Program-made: the position numbers and the translations under genes | IMG/VR virus record: IMGVR_UViG_3300007735_000731 | Span: 1 to 41,729 of that record | From: a virus | Reading direction: 5' to 3' (one strand) | Length of the DNA stretch: 41,729 bases | Shown: positions 1 through 41,729 of the stretch, piece after piece | Layout of the letters: every line of letters starts with the position of its first letter | How positions within the stretch are numbered: the stretch's first letter is position 1 | Notes under the pieces: model-generated | Databases searched by the model: none | What the model saw: the letters and a program-made list of their open reading frames with translations, nothing else | Told to the model about the DNA's origin: nothing

Positions 1-260
1 GGCGCCGGAGGGGCAGGCCGCCCTTCCCTCTCCAATAGACCCAACGCCTAGACGCCTCGTCCAATTCTAGGGCGCTCGCCGCGCCCCCCCCCCTCGCGTA
101 CGCGTAGGAAACCGACCCCGTGGTGGTAAATTGCGCGCGGGCTATATATGTACTCCCCAACAAAATATCTCCACTAAAGTCAACCCTTATGTCCGTATTT
201 GCCCTACTTTATGGTGTGAGGTGTACCACATTCCTAAACTTTTTTTCCCAAAAACAGAAA
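1..260. repeat. Left copy of the terminal repeat (genome circularisation overlap)
   Basis: Bases 1-260 match 41468-41729. Differences seen: the C-run at about 84-93 (10 C) is 12 bases interrupted by a G in the right copy, T212 is C at 41681, and A259 is C at 41728. This is either a direct terminal repeat or, more likely, the overlap of a circular or circularly permuted genome assembled from a mixed population. It contains the 10-base palindrome CGCGTACGCG at 95-104 and no convincing gene. Confidence 0.9.
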
Positions 261-526
261 ATACCCCATTTTTCCCGCCTTATATATAGTAGGGGGATAA
301 AATCCCCGGAGCACTCTGCGTAGGGGATTTTCCCGCTACCTATGGCTCCTCCGGTACAACCTCCGGAGCCACTAGGCGGAGGGGGTTGTCACCCCCTATA
401 CGTACCTTCCGGTCACTCTTGCGAAGGAGTAGTCTGTCTTTTTCCAAAGACCATTACACTTCCTCTCTGGATAAAAAATAATCACAGGGAATTGTCGACA
501 AATCTACTTTTATACTTTGGAGCCTA
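261..526 (+). promoter_or_regulatory. Hairpin-rich non-coding leader before the terminase gene
   Basis: No credible gene lies here. Several perfect inverted repeats follow one another: GGGGAT/ATCCCC (293-307), GGCTCC/GGAGCC (344-370), GGGGGT/ACCCCC with loop TGTC (381-396) and GTCTTT/AAAGAC with loop TTCC (436-451). An AT-rich stretch at 280-290 could hold a -10 element for a rightward late promoter, but no clear -35 was found. The 10-base palindrome TTGTCGACAA (492-501) lies 26 bases before the start codon at 527 and may be an operator. A structured 5' leader for the structural transcript is the likely meaning. Confidence 0.5.
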
Positions 527-2383
527 ATGGCTGAGAATACAGCCGAGATAGCAAAGCGGGTCATTCTCTCCTGCGTAGCAGAAGGAATGACTATCGAGCA
601 GGCCTGCAAGTCTGCAGGCAAGTCCATCAAGTCCTATGAGTACTACCGTCGCACCGATAAGGTATTCGCGGACAAGATTGACCGCACCCGGCTCGGATTA
701 CGCGAAAGACCTTTCCAGTCCACCGACGTCACCGAAATTGACTTCTTTGAGTTTCGTCAGCGTTTCCTGCATAGCAGGACCTTTGACCACCAGAAGAACC
801 TGGTGGATGTCATTGAAGGTCGTGAACCCGGCTGGTTACACCCGGCGATGAAGTATGAGCCAGGCCAGGCCAACCGTATTCTTATCAACATTCCGCCCAA
901 CCACGCCAAGTCGATGACGATAACCGTGGATTATGTGACATACAAGTTATGTCAAGACCCCAACTTCCGGGTGCTGATAGTCTCACAGACACAGCGCTTG
1001 GCAGGAGACTTCCTCTACGCGATTAAGCAACGTCTGACTCACCCTAACTATGAAGACCTGCAGAACGCTTACGCGGCAGGGGTTGGCTTTAATAGCAAGA
1101 CCGCTTCCTGGCAGGCCACCCGCGTCACCTTCGGTGACGAACTTCGGGACTCCTCAGAGAAGGACCCGAATATCGAGGCCGTTGGTATCGGTGGCCAGAT
1201 TTACGGTAAGCGTGCTGATATGATTATCATTGATGACGCAGTAACCCTAGCCAATGCCAATGACTTCGAGCGGCAAATCAAGTGGCTCAACCAGGATGTA
1301 CGCTCCCGTCTCAACCCTACCGGCAAGCTCATCATCATTGGTACCCGAGTAGCCCCAGTAGATTTATATAAAGAACTACGGAACACCGACCGATACCCTG
1401 GCGGTATCGTTCCCTGGACTTATCTGGCGATGCCAGCCCTGCTACAGACAGCAGAGAAGCCTGAAGAGTGGACCACTCTCTGGCCTTGGTCGGACCAAGC
1501 CTTTGATGGTCAGCCAGAAGAAGAGAAGAACGAAGAAGGTTTATACCCCCGCTGGTCTGGTAAGTATCTCTACAACGAGCGACAGCAGATGGATACCTCC
1601 ACCTGGGCGCTGGTCTACCAGCAGCAAGATATTTCAGACGATGCCATCTTTGACCCGGTATGTGTACGTGGTTCTATTGATGGGATGCGTAAAGCTGGCA
1701 GGTTAACTCCGGGCAGTCCACAACATCCGGTCAATATGAATGGTTTTATTACTGTCTGTGGTCTTGACCCGGCTATGGTCGGTGATACGGCAGTGGTCTG
1801 TTACGCGATAGACCCCACCAGCCACAAGCGCTACATCGTCGACGCGCATAAGGTGACACGCCCCACCCCGGCAATGATTCGCCAACTGATATTCGACTGG
1901 ACCAGTCTCTATCAGCCGAGTGAATGGGTAGTAGAGAAAAATGCCTTCCAATCCTTCCTCACTCAAGATGAGGGTATTCGACACCATCTGGCTAATCGCG
2001 GCGTCATATTACGCGAACACCACACCGGCGCCAACAAGTGGGACTCAGGGTTCGGCGTTGCCAGTATGTCGACACTGTTTGGAACAAAACAGGCCGACGG
2101 AAAGCACCACCGAGATAACTTAATACATCTACCCTCTGACCAGACAGAGAACATCAAGAGCCTGATAGAGCAACTGATTACTTGGTCGCCTAATACCAAG
2201 GGCAAGACCGATATGGTGATGGCCTTGTGGTTCTGCGAGATTAGAGCACGAGAGATTCTCAATCGTGGGCAGTACCAAGCACACCATCTGAAAAACCCAT
2301 TCCTCAATCGCTACGAGAAGAGCAAGAGAATGGTCGTCAACATTGACCAGTTGCTCGAAGAACAGCAACGGGTCTTTATCTAA
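527..2383 (+). CDS. terL: Terminase large subunit (DNA packaging ATPase-nuclease)
   Basis: The protein (618 aa) pumps DNA into the procapsid and cuts the concatemer. Residues 1-60 look like a helix-turn-helix segment of the kind found in small terminases. The ATPase follows: a Walker-A-like loop INIPPNHAKS at about 120-129 (deviant, as usual in this family) and a Walker B ADMIIIDD at 230-237. The C-terminal half has the RNase H-like nuclease pattern, with VCGLDPAMVGDTAVV and a late DMVMALW segment. No separate small terminase was recognised, so the N-terminal helix-turn-helix may do that job. The gene opens the structural operon. ATG at 527 is the first good start after the leader. Confidence 0.93.
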   Translation: MAENTAEIAKRVILSCVAEGMTIEQACKSAGKSIKSYEYYRRTDKVFADKIDRTRLGLRERPFQSTDVTEIDFFEFRQRFLHSRTFDHQKNLVDVIEGREPGWLHPAMKYEPGQANRILINIPPNHAKSMTITVDYVTYKLCQDPNFRVLIVSQTQRLAGDFLYAIKQRLTHPNYEDLQNAYAAGVGFNSKTASWQATRVTFGDELRDSSEKDPNIEAVGIGGQIYGKRADMIIIDDAVTLANANDFERQIKWLNQDVRSRLNPTGKLIIIGTRVAPVDLYKELRNTDRYPGGIVPWTYLAMPALLQTAEKPEEWTTLWPWSDQAFDGQPEEEKNEEGLYPRWSGKYLYNERQQMDTSTWALVYQQQDISDDAIFDPVCVRGSIDGMRKAGRLTPGSPQHPVNMNGFITVCGLDPAMVGDTAVVCYAIDPTSHKRYIVDAHKVTRPTPAMIRQLIFDWTSLYQPSEWVVEKNAFQSFLTQDEGIRHHLANRGVILREHHTGANKWDSGFGVASMSTLFGTKQADGKHHRDNLIHLPSDQTENIKSLIEQLITWSPNTKGKTDMVMALWFCEIRAREILNRGQYQAHHLKNPFLNRYEKSKRMVVNIDQLLEEQQRVFI

Positions 2384-2396
2384 CAAGGAGAACACA

Positions 2397-2696
2397 ATGC
2401 CAGCACAAAAAAAGAAACCAGCAGCATCAAAAAAATCACCTCGTATTGCAGAAAATGAAGGATTAGAAAAAGACCTTCAAGATTTAAAAACTTATATACG
2501 CAAAGCAGAAATTAAAGCAATTAAAAGTGGTTCAAAAGCAGCAAAAGCAACTGGAACTATGAGTAAGGCTTCTCGTAACTCAATGCAATTAAATGAAGAG
2601 TTTAATAAAGGATATATTTCTGGAAAGCAGGATATTGCTGCTTTCAAACGTAACCAAGCCAAGCAGGCTATGAAAAAAATGGGCAAGAAGAAGTAA
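2397..2696 (+). CDS. Lysine- and alanine-rich small protein, unknown function
   Basis: A 99-aa, strongly basic, probably helical protein with a Lys-rich N-terminus (MPAQKKKPAASKK) and C-terminus (KKMGKKK). The start at 2397 is set by an AAGGAG Shine-Dalgarno just before it. It sits between terminase and portal, where nucleic-acid-binding or small-terminase-like proteins may occur, but I recognise no domain. Base use is odd: codons are A/T-ending (AAA, GCA, ATT, TTA) in contrast to the terminase upstream and portal downstream, which suggests recent acquisition or a different expression need. Confidence 0.75.
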   Translation: MPAQKKKPAASKKSPRIAENEGLEKDLQDLKTYIRKAEIKAIKSGSKAAKATGTMSKASRNSMQLNEEFNKGYISGKQDIAAFKRNQAKQAMKKMGKKK

Positions 2697-2705
2697 GGAA
2701 CTTAA

Positions 2706-4439
2706 TTGTTAACAGTCAAAGAGATAGCGGCTAAGGTATCGCGTCTACAGACGCGCTATGCCGCACGTGACCAACGGATGCGCGATGTGCTATCCGTACG
2801 TCAGGGTGATATTGGCAAGGTATATCCTACAATGTTCTCCGAGGAATACCCCAAGCCATTAGTCGCTAACTTCATTGACGTTGCCGCACGCGACCTAGCA
2901 GAAGCAATGGCACCACTTCCTACCTTCAACTGCTCAGCAACCAATATGGTCTCCGACAGCGCACGCAAGATGGCAGATACCCGTACCCGTATTGCTAACT
3001 ATTACTCCGCGTCATCTGACCTACAAATCCAGATGTACACAGGCGCAGACTGGTTCAATACTTACGGTATGTTGCCAGCAATGGTCGAGATTGATTACGA
3101 GACCAACAGTCCCCGTATCCGTCTACTCAATCCTTTTGGTTCCTACCCAGAAATTGACCGCTTCGGTCGTTGTATCTCAATGACTCAGGTGATTACTACC
3201 GATGCAGAAACCCTAGCATCACAGTATCCAGAGTTCTACGACATCATTGTTGGTAAGACTCAATACACATCTGGTTCGCCATATATCGATATGGTCCGTT
3301 ACCACGACAAGTACCAAGATGTTCTCTTCCTTCCTAACCGCAACAACCTTGTTCTAGCCAAGACTGAGAATCCTATCGGTCAATGTATGGCACGTGTGGC
3401 TACTCGCTACTCGATTGACAACGAAGCACGTGGACAGTTTGATGATGTCCTAGCAGTACAACTTGCTCGTGCTCGCTTTGCTATCTTGCAGATTCAGGCA
3501 GCAGAGAAGTCCATCCAAGCACCGATTGCTATTCCACAAGATGTGCAAGAACTCGCTCTTGGTCCTGATTCCATCCTTCGTTCTGCTAACCCACAAGCAA
3601 TTCGTCGCGTACCGCTAGAACTTCCTAACAATGTCTTTGCTGAGTCAGGCGTACTTGAACGTGAACTTCGTGTAGGCGCTCGTTACCCAGAGGTTCGCTC
3701 CGGTAACATCGACGCATCTGTAGTGACTGGACGAGGAGTCCAAGCACTCCAGGCAGGATTTGATACGCAGATTAAATCTGCACAAGCACAGTTTGCACGC
3801 CTATTCACTGAGCTTATCGGTCTGTGCTTTGAGGCAGACGAGAAGATATTTGGCGCTATGCAAAAGACTATCCGTGGTATCGATGATGGTACCCCGTACA
3901 TCTTAAAGTACATTCCATCCCGCGACATCAAGGGCGATTATGCAGTCGATGTACGCTATGGAATTATGTCGGGTATGGACCCGAACCGTGCAGTGATTGC
4001 GTTGCTACAAATGCGTAGCGACAAGATGATTTCCCGCGACTATGCTCGTCGGGAACTTCCTATCGACATCAATGTTACTCAAGAGGAGCAACGAATTGAC
4101 ATCGAGGAAATGCGTGACTCGCTACGAGTCGCTGTGGCGCAATACGCCCAAGCAATCCCTTCACTGGCGGCACAAGGTCAAGACCCATCTGAGGTTATCA
4201 ATCGCATAGCATCCGTGATTCAAGGCCGCCAGAAGGGTCAACAGTTAGAAACCATCGTGGAGAAAGCATTTGCTCCTGCGCCACAACCAGCGCAACCGAT
4301 GGCCCCTGAAGTTTCAGCAGCGGGTGCGGCCCCCACAACTGCCTCGCAGGTTCCTCCCGCTCAACCCGGTGCGGCCCCTGCTGCTGAGCAACGTCCCGAT
4401 ATAGCACAGTTACTAGCCGCCATAGGCGGAGCAGCGTAG
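2706..4439 (+). CDS. Portal protein
   Basis: A 577-aa protein following the terminase. Its place and composition (early MRDVLSVRQGD, many charged helical segments, a long alpha-helical crown-like C-terminus, then a Pro/Ala/Gln-rich tail from about residue 510) fit a phage portal, the dodecameric ring at the DNA entry vertex. The start is TTG at 2706, preceded by AAGTAAGGAAC; no ATG is available nearby. The last 70 residues are low-complexity PAQP/AAPA sequence, probably disordered. The family is called by position and overall character, not by a catalytic motif. Confidence 0.8.
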   Translation: MLTVKEIAAKVSRLQTRYAARDQRMRDVLSVRQGDIGKVYPTMFSEEYPKPLVANFIDVAARDLAEAMAPLPTFNCSATNMVSDSARKMADTRTRIANYYSASSDLQIQMYTGADWFNTYGMLPAMVEIDYETNSPRIRLLNPFGSYPEIDRFGRCISMTQVITTDAETLASQYPEFYDIIVGKTQYTSGSPYIDMVRYHDKYQDVLFLPNRNNLVLAKTENPIGQCMARVATRYSIDNEARGQFDDVLAVQLARARFAILQIQAAEKSIQAPIAIPQDVQELALGPDSILRSANPQAIRRVPLELPNNVFAESGVLERELRVGARYPEVRSGNIDASVVTGRGVQALQAGFDTQIKSAQAQFARLFTELIGLCFEADEKIFGAMQKTIRGIDDGTPYILKYIPSRDIKGDYAVDVRYGIMSGMDPNRAVIALLQMRSDKMISRDYARRELPIDINVTQEEQRIDIEEMRDSLRVAVAQYAQAIPSLAAQGQDPSEVINRIASVIQGRQKGQQLETIVEKAFAPAPQPAQPMAPEVSAAGAAPTTASQVPPAQPGAAPAAEQRPDIAQLLAAIGGAA

Positions 4440-4450
4440 GAGGTGTAACA

Positions 4451-4582
4451 ATGAACAAAGGTGGACGCGCAAAGGCGATGGTATCCCCAGTCGTCGAAGG
4501 ACCAACTAACGCCCCGATGCCAAAAGGCGGAAAGGTGTATTTTGGTATGACGCCAGCAGGCCGTAAAGGCAAGAAGGCTTAA
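4451..4582 (+). CDS. 43-aa basic glycine-rich protein
   Basis: Starts MNKGGRAKAMVSP and ends GRKGKKA, with a strong GGAGG ribosome-binding site 6 bases before ATG and directly after the portal stop. Its very small size, basic charge and Gly/Pro content resemble other small structural-region proteins in this genome. Function unknown. Confidence 0.7.
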   Translation: MNKGGRAKAMVSPVVEGPTNAPMPKGGKVYFGMTPAGRKGKKA

Positions 4583-4617
4583 ATGAATCTTGAACTAGAG
4601 CGTACTGGGAGGTACGT

Positions 4618-4809
4618 ATGAGTCACCCAGTACGCCCTATTCACGCAGCATTGACTGTCGTGATTTTCTTCTATAACTTGATAATGTCTTTTGCAGTCTT
4701 CTTCAAGGAGATTGCCTATCTATTGACATCACACGCCAATTACCAATACGACCTTAATATGCGTATTGAGGAACTACACGAAGATTTAGAAAAACTCCAG
4801 GAGGAATAA
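4618..4809 (+). CDS. Small single-pass membrane protein
   Basis: A 63-aa protein with one hydrophobic segment at about residues 10-29 (LTVVIFFYNLIMSFAVFF) and a charged coiled-coil-like C-terminus (RIEELHEDLEKLQEE). The small inverted repeat CGTAC/GTACG just upstream of ATG puts GGGAG in its loop, so translation could be modulated by folding. It overlaps the next start by TAATG. It might be a virion or host-membrane protein; its position among head genes argues against a simple holin. Confidence 0.75.
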   Translation: MSHPVRPIHAALTVVIFFYNLIMSFAVFFKEIAYLLTSHANYQYDLNMRIEELHEDLEKLQEE

Positions 4810-5204
4810 TGACAGCCGAGCCAATGAACCCTCGCGCTGGTGTTTCCGGTCCCGGTAAGTTCTCCAAGAGAACAGATACACTCCCCTCTGCCTATTATGG
4901 TGAAGGAACAGAAACACAAGCCATCTCATCTGGCGCACCGAAGGCTAGAACTCGCGGTATTGCTGACAATGTAGGTGGACGACCAAAAGAACTTCCTGAT
5001 GTGGTGCCACTATCTGCACCAAGTCAACGTCCTGACGAGCCAATCACTTCTGGCATTGATTTAGGAGAAGGACCTGGTTCTTCAGCGCTAGGTATGAGAA
5101 CACGTCAAGTACGACTATCCGATACTTTAGAGAAGATGTTGCCCTACGATACAACAGGCGAAATTGCTATCTTGTATCAACAGGCACTTGCCAAAGGTAA
5201 CTAA
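4809..5204 (+). CDS. Hypothetical structural-region protein (131 aa)
   Basis: A Gly/Pro/Ser-rich, probably mostly disordered protein (MTAEPMNPRAGVSGPGKF...) with a helical end (LSDTLEKMLPYDTTGEIAIL). It is joined by TAATG overlaps to the genes on both sides, so it is translated together with the giant protein that follows. No family recognised. A linker, chaperone or minor head role is possible from context only. Confidence 0.75.
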   Translation: MTAEPMNPRAGVSGPGKFSKRTDTLPSAYYGEGTETQAISSGAPKARTRGIADNVGGRPKELPDVVPLSAPSQRPDEPITSGIDLGEGPGSSALGMRTRQVRLSDTLEKMLPYDTTGEIAILYQQALAKGN

Positions 5205-8200
5205 TGTCAGAAAATCTTAGAGCAGCAGGCTTTGCTGCAAATCTTTCTGGTGATGAGATGCGTCAAGTGAGTGCGCTTTCCAAGGCACTCGAAACTCATA
5301 AGACCCTGCTCTCAATGCCAGCAGATGCTGCATCTAAGGTGTATAACAAACTTCCTGAAGGTCAACGTCAAACTCTGCTCAACATAGCAGGCAATGAAGA
5401 CCCAGTTGCTAAACCACCTCAAGGATGGTTTGCTTCTGCAGCACATTATGCTGGCAAAGCATTTAGCGCACTTACTATTCCATCTGATTTTGTTACCCGT
5501 ATTGCTCGTACCGGTATTGTTGCAGCCGAAGAAGGTCTATCTCTAGCAGATGCCTGGGATGAGACAGGTAAAGACGGTAATAAGAAGTTCAATGAAGACC
5601 GACTTAATGTTGCTCGGCGCAAGTACGGTAATACTGCAGTCAGCGTAGCAATGCGTATTGCTGGTGGCGAAACCCCAGAATCCATTATGGCAACTGCTAC
5701 TGAGCAAGAGAAATATTACCTTCGCATCGCAGACCCACAGAACAAAGACAGCACTGGCCTTGGTAGCTCTGACCAAGTACGCGCAGCGCGTGACCTCTTT
5801 GACGATACCCTTGCTGCAGTCAATGCAGCTAAGTACTCTCCAGGTCGTGCTATTGCCAACGTCATTGATGCTGTTACACCAGGTGATTTCTATAAAAACG
5901 GCTTTTTCTATAAACTTACATCTGGTACTGCGGATGCTATCTGGCGTCTAACTACAGACCCGCTACTTCTTGTTGGCAAAGCTAAGAAACTTTATGATGT
6001 CAGTAAATATTCATTGGAAGTTATCCAAGCCTCCGCAAAAGGTGACGGTGTTGCTTTCAATAATTACTTTGACCAGGCTAAAACCATAGCATTTTGGAAT
6101 GACTATGGTTCCAATGTTAAGCGTCTCAAGGATGCTAAAAAGGCTGACAGATTTGATGAAGCCGCAGCGGCACGTCGTGACCTAGAGCGTCTAGCCCCAG
6201 AGTTTGGTCCTACTGTTATCAAACAATTTGAGAGCGCTGATGTAACAGACGCAAAGTCTGCTAAAGCGTTCTTCCTCAACCAAAAAGAAGCCTTTGATAT
6301 CGTCGATGGCAAAGTAGGACGTACTCGTATGATTATGCCGCGTATGACCGCAGGTCGCAAGGCTAGAGTAAACGTACTCACCAGCGCTAATCGTGTATTT
6401 AATATCGATAAAGCTGGACCACAGTTAGTAGATAACCTATTCTTTGGTGCTCCTACAACAGCAGATGGCATCTACCGTTCGATTGTTGACGAAAGCGAAG
6501 CCCTTGCTGGAAAGCTCAAGGATGTCAATAAGCGCACCCTTCGACCATCATCACGTCAAATTGTTCGCAGTATTGACCGGGCAAAGCGTCGCTTCACCGC
6601 TGTACCTTTGTTTAAGAACGATACCTTCGATGTAATGGAGAAGGACGCAGCCAAGAAGATGTACCGCCTAGCAGCGGTTATTATGCCCACCCGTGAGGCA
6701 AGAACTTTTGCTGAAGTATTTGATGGTATAGAAGAAGTAGGTCGTCGCAAGGAAATGTTCTATGGTCTCTGGAAGACCATTGCTGACTATCGCGGATTGA
6801 GCACCACCGAATCTGGACAGATTATCGTTCGCCGATTGACCGGTAAAGGTGATGTAAAGTTCTCCGTATCTCGCGTAGATGACTACGCAGAGTATCCCGT
6901 GCTTCCATCAGAGATGAATTCTTTTGCCTCCGCACCTAGCTTAGTAGATATTGACCGAGCGGCAGCGCGTTCTCCTATTATCGGACGTATGGCAGGATTT
7001 GCTAACTCACGATGGGTAGAGAATATGACCGGAGCCTGGTCATTCTTGACCCTAGCTGGTCCACGTTATGCTATTCGTAACTCCGCAGAAGACCTAATGG
7101 TCAACCTTGCTTTAGGTAAAAGCGTCTGGGGAATTACCAAAGAACGCTTTTTAGCTACCCGTATCAATACTGCACTCAAGACCGCTCCTGGTCTTACAGC
7201 CGGTGAGAAGTTTGCAGCCAACCCACTTGGCGTAGTAATGCGTATTGTCAATAAGAAAGATTCTAAGAAGTACGAAGCAGAAATTGCTGCTATCGAAAAG
7301 AAGATTCTCGACCGCAAGAATACTCTCAAGGGATTGTATGTCGACCTTCGTTTGGCTAAAACGCCACAAAAGAAGGATGAAATTCAAACTGCTATCAATG
7401 ATATTATCTCCAAGCCAGAGATTGATGTAGTCCGTGAGACTCGTCAGATTATGGCTAGGGCTTTATCTGAAGGAAGAGTCAACCGTCTTCTATCAAAGAT
7501 GGGATTACAACCACTAGGCAAGGATTCTATTGATATCCTTAGCGAACAGATTGTCTATGGCGATATAGAGAATCTTCTCAATGTCGTATCTGAGGGTGGA
7601 TTCAACTTTGCTTCTGGCTCCACCTACATCGATACTGCCTATGATTTGGCTAAGACTACTGGCGTTAAAAATGCAGAAGTACGCATTGACCTTGATGGAG
7701 CGAGAACACAATACGCTCCAGCAGCAGGCCAGCGTGGATTCCGGGCTATTGGTCTTACCGACCAGAGCGAGGCATCATTAGTATCCTGGCTTCTTCGTAT
7801 CTCTTTCTACTCCAACGATGAGTTGGGTTCCTTGGCAATATCTGTATTGTCTGACAACCCATCAGTAAGAAAAGAAGGAATCAACAAAATCGCAGAGTAT
7901 CTGCGTACTGATGCTGGAAAACAACTGATGAAGGAAGCACGCCTTCAATCCAGCAAGTCCTTAGATGAGTTGCAGTATGCCAATATCGTCTATCAACGCG
8001 CTGCAGATATCTTCACCAAGCGTGGAGATGGAAAGCTTAATCTTGAGTTGCTCGATAAGATTCGCGTTGTCGATGATGCTACTGGACAATACAAGGTAAC
8101 CGGACGTCTGAGCCTAGATGATGTTGATGTAGACATCAATGATATGCCAGAGGCTGTCGTTGGTCCAGAGTTGGTGCCAGTATCTAATACCAATAACTAC

Positions 8201-10048
8201 ACCAGTCCGTTGATGGAAAAAGGTTGGGTATGGCTTGGCCTATCTACAGCCCGTATGTCTCGTCAGCCCTTGGCTCTCTACGAGATGGTCAATATCCGCA
8301 AGACAATGCGTGAGACTGGATTTGAAAAAGGTTATATCGATAATTTCCTCAAGGGTATCGACCCGAAAAATACAAAGGCTATCGAGGATGCTACAGAACT
8401 TGCCAAGAAGAATCTAGCGACTCTAGTAGAAGAACGCGCTACTCAGCAAATTCTGGCCTATGTAGATAACCCGCTCATTCGTAGCCAGGTAGCATTTGGT
8501 GTCCGAAACTTCGCACGTTTCTACCGTGCTCAAGAGGACTTCTACCGTCGCCTTTATCGCTTAGTTCGCTACAACCCAGAAGCCATCCAACGCGCAGCAC
8601 TTACCGTAGATGGCGTAGCTCACAATGGCTGGATTCAACGTGATGACCGAGGCGAGTTATACTTCGTCTATCCACACTTTACTCCAGCTTACAAAGCAGT
8701 ACAAACTGTTCTGGCAACTCTAGGTGTAGAGCAAGATTTCAAAGTACCGTTCCCTGTTCAGTTCACTGGTTCAGTAAAGATGCTTACTCCATCGGTAAAC
8801 GTGGAGTCGTGGGTGCCTACCTTCGCAGGTCCAGCAGCGGCACTCCCAGTAACGCTACTGGAAAATCTAGTCAACATATTTAGCCCTGGCAATGGTGATG
8901 TTATCTCACGATACGCACTAGGCAAGTACTCCGTAGACCAAGGATTGGTCTCGCGTCTGATGCCAGCGCACGTCAATCGATTCCTCAATGCTATGGATAC
9001 CGATGAGCGCAACTCTCAGTACGCTTCGGCATACCGTAAGGCTGTTACCTACCTAGAGGCTTCCGGAAACGGTATCCCTAAAAACTATGATTCTGATGGA
9101 AACCTTATTCCACCTACTGCACAAGAGTTAGAAGAGTATCGTCAAAAGGTACGTAGCACTACGATTGGTGTTCTTGCCACACGCTTTGCTTTTGGTTTCT
9201 TTGCACCAGCAGCACCTGCAGTCGCACTCAAGAGTGATATGGCAGAGTGGATTGAAGATGCAGGACGAGCCAACTGGAAGCAGGCATACAATAAACTTCG
9301 TGAGCAATATGGCGGAGATTATGATGCCGCTATGGCTAAGTGGGTTGAACTCTATCCAAACCAGATTCCTTACACAATCGGAGAATCAGAGCGTAAGACT
9401 GTTGCTCTCTTTGGATATGCAGAAGAAGCTGGAAAGTTTGTTGAAGACAATGAAGCTCTCTTCAAGTCTTTTCCACAAGGAGCAGCCTTCCTTATCCCGA
9501 ATAAGGGAGCATTTAGCTTTGATGCTTACCGCACAATGGCAGATATGGGATTGCGTAGCAGCAAGCGCGTAGAGGATTACCTCAAAGACGTCCAGACCGC
9601 AGCAGACCTACAGGTCTACTACGACAAGCGCGATGAGTATGAGCGAGCGCTAGAACTCTCTGGAACCGACCAGGCCAAGACCATTGCCCGTCAGCAATTC
9701 AATGAATGGAAGGCACGCTTCTTGGCCGGCAGACCGCTAGTACAAGAAGAACTCAACCAGGGTGGACAACGTGCTATTGACCGCAGAAATGCGCTCAGTG
9801 ATTTGCAATCGATGTTGGCCTCTGGCTCTAATGTGCGACCAGATGTGCAGGATGCACTACGAAAGATGGTTGATACCTACCAGCAGTACCAATCTCAGCG
9901 GGATATCTTCGATATCACTGGTGGAGATGCTGCGATTGTTGCCTCAATCAAAGAGTCAACGATTATCGCAATGAAGGAATTAGCTAAGTATAACGAGAAT
10001 ACGCAGGCAGCATACGATGCTCTGTTTGCTAGTTTGTTGGGAGAATAA
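5204..10048 (+). CDS. Giant putative internal virion (ejection) protein, 1614 aa
   Basis: The largest gene of the genome. The product is soluble-looking, alpha-helical and rich in Ala, Arg and Lys, without long heptad coiled coils, signal peptide or obvious enzyme motif. A lysine-rich helical stretch lies near residues 685-745, and a segment SQVAFGVRNFARFYRAQED near 1095 resembles a structured helical core. It is coupled by TAATG overlaps to both neighbours and lies between portal and scaffold/capsid genes. In phages without a long tail, very large proteins here are often ejected with DNA; that is my inference. A tape measure is the alternative, but the position before the capsid gene and the composition do not favour it. 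Confidence 0.6.
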   Translation: MSENLRAAGFAANLSGDEMRQVSALSKALETHKTLLSMPADAASKVYNKLPEGQRQTLLNIAGNEDPVAKPPQGWFASAAHYAGKAFSALTIPSDFVTRIARTGIVAAEEGLSLADAWDETGKDGNKKFNEDRLNVARRKYGNTAVSVAMRIAGGETPESIMATATEQEKYYLRIADPQNKDSTGLGSSDQVRAARDLFDDTLAAVNAAKYSPGRAIANVIDAVTPGDFYKNGFFYKLTSGTADAIWRLTTDPLLLVGKAKKLYDVSKYSLEVIQASAKGDGVAFNNYFDQAKTIAFWNDYGSNVKRLKDAKKADRFDEAAAARRDLERLAPEFGPTVIKQFESADVTDAKSAKAFFLNQKEAFDIVDGKVGRTRMIMPRMTAGRKARVNVLTSANRVFNIDKAGPQLVDNLFFGAPTTADGIYRSIVDESEALAGKLKDVNKRTLRPSSRQIVRSIDRAKRRFTAVPLFKNDTFDVMEKDAAKKMYRLAAVIMPTREARTFAEVFDGIEEVGRRKEMFYGLWKTIADYRGLSTTESGQIIVRRLTGKGDVKFSVSRVDDYAEYPVLPSEMNSFASAPSLVDIDRAAARSPIIGRMAGFANSRWVENMTGAWSFLTLAGPRYAIRNSAEDLMVNLALGKSVWGITKERFLATRINTALKTAPGLTAGEKFAANPLGVVMRIVNKKDSKKYEAEIAAIEKKILDRKNTLKGLYVDLRLAKTPQKKDEIQTAINDIISKPEIDVVRETRQIMARALSEGRVNRLLSKMGLQPLGKDSIDILSEQIVYGDIENLLNVVSEGGFNFASGSTYIDTAYDLAKTTGVKNAEVRIDLDGARTQYAPAAGQRGFRAIGLTDQSEASLVSWLLRISFYSNDELGSLAISVLSDNPSVRKEGINKIAEYLRTDAGKQLMKEARLQSSKSLDELQYANIVYQRAADIFTKRGDGKLNLELLDKIRVVDDATGQYKVTGRLSLDDVDVDINDMPEAVVGPELVPVSNTNNYTSPLMEKGWVWLGLSTARMSRQPLALYEMVNIRKTMRETGFEKGYIDNFLKGIDPKNTKAIEDATELAKKNLATLVEERATQQILAYVDNPLIRSQVAFGVRNFARFYRAQEDFYRRLYRLVRYNPEAIQRAALTVDGVAHNGWIQRDDRGELYFVYPHFTPAYKAVQTVLATLGVEQDFKVPFPVQFTGSVKMLTPSVNVESWVPTFAGPAAALPVTLLENLVNIFSPGNGDVISRYALGKYSVDQGLVSRLMPAHVNRFLNAMDTDERNSQYASAYRKAVTYLEASGNGIPKNYDSDGNLIPPTAQELEEYRQKVRSTTIGVLATRFAFGFFAPAAPAVALKSDMAEWIEDAGRANWKQAYNKLREQYGGDYDAAMAKWVELYPNQIPYTIGESERKTVALFGYAEEAGKFVEDNEALFKSFPQGAAFLIPNKGAFSFDAYRTMADMGLRSSKRVEDYLKDVQTAADLQVYYDKRDEYERALELSGTDQAKTIARQQFNEWKARFLAGRPLVQEELNQGGQRAIDRRNALSDLQSMLASGSNVRPDVQDALRKMVDTYQQYQSQRDIFDITGGDAAIVASIKESTIIAMKELAKYNENTQAAYDALFASLLGE

Positions 10049-11529
10049 TGGCAGTCACTCTTGAAAGTTATCTCAACGATAACGCTACTGTTAAGGCTGC
10101 TCGCAAGAAGTACAATCAGGCCAAGGCGCTGTATAACCAACTCAAGAGTGCACCTGTTCCTCCCGGAGCGGGCACCACTCAACAGCAAGTCAATACCCGT
10201 TTGGCAGCACTTCAGGAAGAGCTAGATAAGGCACAGGCCCAACTGGCCGATGCTGAACAGAAGGCTAGTGCGTACTTCGCTAAGAACCAAACGACAATCA
10301 ATAAGAAGGCTGAGCGTAAAGCCACAGCAGACTTGCAGTCTAAACTGGATGATGCTATTCGCTATCGCCAGCAGTTACAGAATCAGGGTCTATCTACTGA
10401 AGTTATCGATGGACAGATTGCTAACATCAATGCCCAGATAAACAAGACTGGTCGTTATGCTCCACCACCAGTGGGAGCAGCAGAAGAGCGCCGTCCGTCA
10501 ATGGCACCAGCGCCGTTTGACCTCAATGGGTATATAGCTCAAGTATCACAGATGATTGCAACAGCCGGCCAAGGTGTTGCTTCTATGACTCCGGAACAAA
10601 GACTTGACCTTTCTACCCGACTCAAAGATGCTGGATATAAAGTTGACCCAAGTGCTAACTATAGCAATGACCTAGTTAACGCATATACCCAAGCGCTACA
10701 AGAGACTGTTACCCGCAGTCGTGATTTCAAGCGTGAATATGGCGTAGAGGAATTACTCTCTGCTAAAAAAGCAGAAGGTGCAGGTGGTGATGGAACTAGC
10801 ACTACCCTTACTTATACCGATTTCACTGGTAGTAATGCTGCTGGGACTATCAATGCTTCATTCCAGTCCTTACTTGGTCGAGACGCTACACCAAAAGAAA
10901 TTACTAGCATTTCCAAAAAAGTCAAATCAATTCTCGATAAGACTCCTGGGAAGACTGTTACTGAAAAGGATGCTTCTGGCAGGTTAATAACTCGCACCAC
11001 TCCTGGCGTCAATGTTGGTCAAGTTCTCTCTGAGATTATTAAGACCCTTCCGGAGTACGAGAAGCGCAAGGCTGGTGAGCGTGGTCTCATTGAGCAAAAC
11101 CTCGCAGCATCTGCTCGGGCTAATGGACTAGATATCACTAAAGACTTTGGCGCCAAGACTGTAGAAGGATGGATTAACCGGATTCAGAATGGCGAAAAAG
11201 AAGAAGTATTCACTAACCTTATCCGCCAAACTGCAAAGATTGGTATGCCAGATAACGTCAAGAAGATGGTTGATGATGGCCTAGACCTAGAGACTATCTA
11301 CGCTCCATACAAGCGCGTGATGGCAGGAACGCTAGAAGTAGACCCTGCGTCTATCAGTCTGGATGACCCAACTCTTCGTGGAGCCATCACTCCAGAAGGA
11401 GAAGTGCCTATCTATAACTTCCAACGTTTGCTTCGCAAAGACCCACGTTGGGAATATACCAACAATGCCCGTGACGAGGTGGCGCAGATTACTCAGCGCA
11501 TCCTCAAAGACTTCGGATTCCAGGGGTAA
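10048..11529 (+). CDS. Putative internal virion / head protein with coiled coil (493 aa)
   Basis: The N-terminal 130 residues are strongly helical and Gln/Ala/Lys-rich (ALQEELDKAQAQLADAEQKA), typical of a coiled coil. The middle contains a Pro-rich linker (about 140-160) and Ser/Thr stretches (250-280), and the C-terminus is globular. ATG overlaps the stop of the giant gene (TAATG). With its neighbours it probably forms the internal or ejected protein set. No enzymatic motif was identified. Confidence 0.6.
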   Translation: MAVTLESYLNDNATVKAARKKYNQAKALYNQLKSAPVPPGAGTTQQQVNTRLAALQEELDKAQAQLADAEQKASAYFAKNQTTINKKAERKATADLQSKLDDAIRYRQQLQNQGLSTEVIDGQIANINAQINKTGRYAPPPVGAAEERRPSMAPAPFDLNGYIAQVSQMIATAGQGVASMTPEQRLDLSTRLKDAGYKVDPSANYSNDLVNAYTQALQETVTRSRDFKREYGVEELLSAKKAEGAGGDGTSTTLTYTDFTGSNAAGTINASFQSLLGRDATPKEITSISKKVKSILDKTPGKTVTEKDASGRLITRTTPGVNVGQVLSEIIKTLPEYEKRKAGERGLIEQNLAASARANGLDITKDFGAKTVEGWINRIQNGEKEEVFTNLIRQTAKIGMPDNVKKMVDDGLDLETIYAPYKRVMAGTLEVDPASISLDDPTLRGAITPEGEVPIYNFQRLLRKDPRWEYTNNARDEVAQITQRILKDFGFQG

Positions 11530-11532
11530 TAA

Positions 11533-12699
11533 ATGACATTCGACCCAATTCTCCTTGGTGGACAAACCGTTAAGGCTCCAGGTTCAACAAAGATTACTGA
11601 CCCTAAAAGATTAGCAAGCAAAAAGAAATCCTTTACTGAACTAGAAAAACAGAACGCGCAAAAGGAAGAAATAGCAGCAACAGAAAATCGCATACGCAAA
11701 GAGTTTGAAGATGCAGCCAATAATAAGCCTCGTACTAGTGGTGTATATACCGCTCCGGATGGAACAACCTTCACTGACCAAAGGGCTTATGCAAACTATA
11801 TAACTGGTTTGCGTCAACAGAAGTTTGATGAGGCAAATAGACTCAGTGACCGTAAGTCTGCTTTCTCTATCCTCAAGGAAGAGTTTGACCGTTATGGTAT
11901 CGGCGACCTTGTAGGAGATGTAGAGCAGTTAGCTAAGGAAGGACTCAGCGCTGCTGAGTACAGCCTAGAACTTCGGAAGAAGCCAGCCTATGTACAGCGC
12001 TTCCAGGCAAACCAGACTCGCGTAAACAATGGACTTCGTGCGCTATCAGAGGCAGAGTATGTCACTCTGGAAGACCAATACCAACAGGTAATGCGTCAGT
12101 ACGGTCTGCCACAATCATTCTATTCTACTGGTAAGACTGGGCGTCAGCCTGAGTTAGAGAAGTTCATTGCTGGCGATGTTTCTCCGGTAGAGCTAGAAGA
12201 CCGAGTACAAATAGCCGTAGACCGCGTAAAGAACGCAGCCCCAGAAGTTATTGATGCACTCACCACATACTACGGCGGACCTGGTGGAATCACACAGTCT
12301 AACCTAGTTGCTTATGTGCTTGACCCACAACGTGCGCTTCCGGAAATCAAGCGCAAGGTTGCTGCAGCCGAAATCGGCGCAGCAGGCAAGGTCGCAGGAT
12401 TGAATGTAACTGGAAGTCGCGCAGAAGAATTAGCAATGCGTGGTGTTACCCAAGCCCAAGCACAGCAGGGTTACCAGACGGCAGCTGAGCTACTTCCACG
12501 TGCTGAGCAACTAGCCAGCATCTATGGTGCAGAGAAGTACGACCAGACTGCAGCAGAACAAGAAATCTTTGGATTAGAAGGAGCAGCCTCCGCTCGCCGT
12601 AAGCGTCAGAAGTTGGGCGCTATGGAGCAAGCACAGTTCGGAGCACGAACTGGTATGGCTGGCAGCGCACTGGAGCGAGGACGCTCAGGCGCATTTTAG
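11533..12699 (+). CDS. Putative internal virion / head protein (388 aa)
   Basis: A charged, mainly helical protein. It begins MTFDPILLGGQTVKAPGS, has a long Lys/Glu-rich helix at about 20-65 and a C-terminus rich in Ala, Gln, Arg and Gly (MEQAQFGARTGMAGSALERG), the kind of flexible tail seen in internal virion proteins. It directly follows the 493-aa gene with only three bases between them. Function inferred from context only. Confidence 0.6.
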   Translation: MTFDPILLGGQTVKAPGSTKITDPKRLASKKKSFTELEKQNAQKEEIAATENRIRKEFEDAANNKPRTSGVYTAPDGTTFTDQRAYANYITGLRQQKFDEANRLSDRKSAFSILKEEFDRYGIGDLVGDVEQLAKEGLSAAEYSLELRKKPAYVQRFQANQTRVNNGLRALSEAEYVTLEDQYQQVMRQYGLPQSFYSTGKTGRQPELEKFIAGDVSPVELEDRVQIAVDRVKNAAPEVIDALTTYYGGPGGITQSNLVAYVLDPQRALPEIKRKVAAAEIGAAGKVAGLNVTGSRAEELAMRGVTQAQAQQGYQTAAELLPRAEQLASIYGAEKYDQTAAEQEIFGLEGAASARRKRQKLGAMEQAQFGARTGMAGSALERGRSGAF

Positions 12700-12818
12700 A
12701 CCTGCTTCGGACCGACCGGCCCCGAAGAGTGTAAGAAGACCGGTAGATAGAGCCATACCGTTTCCCCGAACGAATATGAGGCTATCGACTACTACGAGAA
12801 AATGGGAGAGGACTAACT
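12700..12818 (+). other. Short non-coding gap with inverted repeat before the scaffold gene
   Basis: This 119-base gap breaks the otherwise gapless structural operon. It has CTTCGG (12705-12710) pairing with CCGAAG (12722-12727), with GC-rich sequence between. No start codon gives a convincing gene, although the frame ending at TAA 12813-12815 reads protein-like (NEYEAIDYYEKMGED) without a start, so a decayed small gene is possible. No T-run follows the hairpin. Confidence 0.4.
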
Positions 12819-13289
12819 ATGTCCAATCAATGGGATGACGATGACGATGATGATTACACCGCTCCAGAGGTGAATAACGACCTCGTTAAGCAATTACGCA
12901 AAGCCAACAAGCAGAAGGAAAAAGAACTAGCCGAACTTAAGGCTAACTTTGAAAGTCTGAACAAGGCGCAAAGAGAGCGTGCAATCAAGGACGTCTTAAC
13001 ATCTCGCGGGATTAACAGCAAGATTGCTGCATTTATCCCAGGCGATATCGACGCATCAGAAGATGCAGTATCGCGCTGGCTCGACGATTATGCCGATGTA
13101 TTCGGCATCGAACAGCCAAACCAAGCGACTCCAAATGTGGACCCCAATCAGGCAAAGCAATATCAGAAGATGACGCAGACCGTAGAGCAAGGGCTTAGCC
13201 CTGACGCTGGTGATGACATTATGCGCCGTCTGATGAACGCTAACACCAAAGAAGAATTGGATGCCGTCATTCGGGAGTCTGGACTCTAA
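12819..13289 (+). CDS. Capsid scaffolding protein
   Basis: A 156-aa protein immediately upstream of the major capsid gene. It has the typical scaffold make-up: an extremely acidic N-terminus (seven Asp in a row at residues 5-11), a charged coiled coil at about 20-55 (LRKANKQKEKELAELKANFE), and a helical C-terminus that would contact capsid subunits. Scaffolds guide procapsid assembly and leave before DNA packaging. Called by position and composition. Confidence 0.75.
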   Translation: MSNQWDDDDDDDYTAPEVNNDLVKQLRKANKQKEKELAELKANFESLNKAQRERAIKDVLTSRGINSKIAAFIPGDIDASEDAVSRWLDDYADVFGIEQPNQATPNVDPNQAKQYQKMTQTVEQGLSPDAGDDIMRRLMNANTKEELDAVIRESGL

Positions 13290-13313
13290 CCCGACTAAGA
13301 AAGGCAAACGCTA

Positions 13314-14489
13314 ATGGCAATTCCAGGCGGGTCGATTACCTCGACCTCATCCATCAGCGCACTCGTACAGACCGCATACGACCAGTATGTCCGGATGGCG
13401 CTTCGCTCCATCCCTGTAATGCGTGCACTCGCTGACGTAAAGCCAGTACAACAAGCGATGCCAGGCTCATCGGTAGTCTTCTCAATCTACTCTGATTTGG
13501 CACAAGCCACATCGACTTTGAGCGAGTCTACAGATGTTTCGAGCATCGCTCTTGGTAACCCATCACAGGTTACTGTAACTCTCAATGAGTACGGTTCAGC
13601 GGTCACCACGACCAAGAAGTTGAACCTCACCTCATTCAACGATGTTGATTCAGCACTTGCTGACATCATCGCGTACAACGCAGCAGACAGCATCGACAAT
13701 GTTGTCGGACAGGTCCTCTCTGCAGGAACCAATGTCATCTACGCAACTGGTGGAGCAACCGACCCAACATCCTCAGCGACTGTTGATTCAACTGACGTCA
13801 TCACCGTAGCAGACATCCGCAACGCTGTTGTCTCACTTCGTACCAACAAGGCATTGCCTCGTATGGGCGAACTCTACGCTGCATACCTCCACCCACGTCA
13901 ATCAGCGGACCTCCGCTCTGAGACTGGTACTGGCGGATTCCAAGACCTCACCAAGTACGTCGAGCGCACACCGTTCGTCGCTGGTGCAGTCGGCGCAATC
14001 GAAGGCGCATACATCGTTGAGACCCCACGTGTTCTCAATGGTATGCCACTTGCTTCCGGAATCAGCACAACTGTTTCCGTAACCAACAAGGAACTTACTT
14101 CCAACGTTGCAACCCTCACCACAGCCGTAGCACACGGTCTTGGTGTCGGACAGGTCGTCACCGTCTCTGGCGTTGACGCTACCTTCAATGGTACCTACAC
14201 CATCACGGCTGTTGGAACCACCACGACATTCTCCTATGCTAAGACTGCATCAAACGTTGCATCTGCTGCAGCAACAGGAACTGTCACCTTCACGAACAAC
14301 TACCGTGCGATTATCGCAGGTCGTGAAGCACTTGCTGAGGCTCTTGCTCAGGACATCTCTACCGTTATCGGTCCAGAAATCGACGCACTCCGTCGTTTCC
14401 GCACCATCGGTTGGTATATGTTCGGTGGCTGGAACCGCCTCCGCGAAGCAGCTCTCTATCGTATCGAGTCTGCTGCATCAAACGGCTAA
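13314..14489 (+). CDS. Major capsid protein, N4-gp56-like, with inserted Ig-like domain
   Basis: A 391-aa capsid subunit. The segment AAYLHPRQSADLRSETG followed by GAVGAIEGAYIVETPRVL is characteristic of the N4-gp56 capsid family with HK97-type fold. Residues 258-325 form a beta-rich module (NKELTSNVATL ... VDATFNGTYTI) placed between the ETPRVL strand and the C-terminal GPEIDALRRFRTIGWYMFGG helix region. Such modules are usually displayed on the capsid surface and may bind carbohydrate; this is family knowledge, not shown here. The same module recurs in the tail protein at 26637-28847. AAGAAAGG lies upstream of ATG. Confidence 0.9.
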   Translation: MAIPGGSITSTSSISALVQTAYDQYVRMALRSIPVMRALADVKPVQQAMPGSSVVFSIYSDLAQATSTLSESTDVSSIALGNPSQVTVTLNEYGSAVTTTKKLNLTSFNDVDSALADIIAYNAADSIDNVVGQVLSAGTNVIYATGGATDPTSSATVDSTDVITVADIRNAVVSLRTNKALPRMGELYAAYLHPRQSADLRSETGTGGFQDLTKYVERTPFVAGAVGAIEGAYIVETPRVLNGMPLASGISTTVSVTNKELTSNVATLTTAVAHGLGVGQVVTVSGVDATFNGTYTITAVGTTTTFSYAKTASNVASAAATGTVTFTNNYRAIIAGREALAEALAQDISTVIGPEIDALRRFRTIGWYMFGGWNRLREAALYRIESAASNG

Positions 14490-14504
14490 TTACCGTATTA
14501 GGAA

Positions 14505-14527
14505 GGGTGGGGGCTTGTCCCCCACCC
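14505..14527 (+). terminator. Strong hairpin after the capsid gene
   Basis: Perfect 9-bp stem GGGTGGGGG/CCCCCACCC with a 5-base loop CTTGT, 15 bases after the capsid stop. No T-run follows, so it is either a partial, actinobacterial-type terminator or a 3' stabilising hairpin that keeps capsid mRNA abundant relative to downstream genes. Confidence 0.7.
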
Positions 14528-14546
14528 AACCACAAGAAAGGAAGAA

Positions 14547-14870
14547 ATGCCTTACATCCTTGAGGGACCTTGGCGCAATGAGACCTGGGGAGCACGTAAT
14601 GAATACGATGCTTACTCGCGTCTATCAGGCCGCCGGTTCAATGGTGGCAGTATCAATGGAAGCGTACCTATCTCAATGACTGATGTACCCAGAGGTATCT
14701 CACTTCTGGTTACTGGAACTACTGTCGTAGAGAATCAATACCCATCACAGGATGACCTGGCAAATGTTGACTACTACTTCCTCGGTGGTCACGTCTACAC
14801 CATATCCGATGAGCAGGCAGCAGTCTTGACTGCAGCAGGCTACGGCGATTACTTGACTCCGGTGGCATAG
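14547..14870 (+). CDS. Hypothetical protein following the capsid gene (107 aa)
   Basis: Starts MPYILEGPWRNETWGARN after an AAAGGAAG ribosome-binding site. The C-terminal half (GHVYTISDEQAAVLTAAGYG) reads like a small globular fold. Its position directly behind the capsid gene suggests a head-completion, decoration or connector protein. Not recognised by family. Confidence 0.8.
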   Translation: MPYILEGPWRNETWGARNEYDAYSRLSGRRFNGGSINGSVPISMTDVPRGISLLVTGTTVVENQYPSQDDLANVDYYFLGGHVYTISDEQAAVLTAAGYGDYLTPVA

Positions 14871-15160
14871 TGGAACGCAATCCATTCTGTAAGTCAAGTT
14901 GTCCAACTCAAGACCACACCAACGAGGCAGACTGTTGGCGTGAGAATATGCCGATGTTCGTAGGGGTCAGTCCAACCAAATATGGTTGGGACCAAACAAA
15001 GGTAAAGAAGGACGAAAGGGAATTAGCGTCATACTACTCTGCGGTACGCCAAGGAATAGAACCTCGGTCTACTCAGCAGAAGGATATCGACGCAGCAGTA
15101 AAACTTAGTAATGATTCAGGCAAGGCTTTCGACGGAACAACACTCAAGTTTAAGGATTGA
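14870..15160 (+). CDS. Small protein with N-terminal cysteine cluster (96 aa)
   Basis: GTG start overlapping the TAG of the gene upstream. Residues 7-22 contain three Cys (FCKSSCPTQDHTNEADCW), possibly with His as a metal site. The rest is charged and helical, with STQQKDIDAAVKLSND typical of small phage proteins of unknown role. Confidence 0.7.
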   Translation: MERNPFCKSSCPTQDHTNEADCWRENMPMFVGVSPTKYGWDQTKVKKDERELASYYSAVRQGIEPRSTQQKDIDAAVKLSNDSGKAFDGTTLKFKD

Positions 15161-15161
15161 T

Positions 15162-15440
15162 ATGGCAAAGTCTCCAGCGTGGCAACGTGCAGCAGGCAAG
15201 AATCCCAAGGGCGGACTCAACGCCAAGGGACGCGCTAGTGCTAAAGCACAAGGGATGAACCTCAAGCCTCCGGTTAAAAAAGCAGAGGCGAAGAAATCTC
15301 CCAAGGCCGCTGGTCGCCGCAAATCATTCTGCTCAAGAATGTGCGGTATGAAATCCAAACTGACTTCCGCTAAAACAGCGAAAGACCCAAACTCGCGGAT
15401 TAATAAATCCTTGCGAGCCTGGGATTGTAAATGTTCCTAG
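15162..15440 (+). CDS. Conserved basic phage protein, DUF6321-like (92 aa)
   Basis: The N-terminus SPAWQRAAGKNPKGGLNAKGR and C-terminus RRKSFCSRMCGMKSKLTSAK...DPNSRINKSLRAW match a small phage protein type I remember from aquatic phages, in which a Cys-rich RRKSFC.RMCGM motif is invariant. Role unknown; the basic charge suggests nucleic-acid contact. The start at 15162 lies next to the upstream TGA. Confidence 0.75.
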   Translation: MAKSPAWQRAAGKNPKGGLNAKGRASAKAQGMNLKPPVKKAEAKKSPKAAGRRKSFCSRMCGMKSKLTSAKTAKDPNSRINKSLRAWDCKCS

Positions 15441-15452
15441 AAAGGTAGAACA

Positions 15453-15722
15453 ATGGCAGACTCCGATTATGTGTTGATGGCAGAGCCATTGACTCCGATG
15501 CTCGCTATGGCGCAAGAAGCGCATAAGCTCCTTGAGACATATATGAAGGCTGGCTTTACCCGTAAAGAAGCCTTTGACCTGACAGCAAGTCAGATTCCGG
15601 AATGGTCCTTCCCTAATCGTACAGTTATCGAAGAGCCAGAAGATGACATCGAAGACGATGATGATGACGACTACGAGTTAGACGAAGAAGAAGATGACGA
15701 TGATATAGAGGAGGGATACTAA
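15453..15722 (+). CDS. Acidic-tailed small protein (89 aa)
   Basis: Residues 1-55 form a helical domain (MLAMAQEAHKLLETYMKAGFTRKEAFDLTASQIPEW, here in two helices). From residue 60 on, the chain is almost entirely Asp/Glu. AGAAAGG precedes ATG. Alternating acidic and basic microproteins in this cluster may interact with each other or with DNA in the head. Confidence 0.7.
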   Translation: MADSDYVLMAEPLTPMLAMAQEAHKLLETYMKAGFTRKEAFDLTASQIPEWSFPNRTVIEEPEDDIEDDDDDDYELDEEEDDDDIEEGY

Positions 15723-15850
15723 TGAACGGAATGGATAACGGTATGGAGATGGAATCAGAAGAGTACATCAAACCATATGATATCGTGCCAAAGTTCGCAA
15801 CATACGAGTCGCTACAAACAGGCGCTCCTGGAGCAAAGGTGAAGAAATGA
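15722..15850 (+). CDS. 42-aa hypothetical protein
   Basis: Coupled by TAATG overlap to the acidic-tail gene. The sequence begins MNGMDNGMEMESEEYIKPYD and ends GAPGAKVKK. No family recognised; kept because of its tight coupling on both sides. Confidence 0.6.
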   Translation: MNGMDNGMEMESEEYIKPYDIVPKFATYESLQTGAPGAKVKK

Positions 15851-15918
15851 AAAAGAAGGCAGCAGCCAAGGGCAAGATGTGTAAGAAGTGCGGCAAGATG
15901 GGATGTAAGTGCAAATGA
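15847..15918 (+). CDS. 23-aa cysteine-rich microprotein
   Basis: ATGA overlaps at both ends, with the sequence MKKKAAAKGKMCKKCGKMGCKCK. Four Cys in CKKCGKMGCKC form a minimal metal-binding knuckle on a basic tail. The gene is far below usual annotation limits, but coupling and composition support it. It may bind zinc and nucleic acid. Confidence 0.55.
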   Translation: MKKKAAAKGKMCKKCGKMGCKCK

Positions 15919-16100
15919 AGAAGACCAAGGTAGAAAAGGTTATGGGAGAGTTCAAGCGTGGCTCTCTTCACTCTGGCAAGGGTGGACCAGTGGTCAAGTC
16001 CAAGAAGCAGGCTATCGCAATCGCACTGTCAGAAGCAGGCAAGAGCAAGAAGAAGAAGGCCGCCAAGAAAGTTGCTAAAAAGCCTAAGAAGAAAATGTAA
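15915..16100 (+). CDS. Basic protein, DUF6496-like (61 aa)
   Basis: Carries VEKVMGEFKRGSLHSGKGG and VKSKKQAIAIALSEAGK, the pattern of the DUF6496 family of small basic proteins found in phages and bacteria; function unknown. The C-terminal 20 residues are nearly all Lys/Ala and may bind DNA. ATG at 15915 overlaps the microprotein stop; an in-frame GTG six bases upstream is less likely. Confidence 0.75.
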   Translation: MKKTKVEKVMGEFKRGSLHSGKGGPVVKSKKQAIAIALSEAGKSKKKKAAKKVAKKPKKKM

Positions 16101-16261
16101 TGTCTTCGGGTAAGTACCGGAAGCATCACGGCTTCAACTCTGTACAAATCAAGAACGGGCTTATAGTACGCTTTACTAAAGATGGACGGGTACGAGAAGT
16201 CCTCGGAAAGTATGGAGAATATGGTAAAGAAGAAAGCATTTTGGGATACAAAAAATCCTAA
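16100..16261 (+). CDS. 53-aa hypothetical protein
   Basis: TAATG-coupled to the DUF6496-like gene. The sequence MSSGKYRKHHGFNSVQIKNG then LIVRFTKDGRVREVLG reads as two beta hairpins, a small nucleic-acid-binding-type fold by appearance only. Its 3' end overlaps the next gene by about 40 bases in another frame. Confidence 0.6.
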   Translation: MSSGKYRKHHGFNSVQIKNGLIVRFTKDGRVREVLGKYGEYGKEESILGYKKS

Positions 16262-16379
16262 GAAAAAGTCATCGCCATTGAGCGATGCACAGAAGGCTAA
16301 GGCCAAAGCACGCGCTAAAGCGGCTGGTCGTCCTTATCCCAATTTAGTAGATAACGCCTGGGCGTCAAAACAGAAGTGA
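16221..16379 (+). CDS. Lysine-rich 52-aa protein
   Basis: Starts MVKKKAFWDTKNPKKKS and ends RPYPNLVDNAWASKQK. I chose ATG 16221 because GGAG lies 4-7 bases upstream; an ATG at 16212 is also possible. It overlaps the end of the 53-aa gene in a different frame. A small basic phage protein of unknown role. Confidence 0.65.
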   Translation: MVKKKAFWDTKNPKKKSSPLSDAQKAKAKARAKAAGRPYPNLVDNAWASKQK

Positions 16380-16387
16380 GGTAAGAG

Positions 16388-16678
16388 GTGCCAACATACG
16401 GTGTAGCAGGTTCAACTTATGTGGACGAACTCAATCGTCTAGCCAATGGTGGCGCCTCGTACCCTGCTCGTATCAACTACCTGGATGCTGCTGCGGCAGC
16501 ACGGGCTTGGGCAGCGGCTCGGTCAGTAACACTGCAGGTGACTGACACTGTCGGAGTCATCAATCAGATTGCTGGATTGACTCGCGGCAACTGGCGAGAC
16601 CTAGCTGGAGTCTGTAACTACATCGCAGGTACCACTGGGCTAGACCCAGTAGCAGCACTGCGGCAGGTGGCTTCGTGA
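16388..16678 (+). CDS. Hypothetical tail-region protein (96 aa)
   Basis: GTG start after GTAAGAGG. The protein is rich in Ala and helical (YLDAAAAARAWAAARSVTLQ) and ends AALRQVAS. The next gene starts inside its stop (GTGA). It may be a small tail or connector protein; the position opens the fibre region. Confidence 0.7.
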   Translation: MPTYGVAGSTYVDELNRLANGGASYPARINYLDAAAAARAWAAARSVTLQVTDTVGVINQIAGLTRGNWRDLAGVCNYIAGTTGLDPVAALRQVAS

Positions 16679-17016
16679 GCGCAGCCTACAACCTCACCTG
16701 CGAACAAGCAGCCACATTTAATTTTCAGTTTACGATTGCTAATGATAGCACTCCGTGGAACTTGACTGGCTATACCGCAACGATGACCGTGCGTCCGTAT
16801 GCTGGTGCCAGTACGACCACAGTTGTCGCAAGTACGGCAAATGGGCGAATTGTCCTAAATGCCGTAAATGGGCGAGCAACAGTAACGATTGATGCAGCAA
16901 CGACTGCAGGCTTTACGCCCGGTCGCTATGTTTATGATTTTGTCTTTGACTCTGGCTCAGTAGTAACTCGCGTCCTTGAAGGAGTCTTCGTGGTAATTGC
17001 AGGAGTGACGGTATGA
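16675..17016 (+). CDS. Beta-sandwich tail/baseplate-type protein (113 aa)
   Basis: Sequence such as [25 protein letters not shown] followed by [29 protein letters not shown] is typical of the small beta domain found at the N-termini of baseplate and fibre proteins. GTGA overlap with the upstream gene and ATGA overlap with the collagen-like fibre that follows make a tail-fibre attachment role plausible. Confidence 0.65.
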
Positions 17017-18182
17017 GCGAAACAATAATCGTTGTCGAATCCATCACGCCTCAAGTATCAGTAACTTTCTCTGCCGACCAAGGACCTCAAGGTCCTGGCG
17101 GTGCCACAGGCCCTACGGGACCTACTGGCCCTGCTGGAGCAACTGGACCTCAAGGCGCCACGGGCGCTACTGGTCCTCAAGGTATTCCTGGCGTACAGGG
17201 AGCGACCGGCCCAACGGGTCCTACAGGCCCTACAGGGCTTACTGGAGCCACAGGACCTATTGGTCCTACTGGTAGTACTGGACCCTCCGGCCCAATCGGT
17301 CCTACGGGCGCTACAGGCCCTGTTGGTCCTACCGGTCCACAAGGCATTGTTGGCCCTACTGGTCCTACTGGACCGACCGGTGCTATTGGTCCTGTTGGAC
17401 CCACCGGACCTGTTGGCGCAACTGGACCTGTCGGACCTACCGGTCCTACCGGACCCACGGGACCAACGGGACTTAGCATCCTTAATGGACCTAGTGCTCC
17501 TACCTCAGGCATTGGTGTTGATGGTGATTTCTATATCAATACCACCACCGCAACTATTTTTGGACCAAAGACCGCAGGTGCCTGGGGCGCAGGAACTGCG
17601 CTAATTGGACCTACCGGACCAACGGGACCTTCTGGACCAACCGGTGCAGCATCTACCGTACCAGGACCAACGGGACCAACCGGACCTGCAGGTGCTACTG
17701 GACCTAGCGGTCCAATGGGACCAGCAGGTATCGACGGTGCGACAGGACCTACGGGACCTTCGGGTCCTGCAGGTGTTAATGGACCGACGGGACCTACAGG
17801 TCCTACTGGTCCAAGTGGTGCTAATGGCGCCAATGGTGCTACAGGTCCAACCGGTCCATCCGGCCCTACTGGACCTTCTGGCGTGGAGTTCAGCCCCACC
17901 ACTCCAGCAACTACAACAGTACTGTGGGTAGATACCGATGACCCAGGTGATGCAGTTATCCCTGTTGGTGGAACTACCGGACAGGCTCTTGTCAAAGTAT
18001 CTAACTCAGACTATGACACTGGCTGGACAACGATAGCGTCATACTCTGCGCCAACACTTGGCTCTACTACCATTTCCTCTGGTGCTACCGTTACCACAAT
18101 TAACGGTATGACCGATATCGTTCTTAATGGACCTGGAAGTATCAAGGACGAATTGACCTTAATACTTATGGGCGCTCTCTAA
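17013..18182 (+). CDS. Collagen-like tail fibre protein
   Basis: A 389-aa protein with two blocks of Gly-X-Y repeats (about residues 25-155 and 197-290), mostly GPTGPTGP and GATGP, which would form a trimeric collagen-like rod. Between them is a globular insert ([20 protein letters not shown]), and after them a beta-rich C-terminal head ([20 protein letters not shown]...). Collagen-like rods are common in phage fibres. The repeats make the DNA recombination-prone, so length variation among relatives is expected. Confidence 0.85.
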
Positions 18183-18200
18183 TATGAAAGGTAGTAACTA

Positions 18201-18506
18201 ATGGCTACAACAACGAAGGTACTGTTTCGAGGTGCTGCAACAACCACTGTTGGAACAACGCTCTATACCGTTCCTGCTTCGACCACTACAGTAGTATCAA
18301 ACATCGCGGTAACAAATACTGCGGCATCATCGGCTACCTTTACACTAGCCCTTGCCGGAACTGCTCTTCACACTACTACAGCAATCGCAGCCAATACCAC
18401 AGTATACATTGACTTAAAGCAAGTACTGGTAGCAACCAATACCATCACTGGCGGAGCATCCGCAACTACAGTGAACTTTCATATTTCAGGTGTGGAGGTT
18501 TCATAA
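18201..18506 (+). CDS. Beta-rich fibre-associated protein, paralogue A (101 aa)
   Basis: Contains TTLYTVPASTTTVVSNIAV and a Thr/Ala-rich beta pattern. It is a paralogue of the gene at 21108-21437 (TTLYTVPAATQTVVSTIAV). Each lies directly before a glycine-rich fibre gene, so it is probably a fibre tip, adaptor or capping subunit belonging to that fibre. Two bases separate its stop from the next start. Confidence 0.7.
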   Translation: MATTTKVLFRGAATTTVGTTLYTVPASTTTVVSNIAVTNTAASSATFTLALAGTALHTTTAIAANTTVYIDLKQVLVATNTITGGASATTVNFHISGVEVS

Positions 18507-18507
18507 T

Positions 18508-19572
18508 ATGGGTATCTCACAAATAGGTGCTAGTCCATTAGTAACACCATCAAGTTTATTATTAGAAAATGCAACTTTACAACAAACTATTACAAGCGGT
18601 TCCGGAACTCTTACTCTATCAAAACCATCTTGGGTTCTTATTACAGGTGGCGGAGGTGGTGGGGGTGGAACTTCTGGAAATGCTAGCACCAATTACGGTG
18701 GTGGTGGAGGTGGTTCTGGAGGAATACTTGGATTTTGGGCGCCATCTGGAACTTATACTTATAGCATAGGTGCTGGAGGTTCTGGAGTAGCAGGAACTTC
18801 TGGTAACGATGGTGGAAATACTTATGTATTCAAAGAAACCGGAACTAATCAAGGGTATGGATGGATGGCTTGCGGCGGCGGCGGTGGCGCTTACGGTTTT
18901 TCATCTCCAGGAAATACTGGAAATAATGCTACTGCTGTTAGTGCTAGTTCATTAAGCAATGTTTATTTCCAATATAATAATGGTGGTGGTGGAGGTGGTT
19001 CTTACGGTGCTAGCAATGGCACTACTCCAACCGCTCCAACATTTGGAATAAATACTCAAACTAGTACCGTGTCATTTCCCATTCATCTGCTCACTCCAAC
19101 ACTTGCTAGCAATTTATACTCTAGTCAAGGAAGTAAAGGCGCTGCTTGGTTTTCTCAAGGTGGACATACAGGGCAACAGTCACCAACAAGTGGTGCTCCT
19201 ACTGCTTATGGCGCTTATTTATATAATATTTGTGCTCAAGGCGGTTCTGCTGGTGGTACTGCAACTTTTGGCGGAACTGCTGAAAATGGTGGAGCAGCAA
19301 ATTACAATGGAACTATTAAGGCAAGCGATTTAACAAGACTTGCTGGACAAACAACTCCCAAAGCAGGTGAAGTAAGTGGTTCACATCGTTACGCGGGTGG
19401 TGGAGTAGGTGGAAATGGAGTCCTTGCTTCTGGAACAACTCCTACTGCAACTGCTGCTGGTGGCAATGGTGGTCAAGGCGGTGGCGGTGGTGGAGGTGCT
19501 GGCGGAGTAACTGTTGGCGCAACTTATGCCGGTGGAAGTGGAGGAAGTGGATGTCTTCTTGTTTGGAATTAA
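18508..19572 (+). CDS. Glycine-rich tail fibre / receptor-binding protein (354 aa)
   Basis: Long glycine tracts separate short variable segments (VLITGGGGGGGGTSG, ACGGGGGAYGF, GNGGQGGGGGGGAGG). Such proteins can fold into polyglycine-II bundles at phage fibre tips, where the loops bind the receptor. The start at 18508 follows the upstream stop. Codon use is markedly more A/T-rich than in adjacent core genes, and the gene is followed by a 48-base AT-rich gap, signs of exchange by recombination. Confidence 0.8.
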   Translation: MGISQIGASPLVTPSSLLLENATLQQTITSGSGTLTLSKPSWVLITGGGGGGGGTSGNASTNYGGGGGGSGGILGFWAPSGTYTYSIGAGGSGVAGTSGNDGGNTYVFKETGTNQGYGWMACGGGGGAYGFSSPGNTGNNATAVSASSLSNVYFQYNNGGGGGGSYGASNGTTPTAPTFGINTQTSTVSFPIHLLTPTLASNLYSSQGSKGAAWFSQGGHTGQQSPTSGAPTAYGAYLYNICAQGGSAGGTATFGGTAENGGAANYNGTIKASDLTRLAGQTTPKAGEVSGSHRYAGGGVGGNGVLASGTTPTATAAGGNGGQGGGGGGGAGGVTVGATYAGGSGGSGCLLVWN

Positions 19573-19620
19573 ATAATTAAAATTAACTATAAAAAATACT
19601 GCATTAAGTAAGGAAATCAA

Positions 19621-19899
19621 ATGGCACACTTCGCTGAATTAGACGAGAACAACAAAGTACTACGAGTACTGGTAGTGGACAACGCCCACGAAGACCGAGG
19701 CGCTGACTACCTTGCTGTGGACTGTGGCTTGGGAGGACGCTGGATTCAGACTTCCTACAACGCCAATATCCGAGGCAAGTTCGCCGGTATCGGTGATACC
19801 TACGATGAGGCAAACGATATCTTCGTAGCACCAGAACCAGTGGTAGAGAATGTAATTGACGGAGAGATTGTTTCTGAAACCCCTGCACTAGAAGGGTAA
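19621..19899 (+). CDS. Conserved fibre-region protein (92 aa)
   Basis: MAHFAELDENNKVLRVLVVDN followed by GLGGRWIQTSYNANIRGKFAGIGDTYD resembles a small conserved protein commonly found in fibre and structural regions of aquatic phages. The Trp-Ile-Gln-Thr-Ser and GKFAGIG motifs are the recognisable parts. The role is probably structural or in chaperoning fibres. GC-rich coding contrasts with the AT-rich gene just before it. Confidence 0.75.
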   Translation: MAHFAELDENNKVLRVLVVDNAHEDRGADYLAVDCGLGGRWIQTSYNANIRGKFAGIGDTYDEANDIFVAPEPVVENVIDGEIVSETPALEG

Positions 19900-19902
19900 T
19901 AA

Positions 19903-20676
19903 ATGACTAAAGCCAGAACTAACGCGAACGGGAGTACTCCATTGGTTCAGAAAGTCCAAGAGTTTACCTCTACGGGAACGTTTACCGTCCCTTCAAACGT
20001 AACCGCAGTCGAAGTACTTCTTGTCGCCGGTGGCGGTGGTGGAGGAGGTCAAGCCAGCGGTACTTATGGTGGCGGTGGTGGAGGGGGAGAAGTAAAACGT
20101 CAAGTTATAGCAGTCACTTCAAGTTCTTCTTATACCGTTACTATTGGTGGCGGTGGCGCTGGTGGCGCTGCTAATGGCAATAATCAAGGTAGTAATGGTA
20201 GCAATTCAACTTTTGGTGCATTACTTACTTGTCTTGGCGGAGGCGGTGGTGGGTATGGTGCTGTTAGCCCAAATATTGGTTCATCGGGTGGTTCTGGCGG
20301 TGGTGCAGGCGGCGATGCAGGTACCTATGCGCCTGGAGATGGTGGGGGTGCTGGAGGACCAGCGTTGAAAGCAGCAAACTCTGATGCGATTGCTAAACCA
20401 TCCGGATTGGGTGGTTCAGGAAGTTCTTATTCAAATGGCACAAACTCAGCAAATAGAAGTGCTGGAGTTGGTTTATTTGGTTATGGAGGAGGCGGAACTG
20501 GAGGAGGGTCAGTAAACGTTAATTATAGTGCTGGAGGAGGTTACGGTTCTATAAATGGCCTTTCCCCAACTGCTGGAAAAACAAACACCGGCGGTGGTGG
20601 TGGCGGCGGATACAGCACAAGTTTTGGTGGCAGTGCTGGTGGTTCTGGTTACTGTTTAGTAACTTACTGGACGTAG
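19903..20676 (+). CDS. Glycine-rich fibre protein, paralogue 1 (257 aa)
   Basis: Begins with a conserved adaptor (VQEFTSTGTFTVPSNVTAVE then VLLVAGGGGGGG) shared with the gene at 21437-22303. Long Gly tracts and a C-terminal SGYCLVTYWT follow. The N- and C-termini are conserved while the middle differs, which fits a receptor-binding fibre with swapped tips. Start at ATG 19903 after the upstream TAATAA. Confidence 0.8.
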   Translation: MTKARTNANGSTPLVQKVQEFTSTGTFTVPSNVTAVEVLLVAGGGGGGGQASGTYGGGGGGGEVKRQVIAVTSSSSYTVTIGGGGAGGAANGNNQGSNGSNSTFGALLTCLGGGGGGYGAVSPNIGSSGGSGGGAGGDAGTYAPGDGGGAGGPALKAANSDAIAKPSGLGGSGSSYSNGTNSANRSAGVGLFGYGGGGTGGGSVNVNYSAGGGYGSINGLSPTAGKTNTGGGGGGGYSTSFGGSAGGSGYCLVTYWT

Positions 20677-20685
20677 GAGATAACT

Positions 20686-21108
20686 TTGGCAACGATTAAA
20701 TTTTGGAACGGCACAGCCTGGGAACTGGCTATTGTCGGCAAGCAAGGACCTGTAGGTCCTACTGGCCCGACGGGTCCTGCTGGCACAGCCACGCTGACCA
20801 CTTACCTATATTACCCAAGCGCTGGTGCTACCAGTATCTCTGGCGTTGACTTCAACGGTAATACCCTTTCCTACACTCCAGGCAAAGAGCAGGTATATCT
20901 CAATGGCGTTCTCCTCGTAGGTGGAGGAGCAGACTACACAGCAACTACTGGAACCTCAATCACTGGACTGGCAGCGCTAGCCTCTGGTGATGTCGTAGAG
21001 ATTCTAGTTATTGGAACTTTCAACGCAGCAAACAATTACACAATAGCCCAAGTAGATACGTTAATAAATCAAGATAGAGCGTTTGCTCTAATGTTAGGTG
21101 GGATGTAA
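20686..21108 (+). CDS. Short collagen-like fibre protein (140 aa)
   Basis: TTG start with TAGGAG upstream. The protein has a short N-terminal WNGTAWELA motif, a brief collagen patch ([13 protein letters not shown]), then a beta domain with QVYLNGVLLVGGGADYTATT, a motif found in phage fibre heads. TAATG overlap with the next gene. Probably a fibre component trimerising through the collagen patch. Confidence 0.75.
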   Translation: MATIKFWNGTAWELAIVGKQGPVGPTGPTGPAGTATLTTYLYYPSAGATSISGVDFNGNTLSYTPGKEQVYLNGVLLVGGGADYTATTGTSITGLAALASGDVVEILVIGTFNAANNYTIAQVDTLINQDRAFALMLGGM

Positions 21109-21437
21109 TGCCAGCAAACTATAAAGTCCTTGGTCAGTCTAATCCGGCTGCCACTACCGCCACGACTCTGTATACAGTTCCGGCTGCCACACAGACTGTA
21201 GTATCTACGATTGCTGTCTGCAATCAAGCAGCGTCGGCTGGTACCTACCGTATTGCTATCCGTCCTGCTGGAGCAGCGCTTACTGCTTCGCAGTACATTG
21301 CCTATGATTCTGCTATCACTGCTAACAATACTACGTTTATTACTGTTGGTGTAACTCTCAACGCAACAGACGTTATTACCGTCTATGCTTCTTCTGCCAC
21401 TATGTCCTTCTCTGCTTATGGAAGCGAGTTATCCTAA
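21108..21437 (+). CDS. Beta-rich fibre-associated protein, paralogue B (109 aa)
   Basis: Paralogue of 18201-18506, sharing TTLYTVPA.T.TVVS.IAV and a later T.NNTTF-like segment. It overlaps the preceding stop by TAATG and again precedes a glycine-rich fibre gene. The repeated pairing supports a functional partnership with these fibres. Confidence 0.7.
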   Translation: MPANYKVLGQSNPAATTATTLYTVPAATQTVVSTIAVCNQAASAGTYRIAIRPAGAALTASQYIAYDSAITANNTTFITVGVTLNATDVITVYASSATMSFSAYGSELS

Positions 21438-22303
21438 TGGCTGTATCTAATCTTGTAGCCGCCGGAGGCGGCGTTACTCAGAAAGTAACCGAGTTTACTA
21501 GCACTGGAACTTTTACCGTTCCATCTAATTGTTCCTCTATTGAGGTATTCCTTGTTGCTGGTGGCGGAGGCGGCGGGGGATATACGCAAAATATAAACAA
21601 TGGTGGTTTTGGTGGCGGCGGTGGTGGCGGTGGGGTTGTTCAACGTACTATTACCGTAACTCCCGGTCAGGCATACACTGTAACCATTGGCGGGGGTGGC
21701 GCTGGAGGTAACTCCAATGGAGGAACCAATGGAAGTAACTCAACTTTTGGTGCATTGTTAACCGCAACAGGAGGAGGCGGCGGAGGTGGTGGCAGCACTA
21801 ATGGAAAAGATGGTGGCTGCGGTGGCGGTGGTGGTGGAACTGTCGGAGGAAGTGTATTTGGAATTGGAGGAACTGGTGGCGGTGCAGGTAGTGCTGCCAT
21901 AGTACCAATAACCTATGTACAAAATACTGGAAGCACTGGTACTTCACCTTGGGGTGCGGGTGCAAGACCTGGCCTTGGGACTCCAGGCAAGGGTGGTCAA
22001 GGTGGAAATGGCTCTTTTGGTATACAGGGCCAAGGAAACTCTCTTCAAACTGGAAATAGTTATGATTTATTAAGTCCGGCTACATTTGGCATTAACGGTT
22101 TTGGTGGTGGTGGTAGAGGCGGTTCTAGCGAACTCGTATATGGTATTCACGGGGGAGGAACAAGTGGTACTTCTAGTTCGGCCGCAGGTACCGGAACCGT
22201 AAATACTGGCGGCGGTGGTGGTGGTGGATTTGCTCAATACAATCTTAGTAACAATGGTGCCGCTGGTGGTTCAGGCTACTGTCTAGTCACATACTGGTCA
22301 TAG
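21437..22303 (+). CDS. Glycine-rich fibre protein, paralogue 2 (288 aa)
   Basis: Has the same N-terminal adaptor as 19903-20676 (VTEFTSTGTFTVPSNCSSIE, VFLVAGGGGGGG) and the same C-terminal end (GGSGYCLVTYWS), with a different middle. The first codons overlap the previous stop. Two co-existing versions may widen host range or form a heteromeric fibre. Confidence 0.8.
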   Translation: MAVSNLVAAGGGVTQKVTEFTSTGTFTVPSNCSSIEVFLVAGGGGGGGYTQNINNGGFGGGGGGGGVVQRTITVTPGQAYTVTIGGGGAGGNSNGGTNGSNSTFGALLTATGGGGGGGGSTNGKDGGCGGGGGGTVGGSVFGIGGTGGGAGSAAIVPITYVQNTGSTGTSPWGAGARPGLGTPGKGGQGGNGSFGIQGQGNSLQTGNSYDLLSPATFGINGFGGGGRGGSSELVYGIHGGGTSGTSSSAAGTGTVNTGGGGGGGFAQYNLSNNGAAGGSGYCLVTYWS

Positions 22304-22315
22304 TAGTATAGTGGA

Positions 22316-23368
22316 ATGAAATTCCACGTAGTAGGACTGCCACACACACAAACAACCTTAGAATATACATCGTGCGCCTTTACCGAAAAGGTAAGGCGCT
22401 TTTGTATAATGATGACTAATCTCGGTCACGAAGTATACCTCTATGCCGGAGAGCAGAATTCTGCTCCGGTAACAGAACTGATTACCTGCATTACAGAAGA
22501 GCAGAGGAAGGAAGCAGTCGGTGACAAGCACTACACCAACGCATCCTTCAACATATCAGACCCACACTGGCAAATCTTTATTAACAATGCTATCGCTGGC
22601 ATCAAGGCTCGGGCCGAACAGAAAGACTTTCTCTGCTTCATCGGCGGGGCCGCTCACCAATCTATTGCAAACGCTTTCCCACATCACCTTTCGGTAGAGT
22701 TTGGTATTGGCTACGGTGCAACCTTCGCCAAGTACCGAGTCTGGGAATCCTATGTATGGATGCACGCCAACTATTCGGGATACACAAACCCGACCACAGT
22801 AGATGGCAAGTTCTTTGATGAGGTAATCCCTGGTTATTTTGAGCCAGAGCAATTTATCTACAAAGAGACAAAGCAGGATTATTACCTCTATATCGGACGA
22901 ATGATTGACCGTAAAGGTATTCACATTGCATCGCAAGTATGCAAGGAGATGGGTAAGAAACTAATCCTTGCAGGAGCAGGCAAGCCCCCAGAGTACGGTG
23001 AGTATGTTGGTGTAGTAGGTCCAGAGGGACGAGCAGAGTTGATGGCTAATGCCACTGCACTCCTGGCTCCTACGCTCTACCTAGAACCGTTTGGCAACAT
23101 TGTGCCAGAGGCGCACTTCAGCGGAACCCCGACTATTACTACAGACTGGGGAGCGTTCGTTGAGACGAACATTCACGGAGTCACTGGATACCGGTGCCGG
23201 ATGTTTGATGAGTTCTGTAAGGCTTTAGAAGACGTGAAGACATTAGACCCAAAGTCTATTCGTCAGAGCGCGATGGACCGCTACTCACTAGATGTAATAG
23301 CACAGAAGTATGACAAGTATTTCCACAGGTTATCCACATTGTGGAATAAAGGCTGGTACGAAAGGTAA
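22316..23368 (+). CDS. Glycosyltransferase, GT4-like (GT-B fold)
   Basis: A 350-aa protein with an N-terminal Rossmann half (MKFHVVGLPHTQTT...LGHEVYLYAGEQ) and a C-terminal nucleotide-sugar half beginning YLYIGRMIDRKGIHIA. It has the EX7E signature of retaining GT4 enzymes (LEPFGNIVPEA), followed by GTPTITTDWGAFVE. It would transfer a sugar from a nucleotide donor. Its placement between fibre and tail genes suggests it glycosylates a virion protein or changes the host surface; the sequence cannot say which. Confidence 0.88.
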   Translation: MKFHVVGLPHTQTTLEYTSCAFTEKVRRFCIMMTNLGHEVYLYAGEQNSAPVTELITCITEEQRKEAVGDKHYTNASFNISDPHWQIFINNAIAGIKARAEQKDFLCFIGGAAHQSIANAFPHHLSVEFGIGYGATFAKYRVWESYVWMHANYSGYTNPTTVDGKFFDEVIPGYFEPEQFIYKETKQDYYLYIGRMIDRKGIHIASQVCKEMGKKLILAGAGKPPEYGEYVGVVGPEGRAELMANATALLAPTLYLEPFGNIVPEAHFSGTPTITTDWGAFVETNIHGVTGYRCRMFDEFCKALEDVKTLDPKSIRQSAMDRYSLDVIAQKYDKYFHRLSTLWNKGWYER

Positions 23369-23370
23369 CT

Positions 23371-24267
23371 ATGGCAACCCTATCCGATATGATTGATGAA
23401 GTACGTTCATCCCTACAGGGATATACACTTCGTCAAGACCGCATTACCTACCTGAACTCTGCCATCAACACGACGCAGACTGCTATCCAGGTCGGTAACT
23501 CTGCCAACCTTGCCAAAGGCATCATCGAAATTGATGATGAACTTATCTGGATTGATAACTTCAACAAGACCAACAGCACGCTCAATGCGGCTCCTGGCTT
23601 CGGACGTGGCTATCAGAACACTAGCCCTGCACCACACTCACAATACGCTCAAGTCGTACTAAGCCCGACATTCCCACGCACAATGATTAAGCAAGCAATC
23701 AACGACACCATCAACAGCGTATACCCGCAACTCTGGGCTGTCTACAACACTACCTTTACTTTCAACGCAGCGCAAGTAACATACCCACTACCAGATGACC
23801 TAGAGGATATTCTCTATATGTCCTGGCAGACTACTGGTTCCTCTGAGGAATGGTTGCCTATCAATCGCTGGCGCCTAGATGGTATGGCAGATGCTGCTAC
23901 CTTCAACACCATCAACACAGTCAACCTCTACGAGAATATCCAGCCTGGTCGTACCGTCAAGGTCTGGTACACCGCAGCACCAGCAAACCTTACGTCATCT
24001 ACCGATGACTTCGCTGGAGTATCCGGATTACCATATACCTGCCGTGATGTTATCACCCTTGGCGCCTCATACAAACTACTCTCTTATGTAGATGCTGGTC
24101 GCATCAACCTGACCTCTGCTGAGGCAGACCTTAACGATACCAAGATTCCATCAACCGCAGGCTCTAGTTCTTCTCGTTATATCTATTTGCTATATCAACA
24201 ACGCTTGAACGAGGAAGCGCTCAAACTACAAGACAAGTTCCCAATCCGTCTCCACTACACAAAGTAA
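23371..24267 (+). CDS. Tail tube / head-tail connector-like protein (298 aa)
   Basis: The helical N-terminus and C-terminus (SDMIDEVRSSLQGYTLRQDR; KLLSYVDAGRINLTS) surround beta segments, a layout like tail tubular A or head-tail connector proteins. Inserted at about residues 28-85 is a module with GIIEIDDELIWIDNFN and RGYQNTSPAPHSQYAQVV, related in pattern to the N-terminal part of the next gene. The region IKQAINDTINSVYPQLW is typical of connector-type proteins of environmental podoviruses. Tentative. Confidence 0.6.
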   Translation: MATLSDMIDEVRSSLQGYTLRQDRITYLNSAINTTQTAIQVGNSANLAKGIIEIDDELIWIDNFNKTNSTLNAAPGFGRGYQNTSPAPHSQYAQVVLSPTFPRTMIKQAINDTINSVYPQLWAVYNTTFTFNAAQVTYPLPDDLEDILYMSWQTTGSSEEWLPINRWRLDGMADAATFNTINTVNLYENIQPGRTVKVWYTAAPANLTSSTDDFAGVSGLPYTCRDVITLGASYKLLSYVDAGRINLTSAEADLNDTKIPSTAGSSSSRYIYLLYQQRLNEEALKLQDKFPIRLHYTK

Positions 24268-24275
24268 GGTAACCA

Positions 24276-25148
24276 ATGGCACGCAAATACTCTACAATTA
24301 GCGTTGAGACTACGCTCGCATCAGGAATAGACGCAAGCCAAACCTCTATGGTTGTGGCTTCGGCTGCTACTGCAACGACTCTTATGGGTGGCCAGAGCCT
24401 TACTACTGGAGACACCTTTGCTGTAGCCATTGACCCAGAGACATCATCTGAGGAAATTGTCTACATCACAGCAAATCCTGCTGGTGCTACTTTAACCATT
24501 CAGCGTGCTCAGGCTGGAACGTCAGGCATTGCACACTCCGCAGGCGCTACTGTTCAGCACGTCTTTACTGGTAACGACGCTCAGCACTTTGAGGATGTCG
24601 TTATTGTTGCGCTGACTCCAGATAACGTGGCAACAGTAACCAATAAGAATCTATCAAGCGGTACCAATACTTTCCCATCATCCTTGGCTACCTTGACTGG
24701 TACACAGACTCTCACCAATAAGACTCTGACCACACCGGTAGTCAACAATCCACGCTTGAAGTCACCAGAAGAGTTAACCTCTGTGTCGGCTACTGCCGCC
24801 ACTGGCACCATTAACTTTGATGCCTTAGCACAATCGGATGTCTACTATACCACTAATGCTAGTGCCAACTGGACACTCAACGTGCGTGGAGATTCTACCA
24901 CTACGTTAGCCTCAATACTTGATGTTAATGATTCCATCACCGTTACCTTCAAGGTAACCAACGGAGCAACAGCGTACTACCAGACTGCGTTCCAGATTGA
25001 CGGTGTTGCCGTCACTCCTAAGTGGCAAGGCGGACTAGCACCTACTGGCGGTAATGCCAGCTCAGTAGATGTGTACACCTTCAACATTGTCAAGACAGCA
25101 GCAACACCAACATACACAGTATTTGCCAGCCAGACCAAATTCGTCTAA
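24276..25148 (+). CDS. Tail fibre protein (290 aa)
   Basis: N-terminal module similar in pattern to the insert in the upstream gene (EEIVYITANPAGATLTIQRA, GTSGIAHSAGATVQHVF). Then comes the fibre hallmark LTGTQTLTNKTLTTPV, a repeat common in phage tail fibres, and a beta-rich C-terminal domain (TFKVTNGATAYYQTAFQIDG). Probably a fibre that docks to the tail through its N-terminus. Confidence 0.8.
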   Translation: MARKYSTISVETTLASGIDASQTSMVVASAATATTLMGGQSLTTGDTFAVAIDPETSSEEIVYITANPAGATLTIQRAQAGTSGIAHSAGATVQHVFTGNDAQHFEDVVIVALTPDNVATVTNKNLSSGTNTFPSSLATLTGTQTLTNKTLTTPVVNNPRLKSPEELTSVSATAATGTINFDALAQSDVYYTTNASANWTLNVRGDSTTTLASILDVNDSITVTFKVTNGATAYYQTAFQIDGVAVTPKWQGGLAPTGGNASSVDVYTFNIVKTAATPTYTVFASQTKFV

Positions 25149-25157
25149 AGGATACTA

Positions 25158-26549
25158 ATGCCTATTACGTCATCGTTTAGTGGGGCAAGCGCAAGAGCGC
25201 TTGGCTTTACTTCGTCCGGATATACCGCAATAGGTAACGGGTACTGGATAAATAGAACCAGTAAAGCAAGCACCAATGTATATTCCTATGCGAAATCAAT
25301 GGCTGTAGATTCTAGCGGTAATATGTATTACGTGGGATACAGTTACGCTCATCCAAGCGGAACGGATTATTCACAAAACGTTGTCAAATACAATTCTTCG
25401 GGAGAAATTGTTTGGCAAAGAAGCCTTGATACAGCAGGCATAGTAGACGCCGCTTATTCTGTTTCTTTAGATTCTTCCGGGAACGTGTATGTATTTGGCA
25501 CTGGAACTGCAAATTCTTACGGAACTTACATTAAGTTTAACTCTTCGGGCGTTCTTCAATGGCAGAAGAGATTGACTGATTCTTTCATATATGTATTTCC
25601 GCAAGATTCAGTAGTAGATTCTTCTGGCAATCTATACTTATCTGGAATTACTTACAATAATACTACCAATACATTTGATGCCACAGTTATCAAGTTTGAT
25701 TCTTCTGGGAATATAACCTGGCAACGACGTGCGTATACCAATAACCAAGACACGTTTAACGGAATAGCGCTAGACGCATCCAATAATGTTTATGTATGCG
25801 GAAGTAGTGGCAATTTTGGAGGAGTGCTAAAGGGTATAGTAGTAAAGTATAACTCTTCTGGTGGCCTTCAATGGCAACGAGAGTTTTCATCATCTTACAC
25901 CGTAGATTCTCAAAGCATAATCTGCGATAGTACTGGAGCCGTTTATGTTGCATCATTTTATAGCGACTCTAGCGGTGGAACTAAATTTGGTTCTTTGATT
26001 AAATACAATTCATCTGGAGTTTTGCAATGGCAAACAAAAACCACTTACCTCGCATACTCGATAAGCTCTTCTACAAATACTAATGCGATGTCATTAGCAG
26101 TAGATTCGTCAGACAATATCTATATAATTTCTACAAGTTCTCAGTATACCACTGCTGGTGGGACTACCTACGGTAGCCCTAACCTAATTCAAAAGTTTAA
26201 CTCCAGCGGTACTCAACAATGGGCAAGAAATTTTAACTTGGATAACTACATAGGTGATGGTTATGCAACAATAGCGGTCAATGGCAGTGATTATTATATC
26301 TATTTTACTGCATCATTTGGCGCTGAAAAATCTACTCTTGGAGCAAAACTTCCCACTAATGGAAGCAAAGCCGGTCAGTACAAAGTAGGGCCAGTAAATA
26401 TCACATACAATGCCGTAACAACCACAGTAACTTCTGGAACGTTAATAGAAGCAGCGGGTAGTTTAACGGACACAGCAGGTTCTATTACATCATCAAGTGC
26501 AAGCCTAACTGACACAGCAAATAATCTTACGGTAACAATCCGAGACTAA
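25158..26549 (+). CDS. Beta-propeller-like (SBBP-type repeat) host-recognition protein
   Basis: A 463-aa protein built of about seven to eight repeats of the form VDSSGN-[MLV]Y, then KYNSSG...WQR. These repeats occur in SBBP/beta-propeller proteins, so a propeller-shaped receptor-binding head is likely. The C-terminal 60 residues are Thr/Ser-rich (TDTAGSITSSSASLTD). Codon use is AT-rich compared with the flanking tail genes, suggesting horizontal exchange. Confidence 0.75.
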   Translation: MPITSSFSGASARALGFTSSGYTAIGNGYWINRTSKASTNVYSYAKSMAVDSSGNMYYVGYSYAHPSGTDYSQNVVKYNSSGEIVWQRSLDTAGIVDAAYSVSLDSSGNVYVFGTGTANSYGTYIKFNSSGVLQWQKRLTDSFIYVFPQDSVVDSSGNLYLSGITYNNTTNTFDATVIKFDSSGNITWQRRAYTNNQDTFNGIALDASNNVYVCGSSGNFGGVLKGIVVKYNSSGGLQWQREFSSSYTVDSQSIICDSTGAVYVASFYSDSSGGTKFGSLIKYNSSGVLQWQTKTTYLAYSISSSTNTNAMSLAVDSSDNIYIISTSSQYTTAGGTTYGSPNLIQKFNSSGTQQWARNFNLDNYIGDGYATIAVNGSDYYIYFTASFGAEKSTLGAKLPTNGSKAGQYKVGPVNITYNAVTTTVTSGTLIEAAGSLTDTAGSITSSSASLTDTANNLTVTIRD

Positions 26550-26671
26550 TGAGCTTACTTACTGGCAACTGCACCACAGAACAACTCCCATCCTGGGAGG
26601 ATTGGGTTGACCCAATAGACGGACATAAGGAGAAGAATGCCATACGGTTCAGACATCACCGAAGCCGGTGA
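26549..26671 (+). CDS. 40-aa hypothetical protein overlapping the next tail gene
   Basis: TAATG-coupled to the propeller gene. It reads MSLLTGNCTTEQLPSWEDWV, then ends basic (RFRHHRSR), and overlaps the following tail gene by 35 bases in another frame. Without it, 87 bases would be unaccounted for. The GGAG that serves the next gene lies inside it. Confidence 0.5.
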   Translation: MSLLTGNCTTEQLPSWEDWVDPIDGHKEKNAIRFRHHRSR

Positions 26672-28847
26672 CTATAAGAACATAGCCTTTGCACTGTCTA
26701 ACCCAGTTGCTGCCTCTAGTTATACGCTCACTGACTTCAACTACGACGTGTCTATCAACACGATGCCGTTCTTCCTAATGACTAGCGATAACTCCCCTTA
26801 TCGCCGGGTAACAGCACAGTACCGCAAGGACCAATACGACCAGACCCGTGAGGCTGGTGAGCAGTCGCTCACCGGTTGGTGGTTCAGAAGCCAATCATCT
26901 TTCCATCTAGGTCAAGGCATCAAGTACTTCGAGCCTGCTCAAGATGAAGGACTGCGCTTCCAGTACACCGAGTCTAAGGGACTTGATGTCTGGACCAAGG
27001 GTCAGGCTACGCTACTTCGTAACAGCACAGCTGCACATAATACTGCTGGAGAACTACATAGTAACGGACGTCCGTATCAGTACTTGCGTTCCATCCGATG
27101 GACACAGAATAGCAATACATACAACGGTTGCTTACTACACGATTACTACGATGTAGATAAAGTATATCCCACCATTACTAACAGTATTACTAACAAGGCA
27201 CTGACAAGCAATGTTGCTACATTGACTACAGCAGTTGCTCACGGTATGTGTGTGGGTATGGAAGTTGTTGTTACTGGAGTAGACGCTACCTTTAACGGAA
27301 CATATACCATCACTACTGTACCAACAACCACTACCTTTACTTATGCCAAGACAGCAGCAAACGTAACTTCTACCGCTGCTACTGGTACCGTCACTAGCAA
27401 CGTAATGCACTTTGTAGACTACAACGCAGGTGTAGATGACCCGGTATTTGCTGTCTGCGATGATGGTGTTACGGCGTATTGGTTAACTAACGATACGGTA
27501 TCCGGAAAGTTGGAAGTCAACAAGAAGGCTCTTAACGAGCCAGGTTCTACCGCAGCAACGGTAATGTTCACCAGTCCTGGTATTACCGTTACCAATGGCG
27601 TAATGGAATTTGTTAAAGAGCGTATTGTAATGTGCGCGAATAATTCAATTTATGAAGTTTTGCCAAGTTCAAGTACATTACCAACGGCTCTATACACTCA
27701 CCCAGATAATGGCTATGCCTTCACTAGTATCACAGCATCTGGTTCTGCTATCTATGTAGCAGGATATAATCGCATCCAATCGAGCATCATTAAGTTTACT
27801 CTTGAATCAGATGGAGGTATGCCGACACTGGCATACGGAACAGTAGCAGCAGAGATGCCAACTGGCGAAATCATCTATCGCATCTTCCAATACCTGGGTT
27901 ATATGGTCATCGGTACTAGCGCTGGTATCAGACTTGCTAGTATCGCTGACGATGGGTCATTGACCTATGGTCCACTCATTGTAGAAACCACTCAGCCTTG
28001 CTACGACTTCGCAGCCAAAGACCGATTTGTCTGGGCTGCTACTAGCGTAGAGGGTCAAGCAGGAACTATCCGTATAGACCTTGGCGCACCGGTAGCACCA
28101 TTGGTACCTGCCTATGCTTTCGATGTCTATGCCCCGTCGTCACCGACTACGCACTACACCACAGCCTGTGCGTTCATCGGTAACACAGACCGTCTAGCCT
28201 ATGCAACCAACTACGCACTGGCTACCAGTGGGTACGTCTATATAGAGGATGAATCAACTCTACTTTCTAGCGGATATCTTCAGACCGGATATGTCCGATA
28301 CAACACGCTAGAGAATAAGATATTTAAGTTCCTCTCACCACGTGTTGATACTACCAACGGTGGATACTCGCTGATATCGATTGACTCTGATGGAACAGAA
28401 TACGCTATTGGTGGCGCAGCACAGGGAGCACCAGCACAGGAAGTAGGAATCCCCTACCCAGTAGGACCGCAAGAATATGTTGGATTCAAGTTCACTATCA
28501 ATCGGTCCACCTCTGATAGCACCAAGGGACCAGTGTTCACTGGTTACCAGCTCAAAGCATTGCCTGCTGTACCACGTCAGAAACTTATTCAACTACCAGT
28601 AGCCTGCTATGACCGAGAGATGGATTCTCTGGGCAATGAAGTTGGCTATGACGGACGCGCTTGGGACAGACTCTCACAACTAGAAGCGATTGAGTCAGCC
28701 GGAGATACCGTTCGTATCGAAGACTTTAGAACCGGAGAGGTAGTCATTGCACTCATCGAAGAGTTAGATTTCCGCAACGTAGCACCTAGTGATAAACGCT
28801 TTACTGGTTACGGCGGAGTACTGATAGTTACCGCACGCACTGTATAA
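26637..28847 (+). CDS. Tail protein (tube/nozzle-like) with capsid-type Ig-like insertion
   Basis: A 736-aa beta-rich protein, probably propeller-like (DGVTAYWLTNDTVSGKLEV; GSAIYVAGYNRIQSSIIKF). Near the N-terminus is SLTGWWFRSQSSFHLGQGIK. At residues 186-253 it carries the same beta module as the major capsid protein; I count 55 of 68 residues identical. A tail nozzle/tubular B-like or minor tail function fits the size and the position before the lysis genes. GGAGAAG precedes ATG. Confidence 0.65.
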   Translation: MPYGSDITEAGDYKNIAFALSNPVAASSYTLTDFNYDVSINTMPFFLMTSDNSPYRRVTAQYRKDQYDQTREAGEQSLTGWWFRSQSSFHLGQGIKYFEPAQDEGLRFQYTESKGLDVWTKGQATLLRNSTAAHNTAGELHSNGRPYQYLRSIRWTQNSNTYNGCLLHDYYDVDKVYPTITNSITNKALTSNVATLTTAVAHGMCVGMEVVVTGVDATFNGTYTITTVPTTTTFTYAKTAANVTSTAATGTVTSNVMHFVDYNAGVDDPVFAVCDDGVTAYWLTNDTVSGKLEVNKKALNEPGSTAATVMFTSPGITVTNGVMEFVKERIVMCANNSIYEVLPSSSTLPTALYTHPDNGYAFTSITASGSAIYVAGYNRIQSSIIKFTLESDGGMPTLAYGTVAAEMPTGEIIYRIFQYLGYMVIGTSAGIRLASIADDGSLTYGPLIVETTQPCYDFAAKDRFVWAATSVEGQAGTIRIDLGAPVAPLVPAYAFDVYAPSSPTTHYTTACAFIGNTDRLAYATNYALATSGYVYIEDESTLLSSGYLQTGYVRYNTLENKIFKFLSPRVDTTNGGYSLISIDSDGTEYAIGGAAQGAPAQEVGIPYPVGPQEYVGFKFTINRSTSDSTKGPVFTGYQLKALPAVPRQKLIQLPVACYDREMDSLGNEVGYDGRAWDRLSQLEAIESAGDTVRIEDFRTGEVVIALIEELDFRNVAPSDKRFTGYGGVLIVTARTV

Positions 28848-28856
28848 GGAGATAAA

Positions 28857-29054
28857 ATGTCCCCTGCTGATTGGGCTGGCTTAGCCGTATCCATACTCAC
28901 ACTTGTCACAGGTTTCTCTATGGCAATCAAATGGTTAGTGAAGCACTACCTGAATGAACTCAAGCCCAATGGGGGTAGTTCTATTAAAGACACAGTAATT
29001 CGATTGGAAAGACAAGTTGAAGAAATCTATAAAATTCTCTTGGAGAGACGATGA
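28857..29054 (+). CDS. Putative holin, one membrane segment (65 aa)
   Basis: N-terminal hydrophobic segment at about residues 8-27 (LAVSILTLVTGFSMAIKWLV), then a short charged coiled coil (VIRLERQVEEIYKILLERR). AAGGAG lies before ATG, and it overlaps the endolysin gene by ATGA. Holins perforate the cytoplasmic membrane to release or trigger the endolysin; position and topology support the call. Confidence 0.7.
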   Translation: MSPADWAGLAVSILTLVTGFSMAIKWLVKHYLNELKPNGGSSIKDTVIRLERQVEEIYKILLERR

Positions 29055-29506
29055 TACCTTTAGCACGTGTTGCTCAACCGGCTGCCATTGCCATCCTGCG
29101 GCAAGCCACAGCGCTGAAACCAAAGAGGAAGAAGGACTCGGATGGGCTGCTCCCATCTAAGGCTCACGTAGCCCAGAATCCCAACTCTGACCACAACTCA
29201 GGCTATGCCTGCGACCTCACCCACGACCCTGCTAATGGCATTGACTGCCACGAAATCTTTGAGAAGCTCAAAGAAGATGGGCGGGTCAAGTACCTCATCT
29301 TCAGTGGCAAGATATGGTCCAAGGATAAGGGTGAGCGTAAGTATGAAGGTAGCAACGGACATTACAAACACCTGCATATCAGCATCAAAGATACCTTTGG
29401 TGATGACACCAGCCCTTGGTTTGCGTGGCTTGGCAAACCTAAAGCACTCAATACAGTAAAAGCCAAAGTCAAAAAGAAGCCAAAGAAAGAGGCAACAAAT
29501 GACTAA
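29051..29506 (+). CDS. Endolysin, M15/VanY-type peptidoglycan peptidase
   Basis: A 151-aa zinc peptidase. The metal ligands appear as H48 and D55 (SDHNSGYACDLTHDP) and the HLH motif at 107-109 (GHYKHLHISIKD), the classical SxHxxGxAxD...HxH pattern of D-Ala-D-Ala carboxypeptidase-like endolysins. It cuts peptide cross-links in the cell wall at lysis. The C-terminus is a Lys-rich tail (KAKVKKKPKKEA) that may bind the wall. No signal peptide, so release depends on a holin. Confidence 0.9.
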   Translation: MIPLARVAQPAAIAILRQATALKPKRKKDSDGLLPSKAHVAQNPNSDHNSGYACDLTHDPANGIDCHEIFEKLKEDGRVKYLIFSGKIWSKDKGERKYEGSNGHYKHLHISIKDTFGDDTSPWFAWLGKPKALNTVKAKVKKKPKKEATND

Positions 29507-29720
29507 AGATAAAGCAATCCAGGTACTGCACTCGTACCTACGAGCAGCAGTAGCAGCAGCACTAGCTATGTACTTAGCCGGAGAGACCGACCCTAAGAAG
29601 TTGGCTTACGCTGCGCTCGCCGCAGTAGCGGCTCCCGCTATGAAGGCTATGGATAGAAGCGCCAAAGAGTTTGGGCTAGGTTCCAAACCAGTAGCCAAGA
29701 AGAAGGCTAAGAAGAAGTAG
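29499..29720 (+). CDS. Small hydrophobic protein, possible second holin or antiholin (73 aa)
   Basis: Overlaps the endolysin end by eight bases. It has an Ala-rich amphipathic or membrane segment (YLRAAVAAALAMYLAG; KLAYAALAAVAAPAMKA) and a Lys-rich tail (KPVAKKKAKKK). A protein of this kind next to an endolysin is often a holin or antiholin. It is the last gene of the rightward late operon. Confidence 0.6.
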   Translation: MTKDKAIQVLHSYLRAAVAAALAMYLAGETDPKKLAYAALAAVAAPAMKAMDRSAKEFGLGSKPVAKKKAKKK

Positions 29721-29898
29721 GTTCCTGCGAGGCAATGGGCGTCCCTGTAATGGGGGCGCCCTCTTTTTTTATTTCTACGATGTCGTAGCCATTCTTCTCT
29801 AAGAACTTCAACAACCGTTGCGCCATAGTGGCGGGTGGTTCGGGTAACGCATAGGAGTAAACTTCCCAGAGTGCAGACGCAAGTATCCTTAAACCCAT
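29707..29898 (-). CDS. Isolated leftward small gene (63 aa)
   Basis: Reads MGLRILASALWEVYSYALPE then LLKFLEKNGYDIVEIKKEG. GGGAGG lies 6 bases before its ATG, and a TATAAT box is present on the same strand at 29964-29959. Its 3' end overlaps the tail of the rightward gene 29499-29720 by 14 bases, and the late terminator is inside it. It is the only leftward gene in the first 36 kb. Unknown function; control of the late-to-early junction is a speculation. Confidence 0.55.
   Translation of the reverse strand: MGLRILASALWEVYSYALPEPPATMAQRLLKFLEKNGYDIVEIKKEGAPITGTPIASQEPTSS
29737..29770 (+). terminator. Rho-independent terminator of the late operon
   Basis: GGGCGTCCC (29737-29745) pairs with GGGGCGCCC (29753-29761) with one G-T pair and a short loop, followed by TCTTTTTTT. 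It ends rightward late transcription just after the lysis genes. It lies inside the coding region of the small leftward gene 29707-29898. Confidence 0.88.
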
Positions 29899-29917
29899 CG
29901 GGTACCTCCCGGAACGT

Positions 29918-29964
29918 GGACCGCTGATGCGGTCCCCCGTCAACTCGCTAACGCTCGTATTATA
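29918..29964 (-). promoter_or_regulatory. Leftward TATAAT promoter and leader hairpin
   Basis: On the minus strand TGTGTATAAT (perfect -10, 29964-29959) lacks a good -35. Downstream in the leader is a perfect 7-bp stem GGACCGC/GCGGTCC with loop (29918-29935), between the -10 and the GGGAGG ribosome-binding site of the 63-aa gene. The hairpin may be an operator, attenuator or stabiliser. Confidence 0.5.
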
Positions 29965-30002
29965 CACACTCTCTGGTTCGACACGCCGAGGTCTGGAAAT
30001 TT

Positions 30003-30045
30003 TTGTAACTGTCCCTCTCTGGATGTACCATTACACCCGGGAGGA
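30003..30045 (+). promoter_or_regulatory. Candidate rightward early promoter and ribosome-binding site
   Basis: TTGTAA (30003-30008), a 17-base spacer and TACCAT (30026-30031, matching TANNNT) stand before the nuclease gene, followed by CCCGGGAGG (30037-30045) as ribosome-binding site. This is the first gene after the late terminator, so a promoter is expected in this gap. Confidence 0.5.
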
Positions 30046-30048
30046 TAA

Positions 30049-31020
30049 ATGAACATTATTGCGGAACTGATTGCAGCCCTTCGTGAGAAGGATGCCGGGC
30101 GGTCACGTTCACTACAACCAGAGATAGGACCTAGCGAACTGGGTTCTTGCGCGAGGAAGGTCTGGTACCGGCTGAACTCTCAGCCTGTCACCAATACTGA
30201 TGACCTCAAACTCAGTGCCATTATGGGTACTGCCATCCATACTGCTATCGAAGAGGCTCTACGACTACGGGACCCAGAGGGTACCAAGTTTGAGCTGGAG
30301 ACCGAGGTAGCCTACAACGGTATGAAAGCCCACGTCGATTGCTACATCCCAGAGATAGCAACCATTGTGGACTGGAAGACTGTCAAGCAACGCACGCTCT
30401 CCTACTTTCCATCCAGGCAGCAGATATGGCAGGTCCAGACCTACGGATATCTGATGTCTAAGGGTGCCGGTAGACCGGTCGAAAACGTGGCTCTGGTGGC
30501 CATTAGCCGGGACGGAGACGAGCGGGATGTGATTATGCACATCGAACCCTACGACGAGTCTGTGGCCCTTGATGCCCTGCTCTGGCTGGAGAATGTCCGG
30601 GCCAGCGTAGAACCACCAGCGCCTGAGAAAGATGCAGTCTCTTACTGCTCGAACTTCTGTAAATACTACGACGCCTCTGGCGAGGTCGGATGCGTTGGTA
30701 TAAAAAAAGAGAACGTACCTACGGTCTTGATTAAGGAACTGTCCGTAGCCAACGCCTCTAGCAAATATCTACAAATCGACAATGAAATCAAGACCTTGAC
30801 AGCTGAGAAAGAAGCGATAAGGTCTGCTCTTGAAGGGTACTCAGGCGTTACTGAAGAAGGCGTACAGATTTCTTGGACACCAGTAGCAGGACGGCGTACA
30901 GTAGACTCGACAGAGGTTGAGAAACTTCTAGGGTTTATCCCTTACAAAGTAGGAAAAGACTCTATGCGACTTGAAGTCAAGTCGATAAACGAACCGGGAG
31001 GAAATGATGTCAGCGAATGA
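30049..31020 (+). CDS. Cas4/RecB-like PD-(D/E)XK exonuclease with cysteine cluster
   Basis: A 323-aa nuclease. The fold motifs are GTAIHTAIEE (about 63-72), D97 in AHVDCYIP and D108-W-K110 in TIVDWKTVK, the catalytic D...(D/E)xK set. C34 (GSCARKVWY) together with C200, C204 and C215 could hold an iron-sulfur cluster as in Cas4 and AddB. The C-terminal 80 residues form a coiled region then a small beta domain (GVQISWTPVAGRRTVD). It probably processes DNA ends in phage recombination or replication. First gene of the early operon. Confidence 0.85.
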   Translation: MNIIAELIAALREKDAGRSRSLQPEIGPSELGSCARKVWYRLNSQPVTNTDDLKLSAIMGTAIHTAIEEALRLRDPEGTKFELETEVAYNGMKAHVDCYIPEIATIVDWKTVKQRTLSYFPSRQQIWQVQTYGYLMSKGAGRPVENVALVAISRDGDERDVIMHIEPYDESVALDALLWLENVRASVEPPAPEKDAVSYCSNFCKYYDASGEVGCVGIKKENVPTVLIKELSVANASSKYLQIDNEIKTLTAEKEAIRSALEGYSGVTEEGVQISWTPVAGRRTVDSTEVEKLLGFIPYKVGKDSMRLEVKSINEPGGNDVSE

Positions 31021-31417
31021 ATCAACCAAGATTCAGATTAACTTCAAGTGGGAGAAGGATGGTGATATGGTCAACATCTACGCAACCGATGAGGCAGATG
31101 CCGCAATGCAGTTGCAAGGACTACAGAACATTATCCCTATCATTTCTCAAACATCACAGATGTTTCGTGGTGTAGCAGCTATCTCCGCACCAGCACCAGT
31201 AGCAGCACCTGTTGCGCCAGCAGCAACGGTAACACTGATTGCTAAGCCAGTTACCGCTACCGGAACTGGACCAACCTGTGCTCACGGTGTGATGAACTGG
31301 CGTGAGTGGAATGACCGTGACAATCCCGGCGAGCGCAAGGCAGGTTACCTATGCGCTGCACCGCGTGAGTACACTGGTAAGAAATGCAAGGCGGTGGGCG
31401 TCAAGACAGTTGCGTAG
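31004..31417 (+). CDS. Hypothetical protein with Ala/Pro linker and Cys-His motif (137 aa)
   Basis: N-terminal about 60 residues are a helical/beta domain (NFKWEKDGDMVNIYATDEAD), then an Ala/Pro linker, then a C-terminal motif CAHGVMNWREWND...GYLCAAP...KKCKAVG with three Cys and one His, a possible zinc knuckle. It overlaps the nuclease end by 17 bases and may cooperate with it in DNA binding. ATG 31007 is an equally good start. Confidence 0.65.
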   Translation: MMSANESTKIQINFKWEKDGDMVNIYATDEADAAMQLQGLQNIIPIISQTSQMFRGVAAISAPAPVAAPVAPAATVTLIAKPVTATGTGPTCAHGVMNWREWNDRDNPGERKAGYLCAAPREYTGKKCKAVGVKTVA

Positions 31418-31426
31418 GTTCACACT

Positions 31427-31702
31427 ATGTTGGAACCGTGGAACTTTGATGACCCCAACTGCGCCAGTATCGATACCGAAGTCTTCTATCCGGATTTGTA
31501 TGAAGCCTTCCAGTATTCTACTTATGCAGTCAAAACTATAAAGAATCTTTGCGGTAGCTGTAAGCATCAGTTTGATTGTCTGGAGTGGTCTTTGCACCAC
31601 GAAGGGTATGGACTGTGGGCAGGCTACTCAGAGAGGGAACGCCGAGCAATGCGTAAGGCGCGAGGCATATCGCTACAATTACCGGAGTGGCACATTGATT
31701 GA
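31427..31702 (+). CDS. WhiB-family iron-sulfur transcription regulator
   Basis: A 91-aa protein with C12, C42, C45 and C51 (CX29CX2CX5C), the WhiB 4Fe-4S ligands, then the GYGLWAGYSERERRAMRKARG region that corresponds to the G-I/V-W-G-G turn and basic DNA-contact tail. WhiB-like proteins bind the principal sigma factor and alter promoter choice; the family is essentially actinobacterial. It probably redirects host or phage transcription during infection and gives the best host clue in this window. Confidence 0.92.
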   Translation: MLEPWNFDDPNCASIDTEVFYPDLYEAFQYSTYAVKTIKNLCGSCKHQFDCLEWSLHHEGYGLWAGYSERERRAMRKARGISLQLPEWHID

Positions 31703-32528
31703 TTTGCAGAGAGCGTGGAGTGGCACACAGGCCAAGGCCGTTCCCTTGCCTGATGTGTGGCGTGGGCTTGCCGCTGAACAGATGAAGTTCCGCAGGGGAC
31801 AAGTCTGTATGGTGGCCGCCCAACCCAATGCGGGTAAGTCGATGTTTGCTTTTATCTATGCGATAAAGGCGAATGTCCCCACGCTCTTCTTCTCTGCTGA
31901 TACTGATACTGCTACTGCCACCATCCGTGCTGCTGCTCACTTGACGCAACATCCACAGATACTGGTAGAGCAGAACCTAGAGTTGACTTCTGAGTATTAC
32001 CGATACCAGTTGTCACAGATACGCCACATCCGATGGGTCTTTGACCCATCACCCACACTGGATGACATAGAGTTAGAGGTGAAAGCCTACGTTGAACTCT
32101 ATGGGATTCCACCAGAGATGATAGTTGTCGACAACTTATCAAATGTTGTTGCTGAGCAAGAGAATGAATGGTCTGGTCTACGTGCGATTATGACTGAGTT
32201 TCATCACCTTGCTCGTACCACGGAGGCGTGCGTACTTGTTCTACACCATACGTCAGAACAGAGCGAGTTCGGTAAGCAGAATGAACCACCACCGAGGCGG
32301 TCTATTCACGGCAAGATATCTCAACTACCTAGTATGATACTGACCTTGGGATTTAGCCCATCAGAATCTATACTCAAAGTGGCAGCGGTGAAGAACCGCT
32401 TTGGTCCACACTCGGCAGACGGTACGCACTATACGCAACTGTATGTCAACTATTCAACGTGTCAGATAGGTGACCAAGATGCACAAGGTCGAGCCTATCG
32501 GAACGATGCTATACGAGGAGTGTCATAA
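31695..32528 (+). CDS. RecA/DnaB-type ATPase, putative replicative helicase
   Basis: A 277-aa ATPase from TTG 31695 (GGAG seven to ten bases before it). Walker A is AQPNAGKS at residues 42-49, Walker B MIVVDN with D146, and HLARTTEACVLVLHHTSE follows as the motif-3 region. It lacks the N-terminal domain of DnaB and resembles the helicase half of phage primase-helicases. The split primase genes lie two kilobases downstream. A longer upstream start at 31572 would overlap whiB and seems wrong. Confidence 0.85.
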   Translation: MIDLQRAWSGTQAKAVPLPDVWRGLAAEQMKFRRGQVCMVAAQPNAGKSMFAFIYAIKANVPTLFFSADTDTATATIRAAAHLTQHPQILVEQNLELTSEYYRYQLSQIRHIRWVFDPSPTLDDIELEVKAYVELYGIPPEMIVVDNLSNVVAEQENEWSGLRAIMTEFHHLARTTEACVLVLHHTSEQSEFGKQNEPPPRRSIHGKISQLPSMILTLGFSPSESILKVAAVKNRFGPHSADGTHYTQLYVNYSTCQIGDQDAQGRAYRNDAIRGVS

Positions 32529-32665
32529 TGGATGTACAACTTTATCTGACAGCGCTTGCTGTTATCGCAACAATAGGTATCTTCAAGTTTATTCGTGAGT
32601 CTATCTGGTGGTATCGAGTGGAGAAGAAAACCCACAAGATACTAGATGAAGTAGATGGCGAATAA
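32528..32665 (+). CDS. 45-aa single-pass membrane protein
   Basis: TAATG overlap with the helicase gene and an 11-base overlap with the nuclease gene. One hydrophobic stretch (LYLTALAVIATIGIFKFI) is followed by an aromatic-basic region (WWYRVEKKTHK). Unknown; perhaps anchors a replication complex. Confidence 0.65.
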   Translation: MDVQLYLTALAVIATIGIFKFIRESIWWYRVEKKTHKILDEVDGE

Positions 32666-33005
32666 GAACGGACGCAAAGGTTCAGCCTTTGAGACCGGCG
32701 TAATGAAGTGGCTCCGTGATAAGGGGATTATTGCGGAGCGACTTACTAAAGCTGGTGCCAAAGATGAAGGTGACCTAGTGGTCATCGTCGCGGGTCAGAC
32801 CTATATTCTGGAGTTGAAGAACCGGCAGAGGATAGACCTACCTGCCTTCTGGGAAGAGGTTATGACTGAGGCAAAGAATTATGCCAAGGCCAGAGGGTTA
32901 GAGGCTGTGCCGCCAGGGTTTGTCGTCGTGAAGCGACGCAACCACGGCATTGAGAAGTCGTGGGTAGTCCAGGATTTGCAGTCGTGGTTGAAGGAACGCA
33001 AATGA
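32655..33005 (+). CDS. Hjc-like PD-(D/E)XK nuclease (Holliday-junction resolvase type)
   Basis: A 116-aa nuclease with E13 (SAFETGV), D40 (DEGDLVV) and E53-x-K55 (ILELKNR), the active-site set of archaeal-type resolvases and related PD-(D/E)XK enzymes. Basic residues at the N-terminus (NKNGRKG) fit DNA binding. It would resolve branched recombination or replication intermediates before packaging. ATGA overlap with the next gene. Confidence 0.82.
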   Translation: MANKNGRKGSAFETGVMKWLRDKGIIAERLTKAGAKDEGDLVVIVAGQTYILELKNRQRIDLPAFWEEVMTEAKNYAKARGLEAVPPGFVVVKRRNHGIEKSWVVQDLQSWLKERK

Positions 33006-33253
33006 CTTATGAAGAATTGCTAGAAAAGATAGATGATGAAGGTGAGTTTCAAGTACAGTATTTTGATTGCAAGCCCATCTTCATCTCTGCCCTTCGTGCC
33101 GTAGTGGAATTGCATAAGCCATTTAATGCAGATACAGATAAACCGAGTTGTTCTCGGTGTATGGATGCCACAACGGAAAATGGGAAATATGAAATGATGA
33201 TGTCTCCTTATCCGTGTGAACTCATTAGAACCATAGAGAAGGAGTTACAATGA
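33002..33253 (+). CDS. Hypothetical protein with CxxC motif (83 aa)
   Basis: Starts MTYEELLEKIDDEGEFQVQY with ATGA overlap to the nuclease. Contains CSRCMDATTENGKYEMMM and a PYPCELIRTIEKEL end; a common small actinophage-type protein pattern with possible zinc binding. Function unknown. Confidence 0.65.
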   Translation: MTYEELLEKIDDEGEFQVQYFDCKPIFISALRAVVELHKPFNADTDKPSCSRCMDATTENGKYEMMMSPYPCELIRTIEKELQ

Positions 33254-33405
33254 AAATCAAAGCATATATACCAGAGGACTTTACTATTGAAGCGGTGGGA
33301 AGAGCTTATGAACTTGGTCTTATCTCACAGCAAGAAGCACGTGAAATGATTCGACGAATCTGGGGAACAGATATTATGGATTCAGATACTAAGGAGGAAA
33401 ACTAA
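33250..33405 (+). CDS. 51-aa hypothetical protein
   Basis: MKIKAYIPEDFTIEAVGRAY, then LGLISQQEAREMIRRIWGTD, an all-helical acidic protein. ATGA overlap before it and TAATG overlap after it. A helix-turn-helix-like arrangement is possible but not clear. Confidence 0.65.
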   Translation: MKIKAYIPEDFTIEAVGRAYELGLISQQEAREMIRRIWGTDIMDSDTKEEN

Positions 33406-33599
33406 TGGAAGAAATAAAGGAAGGCGTTGTATTCTCAATGGAGAATTACGCACTGAAATCACAGATTGAAAGATTAGAAAATAAAATTAAAACCCTTCAG
33501 CAAATTATTATATTGTCGGGGATTCTTGAGGAAGAGCCACTAGTAGAGCCTGGTTCTGCTTTTATTATCGATGGTAAATCTTATTTGGTTAGAGTCTAA
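33405..33599 (+). CDS. 64-aa coiled-coil protein
   Basis: TAATG-coupled to the gene upstream. Central heptads LKSQIERLENKIKTLQQIII form a coiled coil, and the C-terminus is a small beta segment (GSAFIIDGKSYLVRV). A dimeric accessory factor of unknown role. Confidence 0.6.
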   Translation: MEEIKEGVVFSMENYALKSQIERLENKIKTLQQIIILSGILEEEPLVEPGSAFIIDGKSYLVRV

Positions 33600-33609
33600 G
33601 GAGAGAATA

Positions 33610-33717
33610 ATGCCAGTACCACAGGGTGATATCACCACTACCGATATTATGAATAACTTAGTTCCGGAGCCAGAGCCGGAGGAGACAGAGGAAGAAGAAG
33701 ATGCTGACAAGGTATAG
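33610..33717 (+). CDS. 35-aa acidic microprotein
   Basis: Begins MPVPQGDITTTDIMNNLVPE and then a run of Glu (EPEPEETEEEED). GGAGAGAA precedes ATG. Its 3' end overlaps the next gene by 17 bases. It may be a DNA-mimic-like or adaptor peptide, by composition only. Confidence 0.55.
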   Translation: MPVPQGDITTTDIMNNLVPEPEPEETEEEEDADKV

Positions 33718-33883
33718 CGTCATTGGCAGAGAGCGTGTGGTCTATCGCGGAATGGTGTGGGCCAACTCTCCCGAAGAAGCAGAGCAAAGATTCTTAGGGC
33801 TGCTCAAACAGGGCGATAAGAATTGTGAGATGCTCGTCAGTGGTATCGAGATTGAAGTAGAACAAATAGACGAAGAGGCATAA
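33701..33883 (+). CDS. 60-aa hypothetical protein
   Basis: MLTRYSVIGRERVVYRGMVW then ANSPEEAEQRFLGLLKQGDK is a beta-hairpin/helix pattern seen in small phage proteins. TAATG overlap with the primase zinc-finger gene. Not recognised. Confidence 0.65.
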   Translation: MLTRYSVIGRERVVYRGMVWANSPEEAEQRFLGLLKQGDKNCEMLVSGIEIEVEQIDEEA

Positions 33884-34245
33884 TGTCAGAAGGTTTTCGC
33901 AGGGTCAAGCCAGTAGGGTCACGCTCTGTTGAAGACCTAATGATTGCTCCCGTGGTCGCATACTATGGGGGTGAGGTCAAGGAAGGCAGGAACGTCTCCG
34001 TTCGCTGCTTCCTCCATCCAGATAAACGCAGAAGCGCAGTAATAGATACTATCAAACAGGTTTACTACTGTCATACCTGCGCTCAAGGTGGGAACGCTAT
34101 CAACTTGGTGATGATAAAAGAGGGGGTGGATAAGAAAGATGCTTACAAAATCGCAGTTGGAATCGCTGGCTCAAGTGGCGAAGGGTTATCACGAGGCGCT
34201 AAGCGCAGAGGCCATAGCCTACCTCGTCGCACGTGGGATATCTAA
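33883..34245 (+). CDS. Primase zinc-finger protein (CHC2 type)
   Basis: A 120-aa protein with C42-x2-H45 (RCFLHPD) and C63-x2-C66 (YCHTCAQGGNAINL), the CHC2 zinc ribbon that recognises primase start sites. The primase catalytic domain is missing here and is encoded by the next, overlapping gene. Its last 36 codons overlap that gene in another frame and are basic and low in structure. The pair probably forms one functional primase. Confidence 0.88.
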   Translation: MSEGFRRVKPVGSRSVEDLMIAPVVAYYGGEVKEGRNVSVRCFLHPDKRRSAVIDTIKQVYYCHTCAQGGNAINLVMIKEGVDKKDAYKIAVGIAGSSGEGLSRGAKRRGHSLPRRTWDI

Positions 34246-34777
34246 AGAGGCAGCAGAGTACGCACAGTTGGGTCAGATTACTGGTGACTATGCTCCGCAT
34301 AGTTCATACGCAGGGTGGCTATCTATTCCGTATATCGTCGTAGGTGAGGGAGTAGTAGGGTTCAAGTTTCGTAGGTTAGGTGATGGCAACCCCAAGTATG
34401 GTGCGCCTGCCAATCAGAAGTCGCACCTGTATAACGTGAGAGATTTAGAAGAAGAGTCCGATGTGTTAGTGATATGCGAGGGAGAGTTTGATACCTTGAT
34501 AGTCTCACAGATACTCAAGGTTCCTGCTATTGGTTGTCCCGGTGTAGCCAGTTGGAAACAACACTTTGCCAAAATGGTGATGGGTTACAGCAGGGTTCTG
34601 ATTGTCGGAGACAATGACGACAAGGCAGATGGCTCAAACCCTGGTCAAGACTTCGCTCGGCGTGTCGCACAAGAGGTACCAAACAGTCAGATAGTACAAT
34701 TACCATCAGGTATGGACATCACGGACTGTTACCTCACGGAAGGGCCGGATAAATTACGTGAAAGACTTGGACTCTAG
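34139..34777 (+). CDS. TOPRIM-domain primase protein
   Basis: A 212-aa protein with the N-terminal helical lead YHEALSAEAIAYLVARGISK and then TOPRIM motifs: E114 in VICEGEFDTL and D158-N-D160 in LIVGDNDDKADG, which bind catalytic Mg. RHTKQ-type DnaG catalytic core parts are reduced. It overlaps the zinc-finger gene by 107 bases. With that protein and the RecA-like ATPase it should make primers at the fork. Confidence 0.87.
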   Translation: MLTKSQLESLAQVAKGYHEALSAEAIAYLVARGISKEAAEYAQLGQITGDYAPHSSYAGWLSIPYIVVGEGVVGFKFRRLGDGNPKYGAPANQKSHLYNVRDLEEESDVLVICEGEFDTLIVSQILKVPAIGCPGVASWKQHFAKMVMGYSRVLIVGDNDDKADGSNPGQDFARRVAQEVPNSQIVQLPSGMDITDCYLTEGPDKLRERLGL

Positions 34778-35180
34778 TGGACAGGGAAACAATGGAGAGC
34801 GTGATTTATACCTTGAATGGACTCGGACTGCGCGTGATTCAAGTAGATATGGAGCGTGGGACACTATGGGTACAGATACCACCCGTACGCCACTAGCCGA
34901 CCATCCGGCTGTTCTGGCCTACCGCAAAGGGATTGAGACCAATGACCTCACTTCCTTCATAGAATCTTTTGCCTCCCTACGGGCCAATCGCGTGCGTGGT
35001 GTCGGCGCTTCGCAGTACGCACGCGAATCTGGTCAGAGGTTCGAGCAATACTCCATCGAGGATACCGTCCGAGAACTGGTGGAGGAACTAGCAGATGCCA
35101 GTAATTACATAGACTTCCTTGCTATCCGGATACTCCACCTTATCTCTAATACAAAGGAGACAGGTATAGATTGTGACTAA
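34758..35180 (+). CDS. Hypothetical protein, weak MazG-like helical end (140 aa)
   Basis: GTG start overlapping the TOPRIM gene end. The first 50 residues are disordered-looking. The C-terminus has TVRELVEELADASNYIDFLA, resembling acidic helices of all-alpha NTP pyrophosphohydrolases (E-E-x-x-D...N-Y), but the complete motif set is not visible, so I leave it unnamed. Confidence 0.55.
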   Translation: MKDLDSSGQGNNGERDLYLEWTRTARDSSRYGAWDTMGTDTTRTPLADHPAVLAYRKGIETNDLTSFIESFASLRANRVRGVGASQYARESGQRFEQYSIEDTVRELVEELADASNYIDFLAIRILHLISNTKETGIDCD

Positions 35181-35829
35181 GAATCTTCCCGATGGCGTAG
35201 ACGAGTTGGTGAAAGAGCGAGCAAATGTGATACTGAAAAGGTACCACAAATGGGTTGAAAGGGACGACTTAGTACAAGAAGGTATGGCTTGGTGCGTAGC
35301 GCGCACACAGCAGGTATGTGATGCTTTTGATGAGCCAGATGATGAACAACGCAAGCACAACCTCAAGCGGATAGGTTGGCAGATACTCCGTGCCTGCGAG
35401 CGATATGCCCGCAAAGAGAAAGCACACCGCTCTGGTTATCTAACCGGAGATGAATACTTCTATGAGACCAGCACCATCGCACAGATGATGCCCCACATCC
35501 TCCGCAATATCTTTGATGGCGTACTGCTAGAGCAGGCACAACAGTTGGTAGATGATGGTATGCCTCGTCGCGCCAGCGCTCCCGCCGAAGGACGCAATCT
35601 GCTGGCTATGCTCATCGACATCAAGCGTGGCTATGAAATCCTCGAACACCAAGACCGCAAGGAAGAGACCAATCACTGCGATTACATCAAGGTCAGATAC
35701 TACGACGAACTCAAGCTCCAGCAGATAGCAGAGATGTTTGGTTGCTCGGTGTCTACCGCCGATAGGCGCTGTGAGAACGCACTCAAGGCCCTTCAGCGGG
35801 TCATTGGAGGGGATAACCCGTGGAGCTAA
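35173..35829 (+). CDS. Sigma-factor-like protein (regions 2 and 4)
   Basis: A 218-aa protein with GTG start. VERDDLVQEGMAWCVARTQQ is sigma region 2-like, and YDELKLQQIAEMFGCSVSTAD, then RRCENALKALQRVIG, is a region-4 helix-turn-helix. The spacing and length match ECF-like or phage sigma factors. It probably directs RNA polymerase to phage promoters, perhaps together with the WhiB protein. Eight-base overlap with the gene before. Confidence 0.75.
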   Translation: MTKNLPDGVDELVKERANVILKRYHKWVERDDLVQEGMAWCVARTQQVCDAFDEPDDEQRKHNLKRIGWQILRACERYARKEKAHRSGYLTGDEYFYETSTIAQMMPHILRNIFDGVLLEQAQQLVDDGMPRRASAPAEGRNLLAMLIDIKRGYEILEHQDRKEETNHCDYIKVRYYDELKLQQIAEMFGCSVSTADRRCENALKALQRVIGGDNPWS

Positions 35830-36236
35830 GCACACTTACTGAGTCCGGATTGTTCGAGTATCTCAAGACCAATCATTACTTTGACCTCTTGAAATCAGAG
35901 GGTACATACGATACCTTTGATTGTAGTTCAGAGGAGAAGAAGGTCTATGCCGAACTCAAATGCCGCCGCACTCACTATCCAGATTTACTCATTGAGAAAG
36001 TCAAATGGGATAACCTCGTTCTCAACGCTTACACTAGAGATATGGACGCGTGGTACATCAACTCAACACCGAATGGTATATACGCTTTCCAGTTGGAAGA
36101 GTTTACCGAACCAGCGTGGGAAGAGCGGGCTATGCCCGCCACCACTGAGTTTGGAAACCGCTCAAAAATAGGGAAAATTGTGGGCTTTTTGCCACTGTCT
36201 TTTGCGAAGGTACTCTATGCCCCTGTATCCGTTTAG
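35820..36236 (+). CDS. Possible PD-(D/E)XK endonuclease-like protein (138 aa)
   Basis: GTG start inside the end of the sigma-like gene. YDTFDCSSEEKKVYAELKCRRTH (shown here in part: VYAELKCRR) has D-x(n)-E-x-K spacing of a minimal restriction-like core. No other motif supports nuclease activity strongly. It overlaps the zinc-ribbon gene by 20 bases. Confidence 0.5.
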   Translation: MELSTLTESGLFEYLKTNHYFDLLKSEGTYDTFDCSSEEKKVYAELKCRRTHYPDLLIEKVKWDNLVLNAYTRDMDAWYINSTPNGIYAFQLEEFTEPAWEERAMPATTEFGNRSKIGKIVGFLPLSFAKVLYAPVSV

Positions 36237-36396
36237 GTGTGAGTTCTGCGCTAACTATCTTGAGGTTGAGCGTGGTATGGATGAAGATGTAACTAACCCT
36301 GCGTGTAATTATTGTGGCGTACAGATGACCCGTGTGTGGTCCGCTCCCTCCGTACAGTTCAAGGGCACAGGATTCTATAAGACTGATAATAAGTAA
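36217..36396 (+). CDS. FmdB-type zinc ribbon protein (59 aa)
   Basis: MPLYPFRCEFCANYLEVERG with CxxC, then CNYCGVQMTRVWSAPSVQFKG and GTGFYKTD. This is the compact FmdB-family pattern (putative regulatory zinc ribbon), 59 residues long as usual. The ATG at 36217 replaces a spurious longer start. Last gene of the rightward early operon. Confidence 0.88.
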   Translation: MPLYPFRCEFCANYLEVERGMDEDVTNPACNYCGVQMTRVWSAPSVQFKGTGFYKTDNK

Positions 36397-36426
36397 AGCC
36401 CCGCCGCAGAGAGACGGGGCTTACTT
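36391..36426. terminator. Convergent hairpin terminator between early and leftward operons
   Basis: AAGCCCCG pairs perfectly with CGGGGCTT, extended by AAGTA/TACTT around one bulged A, with an 11-base loop. It lies between the rightward FmdB gene and the end of the leftward transglycosylase gene, where transcripts from both sides meet. The T-runs are short, so termination may be partial. Confidence 0.75.
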
Positions 36427-36484
36427 GTGTAGCGGAGCGGAAAGGGTAAGAATACGCTCAACGCTACAACTCTAGTGTATCACA

Positions 36485-36937
36485 TCAGTACCAGGGTTTG
36501 CCTCTTGACTTTTGCTTTTGCCAGAACGAGAGCGCCCGACAGGGAGAACCGTAACGGTGGCTAATGTATCGTAGTCCTTTGAGGATTTGGAGAGCTGGCT
36601 CGCTCTCTTCCTCTTTGAGTAGTTGGGCAATGCCAAAGGCACTGCTTCGAGGATTGTCCGCCTTGGAATCAAACCGGCTCTCACTGGTCCAAAGCGACTC
36701 AAGGCATACCCACTGACGGCCCGTCCAGCCAAAGCCTGCCCTCGCATACGCCTTAGCCATCTTCCTATTTTCACGCTTCTGCTCCTTCGTATCCTTTGTT
36801 GCTACTGGTGTTGGTGTTGGTGTGGGCTTGGGCGGGTGGAATCTCGCCCTCTCCCACTGTTCTGTATGGGGAAGTATAAGTACGGCTAGTGCCAGCGTAA
36901 GAACGAACGCCAGCACTAGCCTGCGTTTATGGGTCAT
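36485..36937 (-). CDS. Membrane-anchored lytic transglycosylase-like protein
   Basis: A 150-aa protein with a basic start MTHKRRLVLAFV, one hydrophobic segment (about 7-22), a Thr-Pro linker PKPTPTPTPVAT and a C-terminal SLT-like domain: CLESLWTSESRFDS with the candidate catalytic E86, then SSAFGIAQLL, YISHRYGSPCRALSFW. Such domains cut glycan strands of the wall. It is leftward and last in its operon, separate from the M15 endolysin, so the phage has two wall enzymes under different control. Could also be a tail-independent superinfection or egress factor. Confidence 0.85.
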   Translation of the reverse strand: MTHKRRLVLAFVLTLALAVLILPHTEQWERARFHPPKPTPTPTPVATKDTKEQKRENRKMAKAYARAGFGWTGRQWVCLESLWTSESRFDSKADNPRSSAFGIAQLLKEEESEPALQILKGLRYISHRYGSPCRALSFWQKQKSRGKPWY

Positions 36938-37017
36938 CGGTTTATCTTTTCCTCAATCACCATTACTAGCCACGCAACGACGATAACTACCAGCGTGCCT
37001 ATGATTACTTCCCTCAC
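36934..37017 (-). CDS. 27-aa transmembrane microprotein before the transglycosylase
   Basis: MREVIIGTLVVIVVAWLVMV then IEEKINR: one hydrophobic helix with charged ends. GTG start overlaps the stop of the upstream gene (GTGA), and its own stop overlaps the transglycosylase start (ATGA). GGGAGGGAGAGAGG lies upstream. Tight coupling suggests a small holin-like or regulator partner of the transglycosylase. Confidence 0.6.
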   Translation of the reverse strand: MREVIIGTLVVIVVAWLVMVIEEKINR

Positions 37018-37226
37018 CCTCTCTCCCTCCCTAGAACTATTGCCTGTCGTATCAGTTCGGTTATCTCTATCCGGTCAGAAGGTGGAGCTGGTTCTTCGTA
37101 CCAAGTACGGATATAGATTTTCGTATCCGGATACTTGAGCAGATACTTGAGCACGCTCTCTTCCACATTGGTAAATACCGATGACTTATCCGGTACCTTT
37201 ATCTCATACTGTATTGACTTGTTCAT
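37014..37226 (-). CDS. 70-aa hypothetical protein
   Basis: MNKSIQYEIKVPDKSSVFTN then LKYLLKYPDTKIYIRTWYEE. Mixed alpha/beta small protein, coupled by GTGA to the membrane microprotein and overlapping the gene upstream by 23 bases. Unknown. Confidence 0.7.
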   Translation of the reverse strand: MNKSIQYEIKVPDKSSVFTNVEESVLKYLLKYPDTKIYIRTWYEEPAPPSDRIEITELIRQAIVLGRERG

Positions 37227-37395
37227 CTATCTCCGCCTTCTGCTTGTGAATACCCATCTCTAGGTACTTCACCATAGACATTAGCTCATTGACTATCTCT
37301 TGCCCGCTTCCTCCTTGCGAGCCGAGCATACGCTCGGCGTTGCGCTTATGAAGTAGCCCTCTCTCGAAGAGATAGTGCGCTGTTGGGTCGCTCAT
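37204..37395 (-). CDS. 63-aa helical protein
   Basis: MSDPTAHYLFERGLLHKRNA then IVNELMSMVKYLEMGIHKQK. All-helical, charged. Starts two bases after the upstream zinc-ribbon stop, with GAGGAGG inside the upstream coding end as ribosome-binding site. Unknown. Confidence 0.68.
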   Translation of the reverse strand: MSDPTAHYLFERGLLHKRNAERMLGSQGGSGQEIVNELMSMVKYLEMGIHKQKAEIDEQVNTV

Positions 37396-37397
37396 AG

Positions 37398-37502
37398 TTA
37401 TTCCTCCTCACATAACTCACAGGTATTATCTCCGTTGATTATCCTTAGTGGGTCGGTGTTGGTGTCTCCACACCACGCGCAGGTGTAAGTCATTACACTC
37501 AT
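37398..37502 (-). CDS. 34-aa zinc-ribbon microprotein
   Basis: MSVMTYTCAWCGDTNTDPLR then GDNTCELCEEE: two CxxC pairs 20 residues apart, a complete zinc ribbon in a minimal protein. TAATG overlap with the upstream gene. May bind RNA, DNA or a host protein. Confidence 0.68.
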   Translation of the reverse strand: MSVMTYTCAWCGDTNTDPLRIINGDNTCELCEEE

Positions 37503-37642
37503 TAGAAGTCCTCCATTATCCGGTCATAGGCCGCGTCTGGGTCTGGTTCCCCACACGGACACTCAGTAGGTATCCGTTCGCACCGCTCACAAATATCCTC
37601 TTTCCCTAGCGAATAGGGGTCTTCGAGAATTGGCTCAGGCAT
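37502..37642 (-). CDS. 46-aa cysteine-containing protein
   Basis: MPEPILEDPYSLGKEDICER then CERIPTECPCGEPDPDAAYD. Four Cys (CERC...CPC) suggest metal binding. The start is set by the TAATG overlap at 37642; longer upstream starts would run through the previous gene. Confidence 0.65.
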   Translation of the reverse strand: MPEPILEDPYSLGKEDICERCERIPTECPCGEPDPDAAYDRIMEDF

Positions 37643-37953
37643 TACTCGCCCACCTCCTCTTCTGCTGGTTCGGTAGGGTTGTGAAACTGGCAGAAGGCTA
37701 GACCTTCCCACAGTATTCCACCCTCGCTATTCCAATCTATCTCGCCGCCGCACTCGGTACAGCTACCCTTATCCTCTTCCTCTTTGGGTAGGTCAATCTT
37801 CTTGAGCGCCTTCTCTACCGCCTTACGCCAGTCTTTGGCGTAGCCCTCCGCTACCGGTAGCCGGTTAGGGTCTGGGTCGGTCAGGTCATAGAGTGAAACC
37901 AGCCACCCGTACTCGTCCTCCTTGAGCGTTACTACTAGTGCGTGCTCTCTCAT
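37642..37953 (-). CDS. 103-aa protein with zinc-ribbon end
   Basis: N-terminal beta domain (MREHALVVTLKEDEYGWLVS), a helix with Lys and Glu, then GSCTECGGEIDWNS...FCQFHN with Cys/His metal ligands. The acidic end EPAEEEVGE encodes the ribosome-binding site for the next gene. TAATG overlaps on both sides. Confidence 0.72.
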   Translation of the reverse strand: MREHALVVTLKEDEYGWLVSLYDLTDPDPNRLPVAEGYAKDWRKAVEKALKKIDLPKEEEDKGSCTECGGEIDWNSEGGILWEGLAFCQFHNPTEPAEEEVGE

Positions 37954-38093
37954 TATGCGCTCACCTTCTCAAAGTCATTTATAGGAACATATAGCCCCGT
38001 ATAAATTACTATCTGCCCCTCGTTATCCTGCTCGATAGAAGCCCAAGGAAAGGTTCTCTCTATCGCCTCGCGTAACTCTTCTGTGTATCTCAT
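37953..38093 (-). CDS. 46-aa hypothetical protein
   Basis: MRYTEELREAIERTFPWASI then GQIVIYTGLYVPINDFEKVSA. TGATG overlap at the start and TAATG at the end. The final codons AAG GTG AGC GCA carry the ribosome-binding site for the next gene. Confidence 0.7.
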   Translation of the reverse strand: MRYTEELREAIERTFPWASIEQDNEGQIVIYTGLYVPINDFEKVSA

Positions 38094-38263
38094 CACGCGC
38101 CCACCTTCTCCACACTTAGATAGCCCTCGTTCTCAGGATAACCGCACGAGCAGATTTCCATATCGTGCGAACCATTAGCTCTGAAAATAACCTCTCGCAA
38201 CTGAGGGTTATCACATTGAGGGCAGGAATAATATCCCTTGTCTATAATTCGTGATTCTCTCAT
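38093..38263 (-). CDS. 56-aa zinc-ribbon protein
   Basis: MRESRIIDKGYYSCPQCDNP with CPQC, then HDMEICSCGYPENEGYLSVE with CSC, a small zinc ribbon. Start at 38263 by TAATG overlap. Ends KVGA, with the ribosome-binding site for the next gene in the last codons. Confidence 0.7.
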   Translation of the reverse strand: MRESRIIDKGYYSCPQCDNPQLREVIFRANGSHDMEICSCGYPENEGYLSVEKVGA

Positions 38264-38415
38264 TATGCGCTCACTTCCTCTCGTGGACAATCTGCATAGG
38301 GGAAGTATTCCTGCTCCTCACACGAACACCAGTTGAAAATTTCAACTTGTGTGGCGTGAGTGAGGTCTACCATCTCCTGCCAAGAGTAACTCTTCTGCGA
38401 TAGGTCTTTACTCAT
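38263..38415 (-). CDS. 50-aa hypothetical protein with Cys residues
   Basis: MSKDLSQKSYSWQEMVDLTH then IFNWCSCEEQEYFPYADCPR and EEVSA. The three Cys may bind metal. ATGA overlap with the upstream membrane gene. Its end has GAGGAAGTGAGCGCATAATG, giving coupling to the next gene. Confidence 0.68.
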   Translation of the reverse strand: MSKDLSQKSYSWQEMVDLTHATQVEIFNWCSCEEQEYFPYADCPREEVSA

Positions 38416-38540
38416 TTCGTACCCTTTCGTACTCGTTCTATTCCTCGATGGTGGAACTCTTCCGCCATCTCCAGCAAGCGTAGCCCGCCCAGTATTGCCA
38501 GTAAAGTAAGCGCTCCCCAGAGCGCTAGTCCGTAGTCCAT
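38412..38540 (-). CDS. 42-aa membrane protein
   Basis: MDYGLALWGALTLLAILGGL is one hydrophobic segment, followed by an Arg-rich cytoplasmic tail (RLLEMAEEFHHRGIERVRKG). TAATG overlap before and ATGA after. Role unknown. Confidence 0.65.
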   Translation of the reverse strand: MDYGLALWGALTLLAILGGLRLLEMAEEFHHRGIERVRKGTK

Positions 38541-38698
38541 TACGCGAACTCCTTACTACACTCGGCGCAGACCTGATAGGAGACCAACTCGCCGCCTGCC
38601 TCCTCGTCGGTGTAGGAACCAACGGCGGGGCGCGTGAGGCACCACGCACAGTCTCCCACGCGATAGCCCCAGACCTTCTCTAATTCTTGAGTAGTCAT
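38540..38698 (-). CDS. 52-aa zinc-ribbon protein
   Basis: MTTQELEKVWGYRVGDCAWC then SYQVCAECSKEFA: CAWC and CAEC pairs 23 residues apart. TAATG overlaps before and after it. Probably a small metal-stabilised adaptor. Confidence 0.68.
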   Translation of the reverse strand: MTTQELEKVWGYRVGDCAWCLTRPAVGSYTDEEAGGELVSYQVCAECSKEFA

Positions 38699-39006
38699 TA
38701 CGCGTTCACCTCCTCCGCTACCTTGTCGAGATAGTGGCGGGCGATATCATCCCATACGCTGGAGCCTTGGGCGAGCAATAGTTGGCGAATCAGTAACCCG
38801 CCTACCTCTCTGTCTTCTAAGTCTTCCCGTGTTGCCACCTGCTCAATGTAGTCCTCGAACTCTTCTCGAAGTCTATCGCTTAGGGCGGTCATACTCTCCG
38901 CCTCGTGGGCGTAGCCCATTACCTCCTCGAACGCCTCGCGGGTGTTATCCACTACGAGAGTGTAATCGTTTACGAACTGCTCTCTTGCTGTAATCACTGT
39001 AATCAC
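38698..39006 (-). CDS. 102-aa acidic helical protein
   Basis: GTG start at 39006 with GGGAAAGG about 8 bases upstream; a longer in-frame start at 39123 would run through the hairpin spacer and overlap the previous gene. The helices are acidic (MTALSDRLREEFEDYIEQVA). It ends DKVAEEVNA, where the codons include the GGAGG ribosome-binding site of the next gene. Confidence 0.65.
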   Translation of the reverse strand: MITVITAREQFVNDYTLVVDNTREAFEEVMGYAHEAESMTALSDRLREEFEDYIEQVATREDLEDREVGGLLIRQLLLAQGSSVWDDIARHYLDKVAEEVNA

Positions 39007-39049
39007 TTGCCTACCCTTTCCCGTTCTAGGTCGTTCGCCTAGTGTCCGG

Positions 39050-39082
39050 CTACCTCCTAGGGTACTCGCCCCTAGGAGATAG
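39050..39082 (-). ncRNA. Intergenic 13-bp RNA stem-loop (spacer element S6)
   Basis: Minus-strand CTATCTCCTAGGG (39082-39070) pairs with CCCTAGGAGGTAG (39062-39050) around a 7-base loop. It is placed soon after the stop at 39090 in an 83-base spacer and before GGGAAAGG/GTG at 39006. It shares the outer CTATC/GGTAG arm with three other spacer hairpins of this operon. Confidence 0.75.
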
Positions 39083-39089
39083 TCAAGCA

Positions 39090-39272
39090 CTATCGAAAAG
39101 TAATTCGTGTCGCGTTCACCCACGCCTGCCCCTCTCCCCCTTCTGGGGTAACGAGGTAGCGCGGTTCGCCATAACTAGACTTTCCGTCTAGTATCCGCAC
39201 CGGAACCCGAAACGCCTCACTTCGTAAATATCCGACTTGTCCGATTCGTCCGGCTAGTTCTGATAGTTTCAC
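39090..39272 (-). CDS. 60-aa hypothetical protein
   Basis: MKLSELAGRIGQVGYLRSEA then RILDGKSSYGEPRYLVTPEG and WVNATRITFR: a small beta-barrel-like pattern. GTGA overlap with the upstream gene. TAG at 39090 is followed by the hairpin spacer. Confidence 0.68.
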   Translation of the reverse strand: MKLSELAGRIGQVGYLRSEAFRVPVRILDGKSSYGEPRYLVTPEGGEGQAWVNATRITFR

Positions 39273-39442
39273 TTGCCCGTCTCCTCAATCCATAAGTAGG
39301 GAAAATCTCGTGTTACTTTCCACTCTTCCAGCACTACTTCTGCCTCTTCCCGTGTCGCGTAATCTAATCGGGAGGAGAAGCGGGCGTATTGCCTCGCCCG
39401 CTTAGGGTCATCGTATGCCCCGTGTACTGTGTACTTCTTCAC
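39269..39442 (-). CDS. 57-aa hypothetical protein
   Basis: MKKYTVHGAYDDPKRARQYA then YATREEAEVVLEEWKVTRDF is a beta-alpha fold pattern seen in small phage proteins. GTG start and GTGA overlap on both sides. Confidence 0.66.
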   Translation of the reverse strand: MKKYTVHGAYDDPKRARQYARFSSRLDYATREEAEVVLEEWKVTRDFPYLWIEETGK

Positions 39443-39549
39443 GCGCTCACTTCCTCTTTACAATCGGGGCAGATACCCTCTCGCCCGTCGTGGTAGTTCT
39501 CCCGACATATTTCGCACCCGTTGAGGCAGTCGCCTAGATGTAGTTTCAC
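39439..39549 (-). CDS. 36-aa zinc-binding microprotein
   Basis: MKLHLGDCLNGCEICRENYH then GICPDCKEEVSA, with five Cys (C8, C12, C15, C27, C30). GTG start in a GTGA overlap. The EEVSA end encodes GAGGAAGTGAGCGCGTGA, the coupling signal for the next gene. Confidence 0.62.
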   Translation of the reverse strand: MKLHLGDCLNGCEICRENYHDGREGICPDCKEEVSA

Positions 39550-39683
39550 TTACCCGCCCTCTCTCTCTTTATCTTCGCGAGGAGGCTCTGAATAGCCTTC
39601 TCTCTTCCGTCTCCCCAAGTTCCCACCTTGTCAAACTCTAGGGCGCTCACAATCAGGCGCCACTCTTCTGGTGTTAGGTTCAC
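39546..39683 (-). CDS. 45-aa helical protein
   Basis: MNLTPEEWRLIVSALEFDKV then REKAIQSLLAKIKRERAGK. Two helices, basic end. GTG start inside the TGA of the previous gene, preceded by GGAGGTGAGCGC. Unknown. Confidence 0.64.
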   Translation of the reverse strand: MNLTPEEWRLIVSALEFDKVGTWGDGREKAIQSLLAKIKRERAGK

Positions 39684-39898
39684 GCGCTCACCTCCCCCTC
39701 CTGAATTAGGGATGACCAGCGCCCGCTATGTTCCTCAATCAACGGCGCCCACTGCCCGCTATACCCGCACCAGTCGCAGAAGAGTTTGACTACGCGCTCA
39801 CCCTTTACCTCAGTAATCACATATTCTGCCCTCTTTCCGCACTCGCACTCGATGTTATCGAGATTCCATACTTTCTTACCTTCGATGATGTATGCCAT
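39680..39898 (-). CDS. 72-aa zinc-ribbon protein
   Basis: MAYIIEGKKVWNLDNIECEC then FCDWCGYSGQWAPL: two Cys pairs (CEC, CDWC) around a beta segment, and the EGEVSA end that holds GGAGG for the next gene. AGAAAGGGTAG precedes ATG at 39898, directly after spacer element S5. Confidence 0.7.
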   Translation of the reverse strand: MAYIIEGKKVWNLDNIECECGKRAEYVITEVKGERVVKLFCDWCGYSGQWAPLIEEHSGRWSSLIQEGEVSA

Positions 39899-39933
39899 TT
39901 TCTACCCTTTCTCTTTCTGGGGCTAGTTCCCCA

Positions 39934-39965
39934 CCACCCCCGCCCGCTTACGCGGGCGAGGATAG
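39934..39965 (-). ncRNA. Intergenic 14-bp RNA stem-loop (spacer element S5)
   Basis: Minus-strand CTATCC then TCGCCCGC, tetraloop GTAA, GCGGGCGG then GGGTGG; all 14 pairs form (four G-T). It sits in the 74-base spacer after the stop at 39973 and is followed by a second small hairpin TGGGG/CCCCA (loop AACTAG) and the AGAAAGGGTAG ribosome-binding site. Confidence 0.78.
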
Positions 39966-39972
39966 AAGACTA

Positions 39973-40164
39973 CTAGACCGCTTTGATGATGTTCGCGTAA
40001 AGACCTAGCCCGCCCTGAGCCTTGACCATCGCCCGCGCCTTGCTTAGCGCCTCTTTCTTCGTGTATCCGTAGAACGAGGAAGACCCCGCGTAATCGTCTC
40101 CCGCATAAGCGGTTACTATCCACGCGCCCTCGCTGTTCTTTCCTGCCGATAGCTCTATCTTCAC
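39973..40164 (-). CDS. 63-aa hypothetical protein, MKIEL type
   Basis: MKIELSAGKNSEGAWIVTAY then YGYTKKEALSKARAMVKAQG: a beta-hairpin plus helix, like small dsRBD-like or antitoxin-like folds by appearance. GTG start after AGAAAGGGTAG. Shares the MKIEL start with the gene upstream, perhaps distant paralogues. Confidence 0.68.
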   Translation of the reverse strand: MKIELSAGKNSEGAWIVTAYAGDDYAGSSSFYGYTKKEALSKARAMVKAQGGLGLYANIIKAV

Positions 40165-40208
40165 TTTCTACCCTTTCTCTCTTTTTGAGTTGCTACTCTA
40201 GCTACTCA

Positions 40209-40240
40209 CTACCCCCGCCGGATTTCGCCGGCGAGGATAG
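40209..40240 (-). ncRNA. Intergenic 13-bp RNA stem-loop (spacer element S4)
   Basis: Minus-strand CTATCC then TCGCCGG, loop CGAAAT, CCGGCGG then GGGTAG; all 13 pairs form (two G-T). In the 83-base spacer after the stop at 40248. A second weaker hairpin TGAGT/ACTCA with inner GCTA/TAGC follows before AGAAAGGGTAG. Confidence 0.8.
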
Positions 40241-40247
40241 AAAGCCT

Positions 40248-40433
40248 CTAGGCGTTGAGCTGTGCTAATAGCTCGTTCCTCTTTACCGCTTTTTGGTATT
40301 CCTGAACGATGCCCTCTAGTTGCTCAAGGCTTAGGTCAATTCGGGAAAAATCATCTAGAGTTATCCAGCAGATATAGCTGGTAACAATAGTTACACCTCT
40401 CACTAAGTTATTCGCGTCTAGCTCTATCTTCAT
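40248..40433 (-). CDS. 61-aa hypothetical protein, MKIEL type
   Basis: MKIELDANNLVRGVTIVTSY then IDLSLEQLEGIVQEYQKAVK, a beta strand plus helices. Starts after AGAAAGGGTAAGAA. Its spacer on both sides holds a stem-loop. Unknown function. Confidence 0.66.
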   Translation of the reverse strand: MKIELDANNLVRGVTIVTSYICWITLDDFSRIDLSLEQLEGIVQEYQKAVKRNELLAQLNA

Positions 40434-40466
40434 TTCTTACCCTTTCTCTATTGGGGCTAGTTACCC

Positions 40467-40506
40467 CCTACCCATCTCAGAGATTACCGCCCCTGAGAAG
40501 GATAGG
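40467..40506 (-). ncRNA. Intergenic RNA stem-loop (spacer element S3)
   Basis: Minus-strand CCTATCC/GGGTAGG (7 bp) continues through one T-T mismatch into TCTCAG/CTGAGA (6 bp) with a 12-base loop. In the 79-base spacer after the stop at 40513. The following GGGG...CCCC arm (loop TAACTAG) overlaps the outer stem, so two folds are mutually exclusive. Confidence 0.75.
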
Positions 40507-40512
40507 CAATTA

Positions 40513-40656
40513 CTAGCGTTGCTCCCTTTCTGCTCGTTGCGTAATACGATTCAGGTCAGTCAGTTTGCGAAAGAGTGCTAGCAGGTCTGCCTCTTTGGTG
40601 ATGTCTAACCGGCTCACCTCTGCCACCCACTCTAGAAACTGCTCTTGTGTATTCAT
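40513..40656 (-). CDS. 47-aa helical protein
   Basis: MNTQEQFLEWVAEVSRLDIT then LLALFRKLTDLNRITQRAER: a helical, charged protein. Starts after AGAAAGGGTAGCG, downstream of hammerhead element 2. Unknown. Confidence 0.66.
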   Translation of the reverse strand: MNTQEQFLEWVAEVSRLDITKEADLLALFRKLTDLNRITQRAEREQR

Positions 40657-40675
40657 CGCTACCCTTTCTCTCTCT

Positions 40676-40729
40676 GACCTCGTCAGTACCGGCCCTACCG
40701 GTAGACACCCCTTGCGGGGTGTTTCGGTC
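40676..40729 (-). ncRNA. Type II hammerhead ribozyme 2
   Basis: Minus strand, 5' to 3': stem II strand GACC (40729-40726), core GAA plus A15.1 (40725-40722), stem III A-CACCCC / GGGGTG-T closed by a GCAA loop, C17 at 40704, stem I TACCGG/CCGGTA with loop TAGGG, core CTGACGA (40686-40680), stem II strand GGTC (40679-40676). All conserved hammerhead positions (C3 U4 G5 A6 N7 G8 A9, G12 A13 A14, A15.1-U16.1, H17) are present. Predicted cleavage lies between 40704 and 40703. The G of the upstream gene's TAG stop is the first ribozyme base, and AGAAAGGG and ATG 40656 follow. Confidence 0.93.
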
Positions 40730-40950
40730 TAGTTCATCCCTAGCGCCGCGTAGAACTTCTTACTATCAAACCGCGGGTTATTCTCTGCTAGCGCCAGAAC
40801 GAGGCGGCTAATTGTATTCTCTGCCCCTTGTAGCCGCATAGCGTTCAGTTCTGCTAACGGCGCGTTCTCTGGATACGCCGCCACCTCGACAATATAGTCG
40901 CGGTAAACGCGTAGCCCTCGAGCTATCACCTCGTAATCTTTCTTAGTCAT
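40729..40950 (-). CDS. 73-aa hypothetical protein
   Basis: MTKKDYEVIARGLRVYRDYI then PLAELNAMRLQGAENTISRL and NNPRFDSKKFYAALGMN, a pattern often seen in small phage proteins of actinobacterial hosts. The start at 40950 is set by AGAGGGGGGATATT. Flanked by hammerhead 1 upstream and hammerhead 2 downstream. Confidence 0.72.
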   Translation of the reverse strand: MTKKDYEVIARGLRVYRDYIVEVAAYPENAPLAELNAMRLQGAENTISRLVLALAENNPRFDSKKFYAALGMN

Positions 40951-40981
40951 AATATCCCCCCTCTCTACCCTTTCCCCTGAT

Positions 40982-41035
40982 GGCCTCATCAGTACCCGCC
41001 CTACGGGTAGACGCCCCTAGCGGGGCGTTTCGGCC
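40982..41035 (-). ncRNA. Type II hammerhead ribozyme 1
   Basis: Minus strand, 5' to 3': stem II strand GGCC (41035-41032), GAA and A15.1 (41031-41028), stem III A-CGCCCC / GGGGCG-T with loop GCTA, C17 at 41010, stem I TACCCG/CGGGTA with loop TAGGG, core CTGATGA (40992-40986), stem II strand GGCC (40985-40982). Every conserved core base is present, and predicted cleavage is between 41010 and 41009. Relative to copy 2, stems I, II and III each carry compensatory base-pair changes. It begins at the last base of the upstream stop codon. Confidence 0.95.
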
Positions 41036-41208
41036 TAGCCTAGTTTGGTGAGGTCTGAGAATTGACCGCGAAACCAGATATCGGTGGGCTGGATGGCGAT
41101 TCCTCGCGCCTGAAGAAGTAGACAGATGTCGTTCTTGATTCCTAATAGTTGAGCTGGTGTTGCCTCAAAATTGACGGCTAATTGGCCGCCGAGTGTCTTA
41201 GTGTTCAT
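41035..41208 (-). CDS. First gene of the leftward operon (57 aa)
   Basis: MNTKTLGGQLAVNFEATPAQ then LGIKNDICLLLQARGIAIQP and TDIWFRGQFSDLTKLG. Mixed alpha/beta, no family recognised. AGAGAAAGGGTAAAG lies before ATG. Its TAG stop runs into hammerhead ribozyme 1. Confidence 0.7.
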   Translation of the reverse strand: MNTKTLGGQLAVNFEATPAQLLGIKNDICLLLQARGIAIQPTDIWFRGQFSDLTKLG

Positions 41209-41225
41209 CTTTACCCTTTCTCTAG

Positions 41226-41279
41226 GTGGCCAGTATTGGCCACTAGGAGGAGACTACCGCCTATAGGCCATAGGGTCAA
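41226..41279 (-). promoter_or_regulatory. Candidate promoter and leader hairpin of the leftward operon
   Basis: Minus strand TTGACC (41279-41274), 17-base spacer, TAGTCT (41256-41251, TANNNT). Next in the leader is GTGGCC/GGCCAC with a six-base loop (41226-41243) just before the ribosome-binding site. Upstream, the tandem repeat AAATGGTCA (41286-41294 and 41295-41303, plus strand) could be an operator. Confidence 0.42.
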
Positions 41280-41375
41280 GTCAAGAAATGGTCAAAATGG
41301 TCATAGATTTTAGAGTCGATATGTCGACAATTTATGGGCGCTATTCGTACAGATGTTCGAACGGGTGAGAGGTCA

Positions 41376-41437
41376 TAAGTTACCGGCGAGAGGGTTTGAG
41401 TAACTTACGGGAGCGTAGGTTACCGGTGGGTAACTTA
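41376..41437. repeat. Cluster of inverted GTAACTTA/TAAGTTAC sites
   Basis: TAAGTTAC (41376-41383) is an inverted copy of GTAACTTA (41400-41407). A second pair, TAGGTTACC (41416-41424) and GGTAACTTA (41429-41437), forms a hairpin with a GGTG loop. Four sites lie within 62 bases in a gene-free stretch next to the genome junction, as expected of an origin, packaging site or operator cluster. Confidence 0.6.
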
Positions 41438-41450
41438 GGGGCGAGGGGTA

Positions 41451-41478
41451 GGCGCCGGAGGTTATTAGGCGCCGGAGG
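41451..41478. repeat. Direct repeat GGCGCCGGAGG at the genome junction
   Basis: Two 11-base copies (41451-41461 and 41468-41478), 17 bases apart, include the palindrome GGCGCC. The second copy equals the first bases of the window. It may be a packaging or circularisation mark, or merely a local duplication. Confidence 0.55.
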
Positions 41479-41729
41479 GGCAGGCCGCCCTTCCCTCTCC
41501 AATAGACCCAACGCCTAGACGCCTCGTCCAATTCTAGGGCGCTCGCCGCGCCCCCGCCCCCCTCGCGTACGCGTAGGAAACCGACCCCGTGGTGGTAAAT
41601 TGCGCGCGGGCTATATATGTACTCCCCAACAAAATATCTCCACTAAAGTCAACCCTTATGTCCGTATTTGCCCTACTTTACGGTGTGAGGTGTACCACAT
41701 TCCTAAACTTTTTTTCCCAAAAACAGACA
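41468..41729. repeat. Right copy of the terminal repeat
   Basis: Repeats bases 1-260 with a different C-run (12 bases with an internal G), C instead of T at 41681 and C instead of A at 41728. These differences show that the copies come from slightly different molecules or error-containing reads. No gene is seen here. Confidence 0.9.

Follow-up and report, generated by a model that had tools for sequence, protein, structure and literature searches.

Intercistronic cutting of phage RNA is well illustrated by the early mRNA of phage T7, in which RNase III cleaves the spacers between cistrons and leaves gene-sized, hairpin-ended messages. Self-cleaving RNA is also found in bacterial mRNAs, as with the glmS ribozyme, which resides in a 5' leader, is activated by a ligand and produces a 5'-OH message, with a destabilising effect. 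Type II hammerheads, the ribozymes of interest here, are clustered in prophages of Clostridium scindens, Azorhizobium caulinodans and Agrobacterium tumefaciens (Perreault et al. 2011, PMC3088659). The same study demonstrated that tandem or clustered phage-type hammerheads cleave in vitro, and those of A. tumefaciens also in E. coli, and it proposed and partly tested the idea that serial hammerheads cut phage transcripts into gene-length mRNAs. According to a 2017 review, the role of prokaryotic hammerheads is an open question (PMC6155905). Type II hammerheads, the prophage clusters that they form and the idea of single-gene mRNAs are therefore known (PMC3088659, PMC6155905), and the original prediction for the present locus, that serial, stop-codon-fused use had not been described, stands in its second half only: serial use was published in 2011, while no account of stop-codon fusion was found in the open-licence papers searched, and the main text of PMC3088659 makes no mention of stop codons. 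Those open-licence papers likewise yielded no description of a stop-codon rule, of arrays of about ten ribozymes in cultured phages, or of a covarying core-tail hairpin, and priority for these is not certain.

The locus described here, with its two ribozymes W1 and W2, shares with T7 the cutting of spacers in polycistronic phage RNA, but the cutter in T7 is a host protein, whereas self-cutting by the RNA is predicted here. With glmS it shares a predicted self-cleavage that gives a 5'-OH message, although its sites are intercistronic and have no known ligand. Like the type II hammerheads of Rfam family RF02276 (PMC3088659), which occur in phages and prophages, W1 and W2 possess the core, three stems, an open stem II and the C17 site, and score above the cut-off; in contrast to most, not all, of the usual members, which form a pseudoknot between loop I and the tail, they have a short loop I (TAGGG) and a tail that complements the core. 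As in the clustered prophage hammerheads, for which processing of a long phage RNA was proposed (PMC3088659), several ribozymes flank single genes or short blocks. Here, however, every unit starts on the upstream stop codon or beside it and ends just before the ribosome-binding site, and arrays in relatives reach 11 ribozymes in one operon.

The Phage and Its Small-Gene Operon

The window, meaning the whole stretch analysed, is IMG/VR virus record IMGVR_UViG_3300007735_000731, positions 1 to 41,729 (41,729 bases). It contains a tailed phage gene set, including terminase, major head protein, helicase, primase and sigma-like genes, and encodes collagen-like and glycine-rich tail proteins. Among terminases from phages whose host is stated, those of Streptomyces phages come closest to its own (42-43% identity), and megablast of positions 17000-41729 against 50,697 phage genomes returned no match. 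An operon of small genes at the right end reads leftwards (Table 1). PHROG scans of its small proteins produced nothing convincing; ORF1 had no match, and the best match of ORF3 was weak (E 0.038). With one mismatch allowed, the leader motif GAGAAAGGGTA occurs 7 times in the window against 0.65 expected, always on the minus strand, between 39012 and 41222, and before seven operon starts. Hammerheads occupy just two spacers of this operon.

Table 1. Genes, leader regions, ribozymes and predicted alternative hairpins of the operon (window coordinates)
Feature	Position	Strand	Details
ORF1	41035-41208	minus	57 aa (open frame of 57 codons); TAG stop 41037-41035, last base common to W1
ORF2 leader	40960-40976	minus	GGGAAAGGGTA motif 40976-40966 and purine-rich ribosome-binding region
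ORF2	40729-40950	minus	73 aa (73 codons); between W1 and W2; TAG stop 40731-40729, last base common to W2
ORF3 leader	40660-40670	minus	GAGAAAGGGTA motif / ribosome-binding region; common to genes of the operon
ORF3	40513-40656	minus	47 aa; downstream of W2
Ribozyme W1	40982-41035	minus	Complete type II hammerhead, from sequence; RF02276 40.0 bits, match 40975-41035
W1 stem II	41035-41032/40985-40982	minus	GGCC/GGCC
W1 GAA	41031-41029	minus
W1 stem III	41028-41022/41017-41011	minus	ACGCCCC/GGGGCGT
W1 C17	41010	minus	Predicted cleavage between 41010 and 41009
W1 stem I	41009-41004/40998-40993	minus	TACCCG/CGGGTA, loop TAGGG
W1 core	40992-40986	minus	CTGATGA
W1 alternative hairpin	40977-40992	minus	Core CTGATG 40992-40987, loop AGGC, tail CATCAG 40982-40977; excludes active core
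Ribozyme W2	40676-40729	minus	Complete type II hammerhead, from sequence; RF02276 39.2 bits, match 40668-40729
W2 stem II	40729-40726/40679-40676	minus	GACC/GGTC
W2 stem III		minus	ACACCCC/GGGGTGT
W2 C17	40704	minus	Predicted cleavage between 40704 and 40703
W2 stem I		minus	TACCGG/CCGGTA, loop TAGGG
W2 core	40686-40680	minus	CTGACGA
W2 alternative hairpin	40674-40686	minus	Core CTGAC 40686-40682, loop GAG, tail GTCAG 40678-40674

Two Type II Hammerheads With Intact Cores

W1 and W2 are co-directional and flank ORF2. In both, stems I and III are closed by loops while stem II is formed by the two ends, which is the type II layout, and direct reading finds the catalytic core (CUGANGA, GAA, A15.1-U16.1, H17) intact. 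Both exceed the RF02276 gathering cut-off of 37 bits, with E-values, computed over the whole window and 4227 families, of 7e-5 for W1 and 1e-4 for W2; no other RNA family rose above its cut-off in the window, and none appeared in 36400-41729 even at E ≤ 1. Sequence and covariance model, the latter proposed beforehand as a check, agree with the original prediction on core, stems and cleavage-site positions, and identify W1 and W2 as type II hammerheads with intact cores. The covariation of the stems between the two copies, claimed at the same time, is real on re-reading, and the first base of each ribozyme is indeed the last of the TAG that closes the upstream 57- or 73-codon frame. Its placement just before the next start also holds, with the distances to the ATG corrected from 32 and 20 to 31 and 19 bases. 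A search limited to canonical base complementarity found none of at least 3 bases between loop I and tail in W1 or W2.

A Covarying Hairpin Between Core and Tail

Two features of these ribozymes had been overlooked or misjudged: the 3' tails, complementary to their own catalytic cores, had been missed, and the difference at N7 had been attributed to a position free to vary. The T or C at N7 is matched by A or G in the tail. Minimum-energy folds of W1 and W2 lack stem II and pair the core with the tail (CUGAUG/CAUCAG and CUGAC/GUCAG, respectively). Active and alternative folds are predicted at -29.4 and -30.2 for W1 (gap 0.8 kcal/mol) and at -25.8 and -25.9 for W2 (gap 0.1 kcal/mol), energies that exclude the tertiary contacts of the active core. 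Because the alternative fold has the lowest predicted energy in both copies, part of the RNA may stay uncut. Among the matches listed, the alternative fold of relatives is lower by a median of 2.4 kcal/mol in class A and 0.1 kcal/mol in class B.

The pairing is not confined to this phage. Among the matches listed, 92 of 417 dissimilar ribozymes have UCAG no more than 25 bases from the core, against 28 expected from shuffles. Since the core CUGA is invariant, N7 is the informative position, and its combinations with the tail base among the listed matches are C-G 31 and T-A 34, with C-A 4 and T-G 8 as wobbles (P = 6e-10). The association holds with one ribozyme per contig (P = 2e-7) and is absent from ribozymes without the UCAG motif (P = 0.75), again among the matches listed; on these two grounds relatedness and general composition were rejected as its source. 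A neutral difference at N7 was rejected on the covariation itself. In the class whose tail motif is clear of stem II, the listed matches comprise C-G 11, T-A 17 and 2 others, with 28/30 Watson-Crick (P = 3e-7). The motif falls partly within stem II in 35 of the 92 listed cases, and W2 is one of them, so the case for a core-tail pairing is weaker for W2 than for W1. In the 5-bp hairpin, an alignment-based count over 13 distinct sequences supports one variable pair only, since invariant core bases take part in the other four.

At the level of sequence, the core-tail pairing and its covariation are firm. Within an earlier set of 283 ribozymes, the matches listed include 39 with a core-complementary tail only, 105 with a loop I-tail pseudoknot only and 2 with both, and the two features appear almost mutually exclusive. 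The predicted 3' product of W1 and of W2 carries two adjacent hairpins, stem I and the core-tail hairpin. With its N7 covariation, the latter represents a structural state absent from the Rfam model, and it would explain why a core position hitherto regarded as unconstrained carries the base it does.

The Stop-Fused Slot and Serial Arrays in Relatives

Our own descriptor, which demands an exact core, at least 4 pairs in stems I and III and at least 2 in stem II, returned at least 296 raw matches in 2.86 Mb of fetched loci and 0 in the same sequence reversed. With the core relaxed and strong stems required, 230 intact cores were found among the matches listed, 2 with one change and 2 with two; stems that outlast a lost core in related phages, named beforehand as evidence against the ribozymes, are thus not the pattern that the relatives show. 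Although intact-core patterns served to fetch many loci, 156 of 512 ribozymes fit none of them, so fetch selection cannot explain the conservation of the core. The cores are under strong selection, while the stems vary freely. Among relatives by capsid protein, ribozymes are patchy, with 6 of 43 records at E ≤ 0.001 and 2 of these above the cut-off, among the matches listed.

Placement was scored in 352 of 386 viral type II hammerheads less than 88% alike, those preceded by an open frame of 45 codons or more, the whole sample being drawn from the matches listed. The distance from the end of the upstream stop to G12 is 3-9 bases in 241/352 of these listed cases, the stop of 98/352 lying at exactly -4 like that of W1 and W2, and the next start follows stem II by a median of 25 bases. 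A stop 3-9 bases before G12 was also found in 17/26 listed members of a bacterial-genome set. Where a stop triplet stands at -4, it shares the frame of the longest ORF in 101 of 138 listed cases, one third being expected for random frames. TAA (110), TAG (103) and TGA (45) all serve as stops among the listed matches, bacterial-genome cases included; what is placed is therefore the stop rather than a fixed RNA sequence. By these counts, the stop-fused slot is a general rule among viral type II hammerheads.

Serial arrangement is common as well. Among the matches listed, 94 of 327 loci with ribozymes have at least two, none of the 327 has them on both strands, and the median spacing within arrays is 578 bases. 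ORFs in the slot survey were called mechanically, and the annotated Streptomyces phage Janus (loci L175 and L550, the latter NC_054660.1, 30000-50632) provides an independent check. By its deposited gene table, Janus has 11 unannotated type II hammerheads in one operon (L550 11905-19166), ten detected by the descriptor and the eleventh through Rfam (44.7 bits, gap 16918-17013 of L550, L175 11928-11990). From gp54 to gp78, all ten gaps of at least 79 bases carry hammerheads, and in the remainder of the operon genes overlap or almost touch. The upstream stop in Janus is often 12-15 bases away and not fused, so the spacing rule is looser there. Its relative Sentinel, also a Streptomyces phage, has 7 hammerheads by the descriptor, and no paper on hammerheads in Streptomyces phages was found among open-licence texts. 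To judge from these predictions, hundreds of phages share this layout, with as many as about eleven ribozymes in a row.

Two smaller observations belong to these phages. Janus L550 holds one further hammerhead-like stem set with two mismatches. In Sentinel (L551), gaps 10626-10675 and 13014-13051 have a hammerhead-like beginning (AAGGCGAAACCTCCTGG...GGAGGTC) whose 3' half is absent within the annotated gap; the missing half may overlap the next gene or may have been lost.

Probable Processing Between Cistrons and Alternative Readings

The likely function of W1 and W2 is processing in cis between cistrons, with the core-tail hairpin locking the cleaved product. Each ribozyme would fold in its spacer during right-to-left transcription and cut once. 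At the 3' end of the upstream mRNA, a few bases would then separate the stop codon from the stem III hairpin, which would carry a 2',3'-cyclic phosphate; the downstream mRNA would open with a 5'-OH and, immediately, the stem I hairpin, with the ribosome-binding site a few bases on. ORF1, ORF2 and ORF3 would thereby become separate, hairpin-capped messages with independent decay. In the released 3' product, the former core would pair with the tail, blocking re-ligation and forming a second 5' hairpin; together with stem I, this hairpin would impede re-ligation and protect the new 5' end. That cleavage takes place in infected cells, gives separate messages and affects stability is what we infer from this arrangement, and the core-tail hairpin probably acts as a post-cleavage lock in a subset of ribozymes. 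Since hundreds of phages share this layout, these viruses probably divide a single long message into gene-sized pieces with no need of an enzyme.

The N7-tail covariation is compatible alike with a lock and with a bistable switch, in which the core-tail hairpin would form on uncut RNA, compete with stem II and make the ribozyme a regulated rather than a constitutive cutter, with transcription speed, temperature, Mg2+ or the position of a ribosome on the overlapping stop setting the fraction cut. The near-equal folds of W1 and W2, the lower alternative fold of the listed relatives, the conserved N7-tail pairing and the stop codon within stem II, where a terminating ribosome would presumably cover that stem, all favour a switch. 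However, a post-cleavage lock predicts the same pairing, no ligand or signal is known, and the tail is transcribed last, so that stem II has the chance to fold ahead of it. This order of transcription is the reason why the lock is preferred, and a switch seems rather unlikely. A bolder proposal, which we hold at most tentatively and consider somewhat less likely again, is a widespread, self-occluding phage subclass, defined by CUGAN with an N'UCAG tail, covarying N7 and bistability, whose cut depends on the ribosome terminating at the stop in stem II; if it were true, phage operons would use arrays of translation-timed RNA cuts.

Two further readings fare worse. The elements might be chiefly stable hairpins whose task is to shield mRNA ends or keep genes apart, cleavage being incidental or lost, and ordinary long hairpins do fill the same slot in neighbouring spacers of the operon; yet W1 and W2 both score as full hammerheads, and among the listed matches cores are almost unchanged (230 versus 2) while stems vary freely, which leaves this explanation highly improbable. 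Circular or re-ligated RNAs, such as a circle with ORF2, could replace linear mRNAs, given that ORF2 is flanked by two ribozymes and that hammerheads are able to ligate. The possibility is named in PMC3088659, but its authors sought such products and detected none; moreover, the core-tail hairpin would disfavour ligation and many-ribozyme operon arrays suit serial cutting better, and circles are the least probable reading of all. For processing in cis, the rule of stop codon, ribozyme and ribosome-binding site, the conserved cores and the Janus arrays render the hypothesis directly testable. If it is confirmed, some phages cut polycistronic messages by RNA alone, a job usually credited to host RNases.

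Other Spacers and the Upstream Region

Further spacers of the operon (40512-40434, 40247-40165, 39972-39899 and about 39095-39005, minus strand) have a recurring long stem-loop, CTATCC...GGGTAG, in the hammerhead slot, often followed by a second hairpin, e.g. GGGGTAACTAGCCCC, and similar copies exist in the close relatives L083, L084, L087 and L088. Degraded hammerheads or another known ribozyme were considered for these spacers and rejected, Rfam being empty at E ≤ 1. Over all loci, the generic hairpin pattern CTATCC...GGTAG occurs 100 times versus 112 in reversed sequence; since it is no commoner than in the reversal, the hairpin is credible only in the window and its close relatives. These stem-loops could possibly be RNase III sites, as in T7. 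A homologue of the window's ORF4 with 50% identity (L084, 3958-4149) is directly followed by a hammerhead at 4155 (region 3958-4215), whereas an ordinary hairpin comes next to ORF4 in the window; the same slot can therefore hold a hammerhead or another hairpin. Ribozymes and genes are apparently shuffled among phages.

Upstream of ORF1, at 41345-41360, lies a LexA/SOS-box-like site, TCGAACATCTGTACGA, with one mismatch to TCGAACNNNNGTTCGA (0.05 expected), and the relative L097 (contig of L086) has a perfect one. The site suggests damage-responsive control and an actinobacterial host. Non-coding positions 41376-41437, upstream of the operon, hold four GGTAACTTA-like copies, distributed over both strands within 62 bases; a comparable cluster is present in L097, and the copies are possible binding sites.
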